Shown piece by piece: positions 1 to 50,634 of a DNA stretch of 50,634 nt. Source of the DNA: a virus. The stretch is from IMG/VR virus record IMGVR_UViG_3300046812_000279, positions 1 through 50,634 of that record; one strand, given 5' to 3'. The notes under the pieces were generated by a model. That model did no database searches. It was not told where the DNA came from and saw nothing but the letters and a program-made list of their open reading frames with translations. Each line of letters begins with the position of its first letter. Position 1 is the stretch's first letter. The position numbers and the translations under genes are program-made.

Positions 1-127
1 ATACGCCGGTGTCGATGGTCCGCCGCGGCCTGCGTGCGCTCGGCTTCCTGGCTGCGATTGAGAAGTCCAGGCAGGGAGCTCCGCCCGGCGTCGTCGCCGA
101 CAAGATGGTTGACCAGGCTTGGCGATC
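1..127. repeat. Terminal direct repeat, left copy
   Basis: These 127 bases are identical to 50508-50634. An exact end overlap of this length is what a de Bruijn assembler leaves when it closes a circular or circularly permuted molecule, and 127 is a common maximum k-mer. Both copies carry the same part of the giant virion gene, and that reading frame continues across the join, so this is one locus and not a duplicated gene. A real packaging repeat cannot be excluded without reads. Confidence 0.95.
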
Positions 128-431
128 GCTGATTGCTCCGGCGATGGGGCCTGGTGTGCAGTTCGCCTACACGGCTCGAACGGGCGAGAATTTGTACGGG
201 ACGCGGCTGGCTGAACATGCCGAACCAGGAGAGGGCGGCCAAACATGGTTGAACATGAAGGCCGCCCTGGCGAACGCTAACCCTGCTGTGGCGGCCCTCA
301 CTGGTGCGGATGAGCCGCCGGGGAATCTGCACTCTTCGTCTGACCTGGAGCGCTGGTCGAAGCTGCTGGGGCCGCTGGGGCCGAAGTTCCGGGGTGAGAC
401 TCGCCGGCAGTCGGCGTCGAAGTCGCACTAG
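1..431 (+). CDS. 3' end of the giant polyvalent-type virion protein
   Basis: This is the C-terminal part of the gene that begins at 45113. Base 1 is the second base of an Asp codon whose first base is 50507. The frame runs open to a TAG at 429-431. Joining 45113-50507 to 1-431 gives 5,826 nt, exactly 1,942 codons, which supports the circular join. The tail is Gly/Pro/Ala rich and ends with a basic stretch (RGETRRQSASKSH). The gene converges on, and overlaps by 134 nt, the leftmost gene of the minus-strand arm. Confidence 0.9.
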   Translation, partial: TPVSMVRRGLRALGFLAAIEKSRQGAPPGVVADKMVDQAWRSLIAPAMGPGVQFAYTARTGENLYGTRLAEHAEPGEGGQTWLNMKAALANANPAVAALTGADEPPGNLHSSSDLERWSKLLGPLGPKFRGETRRQSASKSH

Positions 432-738
432 GCGGGCCGCCTGGCGGCGTTATAGCCGGTTCCAGTCCCTTCGGGATTGGGTCCGGCTCGGGGGCCGGCG
501 GGGCGTCCAACTGCTTCAACACGGTCGCAAAGTCGCTAATCGGTTCGTCGGACCATTCGCCGCCCAAGTCGGCCGGCCTGACGTAGGATCGCGTCGCCCC
601 CATGTACCGGGGGTCATCGACGAACGTCTCCCCATCGAAGTTAATCGTCCAAATCAGCCTGGCCGTCTTAGGTTGGCTTTGCTTCCGCCAGAACAGCAAC
701 AGGTGTGGTGCTGTTGGCGCTTTCAGGGTCCACTTCAT
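298..738 (-). CDS. Hypothetical protein, last gene of the left arm
   Basis: 146 residues. The first ~100 look like a compact globular protein (motifs FDGETFVDD and YMGATRSYV). The remaining third is low-complexity Pro/Ala/Ser/Thr and overlaps the convergent 3' end of the giant virion gene, so it may be weakly constrained. ATG at 738 is chosen over the GTG at 741 because GGAGG at 746-750 then sits 7 nt away and the start overlaps the upstream stop as TGATG. Not recognised. Confidence 0.65.
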   Translation of the reverse strand: MKWTLKAPTAPHLLLFWRKQSQPKTARLIWTINFDGETFVDDPRYMGATRSYVRPADLGGEWSDEPISDFATVLKQLDAPPAPEPDPIPKGLEPAITPPGGPPSATSTPTAGESHPGTSAPAAPAASTSAPGQTKSADSPAAHPHQ

Positions 739-1190
739 CACTCAGCCTCCTTTGGTGGTAGGGCCTTCTGAGCGGCCCATCGCTCTCTCAACTCTGCAAA
801 CTTCGTTCTTAGGTCTTGCGCCCGTGGCGGCAACTCGATCGCCACCCCGCCGGCCTCTTTCTCAAGCCTGGCGGCCGCCTCATGAAGCAGTCGCCAGCGC
901 TCCTCGGCTTGCGGCCAAAATACCAGGATCATGGCCGCCACTGCCGATGCTTCCTGCGGGTCGATCTTCCCGCACTGTTTGAGCATCGAAATGTATTCGA
1001 GACAAAGTACCGACCGCTCGCGGCAATGGGGCAACTCCTTGTCGAAGCGAGGATCATCCAGGCCGTTGGCCACCCGGTACAATCCAGCTTCCGACCCGTA
1101 CCCCTCTTCTTCAAGGTAGTGTGCCGCTGCCATCTTCTGCACCACGCCGGAGCGGTCGGCTAGTTTCATGAGTGCGGCTTTCTCACTCAT
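738..1190 (-). CDS. Hypothetical helical protein
   Basis: 150 residues, mostly helical, with a charged C-terminal half (EERWRLLHEAAARLEKEAG and later KFAELRERWAAQKAL) that may form a short coiled coil. The ATG at 1190 overlaps the upstream gene's stop (ATGAGTGA), so the two are translationally coupled; a TTG at 1199 is the alternative. Its own stop overlaps the next start by one base. No domain recognised. Confidence 0.7.
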   Translation of the reverse strand: MSEKAALMKLADRSGVVQKMAAAHYLEEEGYGSEAGLYRVANGLDDPRFDKELPHCRERSVLCLEYISMLKQCGKIDPQEASAVAAMILVFWPQAEERWRLLHEAAARLEKEAGGVAIELPPRAQDLRTKFAELRERWAAQKALPPKEAE

Positions 1191-1668
1191 AAGGCTCAAT
1201 CTCCGTTCGGTGAATACACTTGGCGAGGAGCAAGCCGGCTTCCAGCAGGACGACGCCGATACCCTTGCACTTTCCGCACCGTGCCTTTAGCGGCTCATTC
1301 GGCGGCGGGATAGTTTCACCAGGCTTGTTCTCTGACTGATTGCGCCACTGCACCCATGCCTGGGACTCGACAATCTTCCGGCCGTTGCACAGGTCGCATA
1401 CGGCCATCAGGTCGCCGCCAGCGTCTAGGACTTCATTCATGCCGCCGGTCGGCTCACTGGCGAACAGTCGGCGGAATTGCGACCGAAACTCCTTCGCATG
1501 CAACCGGACCGGTGCATCCGGCGGCAGCTGCACTTCGATCGCTTCGCACATTTGAACCCCGTCGATGATCAGGGCGGCCAGGCCGGTGCGACTGTCCACT
1601 CCCCAATTTTCGTACATCGCGTCGAGCAGCTTCTTCAACTGACTCGCGGCCATTCTTCTCTTCGCCAT
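1183..1668 (-). CDS. Protein with two CxxCxG zinc motifs
   Basis: 161 residues. The N-terminus is basic (MAKRRMAASQLKKLL). The C-terminal half has two Cys pairs, CDLCNGRK and CGKCKGIG, spaced like the CxxCxGxG units of DnaJ-type zinc domains, so binding of one zinc is likely. The frame stays open far upstream, but ATG 1668 is preceded by GGAGG at a good distance and the upstream translation is compositionally poor. The role is unknown; the Cys pattern alone suggests a nucleic-acid or protein-binding module. Confidence 0.75.
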   Translation of the reverse strand: MAKRRMAASQLKKLLDAMYENWGVDSRTGLAALIIDGVQMCEAIEVQLPPDAPVRLHAKEFRSQFRRLFASEPTGGMNEVLDAGGDLMAVCDLCNGRKIVESQAWVQWRNQSENKPGETIPPPNEPLKARCGKCKGIGVVLLEAGLLLAKCIHRTEIEPYE

Positions 1669-1738
1669 CGCGTCCTCCAAGTTAGGTGTCAAAGCGCAAG
1701 AACCCCTCCCCCCAGCCCTTCCTACGGCGGCTTCCATT

Positions 1739-2050
1739 CCACGGGCGGTCCGTGGCCCTCTCCGCTGAGCCGAGCTTGGCTCAGGTCGCCTGGCCGTTTC
1801 AGACCAGGCCCGCTGTATCGGTTCGCGGCACTCGCTACCTGCGGTTAAGGGGCGTTGACCCCGTACGCCGACTTCACGGCGATTTCCTCCCGCCAACTCC
1901 GGGTAGTGGAGTTTGCCCATCCTGGGGCTATGTAGGAGGGTTGACCGGAAGAGGGACCGGCCCTAGCATGGCCGGTAGCTCAGTTCTCTCTTCGGTCAGC
2001 CCCTCTGACCAACTCGAACCCCACCGGGCGATGCGGCCCTGGTGGGGTTT
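1739..2050. ncRNA. Candidate structured RNA: dense run of stem-loops, no gene
   Basis: The 388 bp between the genes ending at 1668 and 2057 hold no convincing coding region. They contain a series of separate perfect stems: 1739-1755 (6 bp), 1765-1784 (7 bp), 1788-1809 (6 bp), 1849-1862 (4 bp), 1866-1881 (5 bp), 1895-1913 (6 bp), 1957-1977 (7 bp), 1994-2010 (6 bp) and 2017-2049 (9 bp plus 3 bp). The last is followed on the plus strand by a T-rich tract, so a plus-strand transcript antisense to the surrounding operon is the better reading. A structured leader within the leftward mRNA is the alternative. It matches no RNA family I know. Confidence 0.4.
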
Positions 2051-2056
2051 GTCTTT
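2017..2056 (+). terminator. Rho-independent terminator (plus strand)
   Basis: AACCCCACC pairs with GGTGGGGTT around an inner GGG/CCC stem and an 8-nt loop, followed by TTTGTCTTTT. On the minus strand the hairpin directly follows a stop codon but has no clean T tract. It could end plus-strand transcripts that run past the giant gene at 431, or a transcript of the hairpin-rich region itself. Confidence 0.6.
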
Positions 2057-2227
2057 TCAGTCGAAATCGCTACCGCTGTCGGACCAATAGCTGTCGTCGT
2101 CGGAGTCGAGAAAGTCCTCGTCGTCCTCATCGTCGAACACGGTCGTTTTGGCGTGGCAACCGCATTCGCAGTTTGCTTCGTCGCAGTGTACGCAGTCGTC
2201 GTTTTCGCATGCCTCGGACATTTTCAC
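2057..2227 (-). CDS. Small Cys-cluster, acidic-tail protein
   Basis: 56 residues in two blocks: a Cys/His cluster (CENDDCVHCDEANCECGCH) with six Cys and two His, then a tail that is almost all Asp, Glu and Ser. The cluster could bind one or two metal ions; the tail resembles DNA-mimic or chaperone-binding acidic tails, which is inference. GTG 2227 is preferred to ATG 2221 because GGAGGG (2235-2240) is 7 nt upstream of it. A palindromic repeat (2243-2268) lies just upstream of the ribosome-binding site. Confidence 0.65.
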   Translation of the reverse strand: MKMSEACENDDCVHCDEANCECGCHAKTTVFDDEDDEDFLDSDDDSYWSDSGSDFD

Positions 2228-2242
2228 GGCTTTGCCCTCCGT

Positions 2243-2268
2243 CCAGGTGTGGCGGACGCCACACCTGG
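2243..2268. repeat. Dispersed palindrome, copy 1
   Basis: CCAGGTGTGG and CCACACCTGG separated by CGGACG (12-bp stem, 2-nt loop when fully paired). Intergenic, 11 nt after the stop of the minus-strand gene ending at 2280 and just before the next ribosome-binding site. Confidence 0.95.
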
Positions 2269-2279
2269 AAGCCTCTTGG

Positions 2280-2630
2280 TTACTGATTGTCGTTCGACGG
2301 CGAGTAAATCGTAATCGTCTGACTGCCGACGATGGCCACAACCGAGCCATCCGTGTTGACCCGGATGGTGACCAGGCCGCCAAGGATGGTGATTTGCCGC
2401 GGATTCTCCCGTGTCCCGGCCCAAGGCACCGAGCCGATCGCGCCCCTCGGCGTTCCGACCGGCGGGCCGCCTGTCGTGGGTCGGGGCCCCTCGACGTAGA
2501 ACATGGCCTCGGTCGGGTCGCCGCTCTGGTCGGGTACCACCAGGAAATAGCCGTTGACGTTGGCGCCGAGTTGTTCGGCGATCAGGTCGTCAAGGCCGCT
2601 GGCGATAGCGTTCTTCTGTGCGTCGTTCAT
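2280..2630 (-). CDS. Hypothetical beta-rich protein
   Basis: 116 residues. A helical N-terminus is followed by predicted beta strands (GYFLVVPD, ITILGGLVTIRVNTDGSV and ITIYS). The C-terminal part resembles, in composition and phrasing, the plus-strand virion protein at 31405-31707 (GNIRVTITTTGAIIIDV), so the two may share a small beta fold. ATG 2630 has GAGGAG about 9 nt upstream. Function unknown. Confidence 0.7.
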   Translation of the reverse strand: MNDAQKNAIASGLDDLIAEQLGANVNGYFLVVPDQSGDPTEAMFYVEGPRPTTGGPPVGTPRGAIGSVPWAGTRENPRQITILGGLVTIRVNTDGSVVAIVGSQTITIYSPSNDNQ

Positions 2631-2643
2631 CGGACCAGTCTCC

Positions 2644-2919
2644 TCAAACTCGCTCGTTCATCCACTTGTTGACCGCCTCCACGTCGAGCTTGTCCGTGAA
2701 GGGGCTAGGTTTGCCGGTACTCCCCGGCTCCCGTTTCATCGATTTCAGCTTGATTCCTTTCTTGCGGAACTTCCAGGCGATGATGTTGACCTGGTGAGTG
2801 TCGATGCCGGTCTTTTCGCTGACCTCGGCCGGTGTGTTCGACGACTCCCAAGCCTGGGCGAATTCCAGGTGCGTAATCTGCGGGGCGGCCGCCGGTGCGA
2901 CTAGGACGAAGTCGGACAT
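2644..2919 (-). CDS. Small helix-turn-helix protein
   Basis: 91 residues. Residues ~17-62 read as a helix-turn-helix: EFAQAWESSNTPAEVSEKTG followed by a basic second helix ending in KFRKKGIKLKSMKR. That is the layout of phage DNA-binding or regulatory proteins of the homeodomain-like class. The Lys/Arg-rich end of the recognition region supports DNA contact. ATG 2919 follows AGGAG. It could be a late regulator or a small terminase-like DNA binder; its place in the early arm favours a regulator. Confidence 0.7.
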   Translation of the reverse strand: MSDFVLVAPAAAPQITHLEFAQAWESSNTPAEVSEKTGIDTHQVNIIAWKFRKKGIKLKSMKREPGSTGKPSPFTDKLDVEAVNKWMNERV

Positions 2920-2927
2920 AAACGCTC

Positions 2928-4223
2928 CTACGCTTTCAGGTTGGCAAATAGGTCCGCATTGGGCCGCAAACAATGCGGACTGAACCAAATGCGTTCCCGG
3001 TTTCGGTTCTTGTTCACGCGGCCGCCTCGGACGGCTCGATTCGCATAGCCCCCCTGCGCTCGCCAGGCGACGCACTCCCAACCGTGCTTTTCGAGAATCG
3101 CGTAGCCGTCCGTGTCGTACCCGCAAACGGCTATCCTCATGAGCGGATGGCCGCCATGCTTGAGGCAATAGGCTAGGACCTTGTCGCGGATTTCGTCGGT
3201 CGAAGTCCGATCGTCGCCCTTGTACAGATGGCCGTCCCTCGACCGCTTGCCGTCCGCCTTGTGAGTCGGGTAGGGCGGGTCGAAGAAGATCCCGGTCAGC
3301 CCAAGTCGTGTCGTCGTCGTCTCGCTGAAACAGGTGCGATGCCACTGGCCATATAGGACCCGCCACAGTCGGCACCGATCGGCCAGGGCCTGCATCCAGT
3401 CCTCAAGGAACTCGCGGCGTTCCCGGCAGGACCCGGCGGCCCCGTTCGAGTTGACCCCTCGGCCGATGTCGTACGCATCGCCCAACTGCGGCCGCCCTCG
3501 GAAGCGATTGACGCCGGTACCAGGCTCGCCCCGTTGGCCCATCAGTCGCGGGCGCCGTTTCTGCATCGATGTCTGGCCGCCGCCCAATTCGTTCAGGCCG
3601 CCATTCTTGAGCTTGGGCCGCTTCGCCGTCCGCCCGGTGAATGTGTTAATGGCTCGGTTGCCAGGCCGCGATAGGTCCGGCATCTTCTTCTGATTGACCC
3701 CGCTGCCGCCTTCCATCCTCGGCACGGTCTTGCGCTGGCCGATGACTCCTCGGCCCTTCATGTTGGGCCGCGAATTCTTGAAGTCCCCGCCGGCCGTGCG
3801 GCCCTGGCCGGTACACCAACCGCCGCCAATCCAGGTCGATTGACCCCAAGCCCACCAACCCGCGATCTTCGCCGACGAGAACTCCGGCTCGGTGATAATC
3901 CGCCGCCGGTACCTGGCCGATGTCGCGCTCAGTTCCAGCCAGCGATGGCGGGCGTGCAGGTCAGCCTCGGTGACCGGATTGTCGCAATAGCGGGCGACGG
4001 CGATCGGATCGGCGACGACGGCTCGGAAGAAGTTGACGACGTAATGATTGATGTCGTTGACCGTCTCGATGCGGCCGGTGTGCCAGGTCGGCCGGCGCAA
4101 TAGCCAGGAGCATGACCCGCAGAATGGGTCGATGGCGTTTTGCACGTCGCCGATTCGTGACCAAACCAGGTCGGCAATTGCAGACTTGCCGCCCATCCAG
4201 GGGAACGGTGCTTTTAGGATCAT
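2928..4223 (-). CDS. D12-class adenine-specific DNA methyltransferase with a large insert
   Basis: 431 residues. It would methylate adenine N6 in DNA using S-adenosylmethionine. Motifs in the family order: PFPWMGGKS (residues 6-14), DPFCGS (about 32-37, AdoMet site) and the catalytic DPPY (315-318). A Gly/Arg/Lys/Asn-rich segment at about 140-260 separates the two halves and makes the protein far longer than the usual ~270 residues; it may serve target recognition. Likely role: protecting phage DNA from host restriction, since no partner nuclease is adjacent. Its ATG overlaps the upstream stop (ATGA), so it is coupled to the RusA-like gene. Confidence 0.88.
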   Translation of the reverse strand: MILKAPFPWMGGKSAIADLVWSRIGDVQNAIDPFCGSCSWLLRRPTWHTGRIETVNDINHYVVNFFRAVVADPIAVARYCDNPVTEADLHARHRWLELSATSARYRRRIITEPEFSSAKIAGWWAWGQSTWIGGGWCTGQGRTAGGDFKNSRPNMKGRGVIGQRKTVPRMEGGSGVNQKKMPDLSRPGNRAINTFTGRTAKRPKLKNGGLNELGGGQTSMQKRRPRLMGQRGEPGTGVNRFRGRPQLGDAYDIGRGVNSNGAAGSCRERREFLEDWMQALADRCRLWRVLYGQWHRTCFSETTTTRLGLTGIFFDPPYPTHKADGKRSRDGHLYKGDDRTSTDEIRDKVLAYCLKHGGHPLMRIAVCGYDTDGYAILEKHGWECVAWRAQGGYANRAVRGGRVNKNRNRERIWFSPHCLRPNADLFANLKA

Positions 4224-4810
4224 TGCTCGCCGTCGTCCTTGTCGGTGTCGTCGAACGGATATCGCACGGTGATTTCGACCCCATGCTTCTTGGCGTTGCG
4301 TTGCTTGAATCGCCAACTGACCAGGTCAACGCGGCCGTCGTCCACTCCGAACCGATCGGCGACGGCGTCCTGCACGTTCTTAAGCGCTCCGACCAGGTTT
4401 CCGTAGTCCATGTGCCTCGGCCCAAGCCTGGTCAGCTTGACGACGACGCGGCGACGGGGCTCGGCGTGAACCGCCGCGACGAACTCCGCCAGGGCGGCAT
4501 ACTGCTTCGCCATGCAGCGATGCACTTTCCTGACGACTTGGCCCTTGGCGCCGGTCAGTTGCTGCCGGCTGAAACGGCCGTTGTCGGGCGGCTGAGTGTA
4601 AACGCTGACAAGCCAGGTCGCCGGAGCGGTGTACGACTCTTCCAGCAGCGATCGATGCGGCCGCTTCTTGCGTCTCTCGAGCGGCGGCTTGATGTCGGCC
4701 AGCAGTTCCTTGCCCAACTCGCGGGGAGCTCCGCCGGCCGTCCCGCCGCGGTCGATCGCCATTTGAGCGTAGCGGTCAATCTCTTCCTGCGTCATCCTTG
4801 CGGTCGGCAC
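4220..4810 (-). CDS. RusA-like Holliday junction resolvase
   Basis: 196 residues. The C-terminal half has the RusA layout: a strand, then MDYGNLVGALKNVQDAVADR, then FGVDDGRVDLVSW and a final strand. In RusA, Asp residues of a DxDN motif and a later Asp bind Mg. Here D135, N138, D148 and D157-D158 are present, but the second Asp of DxDN is Gly (DYGN), so activity is uncertain. The extra N-terminal ~60 residues are basic. GTG 4810 is chosen because AGGAG is 7 nt upstream; ATG 4795 is the alternative. A role in resolving recombination intermediates fits the other recombination genes in this arm. Confidence 0.65.
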   Translation of the reverse strand: MPTARMTQEEIDRYAQMAIDRGGTAGGAPRELGKELLADIKPPLERRKKRPHRSLLEESYTAPATWLVSVYTQPPDNGRFSRQQLTGAKGQVVRKVHRCMAKQYAALAEFVAAVHAEPRRRVVVKLTRLGPRHMDYGNLVGALKNVQDAVADRFGVDDGRVDLVSWRFKQRNAKKHGVEITVRYPFDDTDKDDGEQ

Positions 4811-4814
4811 GGCG

Positions 4815-5087
4815 TTACTCCTTAATCGCCTCGAATTGGATCACTGCGAAATTGAAGTTATGGTAATTAGTGACGCTATGGACACGCTGTGTGAGCCGGT
4901 GCGGCTTCTTCGCAATCACTCCGGCGGTTCGTAGCTGGTCATCGGCCCACTTGCGGAGGGCCGACAAGTGTTCAAGCGGGAGGGCAGGAGCGGCTTTTCG
5001 AGCAGGCCGACCGCCCTTAGCCCTTCGATGTGTTTGCACCCTTTTAGCTCGTTTTCTCTTCGACTTAGGAAGTCTTTGCACTGACAT
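4815..5087 (-). CDS. Basic hypothetical protein, overlaps the SWIM gene
   Basis: 90 residues. The first 35 are strongly Lys/Arg rich (KSKRKRAKRVQTHRRAKGG), typical of nucleic-acid binding; the rest is a mixed alpha/beta segment ending at TAA 4815, just before the ribosome-binding site of the RusA-like gene. ATG 5087 has GGAGG at a good distance. Its first 172 bases overlap the 3' end of the gene at 4916-5311 in another frame, so either both frames are used or the true start is downstream. Confidence 0.55.
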   Translation of the reverse strand: MSVQRLPKSKRKRAKRVQTHRRAKGGRPARKAAPALPLEHLSALRKWADDQLRTAGVIAKKPHRLTQRVHSVTNYHNFNFAVIQFEAIKE

Positions 5088-5311
5088 GTTGAACCTCCCG
5101 ACGTTTCGAGAACGTCGTAAACTTCGTCAATAGGATCGCCACCCACTTTTGCCAGGCGGTACGCCACCCGGCCGATCGATTGATTCACTTCCAGGCGAGT
5201 CACCCGGTACAGAGTCTCCGGCGACCAGCCCGCTTTCGTCTTGTTCCTCAGAAACAGCACGTCCAATACCAGCCTGGCCATCCCCTCGACCGGGGTCGGT
5301 TGAGTCTGCAT
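4916..5311 (-). CDS. SWIM-type zinc finger protein
   Basis: 131 residues. The signature CxCx(13)CxH (C76, C78, C92, H94) matches the SWIM zinc-binding motif, which in known proteins binds DNA or protein partners. The N-terminal half looks globular (from MARLVLDVLFLRNK). The last ~30 residues overlap the start of the next gene and look unconstrained. Its 5' end overlaps the 3' end of the HNH gene by 185 bases. Possible role in recombination or transposition control, by analogy only. Confidence 0.65.
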   Translation of the reverse strand: MQTQPTPVEGMARLVLDVLFLRNKTKAGWSPETLYRVTRLEVNQSIGRVAYRLAKVGGDPIDEVYDVLETSGGSTCQCKDFLSRRENELKGCKHIEGLRAVGLLEKPLLPSRLNTCRPSASGPMTSYEPPE

Positions 5312-5663
5312 CCTTGCGTCTCCACGGTCGGGGCGGCAGCGGGCCGTACTTCGGAGCGTTCACGCATCGGAACAACCATCGGAAGATTTGAGAGGGCGAG
5401 ATTCGGCACCCTTGGCGCCGGCTTTCCCGCATGGCGACGTACGCGCACATCGCTGTATTTTCGGCAGTGTCGTTTTCGAGAATATCGTGGCATGGGCGGC
5501 AGCAACCGGATAGGTTCTCGGGCAGGTCCAGTCGGCGGCCGCCGCCCATGCCAGTCTTGACGAACGTATGATGCGGGTCGCGGTGTTCAAACCGGACCCC
5601 GCATCGTTCGCACAATCCAGGCCCGCTGAATTCTCGGCGGGTTTCGAGTCGATCGACGATCAT
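5127..5663 (-). CDS. HNH-type zinc endonuclease-like protein
   Basis: 178 residues. C18-x-x-C21, then HHTFVKT (H31-H32), DLPENL (N50) and CCRPCHD (C55, C58, H59) give the HNH layout: two Cys pairs for structural zinc with His-Asn-His for metal-dependent cleavage. The last ~75 residues overlap the SWIM gene in another frame and look like run-through, so the functional domain probably ends near residue 110. The ATG overlaps the stop of the GroES gene (ATGA). It could be a packaging-associated or homing-type nuclease; no intron or intein is visible. Confidence 0.65.
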   Translation of the reverse strand: MIVDRLETRREFSGPGLCERCGVRFEHRDPHHTFVKTGMGGGRRLDLPENLSGCCRPCHDILENDTAENTAMCAYVAMRESRRQGCRISPSQIFRWLFRCVNAPKYGPLPPRPWRRKDADSTDPGRGDGQAGIGRAVSEEQDESGLVAGDSVPGDSPGSESIDRPGGVPPGKSGWRSY

Positions 5664-5953
5664 TCGTCCACTTCCGCCATCACGGAGCTTGCATCGACCA
5701 TAACCAGGCCCTCGCCAAACTCGGCCAGGTCATCGCAACCGTACGACTCGAACAGGACCGCCTGGCCCTCCTTCAACTCGATCGGCTGACGTTCGCCGGT
5801 TTCCGGGTTGAGTTTGCCAGGCCCCATAGCGACGACGGTACCCCGCCGTGGCTTCGTCTGTGCCTGGTCGGGAAGGATCAGGCCGCCCTTGGTTTTCTCC
5901 TCGGGCTTGTCCCGTTTGATCAGGACGTTATTACTCAGCGGTTTCAACTTCAC
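5660..5953 (-). CDS. groES: GroES co-chaperonin (Cpn10)
   Basis: 97 residues, the normal GroES length. It starts KLKPLSNNVLIKRDK as Cpn10 does, has the mobile loop with GGLILP (the GroEL-binding tripeptide region) and the later VLFESYG motif. GroES caps the host GroEL ring and changes the folding chamber; phage versions (T4 gp31) allow the capsid protein to fold. No GroEL gene is present, so it must work with the host chaperonin. GTG 5953 is the start, with GAGGGA upstream. A J domain in the giant virion protein is a second link to host chaperones. Confidence 0.92.
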   Translation of the reverse strand: MKLKPLSNNVLIKRDKPEEKTKGGLILPDQAQTKPRRGTVVAMGPGKLNPETGERQPIELKEGQAVLFESYGCDDLAEFGEGLVMVDASSVMAEVDE

Positions 5954-5995
5954 GGTCGGTCCCTCGGTGTGGTTATGCGGGTCGCCCCGCTGGAC

Positions 5996-7123
5996 TCACT
6001 CAGCTTGGAAAGCAATCAACTTCTTGGCGACGGTCGCAATGCCGTCGTGAGCCGCGGCGAGGGCCGCCTTGGCTTCCTTGGACTTCACGTTGCCTGGCCA
6101 GGTGATGCCGGCCAGCATTTCGCCGAACCCGCGAACCTTGTCGACGTCGGGCCGGATGGCTTCCAGGCGACGCTGTTCGGCCGCCTGGCGTTCCTTCTCG
6201 CGGAGTTCCCGCTCGGCTTTCTCGGCTGCCTCACGTTCGGCCCGCTCCCTGGCTTCCTTGGCGGCCCGCTCCTGGGCCTCTCGCTCGAACTTCTCCCGTT
6301 CGAGCCGTTCACGCTCCTCCCGCTGGCGGGCCTGTTCGGCTTCCAGGTCCTTGCGCTGCTGTTCGAGCCGCAACCGTTCGCGCTCTTGCTCCTGGCGGAC
6401 CCGCTCATTCTCCTCGTCAATCAGCCGCTGACGCTCGGCGGCTTCCTTGGCCGCCTTTTCGCGGGCAGCGCGATCGGCCGCCTCGCGTTCCTCTCGGGCC
6501 TTGCGGTCCGCCGCCTCTTGGGCTTCACGGGCCGCGCGATCGGCCGCCTCTTGCTCGGCTCGCTTGCGATCTAACTCCGCCTGTTGGCGGTCCAGTTCGG
6601 CCTGCCGCTCAGCTTGCTCTTTGCGGATTTTCTCAAGCCGCTCCTCCTCCTGGCGACGCTCCTCGGCTTTGCGGGCCTCCTCGGCTTCCTGCTGGCGCCG
6701 TACTTCGTCCTCGACGCGCTTTCGTTCGGCGTCCTCGGCGGCTTTCTTGGCCGCCTCCTTGGCGTCATCGACGAGTTTCTTCTTGGCCTTGAGCAGTTCC
6801 TCAACCGGCTCGATCAGGCCCATCAGCCGGTAGCCCTCTTTGTTGCACTCGGCCTGCCATTCGCGGGCCTTGGCGGTGAGTGCCAGGCGGTGTTTGTCGA
6901 TCTTGGTTCGCGTCGTCCGCATGTCGGCGATGTGCAGCCGAATGCGGTCGTAATTCGCCGGGTCCGATGCGTCCAGGGCCATCAGTTCCTGAGCCTTGCC
7001 CGTCAGCGTGGCTATGGCCGCCTCGCTGGGGCTGTACTTCATCAGCTTGGCCTTGTCCTCTTCGGTGTTGACCGGCTCGATGGCCGGGGCCTCGACGGCG
7101 TCAGCAACAGCGGTGTCAGACAT
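5996..7123 (-). CDS. Long coiled-coil phage protein
   Basis: 375 residues. The N-terminal ~100 residues form a helical domain (SPSEAAIATLTGKAQELMAL; KIDKHRLALTAKAREWQAEC) resembling the DUF1351-like or Gam-like helical proteins found next to phage recombinases. About 220 residues of uninterrupted Glu/Arg/Lys/Ala/Gln follow (many AEERRQEEERLEK-type units), giving a very long coiled coil or single alpha helix, then a short C-terminal domain. ATG 7123 has GAGGGA upstream. It may protect DNA ends or act as a scaffold for recombination proteins; this is inference from family look-alikes. Confidence 0.75.
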   Translation of the reverse strand: MSDTAVADAVEAPAIEPVNTEEDKAKLMKYSPSEAAIATLTGKAQELMALDASDPANYDRIRLHIADMRTTRTKIDKHRLALTAKAREWQAECNKEGYRLMGLIEPVEELLKAKKKLVDDAKEAAKKAAEDAERKRVEDEVRRQQEAEEARKAEERRQEEERLEKIRKEQAERQAELDRQQAELDRKRAEQEAADRAAREAQEAADRKAREEREAADRAAREKAAKEAAERQRLIDEENERVRQEQERERLRLEQQRKDLEAEQARQREERERLEREKFEREAQERAAKEARERAEREAAEKAERELREKERQAAEQRRLEAIRPDVDKVRGFGEMLAGITWPGNVKSKEAKAALAAAHDGIATVAKKLIAFQAE

Positions 7124-7153
7124 TGGATTCCCTCTTGGGGGCCGGGTGAAGGC

Positions 7154-7183
7154 GTCCAGGTGTGGCCCCCGCCACACCTGGAC
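7154..7183. repeat. Dispersed palindrome, copy 2
   Basis: Core 7156-7181: CCAGGTGTGG, CCCCCG, CCACACCTGG, with GT/AC extending the stem by two pairs. Intergenic, 3 nt after the stop of the 56-residue membrane protein gene and before the ribosome-binding site of the coiled-coil gene. Confidence 0.95.
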
Positions 7184-7184
7184 G

Positions 7185-7355
7185 TTAGTCCTTGAAAATG
7201 TGCAAGAGCGATTCGGTTGTACGGTCCAGCTTGGCGGTCGCCTCGGTCAACTGCTGGGTTTCCTTACGCAGGATATGCGTCTGAATCAGCGTGTCGATCA
7301 GGATGGCCGTGAAGATACCTACCAAGAAGCCATTTGCCCAACTCCAACGATTCAT
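7185..7355 (-). CDS. Small single-pass membrane protein
   Basis: 56 residues: MNRWSWANGF, a hydrophobic stretch (LVGIFTAILIDTLI, residues ~11-24), then a polar helical tail (RKETQQLTEATAKLDRTTE). This is the shape of a small inner-membrane protein with a cytoplasmic or periplasmic helical domain. ATG 7353-7355 overlaps the upstream stop (ATGA) and is preceded by GGAGGT at ideal spacing, which strongly supports translation. A role in superinfection exclusion or lysis control is possible but unproven. Confidence 0.75.
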   Translation of the reverse strand: MNRWSWANGFLVGIFTAILIDTLIQTHILRKETQQLTEATAKLDRTTESLLHIFKD

Positions 7356-7705
7356 TTCTTGACCTCCGGGGTCTTGAGTTTGTTCAGCCTGACCAGGTCG
7401 GCGACGAATTGCTTCACCTTCCCGAATCGCGCGTGCACTTCCTGTAGTGCCTGTTTCAGAGAGTCGTTTTCAGTTCGCAAACCCGCCAACTCAGCGTCCT
7501 TTTTCTTTTGCTCGTCGTGAAACGCTTGCCACAGGGCCTGGAAGTCGTCTTTGAACAGGTAGAAGAAGCTTTGATGCGAGAACTCGGGGAACTCGATAAA
7601 CGCCAGGATCAGGCGGCCGATGTACCATTCGGCCTCTTCCCTGGCCAGCTTTTTGCGGACCTCGGCGAGTCGTCCCTCAAGCGCGGCTTCCTCTGCCTTG
7701 CTCAT
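7352..7705 (-). CDS. Hypothetical helical protein
   Basis: 117 residues, highly charged, with heptad-like segments (SKAEEAALEGRLAEVRKKLA near the start; LAGLRTENDSLKQALQEVHA near the end) on either side of an aromatic segment (FPEFSHQSFFYLFKDDFQAL). It probably dimerises through a coiled coil. ATG 7705 overlaps the stop of the upstream zinc-ribbon gene (ATGA). Not recognised. Confidence 0.7.
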   Translation of the reverse strand: MSKAEEAALEGRLAEVRKKLAREEAEWYIGRLILAFIEFPEFSHQSFFYLFKDDFQALWQAFHDEQKKKDAELAGLRTENDSLKQALQEVHARFGKVKQFVADLVRLNKLKTPEVKK

Positions 7706-7983
7706 TTGCCCTTCGCTTTCTTCTTGGCGGCCGCCTTGTCCTTGGCCCGCTGTGACCAAATCTCCGCCTGCGGGCAGGTAACGTGATGGTCGAAGTGCCT
7801 CGGGGCGTCGTCGGGCAGCGGGTCGAACATGTCTTTCGTATCGACGTAACACTTCTCGTCGAAGATGACGATATTGCCCTTGGGGTCCGGCTCGGCGTCG
7901 AGAATCTGCCGGCGCCCGGTCCGGCCGTTCTCAACGAAGATCACTGGCCGGCGGCAGCTGGCACACTTGGTAACGTGCGGCAT
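7702..7983 (-). CDS. Zinc-ribbon-like protein
   Basis: 93 residues. CASCRRP near the N-terminus and HHVTCPQ near residue 70 supply a plausible CxxC/HxxxC zinc site around a beta-rich middle (NIVIFDEKCYVD); the C-terminus is Lys/Ala rich (AKDKAAAKKKAKGK). ATG 7983 shares one base with the upstream stop (TGATG). A GGAGGGG precedes it. Likely a small nucleic-acid-binding accessory protein. Confidence 0.7.
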   Translation of the reverse strand: MPHVTKCASCRRPVIFVENGRTGRRQILDAEPDPKGNIVIFDEKCYVDTKDMFDPLPDDAPRHFDHHVTCPQAEIWSQRAKDKAAAKKKAKGK

Positions 7984-8234
7984 CAGTTGTTCCCTCCCCG
8001 CTCTCTGAGCATCAGGGTAAGCGCTTCTACTAACTCCGCTGCGTCCTGCGGTGTGACTCCGACTGTGAAGGTGTGGGCCGTCTCCGTCTCGATAAAACCG
8101 ATGGCGAATTCATCCTTGCCGATGACCTTCGCAACCATGTCAACCGTGCACCTGTAGACCGTGTGGCTTTCGATCGGCCTGGCGGATGCCGGCATGTGTC
8201 CGAAGTTGCCAAACGGAGCGGGTGTGTCAGGCAC
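7983..8234 (-). CDS. Hypothetical protein
   Basis: 83 residues, alpha/beta, with a clear strand-rich core (AIGFIETETAHTFTVGVTP) and a C-terminal helix (DAAELVEALTLMLRER). The GTG start at 8234 overlaps the previous stop by 8 nt (GTGCCTGA) and has GGAGGG upstream. Not recognised. Confidence 0.7.
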   Translation of the reverse strand: MPDTPAPFGNFGHMPASARPIESHTVYRCTVDMVAKVIGKDEFAIGFIETETAHTFTVGVTPQDAAELVEALTLMLRERGGNN

Positions 8235-8436
8235 TTTTCGCCCTCCGGTAGAAAGCGTTGACCAGGGCCAACAGGTCCGGCGTGTTCTGAAACCGCTTTT
8301 CGATGTCGGGGAATTGATCGCACTCGATGTCCCACTTGCCGGCTTTGTAATCGCCGACCAGTAGTGCCCCGTCGATTTCGAGCGACAGCCATCGGGTCGG
8401 CTTGGGGCCGACTTGCGAGCGAAGTCCTGTTATCAC
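8227..8436 (-). CDS. Hypothetical protein
   Basis: 69 residues (core LSLEIDGALLVGDYKAGKWD, then a C-terminal helix PDLLALVNAFYRRAKSA). Start is GTG 8436, three bases after the helicase stop, with GAGGGG just upstream, so it is probably coupled to the helicase. Not recognised. Confidence 0.65.
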   Translation of the reverse strand: MITGLRSQVGPKPTRWLSLEIDGALLVGDYKAGKWDIECDQFPDIEKRFQNTPDLLALVNAFYRRAKSA

Positions 8437-8439
8437 GAT

Positions 8440-10131
8440 TCACCCCTCGGCAATCCCTGCGTCGAACAACCCTAATGCTTCCGGCGGTCGCGGTTGGGCG
8501 GCGGCGAATTGGCCGCAGCGGCATGGCACCCAGCTACACTGGTCGCAATAGCCGTGCAGGCGGTTGCGAGGTAGCTCCTTGACCTTTACGAAGTAATCGC
8601 CCTTGTCCCGTGGCATCAGTGGCCAAGTCTCACTCGGGTAGAATCCCTTGTTTTCTTTCGCAAACAGGGCGATAGCAACCCGGAAACTAGGGTTCCACTT
8701 CTTGGCCCGGAGGGCTCGGAAGTACATTCTGGCCCACAGTGCTGGGCCTTGGTCGATCGACGATATGCGACGCTTCGGGTACACATGGCCCGTCATCATC
8801 CGCAACTCGCCGGTTGTCGATACGACGGGCCTGGTGACCTTCTCGCTGAACGTGTGGCCACAGGGGCATTTGGCCCGGTTGACGATCTGGCCGCATGCTG
8901 GGCAGCGGCGTGGCTCAGTCTCGCGGCCGTCGCGGATGCGTTCCGCGCGTGCGGCATAGACCGATACGGCGTTGTCCTCAAGCTTCCAGTGGTAATCGGC
9001 ATTCGTCGAGCCGTGCCGCCACCAATTGCCGCCGTGGTCTTGAATCGTGAAGTGGGTTTTCGGTCCCCATAGGGCGATAGTGTCCGCGTACCGATCGGCA
9101 CGGCCGCCTCGGCAGAGGGATTGCAGGAAACTGACGATCGACCCGAAGATGGTCGCCGCGATGACATGGCGGACCCAAGGGAAGTCAACGGCTTCGCGGA
9201 GTAGGAAGCGATTCGAGACGACGCAGATTTTGCCCTTGCGCCATTGCTCGATGATGTAGTCCCGCATGTCGGGCGACGATTCGTGTTCCTCGCCCTCGAA
9301 CCAAATATCGTCGGCGTCCATGTGGGCCGCCGGCACTCCTCGCTCGGTGAACTTCTTGGCAATCCAGCGCGAGGATCCCACGTCGGCGGCGAAGCAGATT
9401 GTCGGGTAATGCTTGGGGTTCAACTTCTCGAACCATTCCCACATTCGCCCGAAGATACCGGGCGTCATGATGCACTTGCGGGCGTCGGCCGGCGACAAGT
9501 CGACGCCATCCCTGATTGCTCGCTCTTTCGCTTTTGCCCTGGCCCGGAGAAACGCTTGCCAGTCCGGCTCGTCGGGGCCGTAGTGGTAGGCCGGGACGAT
9601 CGCCCCGACCTTCCGACACTCGCTCGATACGCACATCTGCCGCAAGTGTTCGTACAGCCCCGACAGGCCGACCGGTGTAGCATCAAAGCCGATGTAGCTC
9701 GCCCCCCTGGCGATATGCGCGTCCAAGATTGCCCGTGCTACTCGGCCTTTCTGCAAGTGTGGTTCGTCAACTAAGACGTACCGCGCGTCGTGCAACGTCC
9801 ATGTCCCCCTCTTGAGGACCCTTGCATCTTCGGTTTGGAGTGAGGAAATCTGAAACAGGGCGTCCAGGTTCTCGTCATGGTCGGCCGCCCTGACCCCGTG
9901 TGGGATGCGATGGTCTACGAACTCGCTGACTAGCTGGTCGATCAGTAGTTTGCGGTTCGTGTACAACACACCAGGTAACCCCATCCCGTTGAATCGCTCT
10001 ACCAGGCGTCGCATGACTCGGCTTTTCCCGGCGCCGCATGGGGCGGCCTGGATGATGCGGCCTATTCCCTGGTCAACTAGGTCCAGGGTTGAGTCAACGG
10101 CCGACACCTGGTAGGGGAAATCTTCGTCCAT
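8440..10131 (-). CDS. Superfamily 2 DNA helicase with zinc ribbon (RadD-like)
   Basis: 563 residues. Motif I APCGAGKS (about 30-37), motif II VLVDEPH (D122-H125, a DEAH variant), motif III DATP (150-153) and motif VI QSLCRGGRADR (337-347) give a two-lobed SF2 helicase. A Cys pattern CPACGQ-CPCGH (about 405-422) forms a zinc ribbon, and a second Cys group (CDQCSWVPCRCG) lies near the end. This layout resembles RadD-type helicases that act on branched DNA. It would unwind or remodel recombination or replication intermediates. ATG 10131 shares a base with the upstream stop. Confidence 0.85.
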   Translation of the reverse strand: MDEDFPYQVSAVDSTLDLVDQGIGRIIQAAPCGAGKSRVMRRLVERFNGMGLPGVLYTNRKLLIDQLVSEFVDHRIPHGVRAADHDENLDALFQISSLQTEDARVLKRGTWTLHDARYVLVDEPHLQKGRVARAILDAHIARGASYIGFDATPVGLSGLYEHLRQMCVSSECRKVGAIVPAYHYGPDEPDWQAFLRARAKAKERAIRDGVDLSPADARKCIMTPGIFGRMWEWFEKLNPKHYPTICFAADVGSSRWIAKKFTERGVPAAHMDADDIWFEGEEHESSPDMRDYIIEQWRKGKICVVSNRFLLREAVDFPWVRHVIAATIFGSIVSFLQSLCRGGRADRYADTIALWGPKTHFTIQDHGGNWWRHGSTNADYHWKLEDNAVSVYAARAERIRDGRETEPRRCPACGQIVNRAKCPCGHTFSEKVTRPVVSTTGELRMMTGHVYPKRRISSIDQGPALWARMYFRALRAKKWNPSFRVAIALFAKENKGFYPSETWPLMPRDKGDYFVKVKELPRNRLHGYCDQCSWVPCRCGQFAAAQPRPPEALGLFDAGIAEG

Positions 10132-10415
10132 CAGACCTTGACCGTGGAATCCTTTTTGGTCGTGACCTTTTCCTTGGATGAGTAAATCACAGTGATTCCG
10201 CTCGGAGTCTTGTACATCGTCAGCTTGGCCTTCTTCATTTCGAACCGCAGATTGCTTTCGCAGTCATCCTTCCGGCTGGCGGCCCGCGCGGCGTCGGCCT
10301 TGGCGTCCTCGTAATGCTCAGCCCATTTGTCGAGCTTCGGATTGCTCTTGGGCTTCATGCCGGGCAGGTGTTTCTGCCGCAGTTTCTTGTCCGCAATTGG
10401 CTTCTTCTTCGCCAT
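10131..10415 (-). CDS. Conserved small phage protein (LPGM type)
   Basis: 94 residues. KLRQKHLPGM, a mid helical segment with many Ala/Arg/Asp, and a Lys-rich beta C-terminus (ITVIYSSKEKVTTKK) match a small protein I recall as common near phage recombination genes; its function is unknown. ATG 10415 has GGAGG 5-6 nt upstream, one of the clearest starts in the arm. It is coupled to the helicase by a one-base overlap. Confidence 0.75.
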   Translation of the reverse strand: MAKKKPIADKKLRQKHLPGMKPKSNPKLDKWAEHYEDAKADAARAASRKDDCESNLRFEMKKAKLTMYKTPSGITVIYSSKEKVTTKKDSTVKV

Positions 10416-10432
10416 CGTTTCCTCCGTGGGTG

Positions 10433-11254
10433 TCAGGCAACAACCTTCGACTTAACCCGTTTCCGCCATTCGGCAAACAGGTTGTGAAGTTCGGTTATGA
10501 GGCGCTTGGCCCCGTGGTACTCAGTGCTGTTGCGATCGCTGTAGAACTTGCCGATCGCCTCGGGGACGGCGGCGACGGCTTCCAGGGCTCGGTCCGGCAT
10601 GTGCCAGTCAAACTCTCGAGCCGGATGCTTGGCGTTGTACCTGGCCTCGGTTCGAAGATCCTCGCAAGCCGGGCATGGCTTCGTCTGGCCGGTCCGCTTG
10701 CAGCGATCGCAGCGAATCTGCGAAACGGCCGTTTCCCGCTCGTAGGTCTTGCCGTCCCGCCCGGTCACCGTGGCGGCCCCCTTGGGCTTCTTCTTGGCAG
10801 GCGCCGATTCCGCGGCCGCCTCCAAGTCGCGCTGAACCTGGCGGGGGTCAACTCCGACCTTGCCAGCGATCGCTCGGATCGATTCGCCTTTCTCGCGGAG
10901 TTCGACGACGCGCTGCCGGCGGACCTCGGCCCGCTTTTCGATAGTCTCGCGGGTTTCGTGGCGTCGAACGTCGTTCTTGATTTCGACGTAATCGATGGGC
11001 GATATCTTGGCGTTGCGTTGAACGAATCGCGGTTTGACGTTCTTCTCGACGTGGCAGCGGTATAGGTTCCAACCGTCCAGAATCTTCATCTTGCCGCCGT
11101 CGTCGGGGTCGGCGTCCAAAGTAATCGGTCGGTTGTCGATGTTGCCGAACTTCTCGAACTTGTCGAGCATTTCCTCAAACTCGTCGCCGGTCAACTCGGC
11201 ATAGTCGGCCGACAGCGGGTGCCTTTCGAATTTGCGCCAATGGTTGACTTTCAT
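10433..11254 (-). CDS. ParB/Srx-like nuclease-fold protein with HTH and zinc ribbon
   Basis: 273 residues. Residues ~12-80 carry a ParB-like domain: HPLSADYAELTGDEFEEM, then GKMKILDGWNLYRC (the 'vlDGrhRy' motif) and RFVQ. A helix-turn-helix follows (ELREKGESIRAIAGKVGV, ~115-145), then CDRCKRTGQTKPCPAC, a zinc ribbon. ParB-like phage proteins bind specific DNA, and some have nuclease or CTPase activity. It could be a regulator or origin binder rather than a partition protein, since there is no ParA. ATG 11254 is preceded by a G-rich ribosome-binding site and a promoter at 11376-11404. Confidence 0.78.
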   Translation of the reverse strand: MKVNHWRKFERHPLSADYAELTGDEFEEMLDKFEKFGNIDNRPITLDADPDDGGKMKILDGWNLYRCHVEKNVKPRFVQRNAKISPIDYVEIKNDVRRHETRETIEKRAEVRRQRVVELREKGESIRAIAGKVGVDPRQVQRDLEAAAESAPAKKKPKGAATVTGRDGKTYERETAVSQIRCDRCKRTGQTKPCPACEDLRTEARYNAKHPAREFDWHMPDRALEAVAAVPEAIGKFYSDRNSTEYHGAKRLITELHNLFAEWRKRVKSKVVA

Positions 11255-11375
11255 CGCTCCCCCCAAAAGGTGCCAGGCCCCCGCCCGGAGTCAGTGTCTC
11301 CTTGGCCGGGCTACAACGTGTCCGTGCGGAGGCTTCTGGCGTCTATGCCGACCGGCCAAGGTCTGTGAGGCGGTG

Positions 11376-11404
11376 AAGATACGGCGAAGAGAAAACGGTG
11401 TCAA
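11376..11404 (-). promoter_or_regulatory. Sigma-70-type promoter, leftward
   Basis: On the minus strand TTGACA (11404-11399) and TATCTT (11381-11376) are 17 bp apart, with a perfect -35 and four of six bases in the -10. It lies in the only sizeable gap between 10433 and 13930 and would start transcription near 11369, about 115 nt before the ParB-like gene. This probably gives an internal early transcript for the ParB-like, helicase and GroES genes. Confidence 0.6.
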
Positions 11405-11424
11405 GCCAGAATCTGAGAATTATT

Positions 11425-11730
11425 TCAGTCGTCGATTTCGGGCAGAGGGGCAAAAGGTGTGTCGAATCGCTCGATTTCGTCAGCGATCGACCGCAGAAAG
11501 TGCGTCATGACGGTGCGAAGATCACGCCAGGACAGCAGCGAATTGCCTGGCCGGTTGCCCTTCACTGACTTGTTGAATTCGTTGTTGGCGTCTCGAATCT
11601 TCTCGGCCAGGGCGACGGCGTCGCCGATATTGGCACAACCGATGTTCGTCGCAATGGCCAGGAGCTCCCGCTCGGCGAGCCACACCAGGCGGGTCATTTC
11701 GGGCGTGGCTTCGCCGTGCAGAATGTCCAT
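11425..11730 (-). CDS. Hypothetical helical protein
   Basis: 101 residues, nearly all helix (TRLVWLAERELLAIATNIG; AVALAEKIRDANNEFNKSV) with an acidic C-terminus. ATG 11730 has GGAGG upstream and shares a base with the stop of the nuclease gene. It is the last gene before the 170-bp promoter gap. Not recognised. Confidence 0.7.
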   Translation of the reverse strand: MDILHGEATPEMTRLVWLAERELLAIATNIGCANIGDAVALAEKIRDANNEFNKSVKGNRPGNSLLSWRDLRTVMTHFLRSIADEIERFDTPFAPLPEIDD

Positions 11731-12401
11731 CAGGTCCTCCGTACCTTCGTCAGCGACTCGATCAGGTTATTGCGTTCAGCCCAACCTACGAACCGCATAA
11801 CCCATTCGCCGCAGTCGGACGGCATCGCTGGATAGGGCCAAAAGCGAAACGTCTTGACCCCTTTGTATTCACAGTGGCCGCACTTCGGCGTCTTGAAGTG
11901 AAACAGGTAGTAAGTGAACCAGGCCCCGCCCATTGCCAGGTAAAACCGCCATTGGAGCGACTGCTCGTAATCCTTGGCGTCCGGTGTCGAGAACTTCGTT
12001 TTGAAGTCCGCGACTTCCAGGCCCCGCAAATGATCACGGGTACCGGTGACTACAACCTGGTAGCTGGCTCGGCGCCCGTCCGCCCGGAAAACGACGTTGC
12101 CAGGCACTTCGTACAGGCCGCCTGGTCCGATCGCTTGCAGGGCCTCGGCGACGGCGAGGGGCGAGAATGAGTAATCGCCATAGCGATAGACTTCCTCCCC
12201 CTCGTCGTTGACCCGTTCGCAGCGTTCAGGGCAGGCTAGTACCTTGTGCCAGGCCGTGCCCGCGTCCATCTTCCAGGTTTTCGCCTTCTCGTCATCCTGG
12301 CCCTCGGCGATGTAGGTTCGCAGTTCGTCCTCATTGCCCCATGACGTCGACACAACTCGGCGGAAGCTTTCCAGGGTTGTGGTGCGGACGAACAATGTCA
12401 C
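11730..12401 (-). CDS. PD-(D/E)XK nuclease (RecB/Cas4-like)
   Basis: 223 residues. The core reads GTAWHKVL (H52), then GTRDHLRGLEVADFKTK, giving D123 and the D132-x-K134 catalytic pair, followed by YEQSLQWRFYL, the Q-x-x-x-Y motif of RecB/lambda-exonuclease-like enzymes. These Mg-dependent nucleases degrade or process DNA ends. Next to an AAA_24/Sak4-like ATPase it probably supplies the exonuclease half of a phage recombination pair. GTG 12401 overlaps the upstream stop (GTGA) and has GGAGG upstream. Confidence 0.82.
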   Translation of the reverse strand: MTLFVRTTTLESFRRVVSTSWGNEDELRTYIAEGQDDEKAKTWKMDAGTAWHKVLACPERCERVNDEGEEVYRYGDYSFSPLAVAEALQAIGPGGLYEVPGNVVFRADGRRASYQVVVTGTRDHLRGLEVADFKTKFSTPDAKDYEQSLQWRFYLAMGGAWFTYYLFHFKTPKCGHCEYKGVKTFRFWPYPAMPSDCGEWVMRFVGWAERNNLIESLTKVRRT

Positions 12402-12655
12402 GGCTTGGCCTCCGGGGCCGGCTTGGCCGGCGGCTTGGGCATCTTCGCCTTATACTCGCGGCACTCTTCCAGCATGGCCTGAGCGTGGGTACCTTTGGAA
12501 AAGTTAGTCCTGGCCATGCCGTGGATTTCGTTCATAATCTGGAGCGCACATTCGGGGTCAACGGGCCGCGACTCGGGCCGGCCGTTCCTCGATATGACGA
12601 CTTCGGAAATCAGGTGGTCAGGAAACGTCAGTTGGCATTTGCTGCATCGGGTCAC
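12398..12655 (-). CDS. Small Cys-containing protein
   Basis: 85 residues. It starts TRCSKCQLTFPDHL, with a CxxC that could pair with a later Cys (DPECALQ, EECREY) to bind zinc. The C-terminus is Lys/Pro/Ala rich and ends PAPEAKP, the same end as the AAA ATPase at 12923-13930. GTG 12655 has AAGGAG at good spacing and lies within the 3' end of the preceding gene (38-nt overlap). Confidence 0.65.
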   Translation of the reverse strand: MTRCSKCQLTFPDHLISEVVISRNGRPESRPVDPECALQIMNEIHGMARTNFSKGTHAQAMLEECREYKAKMPKPPAKPAPEAKP

Positions 12656-12926
12656 GTTCAGGCTCCTTTGGTTTGCACTCGAAACAGTACATGCGGCCGC
12701 CGACGATGAATAGCGACTGCCGGCGGCGGCACTCCTGGCAGAGATACTTCGCCCGTTCGCGGGCGTCGTCGATCATGCCGGCGATGCGATCGGCGGCCCG
12801 ATCGGTGATTAGGTCGCCGTCGTTACAGGTCGCCTCGGCGGCCTGGTCGGGGTCAAGCCCCTGGTCGATGTATTCGCCCTCCCTGCGGTGGAATTCCTCA
12901 ATCCAAATCTCTTTGGGCGAACTCAC
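12618..12926 (-). CDS. Zinc-ribbon protein
   Basis: 102 residues. CQECRRRQSLFIVGGRMYCF followed by ECK forms a treble-clef-like CxxC...CxxC zinc ribbon (DksA/TraR-like in spacing). The N-terminal ~50 residues are acidic and helical. A TraR/DksA-type role at RNA polymerase is possible but the match is only in the Cys spacing. GTG 12926 overlaps the ATPase stop as GTGA, with GGAGG upstream in a 21-bp sequence that is repeated exactly at 12398-12418. Confidence 0.68.
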   Translation of the reverse strand: MSSPKEIWIEEFHRREGEYIDQGLDPDQAAEATCNDGDLITDRAADRIAGMIDDARERAKYLCQECRRRQSLFIVGGRMYCFECKPKEPERDPMQQMPTDVS

Positions 12927-13930
12927 GGCTTGGCCTCCGGGGCGGCGTACGCTTTCTTCTTGGCGTCCCATATCCAGCCCTGGCTGCCGGCGAACTCAGT
13001 CAACAGGAATCGAACCTGCTTCTTGACCGGATCGACCAGGTTGGCAATCTCCGGCATCTTCACGTTGAACTCTTCCAGGTTGCGGCCCTTCCCCTCGCCG
13101 TTCAGCCAGGTCTGCCACTCCTCGACCGTGCGGGCGGCCGCTGCGCTCGCCTCGGCGGTCTTGCCGATGATGCTCTTGGCGTCGGCCAGCTTCTCGGCGA
13201 GCCAGTTCGGGGCGTCGGCCAGCGGCGGCACTTTCAGCAGCGGCCATTGTGCGGCGTTCTTGCCGATGTGCTTTTGCGTCGGGTTGAAGTCGAGAAACCG
13301 GCGGCCCTCGGAGTCGGCCGACATGTAACCGACCAGGTCGGCAAACTTCATAATCTCGGTGTAACTGCCGCCCTGAATGTCGGGCCGCATGTACCTGTCG
13401 TCGCCGTCCTTTTGCTCTTTCTCATGAGCGATCAGGACCAGGTCGCGGCCTGCCAGTCTCATCTGGCCGGCCCAAAATGCGAACCGGCTTTTGAGCGCTC
13501 CGAAACCTTGCAGCGTCAGCCCTCCGGCGGCCGTGCCGAATTTCGAGTTGCTGGCGATGATCTGCGTACTGAGGAGATCCAGACAGCGGCCGATGGTATC
13601 GACGACGGTACAACGGCGCCCATTCCAGAGTTGCAAGCCTTGCAGGTATCGGTCTTGTTCGGCGGCGCCGGCGAATCGCTTCGACACGTCCTTGCCCAGC
13701 GCGAGGGCGGTTGCGTCGTCCTCGAACTCGACCAGGTCGGACCATTGACGAAACCGGGCGCTCGCTCGCCGGTTAAAGCTTCGGTGGAGTCCGTCGTCAA
13801 AGTCCAGGGTGTATGGCTTGTCGGCGGTCTGTGCGGTGGAACTCTTCCAAACGCCAGGAGGGCCGTAGATCAGGACTACCAGGCTCGAAACGTCGATCAG
13901 TTCGTTTTCGCCGATCAGGTTTGCAGGCAT
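12923..13930 (-). CDS. AAA_24/Sak4-like recombination ATPase
   Basis: 335 residues. VVLIYGPPGVWKSS (Walker A at 23-30), TLDFDDG (the 'fiDtE' position) and TVVDTIGR (D111, Walker B) give a RecA-fold NTPase of the AAA_24/Sak4 type, which anneals or loads on single-stranded phage DNA. The third Gly of the P-loop is Trp (GPPGVWKS). A helical C-terminal region follows. The PD-(D/E)XK nuclease is three genes downstream in the same coupled set. ATG 13930 has GGAG about 10 nt upstream. Confidence 0.8.
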   Translation of the reverse strand: MPANLIGENELIDVSSLVVLIYGPPGVWKSSTAQTADKPYTLDFDDGLHRSFNRRASARFRQWSDLVEFEDDATALALGKDVSKRFAGAAEQDRYLQGLQLWNGRRCTVVDTIGRCLDLLSTQIIASNSKFGTAAGGLTLQGFGALKSRFAFWAGQMRLAGRDLVLIAHEKEQKDGDDRYMRPDIQGGSYTEIMKFADLVGYMSADSEGRRFLDFNPTQKHIGKNAAQWPLLKVPPLADAPNWLAEKLADAKSIIGKTAEASAAAARTVEEWQTWLNGEGKGRNLEEFNVKMPEIANLVDPVKKQVRFLLTEFAGSQGWIWDAKKKAYAAPEAKP

Positions 13931-14138
13931 TCGACAATTCTCCGGTTGTGAGGATGGAACCGTAACACCAGGGCCAGGGGGAGGAGTCGAACCTCGCAGG
14001 CCAGCATTCCGACCCGATGCACCGGGTATCTGGCTTCACGTCTTAACCGCCTTAGTCAATCCCCTGGCAGGTGGCCGGCGGCGTCGTTCAGTTGGAGAAG
14101 GATCAGGGCCAACTTCGCGCTCGCCGCTCAGCCGTCAA
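13931..14138. other. Intergenic gap holding the tRNA-like element
   Basis: This 208-bp gap between the ATPase gene and the next upstream gene contains the tRNA-like element and nothing else recognisable. I saw no clear promoter or terminator in it. Confidence 0.6.
13973..14068 (-). tRNA. tRNA-like element with a hairpin in place of the anticodon loop (may not be a functional tRNA)
   Basis: On the minus strand the ends pair perfectly as a 7-bp acceptor (GCCAGGG/CCCTGGC, extendable to 8). The T arm is 4 of 5 pairs round TTCGACT. A D-like region contains AAGGCGGTTAA. The central arm is a 5-bp stem GCCAG/CTGGC closing a 25-nt loop, and inside that loop sits a second hairpin ACCCG-GTGCAT-CGGGT, so no normal 7-nt anticodon loop exists. 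No CCA is encoded. Possible readings: tRNA with an intron-like insertion, a degenerate tRNA, or a tRNA mimic. Amino acid not assignable. Confidence 0.5.
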
Positions 14139-14528
14139 TCAGTAAGGGCTTCCAGGCTCGTCAATCCAGGGCGGTTCGTCGTCGCCCCGATCGCGGCCGC
14201 CTGCAATCTCGGCATCTTCGTGGACGGTGAGTATTAGAGTCAATCCGTCAAGCTCGCCCCGCCATTTGCTGACGGAGTCAACCCCGCTCGGCAGTTCCAA
14301 TAGGTCCTTATCGATCGTGGCGACGAATGCGTTAAAGTCCCCGCTGCCGGCGGTCAACCCCACACAGTTGGCCGCGTCCTCGGCGGTCAGTTCCAGCCTG
14401 ATTTCGCCGCTGATACTCTCGACGTAGTCATAGCTCGGCAGTGGACCGCTGCCGGCCGCGCTTGGATAGTCGCCTGGGTCCTCCCAGCGTTCCCACTCGG
14501 CCGCCAGGTTGTTGCTCAGTAACTTCAT
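14139..14528 (-). CDS. Hypothetical acidic protein
   Basis: 129 residues, acidic, with beta-strand-like stretches (GEIRLELTAEDAAN, GELDGLTLILTVHED) and a Gly/Asp/Pro-rich C-terminus. ATG 14528 overlaps the upstream stop (ATGA). Not recognised. Confidence 0.65.
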   Translation of the reverse strand: MKLLSNNLAAEWERWEDPGDYPSAAGSGPLPSYDYVESISGEIRLELTAEDAANCVGLTAGSGDFNAFVATIDKDLLELPSGVDSVSKWRGELDGLTLILTVHEDAEIAGGRDRGDDEPPWIDEPGSPY

Positions 14529-14830
14529 CGGCGGCGTCGTCCTTTCGTCTTGGCCGGGAATAGCTCGGCGTTTTTAGTGGCATGTTCGACGCAGCAACGG
14601 ACAGCGGCCCGCTGACTCGGGAAGTCGTCTATGATGCGTTCCTTGCTGCCGCCTACGGCGTAGTGGTGAATGTGCAGCGCGTACCAGCGATCTGGCATGC
14701 CTGCCGGACCGGCCCCGTAGATGATGTGCGAATGCACGACGGCGTACCGTCCGCACTTCGACATATAGCGGCGATGGTCGGCCATGAGCGTGCGCTCTTT
14801 CGTCGGCTTCTTCCAGGTCAATCGCTTCAT
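14525..14830 (-). CDS. Hypothetical basic protein
   Basis: 101 residues. It has basic ends (MKRLTWKKPTKERT and KTKGRRRR) and a His/Tyr-rich middle (RYAVVHSHIIYG, WYALHIHHYAVGG). ATG 14830 has GAGGG in the leader gagggccaacaATG, which also precedes the gene at 16705-16950, so the two starts share a sequence. A palindromic repeat lies 18 nt upstream of the start. Confidence 0.68.
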   Translation of the reverse strand: MKRLTWKKPTKERTLMADHRRYMSKCGRYAVVHSHIIYGAGPAGMPDRWYALHIHHYAVGGSKERIIDDFPSQRAAVRCCVEHATKNAELFPAKTKGRRRR

Positions 14831-14847
14831 TGTTGGCCCTCACCCGT

Positions 14848-14874
14848 CCAGGTGTGGACAGTGTCCACACCTGG
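14848..14874. repeat. Dispersed palindrome, copy 3
   Basis: A 27-nt perfect palindrome with one central base: CCAGGTGTGGACA-G-TGTCCACACCTGG. Intergenic, 4 nt after the stop of the methyltransferase fusion gene. Identical to copy 7 at 34520-34546. Confidence 0.95.
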
Positions 14875-14878
14875 AAGT

Positions 14879-16708
14879 TTAGAACAGCCCCGGCGTCGAT
14901 CTGCCAGGCTTGTCGATCACTACCAGGGCGACATTGACCCCGGTACCCTCAGCAGCAAACGTGCCAGGCGGCAGTTGCTCGAACTTGGTCGCCATCGGAA
15001 CTAGCTTTGCGGTTTGTCGCGGTCCAGCGGCACAGAGCGCGACTAATCGGCCACCCGGCTTGAGCAGTGTAATCGCGTGTTGAATGTGTTGCAAGTCCTC
15101 GGCGTTGCGAAATGGCGGATTCATGACGATGCGATCGAACTCGACCGGCGCCGTCCCCTCGGTGTCCTCTCGCGGCCAGTCCAGAAAGTCCGCAGTGTAA
15201 ACGGCGTCGGCCCGCGTCAGCATGCCGGCGAGTCGTCTATCTACCTCGACGGCCGTTATCTTTACGGTCGGTTCGTTCGCTGTGAGATTGCGAACGGCAT
15301 CGATCAGGCGGCCCGTGCCGGCGGATGGTTCTAGTACCTGCATGCCGGCCCCGATTCCCGCGATGTCGGCCATTCGCTCGGCGAGGGCATGCGGCGTCGG
15401 GAAGAGTTGCGGGGCGCTTACTGTCTTGATTCCCGCCTTGAGTGTCTTGGCCATTAGCTCGAAGTCCTCGGCGTCGGTCGGGTCCTCGACCCTGGCCGGC
15501 GGCGTCGGCCGTTCGGCTCGCTCGATGGCTTTCGCCATCCTGGCCGCCTCTTCCTCTCGAAGCTTTGCAGCTGCCGCCTCGGCTCCGGGCGGGACGTGTG
15601 CGGTCGAATCGGTGAGGAATACCGGGCCATAGTTATGGCCCCGGCACATGGCCCAGCGTACGCGGTGGGTCCCGTCCTCGCTGACTCTGGTACCCTTGTA
15701 GTCGGAATTGATTTTCGCATAGTCCGCCTTCGTCATCGGCACGGCCCCGAATTCATCGACCTGGCCGCGGTGCCAGGGATTGCGGACCCGGATAGTCCCG
15801 TTGTAATTCAACAGCGGGAGGGCCGCCTTGGTCGGTGCCTTCTTCGGCGGCGTCCATCCGCTCGCCGCTAACATGGCCCGTTCATACCGCAAGCGATTCT
15901 CAAAGTGTGCAATCCAGCGGTCGCAGATAGGGCGGTAAGCGGCCGCCGTCTCCGCGATCTTCGCTTTAACTTCCTCGAATGTCATCACCGGGCAGGCGGC
16001 GTACCGTTCCTCGGCGGGCCGCAATAGATCGTACGCGCTCCAACTTTGGCCATCCTTGTAAAGCACAGTGCCGGACGAACGGCAGGCGGCGGCGTAGGCT
16101 TCCTCATGCGTGGTGATGGCCGCCCAGCGGGCCGCCCTCTTGTCGATGTCGGCCCGGTTGCGTTGTTGCTTGCGTAGGTCCGCCTCTATGGTCTTGATGC
16201 GGCGAGCGCGAACGGCCGGCAGTTCCTTGTATTTCGCGTGAGCGATTGCGCCGGCGGCTCGATCTTCCCAATACTTCGACGTATTCCACATTTTCACGGC
16301 CCGCCGCATGCCGTTCTCAATCTTCTCGGCGTCTCGGCGGGCGTGGCGTTCGCTGTGATGGCCAACTAGGATCGGTTGGCCCAGCGGGATATTGTCGGCG
16401 ATCGATTTGACGGCCTGGCGGGCCTGCTCGGCGTCCTTGGCTCGATTCGCCTGGTAACCTTCGAAGCGTTCGGCCCTCTCTTCCTGGCGTTCGACCAGGC
16501 TCTTATCTTCGTCCTCGATTTCGCCGGCCAGGGCAATGGCGGCATCCTCTCGGGCAGGCGTCCACATTGGCGCGACGAATAACTCCTGTTTCGGTGCCCA
16601 TTTGTACCCGACCGCCTTTAGCTTGGCGTACTCTTCCGCGCTCAGCCGGCAGGCCGGATAGATTCGAAGCTTATTGTCCTCGGGCGAATATGTTGCGGTG
16701 TGGTTCAT
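14879..16708 (-). CDS. DUF3560-like / N6-adenine methyltransferase fusion
   Basis: 609 residues. The N-terminal half (MNHTATYSPEDNKLRIYPAC; GYKWAPKQELFVAP; DNIPLGQPILVGHHSERHAR) matches the DUF3560 layout seen on plasmids and phages. The C-terminal third is a class I methyltransferase: VLEPSAGTGRLIDAV (from about 458, AdoMet loop) and NPPF (530-533), the N6-adenine signature. A coiled segment with many Ala/Glu/Arg links them. The N-terminal domain's role is unknown. Together with the D12 enzyme, this phage has two unrelated adenine methyltransferases, consistent with anti-restriction. ATG 16708 overlaps the upstream stop. Confidence 0.82.
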   Translation of the reverse strand: MNHTATYSPEDNKLRIYPACRLSAEEYAKLKAVGYKWAPKQELFVAPMWTPAREDAAIALAGEIEDEDKSLVERQEERAERFEGYQANRAKDAEQARQAVKSIADNIPLGQPILVGHHSERHARRDAEKIENGMRRAVKMWNTSKYWEDRAAGAIAHAKYKELPAVRARRIKTIEADLRKQQRNRADIDKRAARWAAITTHEEAYAAACRSSGTVLYKDGQSWSAYDLLRPAEERYAACPVMTFEEVKAKIAETAAAYRPICDRWIAHFENRLRYERAMLAASGWTPPKKAPTKAALPLLNYNGTIRVRNPWHRGQVDEFGAVPMTKADYAKINSDYKGTRVSEDGTHRVRWAMCRGHNYGPVFLTDSTAHVPPGAEAAAAKLREEEAARMAKAIERAERPTPPARVEDPTDAEDFELMAKTLKAGIKTVSAPQLFPTPHALAERMADIAGIGAGMQVLEPSAGTGRLIDAVRNLTANEPTVKITAVEVDRRLAGMLTRADAVYTADFLDWPREDTEGTAPVEFDRIVMNPPFRNAEDLQHIQHAITLLKPGGRLVALCAAGPRQTAKLVPMATKFEQLPPGTFAAEGTGVNVALVVIDKPGRSTPGLF

Positions 16709-16950
16709 GCTGTCCTCTTGGTAGGTTGGCCGACGTTGACGGCGAACAGGTCGCAGACTCGCGGGCCGCCGGTTTCATGGTCGCCGAATTCCTCGGCCGC
16801 TATGTGAACGTGGTAATAGCCTGGCCCTCGGCCCGCCGCGATCTTGGCGGCCGCCTCTCGCTTGTCGGCGGCGTCGATCTGCTCGGCGGTCCAGGCTTTC
16901 GGGTCCAGTTGCACCTGGCCGGGCGTGGCGACTTGATACCGTACCTGCAT
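16705..16950 (-). CDS. Hypothetical protein
   Basis: 81 residues. VRYQVATPGQVQLDPKAW starts a strand-rich segment; GYYHVHIAAEEFGDHETG and RVCDLFAVNVG follow. ATG 16950 has the same gagggccaaca leader as the gene at 14525-14830. Its stop overlaps the methyltransferase start, so it may act with it. Not recognised. Confidence 0.68.
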   Translation of the reverse strand: MQVRYQVATPGQVQLDPKAWTAEQIDAADKREAAAKIAAGRGPGYYHVHIAAEEFGDHETGGPRVCDLFAVNVGQPTKRTA

Positions 16951-17009
16951 TGTTGGCCCTCAAATGAGTAAAGGCGGGCCGGTTGTGCCGGCCCGCCAGG
17001 TCGAATCGA

Positions 17010-17363
17010 TCAGGCGGGGATAGGGTCGGTTTGCGATTCGTGGAATACGGTTGTAGACCAGGGAATCAGGCCGCGCTTATCCTTGGTGTTGGCGTCGGCG
17101 TCGGGCGGTGCCTGTTCGCCCTTGCGCTTCGGGCGGACGTAGGTAAGACACTTCACCCCATGCTCTCCCTTGCGGACCTGGCGACCTTTGGCCCGCCAGG
17201 CGTGGTAAGTCAGTACGTTTTCGCGTGGCTTGATTTCCTCCATTGGGATACCCTTCGCCGCGAATCCTTCGAAGATCGGCACCCAATTGGCCATAGACTG
17301 GCCCGACTGTGCGCGGCTGAGCGCTTCGGCCGCCATTTCCTCTTGATTCGGTGTTAGTGGCAT
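17010..17363 (-). CDS. ArdC N-terminal-like ssDNA-binding protein
   Basis: 117 residues. ENVLTYHAWRAKGRQVRKG-EHG, then KCLTYV and a final STTVFHESQ match the ArdC-N (DUF1738) domain, which binds single-stranded DNA and belongs to antirestriction and polyvalent proteins of plasmids and phages. Here it stands alone, without the metallopeptidase domain of full ArdC. It probably coats or shields DNA early in infection. ATG 17363 has GGAG about 11 nt upstream. Confidence 0.72.
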   Translation of the reverse strand: MPLTPNQEEMAAEALSRAQSGQSMANWVPIFEGFAAKGIPMEEIKPRENVLTYHAWRAKGRQVRKGEHGVKCLTYVRPKRKGEQAPPDADANTKDKRGLIPWSTTVFHESQTDPIPA

Positions 17364-17431
17364 GGTGCAAAGTCTCCGGGTGTTTAGTTGGTCATAGAGT
17401 TAGAACCGAATCGGCGAGCGCGGCCCGCCAT

Positions 17432-17611
17432 TCATTCCGCAATTTCTTTTGCTTTGAATCTCTCCAATTGATCAGGCGGCCAGGTGTACCTGGTTTCGGT
17501 GCCGATGCGTTGTACTTCGATGCGGTCGCCGTAGTCGCCGACGACGTACCAGCGTTCGCCGGGTCCGGTTTCCCATGTCGTCCCGGTAAGGTTGCGGCGT
17601 GGTGTCGTCAC
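17432..17611 (-). CDS. Small hypothetical protein
   Basis: 59 residues: TTPRRNLTGTTWETGPGERW, then strands (YVVGDYGDRIEVQRIG; TRYTWPPDQLERF). GTG 17611 overlaps the stop of the upstream gene (GTGA). A 14-bp palindrome, CCAGGTGTACCTGG (17480-17493), falls in its coding sequence. The context supports real translation; function unknown. Confidence 0.65.
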   Translation of the reverse strand: MTTPRRNLTGTTWETGPGERWYVVGDYGDRIEVQRIGTETRYTWPPDQLERFKAKEIAE

Positions 17612-18075
17612 TTGGGGAGCTCCTCACAGTCGGCAGGCGTCCAAACGGTCCGAATGTATTCGCCCCGGTTATCCTGCTCGATGGTGTCCAGTTCTCGGTT
17701 GGCCCCCTCAACGTCGTAATCCTTGACGACGCAGCAAACGCCAGGCGGGCAGGCGTGGACCGTCGCGGCCCCGTATTCAACCTCGACGACGACGACGGCC
17801 AGGCCGGCGGCGTCGGGATAGTCGGCCGTGAGTTCGGCCGGTGATAGCTTCGCCTGCGGTTTGCAAACGATGCACGGGCCGCCCTCGGCCGGGCAATGCT
17901 CGCAACTGAGTGCGGCGCCGATTTCTTCCAGTTCCTCGCCCTCGGCGTCGATGTCCTCGACCAGGCTGGACAGGTTTCGAACCGCCTCCGCCAGGTCGCC
18001 GGATTCCCAGCGATCGCCGACAGCGCGGGCCGCGTTTAGAAGATCTTGGAATTGATCAGGTACGGTATAACTCAT
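17608..18075 (-). CDS. Hypothetical Cys-containing acidic protein
   Basis: 155 residues. A helical acidic N-terminus is followed by CEHCPAEGGPCIVC, a four-Cys cluster that could bind zinc, then VHACPPGVCCVVKDYDVEG. ATG 18075 overlaps the previous stop (ATGA). Not recognised. Confidence 0.68.
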   Translation of the reverse strand: MSYTVPDQFQDLLNAARAVGDRWESGDLAEAVRNLSSLVEDIDAEGEELEEIGAALSCEHCPAEGGPCIVCKPQAKLSPAELTADYPDAAGLAVVVVEVEYGAATVHACPPGVCCVVKDYDVEGANRELDTIEQDNRGEYIRTVWTPADCEELPK

Positions 18076-18485
18076 CGGAATAAATCCCCCTGTTTCGGTG
18101 TGGGTTCGGTTGTTGGGTTTCCTGCGTTAAATTCGGCATCCTCCCGCGCGTCGTTCTCGCGGTAGTCGTCGCCGGGGAAGTCGCGGGCCATTTCCTCGGG
18201 CGTTCGGGCCGGAGCTATCAGCCAGTGATACTCTCCGTCGTTTGCGTAGGCGCTGGCGTGGCATCGGTCGTCGCCATCGGGGACGATGTCGGCCGCGTCT
18301 AGCTCGCTCATCAGGTCGCCATTGTCGAATGCCTGCATAGCGGCCCGGACAAAATCCGGCGTCGATGGCTCGGCCGTCGTCCAGAATGTGGCGCTCATCC
18401 GTGACCGGTTGAGCGCGTGATTCTCCGGCGTGTAGGTTTCGATGACGTAGTAATGACGCGGGCCGTCGTCTTTTCGCTTGCTCAT
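18072..18485 (-). CDS. Hypothetical protein
   Basis: 137 residues. SKRKDDGPRHYYVIETYTP starts it; it is acidic overall and ends TPKQGDLFR. The ATG at 18485 overlaps the previous stop (ATGA), which rules out the longer frame that starts further upstream. The 'GDLF' end recalls the PIP-box-like QxDLF clamp-binding peptide (here KQGDLFR), so it may contact the host sliding clamp; this is a guess from a short motif. Confidence 0.68.
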   Translation of the reverse strand: MSKRKDDGPRHYYVIETYTPENHALNRSRMSATFWTTAEPSTPDFVRAAMQAFDNGDLMSELDAADIVPDGDDRCHASAYANDGEYHWLIAPARTPEEMARDFPGDDYRENDAREDAEFNAGNPTTEPTPKQGDLFR

Positions 18486-18763
18486 GATGGCTTGCCCGTC
18501 CTCCAAAAGTGAACGCTTGCGGTTTCGACGGTGAAGCCGTCAACGGTCCGCGAGTGCCAGGTGAATTGGCAGCCGGTGGCGTTCTCTTCATAGATTCGCC
18601 CCCGCGCGGTCCGCCGCGTGTTGTAGTAGCGCTGCCATCCGCCAATCAGATTGGCGTGTCCCTGGTCATGCTGGAAATTGAACCGCAAGAGCAGGGAAAC
18701 AAGCCGGGAAAGGCGCTCAGGCACGATCGGCCGGCGGCGGTCCTTGGTTCGTGTGGGTTGCAT
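18482..18763 (-). CDS. Hypothetical basic protein
   Basis: 93 residues, Arg-rich N-terminus (TRTKDRRRPIVPERLSRL), then RRTARGRIYEENATGCQFTW and a beta-like C-terminus. ATG 18763 shares a base with the upstream stop (TAATG). Not recognised. Confidence 0.68.
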   Translation of the reverse strand: MQPTRTKDRRRPIVPERLSRLVSLLLRFNFQHDQGHANLIGGWQRYYNTRRTARGRIYEENATGCQFTWHSRTVDGFTVETASVHFWRTGKPS

Positions 18764-19194
18764 TAGTCCGCCTCAATGGGTTCATCGGTTTCGTACGCTT
18801 CCTTGATGTCCGAACGGTAGCCCCTCATCTTCTGAGCGCGGCATTTGTCGCAGCATTTGCACAGGTAGATACCGTGCCCGTCGTATTCGTCCTCGGCCCA
18901 TTCGCCGGACCCGCACGGGCAGTAATAGCGGCCGCGCGAGTAAGCGCACGAATCGCAGGCCGGGAATTCGGCCGGGTCCTTGACGCCTAAATCCGCAAGC
19001 CAGGTGCGGCCCTTTTCCAGGTCCTCGGCCGTGCATTCCTGCCGGCAGTGTTTACAGGTCGCCATCGTTTCAGCCCCTCGGGTTAGGCCCGTTCGGCCGT
19101 AGTGGCGTCGCGGGCAGATAATGAGCGCTCCCCGTTCGACTAGGCCGGCCTGGCAAACGGGGCAGCGTTCGATTTCGAACAGGTCGCCAGTCAT
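18763..19194 (-). CDS. Multi-CxxC zinc protein
   Basis: 143 residues with at least five Cys pairs: CPVC, CKHC, CDSC, CPCG and CKCC-DKC. This would bind two or three zinc ions. ATG 19194 is chosen because it overlaps the upstream stop (ATGA). A second possible start, ATG 19065 (MATCKHCRQEC), has GAGGGG upstream and may give a shorter form. The first 40 residues form their own small Cys pair module, so the gene may be a fusion of two zinc proteins. Function unknown. Confidence 0.68.
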   Translation of the reverse strand: MTGDLFEIERCPVCQAGLVERGALIICPRRHYGRTGLTRGAETMATCKHCRQECTAEDLEKGRTWLADLGVKDPAEFPACDSCAYSRGRYYCPCGSGEWAEDEYDGHGIYLCKCCDKCRAQKMRGYRSDIKEAYETDEPIEAD

Positions 19195-19391
19195 GGGCGG
19201 ACCCGCCTGGGTTGTATCTTCGCATTGTGGAACCGTTCGCATTTTGCCAGGGCGGCGGCCGCCTCTTGCTCGGTTGTGAATTGCTTGGCATTCGCCAGGC
19301 CCCTGACGAATTGCCCGTATGCGTCCAGGTAGCTCGGTTGCAGTGTCGGCCCCGTGCCGACGACAAGGTAAACGGTGTAGGGCGGTTTCAT
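19191..19391 (-). CDS. Small hypothetical protein
   Basis: 66 residues: [17 protein letters not shown], then a helix ([19 protein letters not shown]) and a basic end. ATG 19391 overlaps the stop of the clamp-loader-like gene (ATGA). Not recognised. Confidence 0.68.
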
Positions 19392-20026
19392 GACAGCATT
19401 TCTCCGGCTTCAATCGCTTGAAGCATAGCCCGCAAATTGTTGCGGTGAGTTTGGGCCAGTTTCACATAGCGCTCTATCGGTTGCCCGTCTAATCCTTCCC
19501 GCTGTGCGATCATTTTGGCCCGTTCGGCGAATGCTTTAGCAAGATCGCGGCGGGACAATGGCAGCGGCAGGCAGCGGGACAATAGCGGCCCGCCGTCGTC
19601 GCAATCCTCAAAAATGCTTTCCTGCCCTTCATTCGTCGTCGTGAAAATGACGACGACATGGGCGGGGATTCGTTCGAGCATGACCAGCAATTGACGAATG
19701 GCCGGCCCCCTGAGCGCGTGCGCTTCGTTGACGATGTAAGCGCGGCCGCCCTTGCCCAGCGCACGGCATTGCATTTCCGATTCGATCGATTCCAGGCGGG
19801 CCGGTGTGAGTCCCGCCGCGTCTATTTCTTCGATGGCCCATTCGTCGGCGACTTCGGCCGCGATCAGCCTGGCAATTGTTGTCTTGCCAGTGCCTGACTG
19901 GCCGCTAATCCAGTAAGCGCGGCCCGCCAGGCCCCGCGCTTTGAGGGCGGCCAGGCGGCCGACTACCTTATCCTGGCCGACTACGTCAGCCCAACAGGCG
20001 GGCCGGTATTGTTCGGTGAGTTGCAT
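19388..20026 (-). CDS. Clamp-loader-like AAA+ ATPase (DnaX/RFC small type)
   Basis: 212 residues. [15 protein letters not shown] matches the 'yRP..f.dvvGQ' start of DnaX and RFC subunits. Walker A is [10 protein letters not shown] (41-50), Walker B YIVNEAH (N100-E101, Asp replaced by Asn as in DnaX-like variants), sensor 1 FTTTNEG and the arginine-finger LLSRC (148-152). It would load a sliding clamp, or remodel another ring. No phage clamp or DNA polymerase is visible, so it may recruit the host clamp. It lacks the C-terminal oligomerisation domain of full DnaX. ATG 20026. Confidence 0.8.
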
Positions 20027-20030
20027 GGCG

Positions 20031-20264
20031 TCAATTCCCCTCTATGTGGATAATCCCGGCCCGTTTGCGGGCCATGTAGTTACGGGCCGCGCGTGCGCTG
20101 TATTCATGGCCATAACCGAACCGCCGCGCGACGACGGCCCGCCAGGCGAGTGTCAAGCGCTGCCGCGATGGTGACCCGATAAAAGCGCAGTCGGGCCGCC
20201 TGGCAAATACGGTTTGCAGGCGGCCCCATAGGTCTGCGTGGTATTGGCAAGCAAACGAGAGCAT
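20031..20264 (-). CDS. Small basic protein carrying a DnaA-box sequence
   Basis: 77 residues, Arg/Ala rich ([20 protein letters not shown]). ATG 20264 is used rather than TTG 20270 because GAGGGG is 6 nt upstream. Codons near its end contain a perfect DnaA box (20045-20053). Not recognised. Confidence 0.62.
20045..20053 (-). promoter_or_regulatory. Perfect DnaA-box sequence
   Basis: TTATCCACA on the minus strand, all nine bases of the high-affinity consensus. It is inside the coding region of the gene at 20031-20264. One 8/9 match lies at 20952-20960 in the control region. Two sites 0.9 kb apart near the point where the two arms diverge are suggestive of host DnaA binding. Confidence 0.4.
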
Positions 20265-20266
20265 TT

Positions 20267-20332
20267 TCAACCCCTCAAAATGGCGGCCGCCAGGATGGTG
20301 ACAGCGGCGAAGATTACAACAGCGGCGAGCAT
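20267..20332 (-). CDS. 21-residue hydrophobic peptide
   Basis: MLAAVVIFAAVTILAAAILRG: a single hydrophobic helix with one Arg near the end. A run of six G before ATG 20332 can act as a ribosome-binding site, and the reading frame fills the gap between two genes exactly. Its stop overlaps the ribosome-binding region of the next gene. It is too short to be sure. Confidence 0.45.
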   Translation of the reverse strand: MLAAVVIFAAVTILAAAILRG

Positions 20333-20333
20333 G

Positions 20334-20609
20334 TTAGCCCCCTATTGCCAGGTTGACGACGACGACGGTAGCGGCCCGGCGCAATCGCTCAGTTTCCGTC
20401 CGCCGCAGCTGTGCTAGTTCGCGGTCTATTTCGGCGAGCGCATCGGCCGCCATAATCCAGGCGGACCCGCGCTGATGGGTCCAGTCAAGGAAAGCCTGCC
20501 CGCCAGGCCCAGCGATAATGGCCCGTTCGTCGGTGAGTTGCTTGATTCGGGCCGCCCTGCCCTCTTCGCCATGCGTCCAACGCTGTGCATCGTAATCGTA
20601 AGCGATCAT
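20334..20609 (-). CDS. Hypothetical protein, first gene of the left arm
   Basis: 91 residues: MIAYDYDAQRWTHGEEGRAA, a helical middle (AADALAEIDRELAQLRR) and a hydrophobic end (ATVVVVNLAIGG). ATG 20609 has GAGGG 6 nt upstream. As the first leftward gene it is probably expressed immediately after infection. Not recognised. Confidence 0.7.
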   Translation of the reverse strand: MIAYDYDAQRWTHGEEGRAARIKQLTDERAIIAGPGGQAFLDWTHQRGSAWIMAADALAEIDRELAQLRRTETERLRRAATVVVVNLAIGG

Positions 20610-20724
20610 ACTGCCCTCTTTCCCTGTTGTTCGAATGCTGTTTCCGCCCTGTTGTCCGGTAGTCGATTCGGCCCGCCGCGTCCGCCATCGTTCGCAGCTG
20701 TAACCGATTCGGCCCGACCAGGAT

Positions 20725-20743
20725 GGCGGGGACCGTCCCCGCC
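20725..20743. repeat. Perfect 19-bp palindrome
   Basis: GGCGGGGAC-C-GTCCCCGCC: two 9-base arms around one central base, alone in the control region. This is the size and symmetry of an operator for a dimeric repressor. Confidence 0.7.
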
Positions 20744-20848
20744 CTGCCCGCTTGCCCGCTGTTTCCCCGCCCTTTGCATGCTGTTTGCAGCCTGTTGGCG
20801 GGCCGATGCGGACGGGAGAGCATGCACGCGCGGGCCGCGTGTCGTCAA

Positions 20849-20894
20849 CTTGACAGGGCGGCCCAGCGGCGGGCCGGCGGCCGCTTGACAGGGC
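20849..20894 (+). repeat. CTTGACAGGGC direct repeat pair
   Basis: The 11-mer occurs at 20849-20859 and 20884-20894, 35 bp apart. Each contains a perfect TTGACA -35 element. The second has TTTGAA 17 bp downstream (20908-20913), a weak -10. They may be tandem promoters or protein-binding half sites. Confidence 0.55.
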
Positions 20895-20902
20895 ATCGGA
20901 GC

Positions 20903-21063
20903 GGCGATTTGAACCGGACCCCCCGGCCGGGCGGGGCGGGCCAGGGGAGACTTATCCACCCCCGCGTCAGGATCTTCCGCTACGTTCAGGTTTCTCGGGC
21001 GAGGGGAGACGCCGGCAGCTGCTGGGGCTGGATTTCGGCAGGCGAAATGGACCGGACCCCCGG
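20903..21063. repeat. Imperfect 24-bp repeat pair flanking the DnaA-box-like site
   Basis: 20903-20926 and 21041-21063 share GGCGA, three variable bases, then TG-ACCGGACCCCC-GG. Both are close to a ggggagac motif (20943, 21003), so a larger unit may be duplicated. The 8/9 DnaA box (20952-20960) lies between the copies. Confidence 0.55.
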
Positions 21064-21071
21064 CGGGTCGG

Positions 21072-21100
21072 TTGCCAGTGGGACTCCGGCTCGTTAAATT
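21072..21100 (+). promoter_or_regulatory. Promoter for the right arm, predicted leaderless
   Basis: TTGCCA (21072-21077) and TAAATT (21095-21100) are 17 bp apart, five and four matches to the sigma-70 consensus. The start point would fall about 7 nt later, on or within a base of the ATG at 21108. The gene has no ribosome-binding site, which agrees with leaderless translation. Confidence 0.5.
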
Positions 21101-21107
21101 TGGGGTC

Positions 21108-21863
21108 ATGGCTGAGGCATCGGAAACGCCTGGGACGGTACCGGAGAGCATTCCGGGCGAGAAGAAGCTGAAACGGGCGAAATCGAATAAGAACTTGCGG
21201 CGGGGGAATCCGGGCAAGCGGGGGACGCGGTCGGCGCCCGCGGCGGTGAAAATCTACCCGTGGGCGGAGAAGGCGTTGACGGCCGCGGTGGCAAAAAATC
21301 CTCTCGAAGTGTTCGTGCATGTGCTGAGTAAGCCGCCGGAGTTGGATGAGACGTACGAGCAGCGGGAGTATCGCAAATGGCTTCACGATGACCGCAAGGG
21401 ATTCATGGAGCGGCGGCATCAGTTGGAAAAAACCGGTCCAGGTGTGGCGGGGGCCACACCTGGAACTGAAATCAGTGAGGACATCGCCGAAATGCTCGGC
21501 GAAGAGTGGCAGCGGTTGTTACGGTTCAAACAAAAGGAGTCGGAAAGCGATGAACGCAAACCGGGTGAAACTGTCGTTGTCCATTCGGATGGGCAAGGGC
21601 ATGTGGCCGACGCCGGCCAAGACGATCGATCTGTGCGAGACGACGGTGGAGTGCCGATCGAAGGAGGACCGGGAGGGCTTGTACGATCTGCTTCACACGA
21701 TACCGGAGCCGTTCCTACTGCTGATTTCGGAGATTACCCCGCGATCGACGGCGGAGTTGGCGGCGGAGGCGGAGTATTTGCGGATGAGGTTCGAACAGAC
21801 GAACGATCAATTGAACGCGAAGATGGCGGAACAGCCGAAGCTGGACTTGAGCCCGATCGCTGA
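21108..21863 (+). CDS. Hypothetical protein, possible small terminase or DNA-binding protein
   Basis: 251 residues. The N-terminus is very basic (KKLKRAKSNKNLRRGNPGKR), followed by a helical segment (WAEKALTAAVAKNPLEVFVH; YEQREYRKWLHDDRKGF). A palindromic repeat (21438-21463) is read through as GPGVAGATPGTE. From 21550 the frame overlaps the next gene and becomes Gly/Asp-rich, so the functional part probably ends near residue 150. As the first rightward gene, upstream of the terminase, it may be the small subunit, but there is no direct motif. Confidence 0.62.
   Translation: MAEASETPGTVPESIPGEKKLKRAKSNKNLRRGNPGKRGTRSAPAAVKIYPWAEKALTAAVAKNPLEVFVHVLSKPPELDETYEQREYRKWLHDDRKGFMERRHQLEKTGPGVAGATPGTEISEDIAEMLGEEWQRLLRFKQKESESDERKPGETVVVHSDGQGHVADAGQDDRSVRDDGGVPIEGGPGGLVRSASHDTGAVPTADFGDYPAIDGGVGGGGGVFADEVRTDERSIEREDGGTAEAGLEPDR
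21438..21463. repeat. Dispersed palindrome, copy 4 (inside a gene)
   Basis: CCAGGTGTGG-CGGGGG-CCACACCTGG. Read in the frame of the gene at 21108 it codes for P-G-V-A-G-A-T-P-G. Confidence 0.95.
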
Positions 21864-22593
21864 ATCGAATCTCAAGGGCGTCGGCGAGCTATACAGCGAG
21901 GTCAACCCGATCACGGGGACGACGCCCAAGGTGGACGGCTTCGAAACGATCACGCCGAACGCCAAGACGGCCGCCGCTGTGGCTGAGGCGGTCGAATCGG
22001 CGAAGCAAGACCTGGCGACGGAGCCGTTCTACATGAGCCAGGTCAATGACCTGACCCACTACGAAACGGTTGATCCTCAAGCCTTCAAGAGCACTAGCGG
22101 CATGTGGGGCACGGCCGGCTGGATTTGGGGGGGTGACAAGGCCGAAATCACCAAGCGTATCGAAAGTCAGAAAGCTATCGTGTCGATGGCGAAGCAACGC
22201 TTGGAGCGCGAAGAGAAGGAATTGAAGGCCCGCGAGGCTGAGCAAAACAGGCTCCTAAAAGCGGCCGAAGAGAGGGAGAAAAGCACCTGCGTTTCGTGCG
22301 GTGCCAAGCATGGCGAGTGGCATGCGCTCTGGTGTCTCGGGGGCATCGGCCGGCATGGTGGTTTCATCACCGGCACTACGGGCGACAACAAAGGCACCTG
22401 GCTGGACGAACTCACCGAGCCGCAGTGCCGCCGGGAAGAGGACGTAGAGCGCAAGCGGGTCGCCGATTTGCGGTCGCAACTTGAGGCGTCTCATCGTCGG
22501 CTGGGAATGATTGTCGAGCACAATAAGAAGTTTCCAGGTCCAGGTGTGGCGGACGCCACACCTGGAACCGAAAAGGCGGTGCCGTCGTCATGA
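21550..22593 (+). CDS. Hypothetical coiled-coil protein with Cys motif
   Basis: 347 residues. Long helical stretches (AAEAEYLRMRFEQTNDQLNA; KQRLEREEKELKAREAEQNR) and a CVSCGAKHGEWHALWC segment that could bind zinc. ATG 21550 has AAAGGAG (21533-21539) 10 nt upstream, inside the preceding gene. A palindromic repeat at 22540-22565 adds PGPGVADATPGTE 9 codons before the stop. Not recognised; pre-terminase position. Confidence 0.72.
   Translation: MNANRVKLSLSIRMGKGMWPTPAKTIDLCETTVECRSKEDREGLYDLLHTIPEPFLLLISEITPRSTAELAAEAEYLRMRFEQTNDQLNAKMAEQPKLDLSPIAESNLKGVGELYSEVNPITGTTPKVDGFETITPNAKTAAAVAEAVESAKQDLATEPFYMSQVNDLTHYETVDPQAFKSTSGMWGTAGWIWGGDKAEITKRIESQKAIVSMAKQRLEREEKELKAREAEQNRLLKAAEEREKSTCVSCGAKHGEWHALWCLGGIGRHGGFITGTTGDNKGTWLDELTEPQCRREEDVERKRVADLRSQLEASHRRLGMIVEHNKKFPGPGVADATPGTEKAVPSS
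22540..22565. repeat. Dispersed palindrome, copy 5 (inside a gene, near its 3' end)
   Basis: CCAGGTGTGG-CGGACG-CCACACCTGG, same spacer as copy 1. In frame it codes for P-G-V-A-D-A-T-P-G near the C-terminus of the gene at 21550. Confidence 0.95.
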
Positions 22594-23090
22594 TGACGAA
22601 CCAACAGGTTGTCCAGTTGCTCTGCAAGGAACTCGGGCGATTGACCCTGGCCAACCATGCGGCGGCGGTTGAAGCCAGTCCGATTCTCCGCCTCTTCCGC
22701 CGCGACTTGACCCGCGACTTCAAGCCTGGCGACCAGATAACGAACCTGGCCGCCAACTTCGTGGTACCGGCGGAGTTGCTGGCACAGGCCGGCCCCGATG
22801 CTCGGGACTCGGTCGGCCGGGGCAAGCTGATTGAGTTCCTGAAAACCGAGCGGGCCAACATCGTGCCCAAGTTCTTCCCGCTGATTGAGCGGACGTTTCG
22901 CGGGTATGCGAACCAGGGCAAGCCGGAAGCGTGGCGGGCCGTGCGCGTGCCGATGAATTGGTTCTCGGAAATGGTCGTTGGCCACAAGGATGGCAGCGTG
23001 GTAGTCTATGTCGATCTATCGTTCGGGTTCGAGCCTCGCGTGAATGAGGCGCCGGAGATTGACATTGACTCATTGGGCAGTGTTCTTTGA
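22590..23090 (+). CDS. Hypothetical protein
   Basis: 166 residues, helical N-terminal half (NQQVVQLLCKELGRLTLANH) and strand-rich C-terminal half (KDGSVVVYVDLSFGFEP). ATG 22590 overlaps the upstream stop (ATGA). The pre-terminase position suggests a role in packaging or gene control. Not recognised. Confidence 0.7.
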   Translation: MMTNQQVVQLLCKELGRLTLANHAAAVEASPILRLFRRDLTRDFKPGDQITNLAANFVVPAELLAQAGPDARDSVGRGKLIEFLKTERANIVPKFFPLIERTFRGYANQGKPEAWRAVRVPMNWFSEMVVGHKDGSVVVYVDLSFGFEPRVNEAPEIDIDSLGSVL

Positions 23091-23289
23091 CTACGGCGGC
23101 CCATCGGACGGAGCAACCGACGTTTGCTCCGTGCCGATGGGCTACAACTCTCCGCCGGACGTAATCGAAGTCGAAGGCGTCAACGGGGTCTGTCACTACT
23201 ACCAAGCGTACGCCAAGCGTTACATCGAGCGGAAAGCGTTCTACCGTTACATCGGGACGAAGAGGCCCGATAACCTGGTGGCTCAATAA
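23044..23289 (+). CDS. Small hypothetical protein
   Basis: 81 residues. After a basic start, HWAVFFDYGGPSDGATDV and VCHYYQAYAKRYIERKAFYR look globular. The ATG at 23044 lies within the preceding gene and has no good ribosome-binding site; the TTGs at 23062 or 23068 could be the true start. The stop shares a base with the terminase start (TAATG). Confidence 0.6.
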   Translation: MRRRRLTLTHWAVFFDYGGPSDGATDVCSVPMGYNSPPDVIEVEGVNGVCHYYQAYAKRYIERKAFYRYIGTKRPDNLVAQ

Positions 23290-25220
23290 TGCTCGGCGAT
23301 CCTCCCCGCGACCTCGGCGACAACAAACTCTGGCGGGCCTTCCTGCTCGATCGCGCGAACGCCAACAAGCGGGTCCGTGAGTACCTCATCGATCGATGCA
23401 CTCACGAATGCACGTTTTGGATCAACTCTTTCGTCTACCAGTACAACCCCAATTTCATCGCCGGGGGCAAGTGGGAAGAAGTCGGCGTATTCGTCACTGA
23501 GGAGTTTCAAGAGGAAGCCCTCGAAGTCATCGCGTGGTGCATCCTCAACAAGAAAGACCTGGTGATTGATAAGTCTCGAGAGATGGGGGCAAGCTGGCTC
23601 TGTATCCTCAAGCAAACGCACTCGACGACGTTCGAGAAATGGAAGAAGTTCCTTTGCATCAGTCGCAACAAGGACGCCGTCGATTCGGCCGATGACCCCG
23701 ACTCGCTGTTTTGGAAGATCGATTTCGTTCTTGAACACCTGCCGCCCTGGATGACTGACCGCCGCTTTGAGTTCGCCCCTAACGGCAAGATCAAGCGGAC
23801 GCAGATGCAGGTCATCAACGAACTGACCAAGTCCCGCATCACCGGGCAGGCGACCAGCGGGGCGGCCGGCGTCGGCGGCCGTGCGACGGCCATGTTCATC
23901 GACGAGTATTCGCTCATTCGTGAGGATTGGGAAATCCTCGCCCACACGGCCAACACGACAAGCTGCCGCATCTTCAACGGCACCCAGCGGGGCACGGAGA
24001 AAGCGTTCTTCGACCTGACGGAGAAGGGCAAGCGGGGCCTACTCCGGTACCTGGGCATGCACTGGACGAAACACCCGGACAAGTTCCGCGGTGCCTACCG
24101 GTTCGACAAGCCGCGAAACAAGGTCATCGTGCTGGACCCGGTCTACAAATACTCGCCGGAGTTCCGATTCCAGTACACCGAATTGCCGATCGGTGGGCCG
24201 GCTCCTGGCGTTCGATCGCCCTATTACGACGATCAGTGCGTGAAGCAAGGCAACCCCCGTGCGATCGCTCAGAACCTCGACATGGACGCCACGGGCGCCG
24301 TCGGCCCTGTGTTCAACCCGGTGACGATCAGGGCACTCATCGCGGCGTACGCTCAGCCGGCCAGGTGGGAAGGTCACCTGCAATACGACCTGGACACCGG
24401 GAAGCCGATCGCCCTGGTACCGATGCCAGGCGGCCCGCTGCGGCTCTGGATCAACCCGCCGCCATCGCTCAAGGTCGAAGATTTGCCGCCGATGGATATT
24501 GCCCTCGGCTGCGACATTTCGACCGGCGTCGGAGCGACGCCATCGATTTGCGCTGGGGCCTCGAAGAACACCGGCGAGAAGATCCTCGAATACTGCACGC
24601 GCGACATGCCGCCGGAGCGGTTCGCTGAGGCGGCCGCCGCGACGGGTTGGGCCTTCAAGAATGCGTACGGCACTCCGGCCCTCTTGTGCTGGGAGCGGAA
24701 TGGCCCTGGTACCAACTTCGGCAAGCGGGTGTACGAACTCAACTATCCGAACCTCTGGTACGGCGTCAAAAAGGTGTCGGTCGGCGGGTACCAGAAAGCC
24801 GAGCAAGCCGGCTGGCATGCCTCGACTGAGGGCAAGGACCAACTCATCACGTCGTACATGTTCGCAATCTCGACGCGGCAGTTCATCGAACGCTGCGAGT
24901 TGACGCTGAAAGAGTGTCTGCAATACCGCTGGAAGGGCGGCCACGTCAGCCATCCAGAACAGGAAGCGGTCGGCGCCCGCGACAACCGCGACCAGGGCAC
25001 GGTCGGCGTCAATCACGGCGACCGGCCGATTGCCTCGGGCCTGGCTTGGAAGATGATCAAGGAGGAGCTAGGATTCACGACGGTCCTCGACGAGAAGAAG
25101 CCCAAAGGTCCGCCGCCGCCGAACTCGATCGCCGGCCGGATGGCCATGACACAACAGGAGCAATCACAATGGCGCGAAGCCTCGGGGGAAAGCGGTTGGA
25201 AAGAATGCGTCGTCGTATGA
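23289..25220 (+). CDS. terL: Terminase large subunit (TerL)
   Basis: 643 residues. The packaging ATPase: DKSREMGASW (94-103) is the Walker A variant of TerL and ATAMFIDEYS (D205-E206) is Walker B. The nuclease domain has ALGCDIST (D409), CWERNG (Glu) and NHGDRPIASG (Asp), the three metal ligands of the RNase H-like fold that cuts the concatemer. It would bind the portal below and drive DNA in. The last ~40 residues are Pro/Gln-rich and overlap the next gene. The start overlaps the previous stop. Confidence 0.95.
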   Translation: MLGDPPRDLGDNKLWRAFLLDRANANKRVREYLIDRCTHECTFWINSFVYQYNPNFIAGGKWEEVGVFVTEEFQEEALEVIAWCILNKKDLVIDKSREMGASWLCILKQTHSTTFEKWKKFLCISRNKDAVDSADDPDSLFWKIDFVLEHLPPWMTDRRFEFAPNGKIKRTQMQVINELTKSRITGQATSGAAGVGGRATAMFIDEYSLIREDWEILAHTANTTSCRIFNGTQRGTEKAFFDLTEKGKRGLLRYLGMHWTKHPDKFRGAYRFDKPRNKVIVLDPVYKYSPEFRFQYTELPIGGPAPGVRSPYYDDQCVKQGNPRAIAQNLDMDATGAVGPVFNPVTIRALIAAYAQPARWEGHLQYDLDTGKPIALVPMPGGPLRLWINPPPSLKVEDLPPMDIALGCDISTGVGATPSICAGASKNTGEKILEYCTRDMPPERFAEAAAATGWAFKNAYGTPALLCWERNGPGTNFGKRVYELNYPNLWYGVKKVSVGGYQKAEQAGWHASTEGKDQLITSYMFAISTRQFIERCELTLKECLQYRWKGGHVSHPEQEAVGARDNRDQGTVGVNHGDRPIASGLAWKMIKEELGFTTVLDEKKPKGPPPPNSIAGRMAMTQQEQSQWREASGESGWKECVVV

Positions 25221-25483
25221 TGCCGGCGGTTGCCTACGCTCTCGGTTTCGGTGATGGCCCCTGGACCCGATCCCAGCGAAAGACAATCAACAAAGCGATC
25301 AGGGACGGCATGGCCAAATATGGCGACCTCACCGACGAGGACGCTCGCGCGATCATGGGCCGGCCGACCGTCATGCACGGCGTACCGATTGAGTACGTTG
25401 AAGAGATTCCCGGCCTAAAGCCGATCGACTGGAATTGCCTGGTCCCCGGTCGGCACCTGGACAACCGGACCGATCGCCGTTAG
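25169..25483 (+). CDS. Small basic protein between terminase and portal
   Basis: 104 residues. ARSLGGKRLERMRRRMMP is highly basic, followed by a helical region (SQRKTINKAIRDGMAKYG). ATG 25169 has AGGAG 8 nt upstream, and the start lies 52 bases inside the terminase gene. It may be a DNA-binding or portal-associated protein. Confidence 0.72.
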   Translation: MARSLGGKRLERMRRRMMPAVAYALGFGDGPWTRSQRKTINKAIRDGMAKYGDLTDEDARAIMGRPTVMHGVPIEYVEEIPGLKPIDWNCLVPGRHLDNRTDRR

Positions 25484-25522
25484 ACTTTGACCCAACGGGT
25501 GAGGGGGTAAGGAAGGCCCCCT

Positions 25523-27370
25523 TTGGTCGATCTGAACATTCCGAAGCTTTGCAAAGCGATCAAGCATGCCAGGCTCGCTCTGCGCTTCGCACGGACGGAA
25601 CGACGCGAATTGGCCCGCCTGGTGGCGGGGACTCACTTCTCCGAACAGGGGGCACGGGAAAAGCAACCCGTCAACCTCCTGGCCCTCTATCAGTGGATCA
25701 TCGGCCGCAAGCTTATCTCGGCCGCCCCTCGCTTCATGCTCTCGACGTTCAACACGCAGATAAAACCCGTCGTCGCAGCTGTACAGCAATGGGGCAACGA
25801 AGAAATCGTACGCATGAACCTGGCGAACACGCTTCGCCGGTTCGTGACTGACGGGCTCTACTCGCTGGCGACGATGAAGGTCGCCATTATGAACCCGGTC
25901 GATGCGGCCATGTGTGCCTGGCGACTGCCGGCCGGCTCGCCCTCGGCCAAGGGCATCGACTTCGACGATTGGGTCGGCGACGGCCACGCCCGCGACCTAA
26001 CCGAAATGTACTTTGAGGGCTTCCGGTTCCGCGCTCCGGTCCAGGCCGTGCGTGAGTGCCAGGAGTTCAACCGCAAGGTGCGGAAGTCGGTCGAAGTGCA
26101 ATACGACACGGCTTACAACCAAGAGGGCGACGAACGAATCAGCATGATCGGCCGCGGCTACTACGGGATGAACGACGAAGAGTATGAGGATATGTGCACC
26201 TGCTGGGAGATTTACCTCCCCATGCACCGGAAGGTTGTCACCCTCATTTCCGACGAGAGCGGTTATCCCGATGGCGACGCCGACGCCTTGCACGTCGCCG
26301 ACTGGATCGGCTCGGACAACGGGCCATTCGTGCACATGGCCTACGGGCTCATTCCCAACAATCTCCTCCCGCTGGCGCCGATGATGAACCTGCGGGACAT
26401 GCACGAAGCGGCCAACTTCAACCTCCGCAAGCTAATGCGGGTCGCCGAGCGCACGAAGGAATTGACGCTCTACGAGCAGTCGATGGACAAGGACGCTACC
26501 TCGATCCGCGACGCCAGCGATGGCATGATGGTGGCGACCAAGGACCCGAAGAACTTCACGCAGATTGTCTTTGGCGGCCAGCATATGGCCGGCCTGGTGG
26601 CCGTCGCCAACGAGTTCCGCAACCTGTTCAGCTATGCGGCCGGCAACCTCGATATGGCCGGCGGCCTGGCTCCGCAGTCCAAGACCCTCGGGCAGGATAA
26701 GCTGCTGAGCGCGGCCGGCAGCGATTCGATTCAGTCGCTCCAAGAGGACACCGTTTGCGCCACGTCTGACACGATCGAACGGCTCGGCTGGTTTTGGTGG
26801 CACGACCCGTTCAAGATCCAGACTGTTGAACATCAGGTACCGGGCCTGCCTGGAATCTCCGGCACTCGTCGAGTGTTCCCGAATCACCCGCGATTCACCG
26901 ACCCGAAGAATAAGGAGTTTCGCGGGCGGCCGCCGCTGGTCCGATCGGGTTCGTTCAATGACCTGTCCATCAAGGTTGACCCGTACTCTCTGCCTCACAA
27001 CACGCCAGAGTCGCGGATGGCGACGATGCAGAGCGTAATGACCAACGTCGTCCTGCCCATGATGCAATTCTGTGTGCAACAGGGCATCGGGCTCGACATG
27101 AATAAGTACCTCAACAAAGTCGGGCAGTACCTCAACATGCCTGACCTCGCCGAAATCCTGACGATCATTCCTCCGCCAGAGGACGCGAGCATGGGCGGCG
27201 CCAAGTCCCGCACAATGCCGCTGTCCACCGAGCGGACCGTCAACCGCACGTCGGGCAGCGAGGCGACCGATCGCGGCCAGACCAAATCGATGACGACGCA
27301 ACTCCTCTCTGGAAAGAACCAGGGCGGATCTCCCAAAGCATCGGCACCGGGCTTTCCGGCGGCCGCCTAA
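25523..27370 (+). CDS. Portal protein
   Basis: 615 residues, directly after the terminase. Helical crown and wing segments (PKLCKAIKHARLALRFARTE; NTLRRFVTDGLYSLATMKVA), a middle with CTCWEIYLPMHRKVVTLISD, and the typical MMNLRDMHEAANFNL(R)KLM stretch of podovirus-type portals. Twelve copies would form the DNA gate and head-tail connector. The C-terminus is Ser/Thr/Gly rich. The start appears to be TTG (25523), with AAGGAAGG upstream; no ATG or GTG in frame fits. Confidence 0.85.
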   Translation: MVDLNIPKLCKAIKHARLALRFARTERRELARLVAGTHFSEQGAREKQPVNLLALYQWIIGRKLISAAPRFMLSTFNTQIKPVVAAVQQWGNEEIVRMNLANTLRRFVTDGLYSLATMKVAIMNPVDAAMCAWRLPAGSPSAKGIDFDDWVGDGHARDLTEMYFEGFRFRAPVQAVRECQEFNRKVRKSVEVQYDTAYNQEGDERISMIGRGYYGMNDEEYEDMCTCWEIYLPMHRKVVTLISDESGYPDGDADALHVADWIGSDNGPFVHMAYGLIPNNLLPLAPMMNLRDMHEAANFNLRKLMRVAERTKELTLYEQSMDKDATSIRDASDGMMVATKDPKNFTQIVFGGQHMAGLVAVANEFRNLFSYAAGNLDMAGGLAPQSKTLGQDKLLSAAGSDSIQSLQEDTVCATSDTIERLGWFWWHDPFKIQTVEHQVPGLPGISGTRRVFPNHPRFTDPKNKEFRGRPPLVRSGSFNDLSIKVDPYSLPHNTPESRMATMQSVMTNVVLPMMQFCVQQGIGLDMNKYLNKVGQYLNMPDLAEILTIIPPPEDASMGGAKSRTMPLSTERTVNRTSGSEATDRGQTKSMTTQLLSGKNQGGSPKASAPGFPAAA

Positions 27371-27391
27371 CTCTGACTGGTACCGGGTGAC

Positions 27392-27691
27392 ATGGCCGAA
27401 CAACCTCTTTGCCCGAAGTGTGGGGGAACCATCCATGCCGATGGCTGCCATATTTGCGCCATCCTCGACGCAAAACAACCGCCGAACGGCAACGCCTCGG
27501 CCGGCTATCCGATCAAGTCCCAATCGCTGGGAGTCGGACGTCGCCAGGTCGCCGCGGCGAACGCCAGGAACAAGAAGGCCGGCGTCCAAGCCAGGTACGA
27601 CGAAAAGGGCGTGTGCCACGTCCCAACGGCCGCCGATCGAAAGAAGCTGCTCAAGGTTGAGCGAATGCACGACAACCAAGGTTTCGACTGA
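27392..27691 (+). CDS. Zinc-ribbon virion-region protein
   Basis: 99 residues. LCPKCGGTIHADGCHIC near the start gives CxxC...CxxC for one zinc. The rest is Ala/Arg/Lys rich. ATG 27392 has GGGTGA just upstream. It lies between portal and the PAS protein. Not recognised. Confidence 0.72.
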   Translation: MAEQPLCPKCGGTIHADGCHICAILDAKQPPNGNASAGYPIKSQSLGVGRRQVAAANARNKKAGVQARYDEKGVCHVPTAADRKKLLKVERMHDNQGFD

Positions 27692-27713
27692 CCCCCTACG
27701 GAAAGGGCTCGCC

Positions 27714-28205
27714 ATGTTTGCCCAAATCTGGTCGAACGTGTGGGACTGGCTGACGAACCGCACGATTCACCAGGCCCTTGCAGACTGCAAGGCGGGCGAA
27801 GTGAAGCGGGACGCCAGGATGGCCATGCTTGAAGCGAACGTCTGCCGGCTCCGCCTCCTCATGTTGGTAGCCTGGTGTCGCGTCTCAGTGGAGGGCCGGA
27901 TTCGGAATTGCTGCGAAGTGTTCGCACAAATCACCGGTTACAAGCAAGAGGACTTAATCGGAATGCACATAGAGCGGCTAATGCAACCTCGCATTCGCGG
28001 CCGCCATGAGCAAGTAATGAGGGAACTCGTCGAAGGGACCAGGCCGATGCGTGAGGGCTACCTCGACGTGATGCTCCTCCGGCAGGATCACAACCTGGTC
28101 CTGACGTTGATCAAGCCGTTTTGGGCCGTCGATGACGACGGCGAGAAAGTGTTCGACGCGGATATTCGGTTAATGGAACCGCTGCCGCTGGACGATCGGG
28201 TGTAA
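27714..28205 (+). CDS. PAS-domain protein
   Basis: 163 residues. The N-terminal ~55 residues are helical and partly hydrophobic. A PAS domain follows: VEGRIRNCCEVFAQITGYKQ, EDLIGMHIERLM (the 'GY...dliG...i..l' core), RGRHEQVMRELVEGTRP, then strands to the end. PAS domains sense ligands, redox state or light, or mediate dimers. No kinase, cyclase or other output domain is attached, so it may interfere with a host sensor by dimerising with it. ATG 27714 has AAAGGG 8 nt upstream. A PAS protein inside a virion operon is unusual. Confidence 0.75.
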   Translation: MFAQIWSNVWDWLTNRTIHQALADCKAGEVKRDARMAMLEANVCRLRLLMLVAWCRVSVEGRIRNCCEVFAQITGYKQEDLIGMHIERLMQPRIRGRHEQVMRELVEGTRPMREGYLDVMLLRQDHNLVLTLIKPFWAVDDDGEKVFDADIRLMEPLPLDDRV

Positions 28206-28221
28206 CCACGGAGGGCCAATC

Positions 28222-28431
28222 ATGGGCCAGTTTATCGTCAAAGTGTTCGTGTTGATCATCTTCATCATGCTCCTCGGCCTGGTCATGTGGCCGCTGCGGA
28301 TCGCCCTGGCGTTCTCGGGCTTGCCGCATTGGGCCGACTCTCTTATCGTCGCCCTAGTCGCAATCGCTTTCGTGCTCGGTGTCCTCAAATACTTCGGGGT
28401 CATTGACCTGGGGCCGCCTCCCCAAGATTGA
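28222..28431 (+). CDS. Holin-like small membrane protein
   Basis: 69 residues with two hydrophobic segments (FIVKVFVLIIFIMLLGLVMW and SLIVALVAIAFVLGVL) and a short polar tail. This is the form of a class II holin, which would open the inner membrane to start lysis. GGAGGG lies just before ATG 28222. The next genes also code for membrane proteins, so it could be one of a set of antiholin, spanin or host-membrane proteins. Confidence 0.6.
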   Translation: MGQFIVKVFVLIIFIMLLGLVMWPLRIALAFSGLPHWADSLIVALVAIAFVLGVLKYFGVIDLGPPPQD

Positions 28432-28449
28432 CCCGGCAAGGAGCCTCCC

Positions 28450-28959
28450 ATGCGTCAGTTCTGTGCGTACGTCGGAATCCTGCTCATTGGCGCCGCCCTG
28501 ACTCTCGGCCTGGTGGCCGGTGCATCAGCGATCGCCCTCGGCGAGCCTCCTGGCCCGTGCGATACGGTCGCCAAAAACGTCCTTATCCATCAGGTGATGG
28601 CGGCCGACCAGGACGACGACAAGCAACTTCTGCACCCGCAGCAAGTGCTGAGTGCCGACCAGGTCGGCCTGGTCCGTCGCATCGTCGATGAGCGAATGGC
28701 CGAACAGGTCACCGAAGCGAGGAAGCAATTCGACCGGCAAAACAAGCTCGGGGATCCTGACCCGAAAGTTCAGGGCGTATTCGTCACTGCTATCCTCGGC
28801 CTGGTTCTCGAAGCCGTGAAAGCCGGCATCAAAATGTACCTGATCTATAAGTTCGGGCCGTACCTGCTCGGAGCGCTACTGGCCCTCCTCATTCTCAACA
28901 TCGTTATTACCGTGGTGACCGCCCGTGCGGCCGCCCGCAGCGCAGTGAGGAAGCCATGA
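28450..28959 (+). CDS. Membrane protein with N- and C-terminal hydrophobic segments
   Basis: 169 residues. The N-terminus looks like a signal anchor (YVGILLIGAALTLGLVAG), the middle is polar, with a helical part (LSADQVGLVRRIVDERMAEQ), and the C-terminus has one or two membrane helices (FVTAILGLVLEAVKAGIKMY; LLGALLALLILNIVITVVTA). ATG 28450 has AAGGAG upstream. Its stop overlaps the protease start (ATGA), so the two are coupled. Possibly a lysis or membrane-attachment partner of the protease. Confidence 0.68.
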   Translation: MRQFCAYVGILLIGAALTLGLVAGASAIALGEPPGPCDTVAKNVLIHQVMAADQDDDKQLLHPQQVLSADQVGLVRRIVDERMAEQVTEARKQFDRQNKLGDPDPKVQGVFVTAILGLVLEAVKAGIKMYLIYKFGPYLLGALLALLILNIVITVVTARAAARSAVRKP

Positions 28960-30263
28960 ATTGGAAATGGGACCGGATCAAAGGTGCGATCTTCGGGGCC
29001 AGCGTCATGCTGGCCATCCTGTTGCTGGCCGGCCTGGCTGACCGCATTGTCGAGTCTCGAATGCTGGGGGACTCGAGCGGCGAATACGTCGTCATCATCC
29101 TCGACGACTCGGCTAACTCGATTCCGCAAGCCTTGATCACCGACGGCCCGCTCATGCGTGCGCTCAAAGCGGATGGGCATTGCACCCTCTGCGGCATGAC
29201 GGACAGTTGGACGAAAGAACAGGGCTACGATGCTCTCTTAGAGCATGCCGGCGGAGCTCCGGCTATGCTCATCTTGCGGCGGGACGGCAAGTGTGTGTAT
29301 TGCGCTCGCCTGCCGACTGACGATCGCTCGTTGGCTACCACGTTGACGCGGCACATGGGCAAACTGCCGGACCCGCTGCCGGATGCTCCCTCGGAAACGG
29401 TTGTAGATCGCGGCCGGGAAGTCCGCATGCTCCGCGACGCCAGCGGCCGCGAATGGGTCGATGGCGACGAACATGCTCGCATGCTGACGTGCAAGCCGGC
29501 GACCGAGCAAATGCTCGCCGCGGTGCCTCAGTACGCCTCTTCGAATCCGGTCTTTCCTCAGAGCGAATGGCACGATCTGAACCGCCGCAATATCTTCGGC
29601 GGCAAGGACTGGATTCTCGACCAGAACGGTTACAACTCCTGCGTTGCCAACGGCGGGGCCGGGTGCCTGCGTCGTCTCCGTGTCCTCGCCGGCATGAAAG
29701 ACGTGAAGCTGTCGCCTGGCTACCTCTACGGCTGGATCAACGGCGGGCAGGATGAAGGGGCGAGCGTTCCAGCCATCCTCGGCGCCCTGGAAAAGCACGG
29801 ATGCTCTCCGTTCTCGATCATGGGACAGACGCCGTTCTATCCTCGGCAGTACAAGTCGGAAGCGAATGAGGAAGCTCCTCGGTTCAAGCTCGACGATGGC
29901 TACCGCTGCTCGACGTGGGACGAAGCGATTTCGGCCCTCCTCACCGGCCGCTATGTCATCGCCTACGGCATCCAGGTTGGTCCGACCTTCTACAAGTTCG
30001 ACCAATACGGGGTCGCCGGCCACACCGATGGGCCGTCGAATCATTGCATGATGGCCGATGGCATCAAGAAGCTGCCCGATGGCCGCGTTGTCCTCGACAA
30101 CGTGAACTCATGGGGCTATAACTTCGGTCCGTGGAAGAATGGCCGGGTGTACCTCGACAAACAACACCTATTCGGCGGCGGCAATCGGCCGTCGATTATC
30201 GCCATGAAGAAACCGGGCAGGGACCCCAAGGACCCCTACTGCCCGCCAGTCCTCAAACCGTAG
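28956..30263 (+). CDS. Membrane-anchored papain-like cysteine protease (C1 type)
   Basis: 435 residues. An N-terminal membrane helix (GASVMLAILLLAGLAD, 14-29) is followed by ~190 residues of a thioredoxin-like-looking region with CTLC and CVYC pairs. The peptidase domain then shows the four C1 sites: Q223 and C229 in DQNGYNSCVA, H363 in SNHCMMADG, and N384 in NVNSWGY; SPGYLYGWINGGQDEG matches the papain 'lSpqyl' segment. It could process host or virion proteins, or help lysis. The start is coupled to the upstream gene. Confidence 0.85.
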   Translation: MNWKWDRIKGAIFGASVMLAILLLAGLADRIVESRMLGDSSGEYVVIILDDSANSIPQALITDGPLMRALKADGHCTLCGMTDSWTKEQGYDALLEHAGGAPAMLILRRDGKCVYCARLPTDDRSLATTLTRHMGKLPDPLPDAPSETVVDRGREVRMLRDASGREWVDGDEHARMLTCKPATEQMLAAVPQYASSNPVFPQSEWHDLNRRNIFGGKDWILDQNGYNSCVANGGAGCLRRLRVLAGMKDVKLSPGYLYGWINGGQDEGASVPAILGALEKHGCSPFSIMGQTPFYPRQYKSEANEEAPRFKLDDGYRCSTWDEAISALLTGRYVIAYGIQVGPTFYKFDQYGVAGHTDGPSNHCMMADGIKKLPDGRVVLDNVNSWGYNFGPWKNGRVYLDKQHLFGGGNRPSIIAMKKPGRDPKDPYCPPVLKP

Positions 30264-30270
30264 GTGACTC

Positions 30271-30588
30271 ATGAAGTTTGACCCTCTTGCGTTTTTCAGG
30301 GAGAAGAAGCCGATGGCCGACACAAGCGACACAATCCCCGTTGCGACCGCTGCCGATATTCCGGTGGTCGAAGTCGCCGCGGACCCAACAGTCCCGCCGC
30401 CCCTGCCGACGAACCGGCCGGTTAAGATGGTGATTGACGAATTCTTCGGATTGCTCGAAGATTCGCTTATCTCGAACCCGGTTCAACATGGGCTTGTCGT
30501 TAGGTTTCACAAGTTCGTTGACGGCATGCTCGATCGATTCGCCGCGAAGCTCCAAGCTCGGCTTGCCGCCAAGGGCATCAAGCTGTAA
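30271..30588 (+). CDS. Hypothetical protein
   Basis: 105 residues: MKFDPLAFFREKKP, then an acidic/Pro-rich linker and a helical C-terminus (IDEFFGLLEDSLISN; MLDRFAAKLQARLAAKG). ATG 30271 has a moderate ribosome-binding site; ATG 30313 has a better one (AGGGAG) and would give a 91-residue form. Not recognised. Confidence 0.65.
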   Translation: MKFDPLAFFREKKPMADTSDTIPVATAADIPVVEVAADPTVPPPLPTNRPVKMVIDEFFGLLEDSLISNPVQHGLVVRFHKFVDGMLDRFAAKLQARLAAKGIKL

Positions 30589-30637
30589 CCTTGTCGAACG
30601 AATGGAAAGTCTCTTCTCGATCAAAGGAGTATCTGCG

Positions 30638-31309
30638 ATGGTCCGCTCTCATGTCCTGCCTCGACTCTTCGCCTTCGCCCTGGTCGGTACCGTCATTGCC
30701 TGTGTCGGCAGTTGCCTGGTCGGCCAGAAGGTGAGCGCTGAGCCGTCAGTCCCGCGCGAGCGATATTCGGACGACGGCCGCGTTGACCCGACCGATATTC
30801 CCGCTCCTCGGCCGACGCCGATTAACCAGGCCCCAAAAGTCCAGGGGAACGGTTGCAACGGCTATATCGCTGGGTACGGCTATCCGGTGACAAACGGTTT
30901 CCCCGTCATCCAGGGAAGCGGTTGCAACGGGTACGTCGCCGGCCAGTCCGGCGGGTGCAATGGTTTCAATGCCGGCCAGCGAACATACCAGTCAAACGGC
31001 TGCAACGGCGGCAGTGGCGGCCACGTCGGGCTCGGCCTCTCGCAGCGTCGTGAAGAGCGCGTAGAGTCTCGGCGGGGTCGCCGGCATCACCAGTCGATCA
31101 CGGTTGAGTATGCCGCTCAGCCCGACTGCGTCAGCTATGTGACCTATCCGGCTCCGACCGTTCCTCCGCCGGAGTTGCCTGGCCGGCCGGCCGCGACATC
31201 GGCTCCGGCCGCCCAAGCGGCCGCTCCGCCTCAGTTGCGAATCGTCGGGTACCAGCAGGTTTGCATGGGCAATAACTGCAATCAGTTTCAGCCCATTTGG
31301 GGCTACTAA
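30638..31309 (+). CDS. Exported protein with Cys-Asn-Gly repeats
   Basis: 223 residues. A signal peptide (RLFAFALVGTVIACVGSC, with VGSC as a possible lipobox and C26 as the lipid site). Then a GCNG motif repeated four times: GCNGYIAG (72-79), GCNGYVAG (95-102), GCNGFNAG (106-113) and GCNGGSGG (121-128), then an Arg-rich segment and a Pro/Ala linker. The Cys residues may crosslink. It resembles no phage family I know; small Cys/Gly repeat surface proteins occur in some environmental bacteria. ATG 30638 has AAAGGAG upstream. Confidence 0.68.
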   Translation: MVRSHVLPRLFAFALVGTVIACVGSCLVGQKVSAEPSVPRERYSDDGRVDPTDIPAPRPTPINQAPKVQGNGCNGYIAGYGYPVTNGFPVIQGSGCNGYVAGQSGGCNGFNAGQRTYQSNGCNGGSGGHVGLGLSQRREERVESRRGRRHHQSITVEYAAQPDCVSYVTYPAPTVPPPELPGRPAATSAPAAQAAAPPQLRIVGYQQVCMGNNCNQFQPIWGY

Positions 31310-31329
31310 GGGACGGCAATGCGTTCCAG

Positions 31330-31370
31330 AGCGATCGGGCCGGCCTTCACGGGCCGGCTCGCTTCGTTTA
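31330..31370 (+). terminator. Terminator-like hairpin
   Basis: GCCGGCC/GGCCGGC (31339-31345 with 31352-31358) inside an outer AGCGA/TCGCT pair, then TCGTTTAT. It lies between the exported repeat protein and the next gene, and is related in sequence to the hairpin at 31715. Confidence 0.5.
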
Positions 31371-31404
31371 TAACCTCTCCGTCGCCCGTAACGGAGAAAC
31401 GCTT

Positions 31405-31707
31405 ATGTTCGAACTCGTCTTGAAGGTGACCCACAATGGCACGGTGAACGAATTCTCTCTCGGGCAGGTCGCCAACGGCCAGTTTTACAGCGAATTCCAG
31501 CAACCCCCTCCGACTGTGCCGCCGCCGAATTGGACCGGCGAATGGCCGCCTCGGGGGCCGTATTGGTCGGGAACGATCGGCAACATTCGAGTGACGATCA
31601 CCACAACCGGCGCCATCATTATCGATGTCATCAACGGCCAGAACATCGCCATCCTGACTGTCGGCGATATCCTCTCCTGGCTATTCGTTGCGGCCGACAA
31701 CGGCTGA
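31405..31707 (+). CDS. Hypothetical virion-region protein
   Basis: 100 residues, beta-rich: FELVLKVTHNGTVNEFSLGQ, a Pro/Trp linker (PPTVPPPNWTGEWPPRG) and GNIRVTITTTGAIIIDVING, then a hydrophobic end (ILTVGDILSWLFVA). ATG 31405 has ACGGAG about 9 nt upstream. It sits between two related hairpins. Its end resembles that of the left-arm gene at 2280-2630. Confidence 0.68.
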   Translation: MFELVLKVTHNGTVNEFSLGQVANGQFYSEFQQPPPTVPPPNWTGEWPPRGPYWSGTIGNIRVTITTTGAIIIDVINGQNIAILTVGDILSWLFVAADNG

Positions 31708-31714
31708 CGATTGC

Positions 31715-31751
31715 GGGGCCGGCCTTGAATGGGCCGGCCCCTTTCGTTATT
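31715..31751 (+). terminator. Rho-independent terminator
   Basis: GGGGCCGGCC (31715-31724) pairs with GGCCGGCCCC (31732-31741), 10 bp with a 7-nt loop, followed by TTTCGTTATT. Confidence 0.7.
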
Positions 31752-31774
31752 ACTGCGTCCAAGGAGGGAACCCC

Positions 31775-32200
31775 ATGCGAACGATCTTCATGCTCATCCT
31801 GACGGCCATCACGGCATTGGCCTGGTGGATGAAGTCGGACGAAGTCACCGTCGATGCGAAGCTCACCTTTGACGACGGGCTCGATGACCCGGAGTTTGAG
31901 CAAGTCGTCGGAATGCTGGCCAACGTGTCGAGCCTCAAGACCACAAAGGTCAAGGTTTCGGTCGGTACCAGCGAGGAAGCCATCCCCCTCGGCGAATGCA
32001 CGTCGCCCGGTTGGGCGTTCCTCAAGAACCTCGACAACACGAACTATGTCGAAGTTAAAACGGGGACCGGCGGCGTCATCTTCGGGAAGATGCTACCGGG
32101 TGAAATCCTGTGTTTGCGGCTTGGTTCAGGGGCTCAGGCACCGTACTGGATTGCCAACTCCGGGGCCTGCATGTGCAAAGGTTTAATCGTAAACACTTGA
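31775..32200 (+). CDS. Small beta-fold virion protein, probable
   Basis: 141 residues. A short hydrophobic N-terminus (MRTIFMLILTAITALAWW) is followed by DEVTVDAKLTFDDG and the conserved AFLKNLDNTNYVEVKTG, then FGKMLPGEILCLRLGSG and a final strand. The 'FLKNLDxTNYVEVG...LkPGE' pattern recurs in small phage structural proteins that I recall next to capsid genes. The hydrophobic start is unusual for such proteins. ATG 31775 has AAGGAGGG upstream. Confidence 0.68.
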   Translation: MRTIFMLILTAITALAWWMKSDEVTVDAKLTFDDGLDDPEFEQVVGMLANVSSLKTTKVKVSVGTSEEAIPLGECTSPGWAFLKNLDNTNYVEVKTGTGGVIFGKMLPGEILCLRLGSGAQAPYWIANSGACMCKGLIVNT

Positions 32201-32250
32201 CGGCGAAGGGGCTCGCGTTTAGGATTGCTCGCAATACCGGGTGAGGAGAA

Positions 32251-33402
32251 TTGCAGGATGCGGTGACCCAACTAGCCAGTGCAGGCACTCCTCAGAAGTC
32301 CCCGGCCCAATTGCTGGCCGAACAGTACGACTACCCCGACCTTGCTCCTGACACGGGCATGAACGGGCAACCTACCGGCACAATTCAGGTAGGTGCGACA
32401 ACTTTCGACACCAACGGCCGCGCTCATGCGGCCGATGGTAAGTTCGTGACGACTTCCAATGATGCACCCAACACCCCGGCGAGTCATCCGGCCAGTCTGC
32501 TCGCAACGGCTAAGCAATGGGGCGTCGACAATGCCGAACAACTTTCGGCGGCCGACCTCCGCGAAGCTATTCGAGACGCCAAACTCGACCGAGCCTTGTC
32601 GTTCCAACAGACCGGAGAACGGCAGGCCGTCCACGATGCGCTCGGTAACCGTGGCCAAGACACGGCTCCGAACGGATCGGCCCAGCCAGGTGTGGCCCCC
32701 GCCACACCTGGCGGGAATGGACAACAGCCAACTCAAACTCAACCGACCGCACCGGCGATCGATTGGGGTACCAACTCGGACGGCACTCCGCTGACTGAGG
32801 CGGATTGGCCCAAGCCGGCCGCCGCCGCGTTCAAGCTGGCGGCCCAAGTGCCGCTACTTCTCGAGAGAATCGCCAAGCTCGAATCTTCGCACAACGAAGT
32901 TGCGGGCGTCGTCCGCGATCAACACGCGCGGCAAACGATGGGCGACATCGACCAGGGCTTTGCCGACGCCGGCCCGGAGTACGCGGCCATTCTCGGCACC
33001 GGCCAAAGTCGAGCGCTTCCCAAGGACAGCCCGCTCCTGAACATTCGCCGGCAAATCGTCGCATCGTTGCAGGCGAGTCCGATCAAGGACGTGCCGATCA
33101 AGCAAGCCATCGCCCAGCGAACGAAGGAACTCTACGGCCACCTGGCGGCCCTCCTCGGCGGCCAACAGCCCGCCGCTCAGCCAGGGGCCCCGAACGCTCC
33201 GCAATTGAATCGCCCCCTCGATGTTCACCCTGGGCAGACGCCGGCCGTCACTGAGGAGCAATGGCGGAATGCGACGACGACGGCACCGACTGGCCGCAAG
33301 GTCGCCCCTCCGAAGGGCACGGCCGCCGCGGTCGCCGCAGTCTCGCAGTATTTGAAGGATCACGATATGGGGTCCGAAGCGGACCCCGCCATGCCTGAGT
33401 AA
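32251..33402 (+). CDS. Scaffold-like protein
   Basis: 383 residues, acidic and Gln/Ala/Pro rich, just before the capsid gene, as head scaffolds are. Helical segments (SLLATAKQWGVDNAEQLSAA; AAFKLAAQVPLLLERIAKLE) flank a low-complexity middle in which a palindromic repeat codes for QPGVAPATPGG. The C-terminus has KGTAAAVAAVSQYLKDHD. Scaffolds guide procapsid assembly and leave or are digested. The start is TTG 32251 or GTG 32263; GTGAGGAG lies close upstream of both. Confidence 0.72.
   Translation: MQDAVTQLASAGTPQKSPAQLLAEQYDYPDLAPDTGMNGQPTGTIQVGATTFDTNGRAHAADGKFVTTSNDAPNTPASHPASLLATAKQWGVDNAEQLSAADLREAIRDAKLDRALSFQQTGERQAVHDALGNRGQDTAPNGSAQPGVAPATPGGNGQQPTQTQPTAPAIDWGTNSDGTPLTEADWPKPAAAAFKLAAQVPLLLERIAKLESSHNEVAGVVRDQHARQTMGDIDQGFADAGPEYAAILGTGQSRALPKDSPLLNIRRQIVASLQASPIKDVPIKQAIAQRTKELYGHLAALLGGQQPAAQPGAPNAPQLNRPLDVHPGQTPAVTEEQWRNATTTAPTGRKVAPPKGTAAAVAAVSQYLKDHDMGSEADPAMPE
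32686..32711. repeat. Dispersed palindrome, copy 6 (inside a gene)
   Basis: CCAGGTGTGG-CCCCCG-CCACACCTGG, same spacer as copy 2. In frame it codes for P-G-V-A-P-A-T-P-G in the scaffold-like protein's linker. Confidence 0.95.
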
Positions 33403-33455
33403 ATCCCGGCGCAATGGAGCGCACGGATAGCGTCCTTAACCCTTTGGAGTGAATC

Positions 33456-34505
33456 ATGCCAGCTACCCTGCAAGCCGGGAACATCGCTGACCTGATGGTA
33501 ACCGGCCTCCGAGAACTCGGTGAATTGAAGTTCACCGATATCTCGTCTCCGCTTCAGCGCTACATTGCGATGAGTCGGCTCATGAAGAAGTCGCGGGTCG
33601 ATTTCTATTCGGCCGGCTGGGGCGTCCAGTGGGACGTGATGATCGACGACAACGGCTCCGCCGATTTCGTCGGCCTCTACAACACCGACAACGTCAATCA
33701 AAAGAACCTGTTTACGCAGGGTAACACCGATTGGCGCCACATTACCTGGAATTGGGCGATGGATGAGCGCGAAGTCGTCATGAACGGCTCGGCTCGCCGC
33801 ATCGTCGATTTGATGCGGGCTCGCCGGATCGCGGCGTTCGTCTCCGCCATCAAGAAGTTCGAACGGGCTTTCTGGCGTTGTCCGGCCGCCGGAAACAACA
33901 CGGACCCGTACGGAGCTCCGTACTGGATCGTGAAGTCCAACACCCAAGGTTTCAACGGCACGGTGCCGAGCGGCTATACCACGGTCGGCTCGATCGACCC
34001 CGTCATCTATCCGGCCTGGGCGAATTACACCGACCAGTACGCTCAGATGACGCCGGACGACGGAGTTGAGCGCTGGGCTCGCGCGGCCGACTTCACCTAC
34101 TTTGAGCCGCCGGTTGAGGGGACGCCGACCTTCAACACGGGCGACGATTACGGGTTCTACACCACGTACCGCACTTACACGGCCTGCAAGCGCGTTCTCG
34201 CGGCTCAAAACGATGACCTCGGCTTCGACGTTGACGCGATGGACGGGCGGCCGACTTTCCGCCGGGTTCCGATTACCTGGGTGCCTCAGTTGGACGAAGA
34301 TACGACGGACCCGATTTATGGCATCAATTGGGGCGAGTTCAAAACTGCCGGCCTCCGCGGCTTGTGGTTGAAGGAGACGGTCATTCCGAAGATGGCCGGC
34401 CAACACATGGTCAGCGTGAATCACGTTGACAGTTCTTTGCAGTGGCTGACCCGCGACCGTCGTCGGCATTTCGTCATCGCCAAGGACACCGGAATGCCGG
34501 CCTAA
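33456..34505 (+). CDS. Major capsid protein
   Basis: 349 residues. It follows the scaffold-like gene and has the sober composition of an HK97-fold capsid protein: an N-arm (TLQAGNIADLMVTGLREL), a long helix with RYIAMSRLMKKSRVDFYSAG, a central region with many aromatic residues (NTDWRHITWNWAMDEREVVM) and a C-terminal domain (RGLWLKETVIPKMAGQHMVS). There is no protease or fused domain. The phage GroES is a natural folding helper. ATG 33456 has TTGGAG upstream. Confidence 0.82.
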   Translation: MPATLQAGNIADLMVTGLRELGELKFTDISSPLQRYIAMSRLMKKSRVDFYSAGWGVQWDVMIDDNGSADFVGLYNTDNVNQKNLFTQGNTDWRHITWNWAMDEREVVMNGSARRIVDLMRARRIAAFVSAIKKFERAFWRCPAAGNNTDPYGAPYWIVKSNTQGFNGTVPSGYTTVGSIDPVIYPAWANYTDQYAQMTPDDGVERWARAADFTYFEPPVEGTPTFNTGDDYGFYTTYRTYTACKRVLAAQNDDLGFDVDAMDGRPTFRRVPITWVPQLDEDTTDPIYGINWGEFKTAGLRGLWLKETVIPKMAGQHMVSVNHVDSSLQWLTRDRRRHFVIAKDTGMPA

Positions 34506-34519
34506 CCGCCGTAACCCTT

Positions 34520-34546
34520 CCAGGTGTGGACAGTGTCCACACCTGG
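34520..34546. repeat. Dispersed palindrome, copy 7
   Basis: Same 27-nt sequence as copy 3 (spacer ACAGTGT). Intergenic, 14 nt after the capsid gene's stop codon. Confidence 0.95.
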
Positions 34547-34585
34547 ACCCCAAGGACTCGGACCCTCAAATTTCAGGAGCGAACC

Positions 34586-35458
34586 ATGTCGGTTAACACG
34601 GTTGACTTTCTCAAGAATGGCACGGTTGACCAAAACCGTTGCTGGTCGCCCGCGATTTGGGGCGACTGTCCGGTGAACGACATCAAGGAAGGCACTACGC
34701 CTGGTGTGTTCATTGAGGACGAATTCGTTGACTTCCCGCTCATCGGCACGCAAACAACGCAGATCGGTTTCGGCCGATACAAGCTGTTTCACACGGCCTC
34801 CGGTACCGTCGTCCCGGTGTCGAGTTGGAACAGCATCGAGCAAATGGGCTCGTTGCTGACGTTCAACCCCGACAGCGACAATGACTCCGGCTCGATCGCC
34901 CAAGCGTACCCGTCGTTCTTCATGTCCGGGCTCGCCTCGACCTCGGGCAAGCTGTGGTTTGAGGCTCGGTTCGCCGTCAACACGCTCTTGACCGACACCC
35001 TCGGCTTGATCATCGGCCTGGCGGAAACCGACCAATGGACCCTGGCGACGGGCGTTCCGTTCAATGCCGCCTCCGCGACGCCGACCAATACCGCGAGCTT
35101 CATCGGCTTCTACAAGGGCGAAGATGCTCTTGGCGTCGTCGATGCGGTGTACTCCGATCGGGCTACGGCCTGGTCGAACATCAAGGCGGGCATCGGCACA
35201 CTGGCGGCCGCTTACACATTCATGAAGGTCGGTATCGTGTACGATCCCGACCCGGCCAACGCTGCCAAGTGCGTGCGGTTCTTCGTGGATAACGTCGAAT
35301 CGTCAACGTACATGACCAACGCTCAACTCGTCGCCAAGACGAACCTGGACGCCAACGCTCTCGGGCTCATCGCGGCCTGTGTGGCGGACGCCTCCGGTAC
35401 GACGGCCGTCATGGCTCTTGATGCCTGGCGGTGCTTCCAGTTGTATCCGCGCTCGTAA
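34586..35458 (+). CDS. Virion protein downstream of capsid
   Basis: 290 residues, beta-rich and Ala/Thr/Ser rich. The order of strands (LWFEARFAVN; LGLIIGLAETDQ; YTFMKVGIVYDPD; VRFFVDNVESSTY) is like a lectin or LamG-type jelly roll. Direct placement after the major capsid gene suggests a capsid decoration protein or a second structural protein. ATG 34586 has AGGAG upstream. Confidence 0.7.
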   Translation: MSVNTVDFLKNGTVDQNRCWSPAIWGDCPVNDIKEGTTPGVFIEDEFVDFPLIGTQTTQIGFGRYKLFHTASGTVVPVSSWNSIEQMGSLLTFNPDSDNDSGSIAQAYPSFFMSGLASTSGKLWFEARFAVNTLLTDTLGLIIGLAETDQWTLATGVPFNAASATPTNTASFIGFYKGEDALGVVDAVYSDRATAWSNIKAGIGTLAAAYTFMKVGIVYDPDPANAAKCVRFFVDNVESSTYMTNAQLVAKTNLDANALGLIAACVADASGTTAVMALDAWRCFQLYPRS

Positions 35459-35471
35459 ACCCTGTTGGAAT

Positions 35472-35503
35472 GGCCGGCGGCTGGGGCAACCTGGCCGCCG
35501 GCC
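35472..35503 (+). terminator. Terminator-like hairpin without T tract
   Basis: GGCCGGCGGC (35472-35481) and GCCGCCGGCC (35494-35503), a 10-bp stem with a 12-nt loop, between two virion genes. No T run follows, so it may be an attenuator or an mRNA-stability stem. Confidence 0.45.
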
Positions 35504-35525
35504 GCGAGTCTTAACGGAGCGATCA

Positions 35526-35666
35526 ATGAAGAAGATGAAGGGCGCCGGTACCCGCCGCATGGTGCCGAAGATCACGAAGAAGAAGGCCACGGGCGGCCGC
35601 ATGAGCAGTGCCGGCAATCACGCCGGAGTGAAGAAGGGTACCAGCAGCTTTTGCATGGGCAAGTAA
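35526..35666 (+). CDS. 46-residue basic protein
   Basis: MKKMKGAGTRRMVPKITKKK, then a Gly/Ser/Lys-rich part ending FCMGK. Fifteen or so Lys/Arg in 46 residues suggest nucleic-acid binding or a packaged DNA-condensing peptide. ACGGAG precedes ATG 35526, and the next gene starts one base after its stop. Confidence 0.68.
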   Translation: MKKMKGAGTRRMVPKITKKKATGGRMSSAGNHAGVKKGTSSFCMGK

Positions 35667-36452
35667 ATGTCGATTTCCACTCTCGCCGTTGCCTTCGACG
35701 CGCTGCAAGCCGATGTGGGGTTCTTCCTCGGCTACGGTCGCGGTGCGAAGTTCAAGCAACGGGCGTGGACGCAAAAGCAACTCGACAACATCGAACGATC
35801 GATCAAAGGCGGCATGCGGAAGTTCTACTACTGCGGCCATCGCTGGTCGTTCATGGTACCGGTCGCCGACTTGACTCTCTCGAGCGGCGAAAACACTGTC
35901 GAGCTTCCCGAAGATTTCGGCGGCATGGACCCGAAGATTGTCATTGCGACGCCGCAAGGCACGGCGTACACCTGCCTGGAAATCGGGTCGGTTACCACGA
36001 TCTTGGAGCAAGAGGCTCGCTGGCCGAATACCACGGGCCGGCCGAAAGCCGTCGCCCTGGAAACGCTCAAAGGCACGTCGCAGTCCGGTGCGGAGAAATC
36101 GCAGCTGCACTTCTGGCCAACGGCTGACGCTGACTATGGGTTGAAAGTGCAGTATTACCTCCTCGCCGATTACCTCACCGGCACTAAACCGTACGCCTAC
36201 GGCGGCCCTGAGCACGCGGAGACGTTGCTCGAAGCCTGTCTGTCGGTGGCTGAGAAAGTCATCGACAACACGGCGGAAGTCCATGCGGCGGAGTTCGCAG
36301 TGCAACTCAAAACGTCGATCGACCTCGACGCCAATCGCAAGCCGAAGAACCTGGGCTACAACCTGGACCGTTCCGATGCCGACGCGGCGGGCCGCGGCTG
36401 GATCGAACGGTACACGGATGCAAAGGTCACGTTTGAAGGTGTCCAATACTAA
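35667..36452 (+). CDS. Head-tail adaptor (podovirus type)
   Basis: 261 residues. QLHFWPTADADYGLKVQYYL and PEHAETLLEACLSVAEKVID match the adaptor family found between capsid and nozzle genes in podovirus-like phages: a beta segment, then a long helix. A ring of twelve would sit under the portal and receive the tail nozzle. ATG 35667 follows the previous stop directly (TAAATG). Confidence 0.8.
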   Translation: MSISTLAVAFDALQADVGFFLGYGRGAKFKQRAWTQKQLDNIERSIKGGMRKFYYCGHRWSFMVPVADLTLSSGENTVELPEDFGGMDPKIVIATPQGTAYTCLEIGSVTTILEQEARWPNTTGRPKAVALETLKGTSQSGAEKSQLHFWPTADADYGLKVQYYLLADYLTGTKPYAYGGPEHAETLLEACLSVAEKVIDNTAEVHAAEFAVQLKTSIDLDANRKPKNLGYNLDRSDADAAGRGWIERYTDAKVTFEGVQY

Positions 36453-36464
36453 AGGAGTTCGAAA

Positions 36465-37367
36465 ATGTCGGGACATCGCGTAGCTGCTGACGCCTTCAAA
36501 GGCCCCGAACAATCCGATCCGGGCAATGCTGGCAAGATCGCCTGCACTCGAAGCCTGGGTACCTTCCCGCTGGTTTCCATAGCCGCCGAAACTCGAACCG
36601 TGCTGGACCCGACGCGGGCCGGAGCGCTTCTGCTTCTGTACATGCGGACCGATGGCGGCGATATTACCGTCACGTTTTCGACCGCTTACACGGAAGCCGG
36701 CGAGACGACGTTCGTCTTTAGCGACCCCGGCCAGTTCATCCTGCTCTGCTCGGTGTACGACGGCACGAATTACTACTGGCGGAAGATCGCCGACTACGGC
36801 ACGGGCAGCCTCTCTCTGGCTCAGTATGCGGCCCTGGCGAGCCTGTCGGCGACCGAACTCGGCACGCTCGACAATCAGAACATCACGACCGGGCCGGCCG
36901 CCGGCATCACTGGCGGGACGGGAACGGTTTGCAAAACGGCCGTCGAGAATTTCGGCGGCATCAAGAAGGTTCAGGTCCTTATCGACCTGACCGGGCTCGG
37001 CTCCTCGACGACTGACCTGGACATCATCGGCCAGGGTGCCTCGGCCGCTTACCTCTTCCAGGCGACGGCGGCTCAGTTCGGCACGATTCTCTACGGCCGT
37101 ATGACCTGCCTCGAAGCTCCGCTGACCGGCGTTACAGACATCGACTTGTACTCCGCCACGGAAGCGACTGGCAAGTTCGACGACGGCATTGCGGCCCTGA
37201 CTGAGACGGCCCTCGTCACAGCGGGCGGGGCCTGGACGATCGGCACGGTAAAGCACATTCAGGATTTGCCGGCCGCCGATCAGTACGTCTACCTGACATG
37301 CGGCGCCGCCGGGACAGTCGGGACGTACACGGCTGGCAAGTTCCTGCTTGAGTTCTTTGGGTACTAA
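36465..37367 (+). CDS. Virion protein, unassigned
   Basis: 300 residues. Strand-rich (GGDITVTFSTAYTEAGETTF; GQFILLCSVYDGTNYYWRKI) with a Gly/Thr-rich middle (ITTGPAAGITGGTGTVCKTA) and ending in AGKFLLEFFGY. It probably forms a beta-sandwich. AAAGGAG precedes ATG 36465. Likely a minor structural or decoration protein. Confidence 0.68.
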   Translation: MSGHRVAADAFKGPEQSDPGNAGKIACTRSLGTFPLVSIAAETRTVLDPTRAGALLLLYMRTDGGDITVTFSTAYTEAGETTFVFSDPGQFILLCSVYDGTNYYWRKIADYGTGSLSLAQYAALASLSATELGTLDNQNITTGPAAGITGGTGTVCKTAVENFGGIKKVQVLIDLTGLGSSTTDLDIIGQGASAAYLFQATAAQFGTILYGRMTCLEAPLTGVTDIDLYSATEATGKFDDGIAALTETALVTAGGAWTIGTVKHIQDLPAADQYVYLTCGAAGTVGTYTAGKFLLEFFGY

Positions 37368-37379
37368 CCTTTTCAAGTT

Positions 37380-37405
37380 CCAGGTGTGGACATGTCCACA
37401 CCTGG
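37380..37405. repeat. Dispersed palindrome, copy 8
   Basis: A 26-nt palindrome: CCAGGTGTGG-ACATGT-CCACACCTGG. Intergenic, 12 nt after the stop of the virion gene ending at 37367. Confidence 0.95.
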
Positions 37406-37424
37406 CCGGGTGAGGAGATTTCGA

Positions 37425-37760
37425 ATGTCGAACAACATCGGGAAACACCTGAGCAAAGCGGCCGCCCTCGGCAGCCAGCGTCAGCCGGTAGTGATTCAGA
37501 CGCCGATGCACGATGGGCAGATTTGCTCGATGATCGCGGCCATGATGCCGGTCGATATGCCGGCTGAGAAAGCCATCGAACGGGCCGTAGAGTTGCAAGC
37601 CTGGTCGATGGTCTACGGCAAGCAAAAGCTGGCTGAGGCGATCGCTCGGATTGCCCCGAAGAAGCAAGAGGAAAAGCCGGCTTTGGACGAATCAGTTGTT
37701 ACGCCGGCTGAGGAAGTTCAGGAGACACCTGGCGGAATCTTGATCGCCGGTTCGAGCTAA
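37425..37760 (+). CDS. Hypothetical virion-region protein
   Basis: 111 residues. SNNIGKHLSKAAALGSQRQP, then a helical core (MPAEKAIERAVELQAWSMVY) and an acidic/Pro tail. ATG 37425 has GTGAGGAG upstream. Not recognised. Confidence 0.68.
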   Translation: MSNNIGKHLSKAAALGSQRQPVVIQTPMHDGQICSMIAAMMPVDMPAEKAIERAVELQAWSMVYGKQKLAEAIARIAPKKQEEKPALDESVVTPAEEVQETPGGILIAGSS

Positions 37761-37823
37761 CCCGCCGAGAACGCTGCCCCAAATCCCTCACCCGGTACGG
37801 GCAGCACTCGGCGGGCCATTACC

Positions 37824-37854
37824 GGGCCGGCAGGATGGTCCTGCCGGCCCTTTC
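37824..37854 (+). terminator. Terminator-like hairpin
   Basis: GGGCCGGCAGGA/TCCTGCCGGCCC, a perfect 12-bp stem with a TGG loop, followed by TTTCC. It overlaps the region just before the ribosome-binding site of the next gene. Shares GGCCGG with the other three virion-region hairpins. Confidence 0.6.
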
Positions 37855-37869
37855 CGTAAGGAGCAAGCG

Positions 37870-38415
37870 ATGACCGATACGATTCTGAAAGCGATGGCCG
37901 GCGAGCTAACTCTCTGGTGTGCGACCGACCTCGCCGATGCTACGTTCCCATCGCTGATTTCGACGACAACCGAGCCGACCGGCAACGGCGTCATCAACCT
38001 GACGACGGGCGAAGGTGTGACGGTTCCCAGCGGAGTCGGCATTCTGCCGATCGGCACCGGGGCCAACAATGCCGTCGTTACTGGCATGCGGGTTTACGGC
38101 TGGAAGAGGATTCGGCCCGTGCCAGGCTCAAGCCCCAAGCCCGCGCTGTGGATTCCCATTCTGCTGGTCGAAGTGGCGGCCGTCCTCGGGAACATCACCG
38201 GGGTTGACGGCACCCTGGTACCCTCGACGTACTTCTTCGCGGACACGATTACGATTGTCACCGGCAATGCGAACGTGTCGAACGAAATCCTTTCGCCGAC
38301 TGGCGACGTGGGCGGTCATTTGCTCGTCGCCAGCAAGGGCTGTCGCAAGCTGCAATTGCAGGTGGACACTGGCGCCAACCTCACCGGCCTCAACGCGCTC
38401 TACTGGCCCTACTAG
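37870..38415 (+). CDS. Virion protein, unassigned
   Basis: 181 residues, Thr/Gly/Val rich and beta-like: STTTEPTGNGVINLTTGEGV, ALWIPILLVEVAAVLGNITG, DTITIVTGNANVSNEILSPT. It could be a decoration or small tail protein. AAGGAG precedes ATG 37870. Not recognised. Confidence 0.68.
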   Translation: MTDTILKAMAGELTLWCATDLADATFPSLISTTTEPTGNGVINLTTGEGVTVPSGVGILPIGTGANNAVVTGMRVYGWKRIRPVPGSSPKPALWIPILLVEVAAVLGNITGVDGTLVPSTYFFADTITIVTGNANVSNEILSPTGDVGGHLLVASKGCRKLQLQVDTGANLTGLNALYWPY

Positions 38416-38423
38416 GAGGCGAC

Positions 38424-38762
38424 ATGTCGCCACTCATCCCCGGCCCGTTCGGCATGGGTCCGAATCCCCTCGGGGGCGGCCTGTCGCTCAAGAACCCGAT
38501 TCCGTCGCTGGCCATCCCGGTACCGGACTTCTCGGCCGACGCGCTCAACCCGGCCATCAATGACCTGGTGAGCTTCACGGACCTCTCGACCGGATCGCCG
38601 ACCAAATGGGATTGGGACTTTGGCGACGGGACGACATCGACGGCGGACCCTAACCCGACGCATCGGTATCAAGCGACCGGTGCCAAGACTGTGACCATGA
38701 CGGCGACGAACGCCAGCGGCTCGAAATCGACGACGAAGGTCGGCTACATCGTGGTGAAATAG
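38424..38762 (+). CDS. PKD-domain virion protein
   Basis: 112 residues. After ~45 residues rich in Pro and Gly, a complete PKD domain follows: VSFTDLSTGSP, KWDWDFGDGTTST (the WDFGDG signature), PTHRYQATGAKTVTMTATNA and a final strand. This Ig-like fold is used for binding surfaces or sugars, and is found on phage capsids and tails. AGGAGG gives a strong start at ATG 38424. It may decorate the virion. Confidence 0.85.
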   Translation: MSPLIPGPFGMGPNPLGGGLSLKNPIPSLAIPVPDFSADALNPAINDLVSFTDLSTGSPTKWDWDFGDGTTSTADPNPTHRYQATGAKTVTMTATNASGSKSTTKVGYIVVK

Positions 38763-39727
38763 TGGCCAAGCGAACTCCACTCCCGATGGTCACCGATATG
38801 CCATTCCCCCTGGCAGGCATCGACCTGCAACAGGGGTTCGGCATTCAGCGTCCGGGTACCACCCGCGACGCTCTCAATGTTTACGGCTTCGAACCGGTCA
38901 CCGATCGGGACCGCGGCGGCTCGCGGCCTGGGACGACTCACCTGGTCGCCGGCCGAATCCCCGCCGGCTCGACGCTGATTCAGGAATTGAACATCGTCGT
39001 CAACGGCTCGGCGGGATTCCTGCTCGACAACAAGGACCCTCCTGGCCCTGGCATCGAAGATCCTTCCACACCTGGCCCGTCCTCGCTCTGGCCGCCTGGC
39101 GTCCACCTGTGGGACCCGAATAGCGATGACCAGTCGGACCAACCGCAAGAGGGCCGCGTACCGCCCAAGAAGAAACGACGCAAGGGCGGCTCCGGCATCC
39201 AGCCTGGCAAAGTGCTGGCCCCTCCGCACGGTATCTGCGTCCTCGGCTTTTACTCTTGCATCGGGCAGCTGCACCTGACGGGCGGCACTCTCGACGGCAC
39301 GAATCCGTCTTTCAGCGTTCACGGTTGCTACATGAACCCGACGCTGCTCGCGGCCCTCTCGACGTTGACAGGCATCGCGCTCGGATGGTGCGGGCCTCCC
39401 TCGACGGCTCAGGGCTTTAGGAATTGGAAGTGCCAGGTCCAGAAGTTTTACAACGACAATTCGACGCCGGGGCATCCGGCCTGGCTGTCGAGTACCTACA
39501 CCGGGACGACGTTCGTCAGCCCTGGCGATTGGGTGTCGAATCCGAACATCGTTCCTCGGGCCTGCACCGGCCGCGAAATGAGTCCGCCAATCTTGATCAC
39601 CTACGGCCAGCGTGGCTCGATCCTGATTGGCTGCATCAACGGCACGGGCGAGGACTCGCCCGAAAACACCTGTACCGGGGTCGGGTTCCCCGGCAACCCT
39701 GATACGACGACGTACACGTTCCCATGA
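38762..39727 (+). CDS. Nozzle-related short paralogue
   Basis: 321 residues. Its first ~90 residues match those of the next gene: TRDALNV (34-40), RGGSRP (51-56), IQEL (73-76). The beta-propeller of that protein is replaced by a Pro/Lys linker (VPPKKKRRKGG) and a Cys-containing beta-like domain (GICVLGFYSCIGQLHL; CTGREMSPPILITYGQRGSI). GTG 38762 overlaps the previous stop (TAGTG). It may be an anchor for a tail spike or a fibre attached to the tail. Confidence 0.68.
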   Translation: MAKRTPLPMVTDMPFPLAGIDLQQGFGIQRPGTTRDALNVYGFEPVTDRDRGGSRPGTTHLVAGRIPAGSTLIQELNIVVNGSAGFLLDNKDPPGPGIEDPSTPGPSSLWPPGVHLWDPNSDDQSDQPQEGRVPPKKKRRKGGSGIQPGKVLAPPHGICVLGFYSCIGQLHLTGGTLDGTNPSFSVHGCYMNPTLLAALSTLTGIALGWCGPPSTAQGFRNWKCQVQKFYNDNSTPGHPAWLSSTYTGTTFVSPGDWVSNPNIVPRACTGREMSPPILITYGQRGSILIGCINGTGEDSPENTCTGVGFPGNPDTTTYTFP

Positions 39728-39734
39728 GGCAAGG

Positions 39735-41342
39735 ATGGCCGACCAGCAGACTATCGATCTGCACTTTCCGGCGGCTGGCCTCGACCAGTCATCCGCCTTT
39801 TGGAAGCAATCGCCCCGTCCCGTCTCGACGGACCAGAGCGTCTATGCCCGCACAACCCGCGACGCCGTCAACGTGCGGGTATTCGACGCTGAAGCGCATC
39901 GAGCGCGGGGCGGCAGTCGGCCGGCCCTGACGAAGTGGCTCAGTACCCCTGTCGTTCGCAATTGGATCATTCAGGAACTGGCCCTCATCGTGACCAAGGG
40001 GGATGCCGTGCAATTCTCGAACTCTGGCCGCGTGGTAACTCTCGTCGGCTGCGGCAAGGGCGACCCCTACCGATTGCGGGCCGGAGACACGGCTTGGGTT
40101 CAGCCGACGAACAACACCGGCAATACCCCGCCGCTCAACTTCGACGGCATCATTCGATCGGCGCCCAATGTTCAGCGGCTCTGGTTCGCGGACGGCATCA
40201 ATTGGGTTTACTATGACCCGGTCACCGACACGGTTGAGAGTTGGGTGGCTAACTCTGGCACCCTCCCTCAAGACAGCGGAAACAATGCACCCCGCCTAAT
40301 TGAAACCTGGCGGGGTCGCACTGTTCTGGCAGGATGGCTTCTCGACCCGTACGGCTGGTTCATGACGGCGGTCAATGACCCGCAAAACATGGACACCAAC
40401 CCGACGCCGTTCGTCTCGACGCAAGCCATTGCCGGCGAGAACTCCCCGCAAGGCTTGATCGGCGACGTGGTAACTTCGCTGTGCGCTTACAACGATGACC
40501 GGCTCATCTTCTTCGGCGATCACAGCATCTACATCATGACCGGCGACCCATGCTCCGGCGGCAAGCTGGATCTCGTCACTGACACGATCGGCGGAGTGTG
40601 GGGCAAGTGCTGGTGTCGGGACCCCTACGGAAACGTGTATTTCGTCTCGAACAAGATGGGCATTTACGTTTTCAATCCGAGCCAGGCGGAGCCGCAGCGG
40701 ATCTCCCAACCGATCGAACAATTGATCACGGACACGAATACCGGCGAAGTCGGCATTCGCCTGATTTGGGACGATCAGTTTCAGGGCATGCACCTGTTTA
40801 AGACGACGCTGGCCGAACCGACTCAGGCCGACGAACACCTGTTCTTTGAGTGGCGGACAAATTCCTGGTGGCGGCAGAAGTTCCGCAATAAGTACCACAA
40901 CCCGCTTTGCTGCGTCATCTTCGACGGCAACCTGCCGACCGATCGGGTCGCCCTGTTCGGCTCCTGGGACGGCTACGTTCGAAGCTTCAACAGGAATGCG
41001 ACCAAGGATGATGGCAATATCCCGATCGACAGCAAGGTTCTCTTCGGGCCGTTCAACACGGCCGAACTGGACGAAATGCTGTTGAAAACCCTGCAAGCCG
41101 TCCTCTCGGAAACCAGCGAGGAAGTCACCTACAAGATCTTCGTTGGCTCGACGGCCGAAGAGGCGACCAGCAATGACCCGGTTGACGAGGGGACCTGGTC
41201 AGCGGGCCGCAACCCGACCAGTCCCATTGACGCCTCGGGCTATTCGATCTATGTCGAATTGTCCTCGACCAACGCTTGGCAGCTTGAGCAGATTCGAATG
41301 ATCATCCAGACCAGCGGCCGCGTCCGCGGGAGGAATTACTAA
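39735..41342 (+). CDS. Tail nozzle / tubular protein, beta-propeller
   Basis: 535 residues. Repeated strand-turn units (LWFADGINWVYYDPVTDTV; DDRLIFFGDHSIYIMTGDP; DPYGNVYFVSNKMGIYVF; GDHSIYIM typical of the family) match the beta-propeller nozzle of P22 gp10/T7 gp12-like tails, which extends from the adaptor ring and channels DNA. ATG 39735. The stop shares bases with the next start (TAATG). Its N-terminus matches the preceding gene. Confidence 0.82.
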   Translation: MADQQTIDLHFPAAGLDQSSAFWKQSPRPVSTDQSVYARTTRDAVNVRVFDAEAHRARGGSRPALTKWLSTPVVRNWIIQELALIVTKGDAVQFSNSGRVVTLVGCGKGDPYRLRAGDTAWVQPTNNTGNTPPLNFDGIIRSAPNVQRLWFADGINWVYYDPVTDTVESWVANSGTLPQDSGNNAPRLIETWRGRTVLAGWLLDPYGWFMTAVNDPQNMDTNPTPFVSTQAIAGENSPQGLIGDVVTSLCAYNDDRLIFFGDHSIYIMTGDPCSGGKLDLVTDTIGGVWGKCWCRDPYGNVYFVSNKMGIYVFNPSQAEPQRISQPIEQLITDTNTGEVGIRLIWDDQFQGMHLFKTTLAEPTQADEHLFFEWRTNSWWRQKFRNKYHNPLCCVIFDGNLPTDRVALFGSWDGYVRSFNRNATKDDGNIPIDSKVLFGPFNTAELDEMLLKTLQAVLSETSEEVTYKIFVGSTAEEATSNDPVDEGTWSAGRNPTSPIDASGYSIYVELSSTNAWQLEQIRMIIQTSGRVRGRNY

Positions 41343-42265
41343 TGCCAGGGTCTTTCTCCTCTTCGAGTTCCCGTCCCGTCGCCCTGCCGGGCGCGATGGA
41401 CATGTACAACCAATTGCTGGACCTGAACCAGCAAAACTACTCGAACATTCTCGGGGCTTACAACAACGGGATTACCAACTCGCAGAATCAGACGAACCAG
41501 ATTGCCGGCGGGTTTACCGACCTCGAACACCAGATAGAGAACACCCTCGGCATGGGGGCGGCCCTCGGCAAGAACGGCAATTGGGGCGTCGCCGGCCCGG
41601 CGGCCGACGCGATCGAACGGACCTTTGCGAAGGCTCGGGGCGACACCGACCAGGGCCTAATCAATGCCGGCCTCGGCTCGACGACTCTCCGGGGCAACCT
41701 GCAAAACCAGAATGCTCTGGCGGCCGGCCAGGCTTACGGCTCGCTCGGGGCTCAGTTGGCGCAAACGCTCGCAGGGTACCAGGCGAACCTGGGCACTCAG
41801 GGCCTACAGACGCGGATGGCGGGCCTGCAACAGCAGAACCAGCTTTTCGGCCAGATGGGCAACACCCTCGGCGGGTACCGGTTCGCCAACACGTTCGGCA
41901 ACCTGTACGGCCAGCAATCCAATTCCACCAGCGGCTCGGGTGGCGGCGGCGGGGGCGGCAGTGGCGGCGGCGGGAGTGGGTCCGGCTCGATCCTCGGCGG
42001 CATCGGCGGGACGCCGGCCTGGGACGTTGGGCACGGGCCTGGCCTCGGGTACGCCGGGGCGACGAATCAGAACAATTGGGACCCGTTTGCGGCCGGCGGA
42101 TCGGGCGGCGGCATGTTCAACACCGGCGGCGGCGGGACGGACAACTTCGATTTCGAGCGATCGATGATGACCGGCTATGAGGGCGGGTCGGCTTACAACG
42201 GTGTGGGCCAGTTCGACTGGAACAATCCGGCGATGGCTAATGCGATGTGGGACCTGGCAGGGTGA
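41342..42265 (+). CDS. Internal virion (ejection-type) protein
   Basis: 307 residues. Gln/Asn/Gly/Ala-rich helical part (GQAYGSLGAQLAQTLAGYQA) followed by a Gly/Ser linker (~195-215) and a Gly/Asn-rich end. Such compositions, between nozzle and fibre genes, are seen in P22 gp7/gp16-like ejection proteins, which leave the capsid ahead of DNA. ATG 41342 overlaps the previous stop. Confidence 0.68.
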   Translation: MPGSFSSSSSRPVALPGAMDMYNQLLDLNQQNYSNILGAYNNGITNSQNQTNQIAGGFTDLEHQIENTLGMGAALGKNGNWGVAGPAADAIERTFAKARGDTDQGLINAGLGSTTLRGNLQNQNALAAGQAYGSLGAQLAQTLAGYQANLGTQGLQTRMAGLQQQNQLFGQMGNTLGGYRFANTFGNLYGQQSNSTSGSGGGGGGGSGGGGSGSGSILGGIGGTPAWDVGHGPGLGYAGATNQNNWDPFAAGGSGGGMFNTGGGGTDNFDFERSMMTGYEGGSAYNGVGQFDWNNPAMANAMWDLAG

Positions 42266-42268
42266 CCG

Positions 42269-43690
42269 ATGGCGATTCCGACCTCGCTAATTCACGCTCC
42301 GACTGTCGATGACCCGGTCCTGACCAGGTTCTACGAACAGGTTGCGCTTGCTCTCAATGCCTTGATCGGCAATGGCACCTTGCAGCAAACGTCGCCCGAT
42401 GCGTACCAGATTGCCGGCGGCCTGCCGGCGACGACTGTAAGCGCTGGCGCTTACACCCTTGGCGGGTTCACGGTCGGCGTCGATGGCCGGCTCACGGCCG
42501 CCCACAACGGCACGGGGACCGAGATAATCGCGGCCCTCGGGTACACGCCTGGTACCGGCTCGGTTACCTCGATCACGTTCGGCACCGGGTTGACTGGCGG
42601 GACGATTTCGACCTCTGGTACCGTCAACCTGGCGAACACGGCCGTAACCCCGGCGACTTACACGAACGCCACGGTCACGATCGACCAACAGGGCCGGGTC
42701 ACATTCGCGGCCAGCGGCAGCGCAAGTGGTATCTCGCCGCTGAGTACGAAGGGCGATATTTGGGCCTACTCCTCGGCCGATGCCAGGTTCCCGGTCGGCA
42801 CCGATGCTCAATTCATCGTGGTGAAAGCCTCGGCGACGTTCGGCTTCCAGTGGGTATCGATGTCCGGGGACGCCACGATCGACAACGGCGGCATCATCAC
42901 GATCGGCAATACGAAGGTGACCCTGGCCAAGATCCAGAACGCGGCCGCCAACTCGAAGCTCATCGGCTCAGGGGACTCGGGGTCCGGTTCGAGTTACACC
43001 GAATGCTCGCTAGGTACCGGGCTGAGTTTCAGCGGGACGACGCTGAGCGCGACGGGAAGCTTCACAAGTCCGCTGACGACTAAGGGCGACATTCACGTCT
43101 ATTCGACGACGGACGCCAGGCTCGCGGTCGGGACCGGGTCCAACGTCCTGCTGACGCCGTCAACGGGCGCCGCGACGGGCCTGCTTTGGGACACGATCGC
43201 CAACGTACTCCGCGGCAAGTTGGCCGGTACGCCGTACATCGTGATGAAACAGGCGAATGAGAATCGCCAGAACACGGCCGCCGCGACGGCCGACTCCGAG
43301 CTTCTGTTCCCGATCGGAGCTAATGAGCAGTGGGTTGCTATTTGGTGCCTCGGCGTCACTGGCAACTCGACGGGCGATATCCGGGTCAACATCAGCTTTC
43401 CGACTAGCTGCCTCGGCTTCGATACCAACATCGGCCTGGCCTCGGCCGCGACGACGAGCGGCAACCTGCAAACGGCCGGCGAATCGCTGGGCACGTCGCC
43501 GACGTCAGACCAGGGCTTTGCGGCTCCTGGGGCCGGCGTGACTGTGATTGGACACATTCGATTCACTGGCCTCCTCAATGGCGCGAACGCTGGCAACGTG
43601 ACGCTAAATTGGGCACAGATTGTCGCCAACAACGCAAGCCCGACTACCATCGTTAAGGGCTCATTCGTCATCGCGTTCAGGATCGCGTAG
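42269..43690 (+). CDS. Tail fibre
   Basis: 473 residues. The N-terminus (SLIHAPTVDDPVLTRFYEQV) would attach to the tail. The shaft is Gly/Thr/Ser/Asn rich with two copies of PL-S/T-TKGDI-xx-YS-xx-DAR (from about 157 and 268), a unit common in phage fibres. The C-terminal ~130 residues (NEQWVAIWCLGVTGNSTGDI) form a beta domain that probably binds the receptor. It decides host choice. ATG 42269. Confidence 0.8.
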   Translation: MAIPTSLIHAPTVDDPVLTRFYEQVALALNALIGNGTLQQTSPDAYQIAGGLPATTVSAGAYTLGGFTVGVDGRLTAAHNGTGTEIIAALGYTPGTGSVTSITFGTGLTGGTISTSGTVNLANTAVTPATYTNATVTIDQQGRVTFAASGSASGISPLSTKGDIWAYSSADARFPVGTDAQFIVVKASATFGFQWVSMSGDATIDNGGIITIGNTKVTLAKIQNAAANSKLIGSGDSGSGSSYTECSLGTGLSFSGTTLSATGSFTSPLTTKGDIHVYSTTDARLAVGTGSNVLLTPSTGAATGLLWDTIANVLRGKLAGTPYIVMKQANENRQNTAAATADSELLFPIGANEQWVAIWCLGVTGNSTGDIRVNISFPTSCLGFDTNIGLASAATTSGNLQTAGESLGTSPTSDQGFAAPGAGVTVIGHIRFTGLLNGANAGNVTLNWAQIVANNASPTTIVKGSFVIAFRIA

Positions 43691-43699
43691 GAGCGGAAC

Positions 43700-45103
43700 A
43701 TGGAAGATGACTTCGACTTCACCGGGGGCGGGTCGGGTGGCGACTTCGGGGGCGACCAGCAACCGCCAGTTCCCGAACCGTGGACGACGGCCGACGCTCA
43801 GCGGCTCGACAAGCTCAATGCCGGCCTGGCCGGGTTGCAGAATCAGAAAGACGAAAACACGCTGACCGACGAAGAGTTTAAGCCGCTCTACGATCGGGTC
43901 AACGCTCAGCGTCAGCCGCTCCTGGCCAAGCAACAGTCGGCGAACCAGGCGGCCGTCCTGCAACAGCAAGTCGGCCAGATGCACGAACGCGCTCAAGCGA
44001 TGGCGGCGAATCAGGCGGACGCCAAATTCGACGCGCAAGGTTTCGGCGAGCGCATGTATCGGCACGTCGATGAACGGACCGGGAAGGAAACGACGTTCTT
44101 CCAGTCGGAGCCTGGCAAATGGCAGCCGATCGAAAACAACGCCGAAGAGGGCGAAGCCGGCGTATCCGATTACGTCAGCGCTCTGGCCGGCAATCCGACT
44201 GAGGAAGGCGGCGGCAGCGGGGAAGGCAAGCCGGACTATATGCCGATCGGGCTCACTGAGTCGATCGGGGCCACACCTGGCGACGCCAACAAGGACCAGG
44301 TCCCTCCCGGCGGTTTCTTCTCCCTGCAAACGATCGGCAACGGCTCGAACACTCAAAAGATCATCCGCGACGGCCAGGGCAACATCATCAACAAGACCGG
44401 CTCTGACGGATCGGAGCCGAAGAAAGGGCAAGATGCCCTCTTTGGACTCGACCAGAAAACTATGGGCCAAATCGATGCAATCGCTCAGGCCCAAACGATG
44501 CACATGCGAAACGGCCCGCATCGTGACGTCGCAATGGGGCGGATCAAGGGCCAACTGATTGCCGGAGTCATCGCCGAGAAAGCCAGGCAAGAGCGGGCGA
44601 CCTCCGCGGCCGACCTGCTCGACAAGAAGAACCAGGCAATCGTTGACCGCATGGGGGCGACGATGAAAGCGGCTCACAAAGCCGGTTTCACCCAGCACGA
44701 CGTTTACGACATGACGAAGAAAGAAGAGGACGCGCTCGCCAAGTCCGATGAACCGATCGACAAGTTCAAAGTCGACGGCGTCGAATACGGCGGGCCGGCC
44801 AATGCGTTGCCCCGCAAAGTTCGCCAGGCCCTCGCCGATCAGCGGGTCCGTGAACGGCTCGAACGCATCGGCGGCCAGTCTGAGGGATCCTCGGGCGGCG
44901 GCGGCCAACAGCAACAGCCAGCGGCCCCGCAAATCAGCGACAAGGACCGGGCCGCGATCAATGACCGGGTGAAGAACCTCAACCCGGTCGGCACCTACAA
45001 CAATGTCGCCGGCCGCAAGCCGCCGGCCGCCTCGGCACTCCCTGGCGAAGCCGATCGGGAGAAAGAGCGGCAAATGGGCTTCAATCCTCGGACGATTTAC
45101 TAG
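43700..45103 (+). CDS. Internal virion protein, helical and Gln-rich
   Basis: 467 residues. Mostly helical, Gln/Ala/Asp/Lys rich (LLAKQQSANQAAVLQQQVGQ; AGVIAEKARQERATSAADLL), with Gly/Glu linkers. Its position between the fibre gene and the giant gene suggests an ejection protein. A half copy of the palindrome (44271-44280) codes for ATPGD. TAGGAG precedes ATG 43700. Confidence 0.7.
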   Translation: MEDDFDFTGGGSGGDFGGDQQPPVPEPWTTADAQRLDKLNAGLAGLQNQKDENTLTDEEFKPLYDRVNAQRQPLLAKQQSANQAAVLQQQVGQMHERAQAMAANQADAKFDAQGFGERMYRHVDERTGKETTFFQSEPGKWQPIENNAEEGEAGVSDYVSALAGNPTEEGGGSGEGKPDYMPIGLTESIGATPGDANKDQVPPGGFFSLQTIGNGSNTQKIIRDGQGNIINKTGSDGSEPKKGQDALFGLDQKTMGQIDAIAQAQTMHMRNGPHRDVAMGRIKGQLIAGVIAEKARQERATSAADLLDKKNQAIVDRMGATMKAAHKAGFTQHDVYDMTKKEEDALAKSDEPIDKFKVDGVEYGGPANALPRKVRQALADQRVRERLERIGGQSEGSSGGGGQQQQPAAPQISDKDRAAINDRVKNLNPVGTYNNVAGRKPPAASALPGEADREKERQMGFNPRTIY

Positions 45104-45112
45104 GGCCGGACC

Positions 45113-48100
45113 ATGCCTGACGAACTCGACCTCGAAAACAACAACGCCTCCGAGTCATCGGAGGCTTCTGTACTTCCAGGTGTGGACACCGCCACACCTG
45201 GAACTCAGCCGGCCGAACCGGCGGCGAATCCTGCCTCCGCTGAGTTGGTCGGCAATGCGTACCTGGCCACCAAGCCAGATAACAGCGTTGACGGCTGGCG
45301 GCTCGGCAAGGGGACGACGCCGGACCAGGCTGAGGCGAAGATGCGGGACTTTCTCCGCACTCATTCGATCGCCGGCCGGAGCTACGGCGAAGCGATGGAC
45401 AATTGGGGCCGGTACTTCGAAGGGGTCGATAAGCCGAGCGAGGAACAGTATCAGAAGTTCGTCGATCGCGCTCCCGAAGAACACCTGCTCGACGTGACCC
45501 GCCGGCAAGCGGCTATCGATCAGCCGACAACCTCGGGGGCGACGATTCCCCTGGCGGCGTTCGGCCGCGACATACCTCGGGCCGCGATGTACGCCGAGTC
45601 GCTACGGCGGTTTCAGAATGGCACGGCGACCGGCGAAGATTACGGCACGATCGCCCACTATGAACTCGAACAGCAGCGGCGTGGCGAATTCGCCCAGCAA
45701 CACCCGTGGGGCAACCTGGCGATGCAACTGCCTGGCATGGCCCAGCAGTTCCGCATGATCGGACCGGTAGCCGCGTCGTTCGGTGCGACCTCGATGTTCG
45801 GCCGGGCGGCTCAAGCGGTCGGCACGGCCGCCCTACAGACGGCCGCCTTGCCGACGACATGGCTGCCGCAAGCGATGGCATCGAATGCCGAGCAAGGACG
45901 TGACCCCCTCGACATGAAGGGCATCGGCCAGGAGTTCGCTCCGGCGTTCCTGCAAATGGTGACCCTCGGAGCGATCGCCAAGGTGACCGGCGCCACACTG
46001 CCGTTTCAGGACACCGTCGCCGGCCGTGCGATCGCTCAGGGCCTCGGCTTCCCGGTCGGCCAGCAACTGACCGACTTCATGGGGTACGCAGTCGGGCTCA
46101 AGACCAGGTACGGGGCATTGCAGGACCTGGTCGAAGGGAAGCGGGGCGAGTTCGCTCAGCAAATCGCCCAAGAGATTTTCACCGGGGCCGCGTTTTCGCT
46201 CATGCACGGAAACGAGAAAGCCGGCAAGGAGAAAGTCGACCGGTTCGTCGAACTGTTCAACGAAGCGGCCGACAGCGAAGGGCCGGCCGGATCGGGTACC
46301 GAATTCCCTGGCGGCCCTCGGGAAGGTCCGCCCGGTGGCCACCCTCGGGGCGACTGGTCCGATGAGCAGTGGAATCAATGGCAGGATTGGTACGATCGCA
46401 CGGCAGGCGGCTACCGTCAGCCAGGCGGCAACGCTGGCCCGTCCGGTGGGTCCGCTGGTGGGGGAGGGGGACAGCGGCCCTCGGCGGGCTCGGCGGCCAG
46501 CAAAGCGGCCGACCAGATGGCCCGCGAAATCCTGAACGTCAAAGTCGGGGCGACGCCGGAAGAAGTTGCAGCTGCCTGGCGGCAGGCGGCCAACAAGTTC
46601 CATCCCGATCGGGGCGGGGACCCGATCAATTACCAGTGGGTAGATTGGGCCAAGTCGGTCCTCATGGGCGAAAAGGCCGGAGTTAGGAGCAAGACGGCCC
46701 GCCCTGACCAGGACTTCGACCCTAACCGCACGGGCGGCGTCGAGCCTGAACCCGGCCAGGCACCCCCGGAAGCTGCCAAAGCGGCACCCGAAGAACCGCC
46801 CGCCAGGCCGCCGGAGAGGCCCGTGGACGCTTCCGAGCCGCCACCTGCCCCGGACGTTGGCGAAAGGGCTCCGGCAGCGGCCCCGGAGACGGTAGAAGCA
46901 GCTGCCCCGGAGAGCGGCGACTTGATGGGGGCTCATGAAAGCCGGACACCCGGCGGAGACGCCTTGCTGGCGGAGCTCCGCGGTTCGCCGCATGCCGCCG
47001 AAGTCGCAGCTGCGGTCCCCAAGGGCTCGACGCCGATCGGCGAGCCAAACCAGGCTTTCGTCTACCGGACCCCGGAGGGCGAGATAATCCGGGTCGCAAA
47101 GGCCGGCGAGCGGGCCGACGTGCCCGAAATGCTCCAAGCCACGGAGACGAAGCGAATCGGCGATTGGCAGGTTGAGCGCCTGCCCGAAGTCGAGAAGGTC
47201 GGCGATCGGGAAGTCTTTCGAAAGTACGCCAAGCAACTGCGGGACGCGCTCCGGTCCCAAGGCTACCATCCGTCCGACCTGCACCCTGGCAACGTCGGCA
47301 TGTACAAGGGCAAGCCGGTCATCATCGACCCGGCGGCCGTCGTCAAGTTCCCGAACGCGGAGACGGCTGCCCGGTACAAGCCGGCTGAGGCACCACTCGA
47401 ACAGCGGATCAACGAAGCGAAAACAGCGCTCTATGACGCTGAGAACAAACTCGCCGAAGCGAAGGCCCGCGAAAAGCGGGAACTCGCCAACAAGAGCATG
47501 AAGCTGCGGCATGAGTACGACGCAGCCAAGAGCGACCGCCTGGCGATCGAACGGACTATCGACGGCACGGCTAAGGAGCCGGGGCTGAGGCGCAAACTCG
47601 CAGATCTCCGTGACGCCATCCACGTACGAGACGCGAGTGTAGAGGCGCCCGCCAGGTCGGTTTCAATGCTCGATCGGATTCGAGCAACCCAAACAGGGCA
47701 GGGGCGGCCGATCGCGCCCCCGACGTTGCGGCCGATCGGCTCGACGTCGACAACGCCAGGACGCGGGGCGGCCAAGGACCTGCTTCGCCGGGCCGGCGAC
47801 CAGGCGGCCGCCCTCCGGGCTCAGCAAGCCGCCAGGGGCCCCGAAGCTCCGCCGCCGGCCGAACAGGTCCAGGCCGGCATGTCGAAGGATTGGCGGGAGA
47901 GAGTCCTCGGCTATCGAGTCGAGCGATTTCAGACTCGCATCAAGGCGGCCCTCAGTCGGCCGACGCCGGAGAATGTTGGCCACGTCGCGGAGTCGATCGA
48001 ACGGCTCGCGCGAATGGCGATGTCTCGCGGCATGGACCCGGCCCAAACGCTTCATGACAAACTGCCCGAACTCGAGAGATTTCTGGCGATGATCGCCGAC

Positions 48101-50634
48101 AAGCCCGAACTACTCCCGCCCAATGAGGAAGAACGTCATGCAATTGCAGCCATCTTTGAATCCGCCAAATCTCAGTCCATCGAGCCGGCATCCGTTCGAC
48201 GTGGCATTGAACTCGCTCTACGCGGCCAGAGTCCATCGGCTGGGATTGCTCAGCCGAGCGCGGAAGCCGGCGGGGCTCAAGAAGGGGGCGGGGGTGCCGG
48301 TGCCTCGCCCGTACCTCAAGCCGCCAGTGGTCAGTTAGCCCCGCCGCTCGGTCCCGACGAAATGATGCCCAAAGGCGATCAGACCGTCAGCGAATTCCTC
48401 GACGACATCGAAGCGGCAGTGAAGTCAGCCAACCCGGACGACTTTGGGCTGTCGATCGACCCGGCCGAACCCAACAGCATCATGAAAGACGGCGTGAGGA
48501 TGGCCACCTTTGCCAGGAAGGCGACGCCGGCCGACCTACAGAAGGCCGCCAAGTTCCTCGCTGAGGAGTCAATCAAAAAGGACCCCGATCATCCGGCGAT
48601 GGTTGCCAAGCGCGAGCGTGAGACTCTTGGCCGGCCGACTGACAGTTTCGGCAAATCGCTGTTCGACGTGGCGAAGGAATTCGTCCAGGGCGAATCGGGC
48701 CAGTTGAACGTGCCATTGAACCGGGCGGCGATGAAGCAAGCCATCGAACAGGTCAAGCGGGCATTGCATTACGTCCGCGATGCGTTCGGCCGAATCTCGG
48801 GCAAGATGATGCCCTCGACGACGCGGATGAACCGCCAGGCCGGCGAGTCGCTGGCCCGCTGGGCGGTCGCCAATGAGTGGGCCGATCGCGCGGCCGACTA
48901 TTACACCGACCTGACCTTGGGCGAGGGGGCGAGCGAGGACGCCGACGCGATCGCTGGCGCCGTCCTCACCGAGCGACGGCTCCGGTACATTCGCAAGGTG
49001 TACCAGGAGAAAGCGGACGCGCTGCGGGACGACGCATCGACGCTGTTCGGCGACGCCTCGGCCGCCAAGCAAAAGGAAGCCGATAAGTACCAGAAGCTCG
49101 CCGACGAAGTCGAAACCGTCATTGGCAAGCCAGGCTCGGCACTGCCTGACTTCGCGGCCTACAAGCGTGTGCTGGGCTCGCCTCGCATGCAGAAGATTCT
49201 GGCCGATCGACGCGAGCAAGTCGTACCGGTCATGGAAGCCAATTTCCGCAAGTCCCAAGGGATGGACGACACGGACCCGATTATCTCGGAGACGCAGATT
49301 CCCGGCGACCCGGTCAACCTGAAAGCGATGCAGGGCGGCGAGTCGCCGACTAAGACGACGGTATTTACTCGCGGTGCCGGCAACTTGAAGAACCTGCGGA
49401 TGGGCAAATTCCCGTTCAAGGTTCAGGCAACCGGCAGCGCTGACGCATACGAAACGTCGTACCGGGCCATCATGGCGAACACGTTCCGTCGCGGGTATCC
49501 GGTCGCCGCTCGAGCCGAAGCTTACCGCGACCTGCATGCGGCCGGCCTGCTCAAGTGGGGCAATCGCGGCGAAACCAAGACGTTCGACGACAAGCCTGGC
49601 ATCTTCTTCCCCGATGCCAAGCCGCCCAAGGGGACGCAGTCGGCCGGCCCAAACGACGACGGGGCCTATGTGCATCCCGACATTGCCGGCGAGTTTCGGG
49701 CCGTGCTGGCGATTGACCCGGTTGAGGGCTACCAGAAAGCCCTGGCGACGATCAACGCTCTGCCGACGATCGCGGCCCTGGCATCCTCGGTCGAAGCGAC
49801 GACACACGGGACTAACCTGTTCCTCTCGGCGTTCGCACCTGGCGTCCGGCCGAATGACCTGCAACGCAACGCTTACAACCGCCTGGCCGGCTCGATGGAG
49901 TTCCGCAAGAAGCTCCTCAACCTGGCGAAGATCGGCGCCATCAAACCGCCTGGCATGGAATCGGGCTCTATGTTCGGCCCGATGAACAAGCTGGCCAACT
50001 TCGTCAACGGCAAGGATCTGCCCGAAGCGCTCAAGATGGGCGACCCGACCTATTGGGGCGGGAAGTACCTCGACGCCATGAGCGACATCATGAGGGTAAC
50101 CCTGGCCGATGCGTACCGCCGGCTCGCTCAGAAGGGCCTGGTACCGTCAACCGAAACCGGCCTGCGAGACTTCGTGAACCAGTGGGCCGGCCAGTACAAC
50201 AAGAAAGCTCAAAACGGCATGGTGCGGTTCCTCCGCAATACCGGCATCGGGCCGTTCGCAACCGCCAGCACAACGATGACATCGCGGGCCGTGCGATCGC
50301 TATTCGGCGGATCGGGAGCAAAGGGCACAAGTGCGGCCGCCTCGATCGCGCTCCGGGCTCTGACCCTCGGCAAGATGGCCGCCATGCTCGCCGGGGCGTT
50401 CGCGCTCAACTATGCGTCCTGGGGCCGCTGGGACGGCGACGACAATACCCCGTGGGGGGCCATCAAGCTCGGGACGGACAGCCACACCGGAAAGACGATC
50501 TACGTCGATACGCCGGTGTCGATGGTCCGCCGCGGCCTGCGTGCGCTCGGCTTCCTGGCTGCGATTGAGAAGTCCAGGCAGGGAGCTCCGCCCGGCGTCG
50601 TCGCCGACAAGATGGTTGACCAGGCTTGGCGATC
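45113..50634 (+). CDS. Giant polyvalent-type virion protein (J domain, kinase-like motif), continues at 1-431
   Basis: 1,941 residues in all, crossing the window ends. Order: Pro/Asn-rich N-terminus with a palindromic repeat (PGVDTATPG, ~22-30); helical region; Gly linker; a J domain (MAREILNV 469, HPD 497-499, GGD); a Pro/Glu/Ala linker; a kinase-like loop HPSDLHPGN (719-727) plus VIIDPAAV (D739); coiled coil (~775-830); further helical domains; a membrane-like segment near 1745-1770; and the tail at 1-431. This is the layout of polyvalent proteins, carried in the virion and injected with DNA to act on host targets. The J domain would recruit host DnaK. ATG 45113. Confidence 0.85.
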   Translation, partial: MPDELDLENNNASESSEASVLPGVDTATPGTQPAEPAANPASAELVGNAYLATKPDNSVDGWRLGKGTTPDQAEAKMRDFLRTHSIAGRSYGEAMDNWGRYFEGVDKPSEEQYQKFVDRAPEEHLLDVTRRQAAIDQPTTSGATIPLAAFGRDIPRAAMYAESLRRFQNGTATGEDYGTIAHYELEQQRRGEFAQQHPWGNLAMQLPGMAQQFRMIGPVAASFGATSMFGRAAQAVGTAALQTAALPTTWLPQAMASNAEQGRDPLDMKGIGQEFAPAFLQMVTLGAIAKVTGATLPFQDTVAGRAIAQGLGFPVGQQLTDFMGYAVGLKTRYGALQDLVEGKRGEFAQQIAQEIFTGAAFSLMHGNEKAGKEKVDRFVELFNEAADSEGPAGSGTEFPGGPREGPPGGHPRGDWSDEQWNQWQDWYDRTAGGYRQPGGNAGPSGGSAGGGGGQRPSAGSAASKAADQMAREILNVKVGATPEEVAAAWRQAANKFHPDRGGDPINYQWVDWAKSVLMGEKAGVRSKTARPDQDFDPNRTGGVEPEPGQAPPEAAKAAPEEPPARPPERPVDASEPPPAPDVGERAPAAAPETVEAAAPESGDLMGAHESRTPGGDALLAELRGSPHAAEVAAAVPKGSTPIGEPNQAFVYRTPEGEIIRVAKAGERADVPEMLQATETKRIGDWQVERLPEVEKVGDREVFRKYAKQLRDALRSQGYHPSDLHPGNVGMYKGKPVIIDPAAVVKFPNAETAARYKPAEAPLEQRINEAKTALYDAENKLAEAKAREKRELANKSMKLRHEYDAAKSDRLAIERTIDGTAKEPGLRRKLADLRDAIHVRDASVEAPARSVSMLDRIRATQTGQGRPIAPPTLRPIGSTSTTPGRGAAKDLLRRAGDQAAALRAQQAARGPEAPPPAEQVQAGMSKDWRERVLGYRVERFQTRIKAALSRPTPENVGHVAESIERLARMAMSRGMDPAQTLHDKLPELERFLAMIADKPELLPPNEEERHAIAAIFESAKSQSIEPASVRRGIELALRGQSPSAGIAQPSAEAGGAQEGGGGAGASPVPQAASGQLAPPLGPDEMMPKGDQTVSEFLDDIEAAVKSANPDDFGLSIDPAEPNSIMKDGVRMATFARKATPADLQKAAKFLAEESIKKDPDHPAMVAKRERETLGRPTDSFGKSLFDVAKEFVQGESGQLNVPLNRAAMKQAIEQVKRALHYVRDAFGRISGKMMPSTTRMNRQAGESLARWAVANEWADRAADYYTDLTLGEGASEDADAIAGAVLTERRLRYIRKVYQEKADALRDDASTLFGDASAAKQKEADKYQKLADEVETVIGKPGSALPDFAAYKRVLGSPRMQKILADRREQVVPVMEANFRKSQGMDDTDPIISETQIPGDPVNLKAMQGGESPTKTTVFTRGAGNLKNLRMGKFPFKVQATGSADAYETSYRAIMANTFRRGYPVAARAEAYRDLHAAGLLKWGNRGETKTFDDKPGIFFPDAKPPKGTQSAGPNDDGAYVHPDIAGEFRAVLAIDPVEGYQKALATINALPTIAALASSVEATTHGTNLFLSAFAPGVRPNDLQRNAYNRLAGSMEFRKKLLNLAKIGAIKPPGMESGSMFGPMNKLANFVNGKDLPEALKMGDPTYWGGKYLDAMSDIMRVTLADAYRRLAQKGLVPSTETGLRDFVNQWAGQYNKKAQNGMVRFLRNTGIGPFATASTTMTSRAVRSLFGGSGAKGTSAAASIALRALTLGKMAAMLAGAFALNYASWGRWDGDDNTPWGAIKLGTDSHTGKTIYVDTPVSMVRRGLRALGFLAAIEKSRQGAPPGVVADKMVDQAWR
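45176..45201. repeat. Dispersed palindrome, copy 9 (inside a gene)
   Basis: CCAGGTGTGG-ACACCG-CCACACCTGG. In frame it codes for P-G-V-D-T-A-T-P-G close to the N-terminus of the giant protein. Its spacer differs from all other copies. Confidence 0.95.
50508..50634. repeat. Terminal direct repeat, right copy
   Basis: Exact copy of 1-127. Removing one copy gives a unique genome length of 50,507 bp. See the left copy for interpretation. Confidence 0.95.

Follow-up and report, generated by a model that had tools for sequence, protein, structure and literature searches.

Background

The allo-tRNAs, which emerged when metagenomes were searched for tRNA-Sec (Mukai et al. 2017, as reviewed in PMC7609411), include 8/4 and 9/3 types that have a 12-bp branch and a long variable arm in common (PMC7609411); those of the 9/3 type show a long, Sec-like D stem together with the long variable arm (PMC7590224). 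A literature search by titles and abstracts returned nothing on anticodon-less tRNA-like RNAs in phages, a result that, at the level of titles and abstracts, is no proof of absence.

We studied a tRNA-like RNA encoded in a virus DNA with 62% G+C (record IMGVR_UViG_3300046812_000279; its whole stretch of 50,634 nt is referred to here as the window). The RNA resembles the 8/4 allo-tRNAs in its 12-bp 8/4 branch, in its detection by a tRNA-Sec model and in its metagenomic setting, and possibly, in one of two competing folds (fold B, see below), also in a long D stem and a long variable arm. Allo-tRNAs have defined anticodons and this RNA has no readable anticodon loop, and for this reason it was not filed among them. 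With bacterial tRNA-Sec (RF01852) it shares an 8-bp acceptor, a 6-bp D stem with GG in the loop, and length, but it differs in having a T stem of 4 bp rather than 5 bp (an 8/4 instead of an 8/5 branch) and in lacking a UCA anticodon loop. Like the tRNA-like domain of tmRNA, it keeps acceptor and T arm while the anticodon arm is absent; a tmRNA was nevertheless rejected, as there is no tmRNA 5' signature and no tag reading frame, and a D hairpin is present.

Results and discussion

Location and sequence of the RNA

The RNA occupies part of a 208-bp gap between an ORF of 129 aa and the start of the Sak4 ORF. It is encoded on the minus strand, which the original prediction, made from the sequence alone, had left unsaid. 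The features of the locus and of the acceptor side of the RNA are as follows.

12923..13930, minus strand: downstream gene, Sak4-like ssDNA-annealing ATPase / AAA_24, 335 aa (PHROG, Pfam)
13973..14068, minus strand: tRNA-like RNA gene, 96 nt (tRNA-Sec match and descriptor scan)
13973..13980, minus strand: 3' strand of the acceptor stem, CCCCTGGC, pairs with 14061-14068
13981..13995, minus strand: T arm GAGG-TTCGACT-CCTC, 4 bp, pair probability 0.88-0.91
14043..14059, minus strand: D-like hairpin TTGACT-AAGGC-GGTTAA, pair probability 0.58-0.79
14061..14068, minus strand: 5' strand of the acceptor stem, GCCAGGGG, pairs with 13973-13980
14139..14528, minus strand: upstream gene, 129-aa protein, no family found by protein scans

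The 5' part of the RNA reads GCCAGGGG A TTGACT AAGGC GGTTAA GACGTGAA GCCAG AT ACCCG GTGCAT CGGGT and the 3' part CGGAATG CTGGC CTGC GAGG TTCGACT CCTC CCCCTGGC. The neighbouring gene, predicted from the start to be a recombination ATPase, proved to be Sak4-like in comparisons with PHROG 124 (E = 6.9e-30) and Pfam AAA_24 (E = 3.5e-28). The Walker A motif of this ATPase (12923-13930, minus strand) reads GPPGVWKS, with W at the usual G position.

Acceptor branch and D-like hairpin

All eight pairs of the acceptor stem are Watson-Crick, with pairing probabilities of 0.98-1.0, and the stem was also recovered as an exact inverted repeat. The branch is divided 8/4 and not 7/5, because a fifth T pair would be C.C and the G at position 8 pairs with that C; the 12-bp 8/4 branch of the 8/4 allo-tRNAs is thus present here as 8 + 4 Watson-Crick pairs, and the canonical tRNA arrangement (7-bp acceptor, U8, 5-bp T stem) is not, given the 8/4 branch and the G at position 8. 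The D-like hairpin has 6 bp, two of them G-U, and carries GG within a 5-nt loop in the fashion of tRNA-Sec. The acceptor stem, the TTCGACT T arm and the D-like part had all been predicted, and each was found where it had been placed.

Detection of the RNA and chance expectation

Neither ARAGORN with default settings nor Rfam at the gathering score found a tRNA across the window, and RF00005 scored alone misses the RNA. The Rfam tRNA-Sec model matched it from end to end (model positions 1-91 of 91) with 24.2 bits and E = 3.9e-4 over the record, against a cut-off of 47 bits. As background for this model we took 47 phage records bearing Sak4 and 21 obtained through an arbitrary 15-mer, about 2.1 Mb in total. 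At E<=1e-3 these 68 phage records yielded five ordinary tRNAs, a 98-nt tRNA-like element (L046) and a tmRNA-like one (L027); every match had a tRNA-like basis.

A descriptor consisting of the T loop, a T stem of at least 4 bp and an acceptor of 7 or 8 bp also recovered the RNA. The combination of a perfect 8-bp acceptor with a GGTTCGA T arm occurred in 0 of 300 shuffles of the window, and 609 kb of shuffled sequence gave 0-2 looser descriptor matches per round, none of them perfect. On account of the tRNA-Sec match, the clean phage background and the descriptor match absent from the 300 shuffles, the RNA is very probably tRNA-derived or tRNA-mimicking, which upholds the tRNA-like character originally proposed. 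A chance inverted repeat resembling a tRNA would agree with the ordinary overall folding energy of the RNA (z = -0.74) and with the lack of relatives in our searches, but it is very unlikely in view of the shuffles, the E value of the tRNA-Sec match and the clean background, and on these grounds it was rejected.

Two competing folds of the middle region

Between the D-like hairpin and the T arm the RNA can be folded in two ways.

14000..14034, minus strand: fold A, GCCAG/CTGGC around a 25-nt loop, pair probability ~0.60, -37.4 kcal/mol
14012..14027, minus strand: fold A, inner hairpin ACCCG-GTGCAT-CGGGT, pair probability ~0.58
14017..14039, minus strand: fold B, distorted equivalent of the anticodon arm, GTG-AA-GCC-AGATACCC-GGT-G-CAT, in the minimum-energy fold
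13997..14016, minus strand: fold B, variable arm CGGGTCGG-AATG-CTGGCCTG, 8 bp, pair probability ~0.31

The middle arm originally proposed is fold A: GCCAG (14034-14030) and CTGGC (14004-14000) can indeed close exactly 25 nt with a hairpin inside, but this is merely one of two near-equal folds. Fold B has a class II shape and is the minimum-energy fold (-38.4 kcal/mol), and its variable arm competes with fold A. Since fold B is more stable by 1.0 kcal/mol, with probabilities of the key pairs of 0.60 for A and 0.31 for B, and since the searches gave no relative near enough for an analysis of covariation, the fold A middle is not established. A long variable arm and a long D stem are seen in the minimum-energy fold, the former at the pair probability listed above. 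The anticodon-arm equivalent of fold B has an 8-nt loop without U33, and enumeration of 5-bp stems with at least 4 pairs and loops of 6-9 nt gave no 7-nt loop with U33 anywhere in the middle. As no 5-bp stem carries such a loop, the RNA is not expected to decode in the normal way.

This bears on two possible explanations. A functional unusual tRNA, of the allo-tRNA kind and decoding after some folding or processing that was not predicted, would be in line with the many anticodons of allo-tRNAs and their activity in E. coli (PMC7609411), and with the further odd but plausible tRNAs of phage contig G001 (see below). The missing U33 loop, the tRNA-Sec score at about half of the cut-off and the 3' end, where no CCA is encoded and a discriminator C is followed by CTGG (CCTGG in all), make it improbable.

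The other is an intron-bearing tRNA with an insert of 16-18 nt in the anticodon loop, an option raised in the original prediction that now appears highly unlikely. With introns allowed, ARAGORN does call a tRNA-Ile(gat) at c[13971,14067] with intron i(41,5), and removal of 18 nt does leave a near-normal arm, as had been foreseen, namely GCCAG-CGGAATG-CTGGC with a 5-bp stem and a 7-nt loop; however, position 33 of that loop is G instead of U, and the 18-nt model does not agree with what ARAGORN calls. There is no bulge-helix-bulge but an internal loop of 2 + 7 nt around the 16-nt hairpin, the linker from the D hairpin to GCCAG has 8 nt and not 1, and U33 is not obtained in the loop by any simple excision. 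The insert falls far short of the size of a group I intron, and no Rfam intron is matched. We know of no bacterial enzyme that would remove such a 16-18-nt insert.

Search for relatives

Close relatives, sought through the Sak4, terminase and portal proteins, were limited to a near-identical 7-kb fragment (L002) that lacks the RNA, and the phage lineage appears isolated in the collections searched. Exact patterns of the 3' half had no match in the viral and genome collections, Blast against phages and plasmids gave nothing relevant, and a covariance model built on the single sequence gave weak matches, none convincing. A gapped pattern of D loop and T arm had six matches; two of them (L009 and L010) are phage genes of the tRNA-Ile(UAU) type in which the match lies inside the tRNA, and outside the searched pattern the likeness of the RNA to L009 was not significant (p = 0.065).

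An attP-like copy of the 3' half of a host tRNA is also to be considered, as tRNA 3' halves occur in some phage records (L190 looks like one). It has become a most improbable and largely refuted origin: the scanned proteins of the window include no integrase, none of the species genomes searched contains the exact 23-nt stretch of T arm and acceptor, and both acceptor strands are present.

For comparison, a Sak4 alignment search provided 80 loci from the viral and 54 from the genome collections; a second, narrower alignment added almost no loci. The nearest Sak4 relative (44-45% identity) is on phage contig G001 (locus L060), which shares the Sak4-exonuclease pair with the window phage and little beyond. 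Directly after the exonuclease gene of G001 lie two RNAs of interest.

L060 4588-4681: R1, 94 nt, one T.T mismatch in the acceptor, tRNA-Phe according to ARAGORN
L060 4757-4850: R2, 94 nt, perfect acceptor, no call by ARAGORN

Both resemble the window RNA in the TTCGACT T loop, the intact or nearly intact acceptor branch, the odd middle and the Sak4/exonuclease neighbourhood, but they are located after the exonuclease gene, whereas the window RNA precedes Sak4. R2, unlike R1, also shows a modest sequence similarity: its middle aligns with that of the window RNA as CTAAGGC..AAG..GAA..ACCCGG..CGG..GGAA (shuffle p = 0.011, and 0.04 when the second half is taken by itself). The similarity hints at common descent of the two but does not prove it. 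The outer GCCAG bases stand opposite gaps in the alignment, and two sequences cannot decide between folds A and B.

Elements with a broken middle in other phages

In 120 non-redundant Sak4 neighbourhoods (0.95 Mb) we found six tRNA-like elements that ARAGORN does not see, against about 0.2 in shuffles: L027, L046, R2 of L060, L124, L142 and L160. Away from Sak4 in the same phages (0.77 Mb) there were three (L221, L208 and L196); by eye, L221 is tRNA-like, L208 is the 3' half of a tRNA-Lys and L196 looks like chance. With six near and three far, the association of such elements with Sak4 is at most weak, and most of the pattern may reflect a low level of tRNA remains in phages.

The element of L124 (7430-7517, in an Arcticibacter prophage) has a Leu-type D arm, an acceptor and a T arm, all intact, and no readable anticodon arm. 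It can be drawn with an AACG/CGTT stem and a 23-nt loop with GGC/GCC inside, akin to fold A, a drawing that RNAfold does not favour. L027 (3460-3532, minus strand) is a 73-nt tRNA domain of the tmRNA type (GGGGGTGTAATGGTTTCGACA...) without a tag reading frame, near Sak4 on a viral contig.

Proposed origin: a phage tRNA that lost its usable anticodon arm

Directly observed are the acceptor branch, the D-like hairpin and the lack of an anticodon loop that could be read. We consider that the RNA may well come from a phage tRNA gene of class II, similar to the 8/4 allo-tRNAs, that lost its usable anticodon arm while the acceptor branch stayed intact, although our confidence in this origin is evenly balanced. 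Support comes from the tRNA-Sec match below cut-off, the 8/4 split, the lack of a U33 loop, the R2-like middle and the other tRNAs with broken middles. The anticodon arm would have been lost through decay or replacement, with preservation of an 8-bp acceptor stacked on a 4-bp T stem with its TTCGACT loop. The RNA would then be transcribed together with the early minus-strand operon, and RNase P or other enzymes that act on the acceptor branch might still recognize its acceptor/T branch; cleavage there would leave the upstream mRNA and the Sak4 message as separate pieces and set free a tRNA-like RNA that does not decode.

A maintained, non-decoding tRNA mimic, in which the acceptor/T branch is under selection and another hairpin has been put in place of the anticodon arm, is a possible but less probable explanation. 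Such an RNA might act as bait or substrate for a host factor that works on tRNA, be it RNase P, the CCA enzyme, EF-Tu, a synthetase or a defence that cuts tRNA; alongside it, the RNA could punctuate the early transcript as a site for RNase P. All 12 acceptor and T pairs are intact beside an aberrant middle, the same pattern recurs in L124, R2 (L060 4757-4850), L142 and L160, and L124 can be drawn with a comparable middle; however, the middle is not clearly conserved between the examples (shuffle p from 0.01 to 0.97), the L124 drawing is not favoured by RNAfold, and the enrichment near Sak4 is weak, one of the three far elements being tRNA-like by eye.

The original prediction had raised a pseudo-tRNA as well as a mimic, and either may be right. 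Between a plain relic and a maintained mimic, the relic is preferred and stands somewhat ahead. In a model of decay by point mutation with at least 4 hits in the 17 nt of the anticodon arm, the probability of an untouched 31-nt acceptor/T region is <=7e-4, so that a plain relic shaped by point mutations alone would not be expected to keep its 12-bp branch intact; a single insertion or replacement would account for it without selection.

If expressed, the RNA would be a natural tRNA-like RNA overlooked by standard tRNA finders, in which the acceptor-branch functions of tRNA are separated from decoding. Phage elements with the acceptor branch intact and the anticodon arm absent could be decoys, processing signals or mere tRNA remains. 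It is a speculative and rather unlikely extension that a whole class of tRNA-like RNAs unable to decode, with the acceptor/T branch kept and the anticodon arm replaced, lies hidden in phages with a Sak4 recombination module and serves to engage a tRNA-acting host factor or to punctuate the early transcript.

Other unusual phage tRNA genes

Three of the phage loci contain class II genes of the tRNA-Ile(UAU) type, L009 (352-445), L010 (1107-1201, minus strand) and L046 (1357-1454, the last by eye), whose variable-arm loop reads CAGATTA or CAGATAA. UAU is among the commonest anticodons of the 8/4 allo-tRNAs (PMC7609411).

Elsewhere in G001 (locus L103), at about 18806-18913, there is a tRNA-like sequence of about 108 nt that ARAGORN misses. 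By eye it has a 7-bp acceptor, a D arm, an anticodon arm GGCCG-CTTACAC-CGGCT (Val) preceded by extra nucleotides, and a long variable arm; an A bulges out of its T stem. It is followed at 18918-19296 by five adjacent tRNA-Leu genes with the anticodons GAG, TAA, TAG, CAG and CAA, that is, the full leucine set. A normal bacterial tRNA-Leu has a long variable arm; the five genes, all of 72-75 nt according to ARAGORN, have short variable loops. This leucine set could point to a host defence directed at tRNA-Leu or to altered charging.
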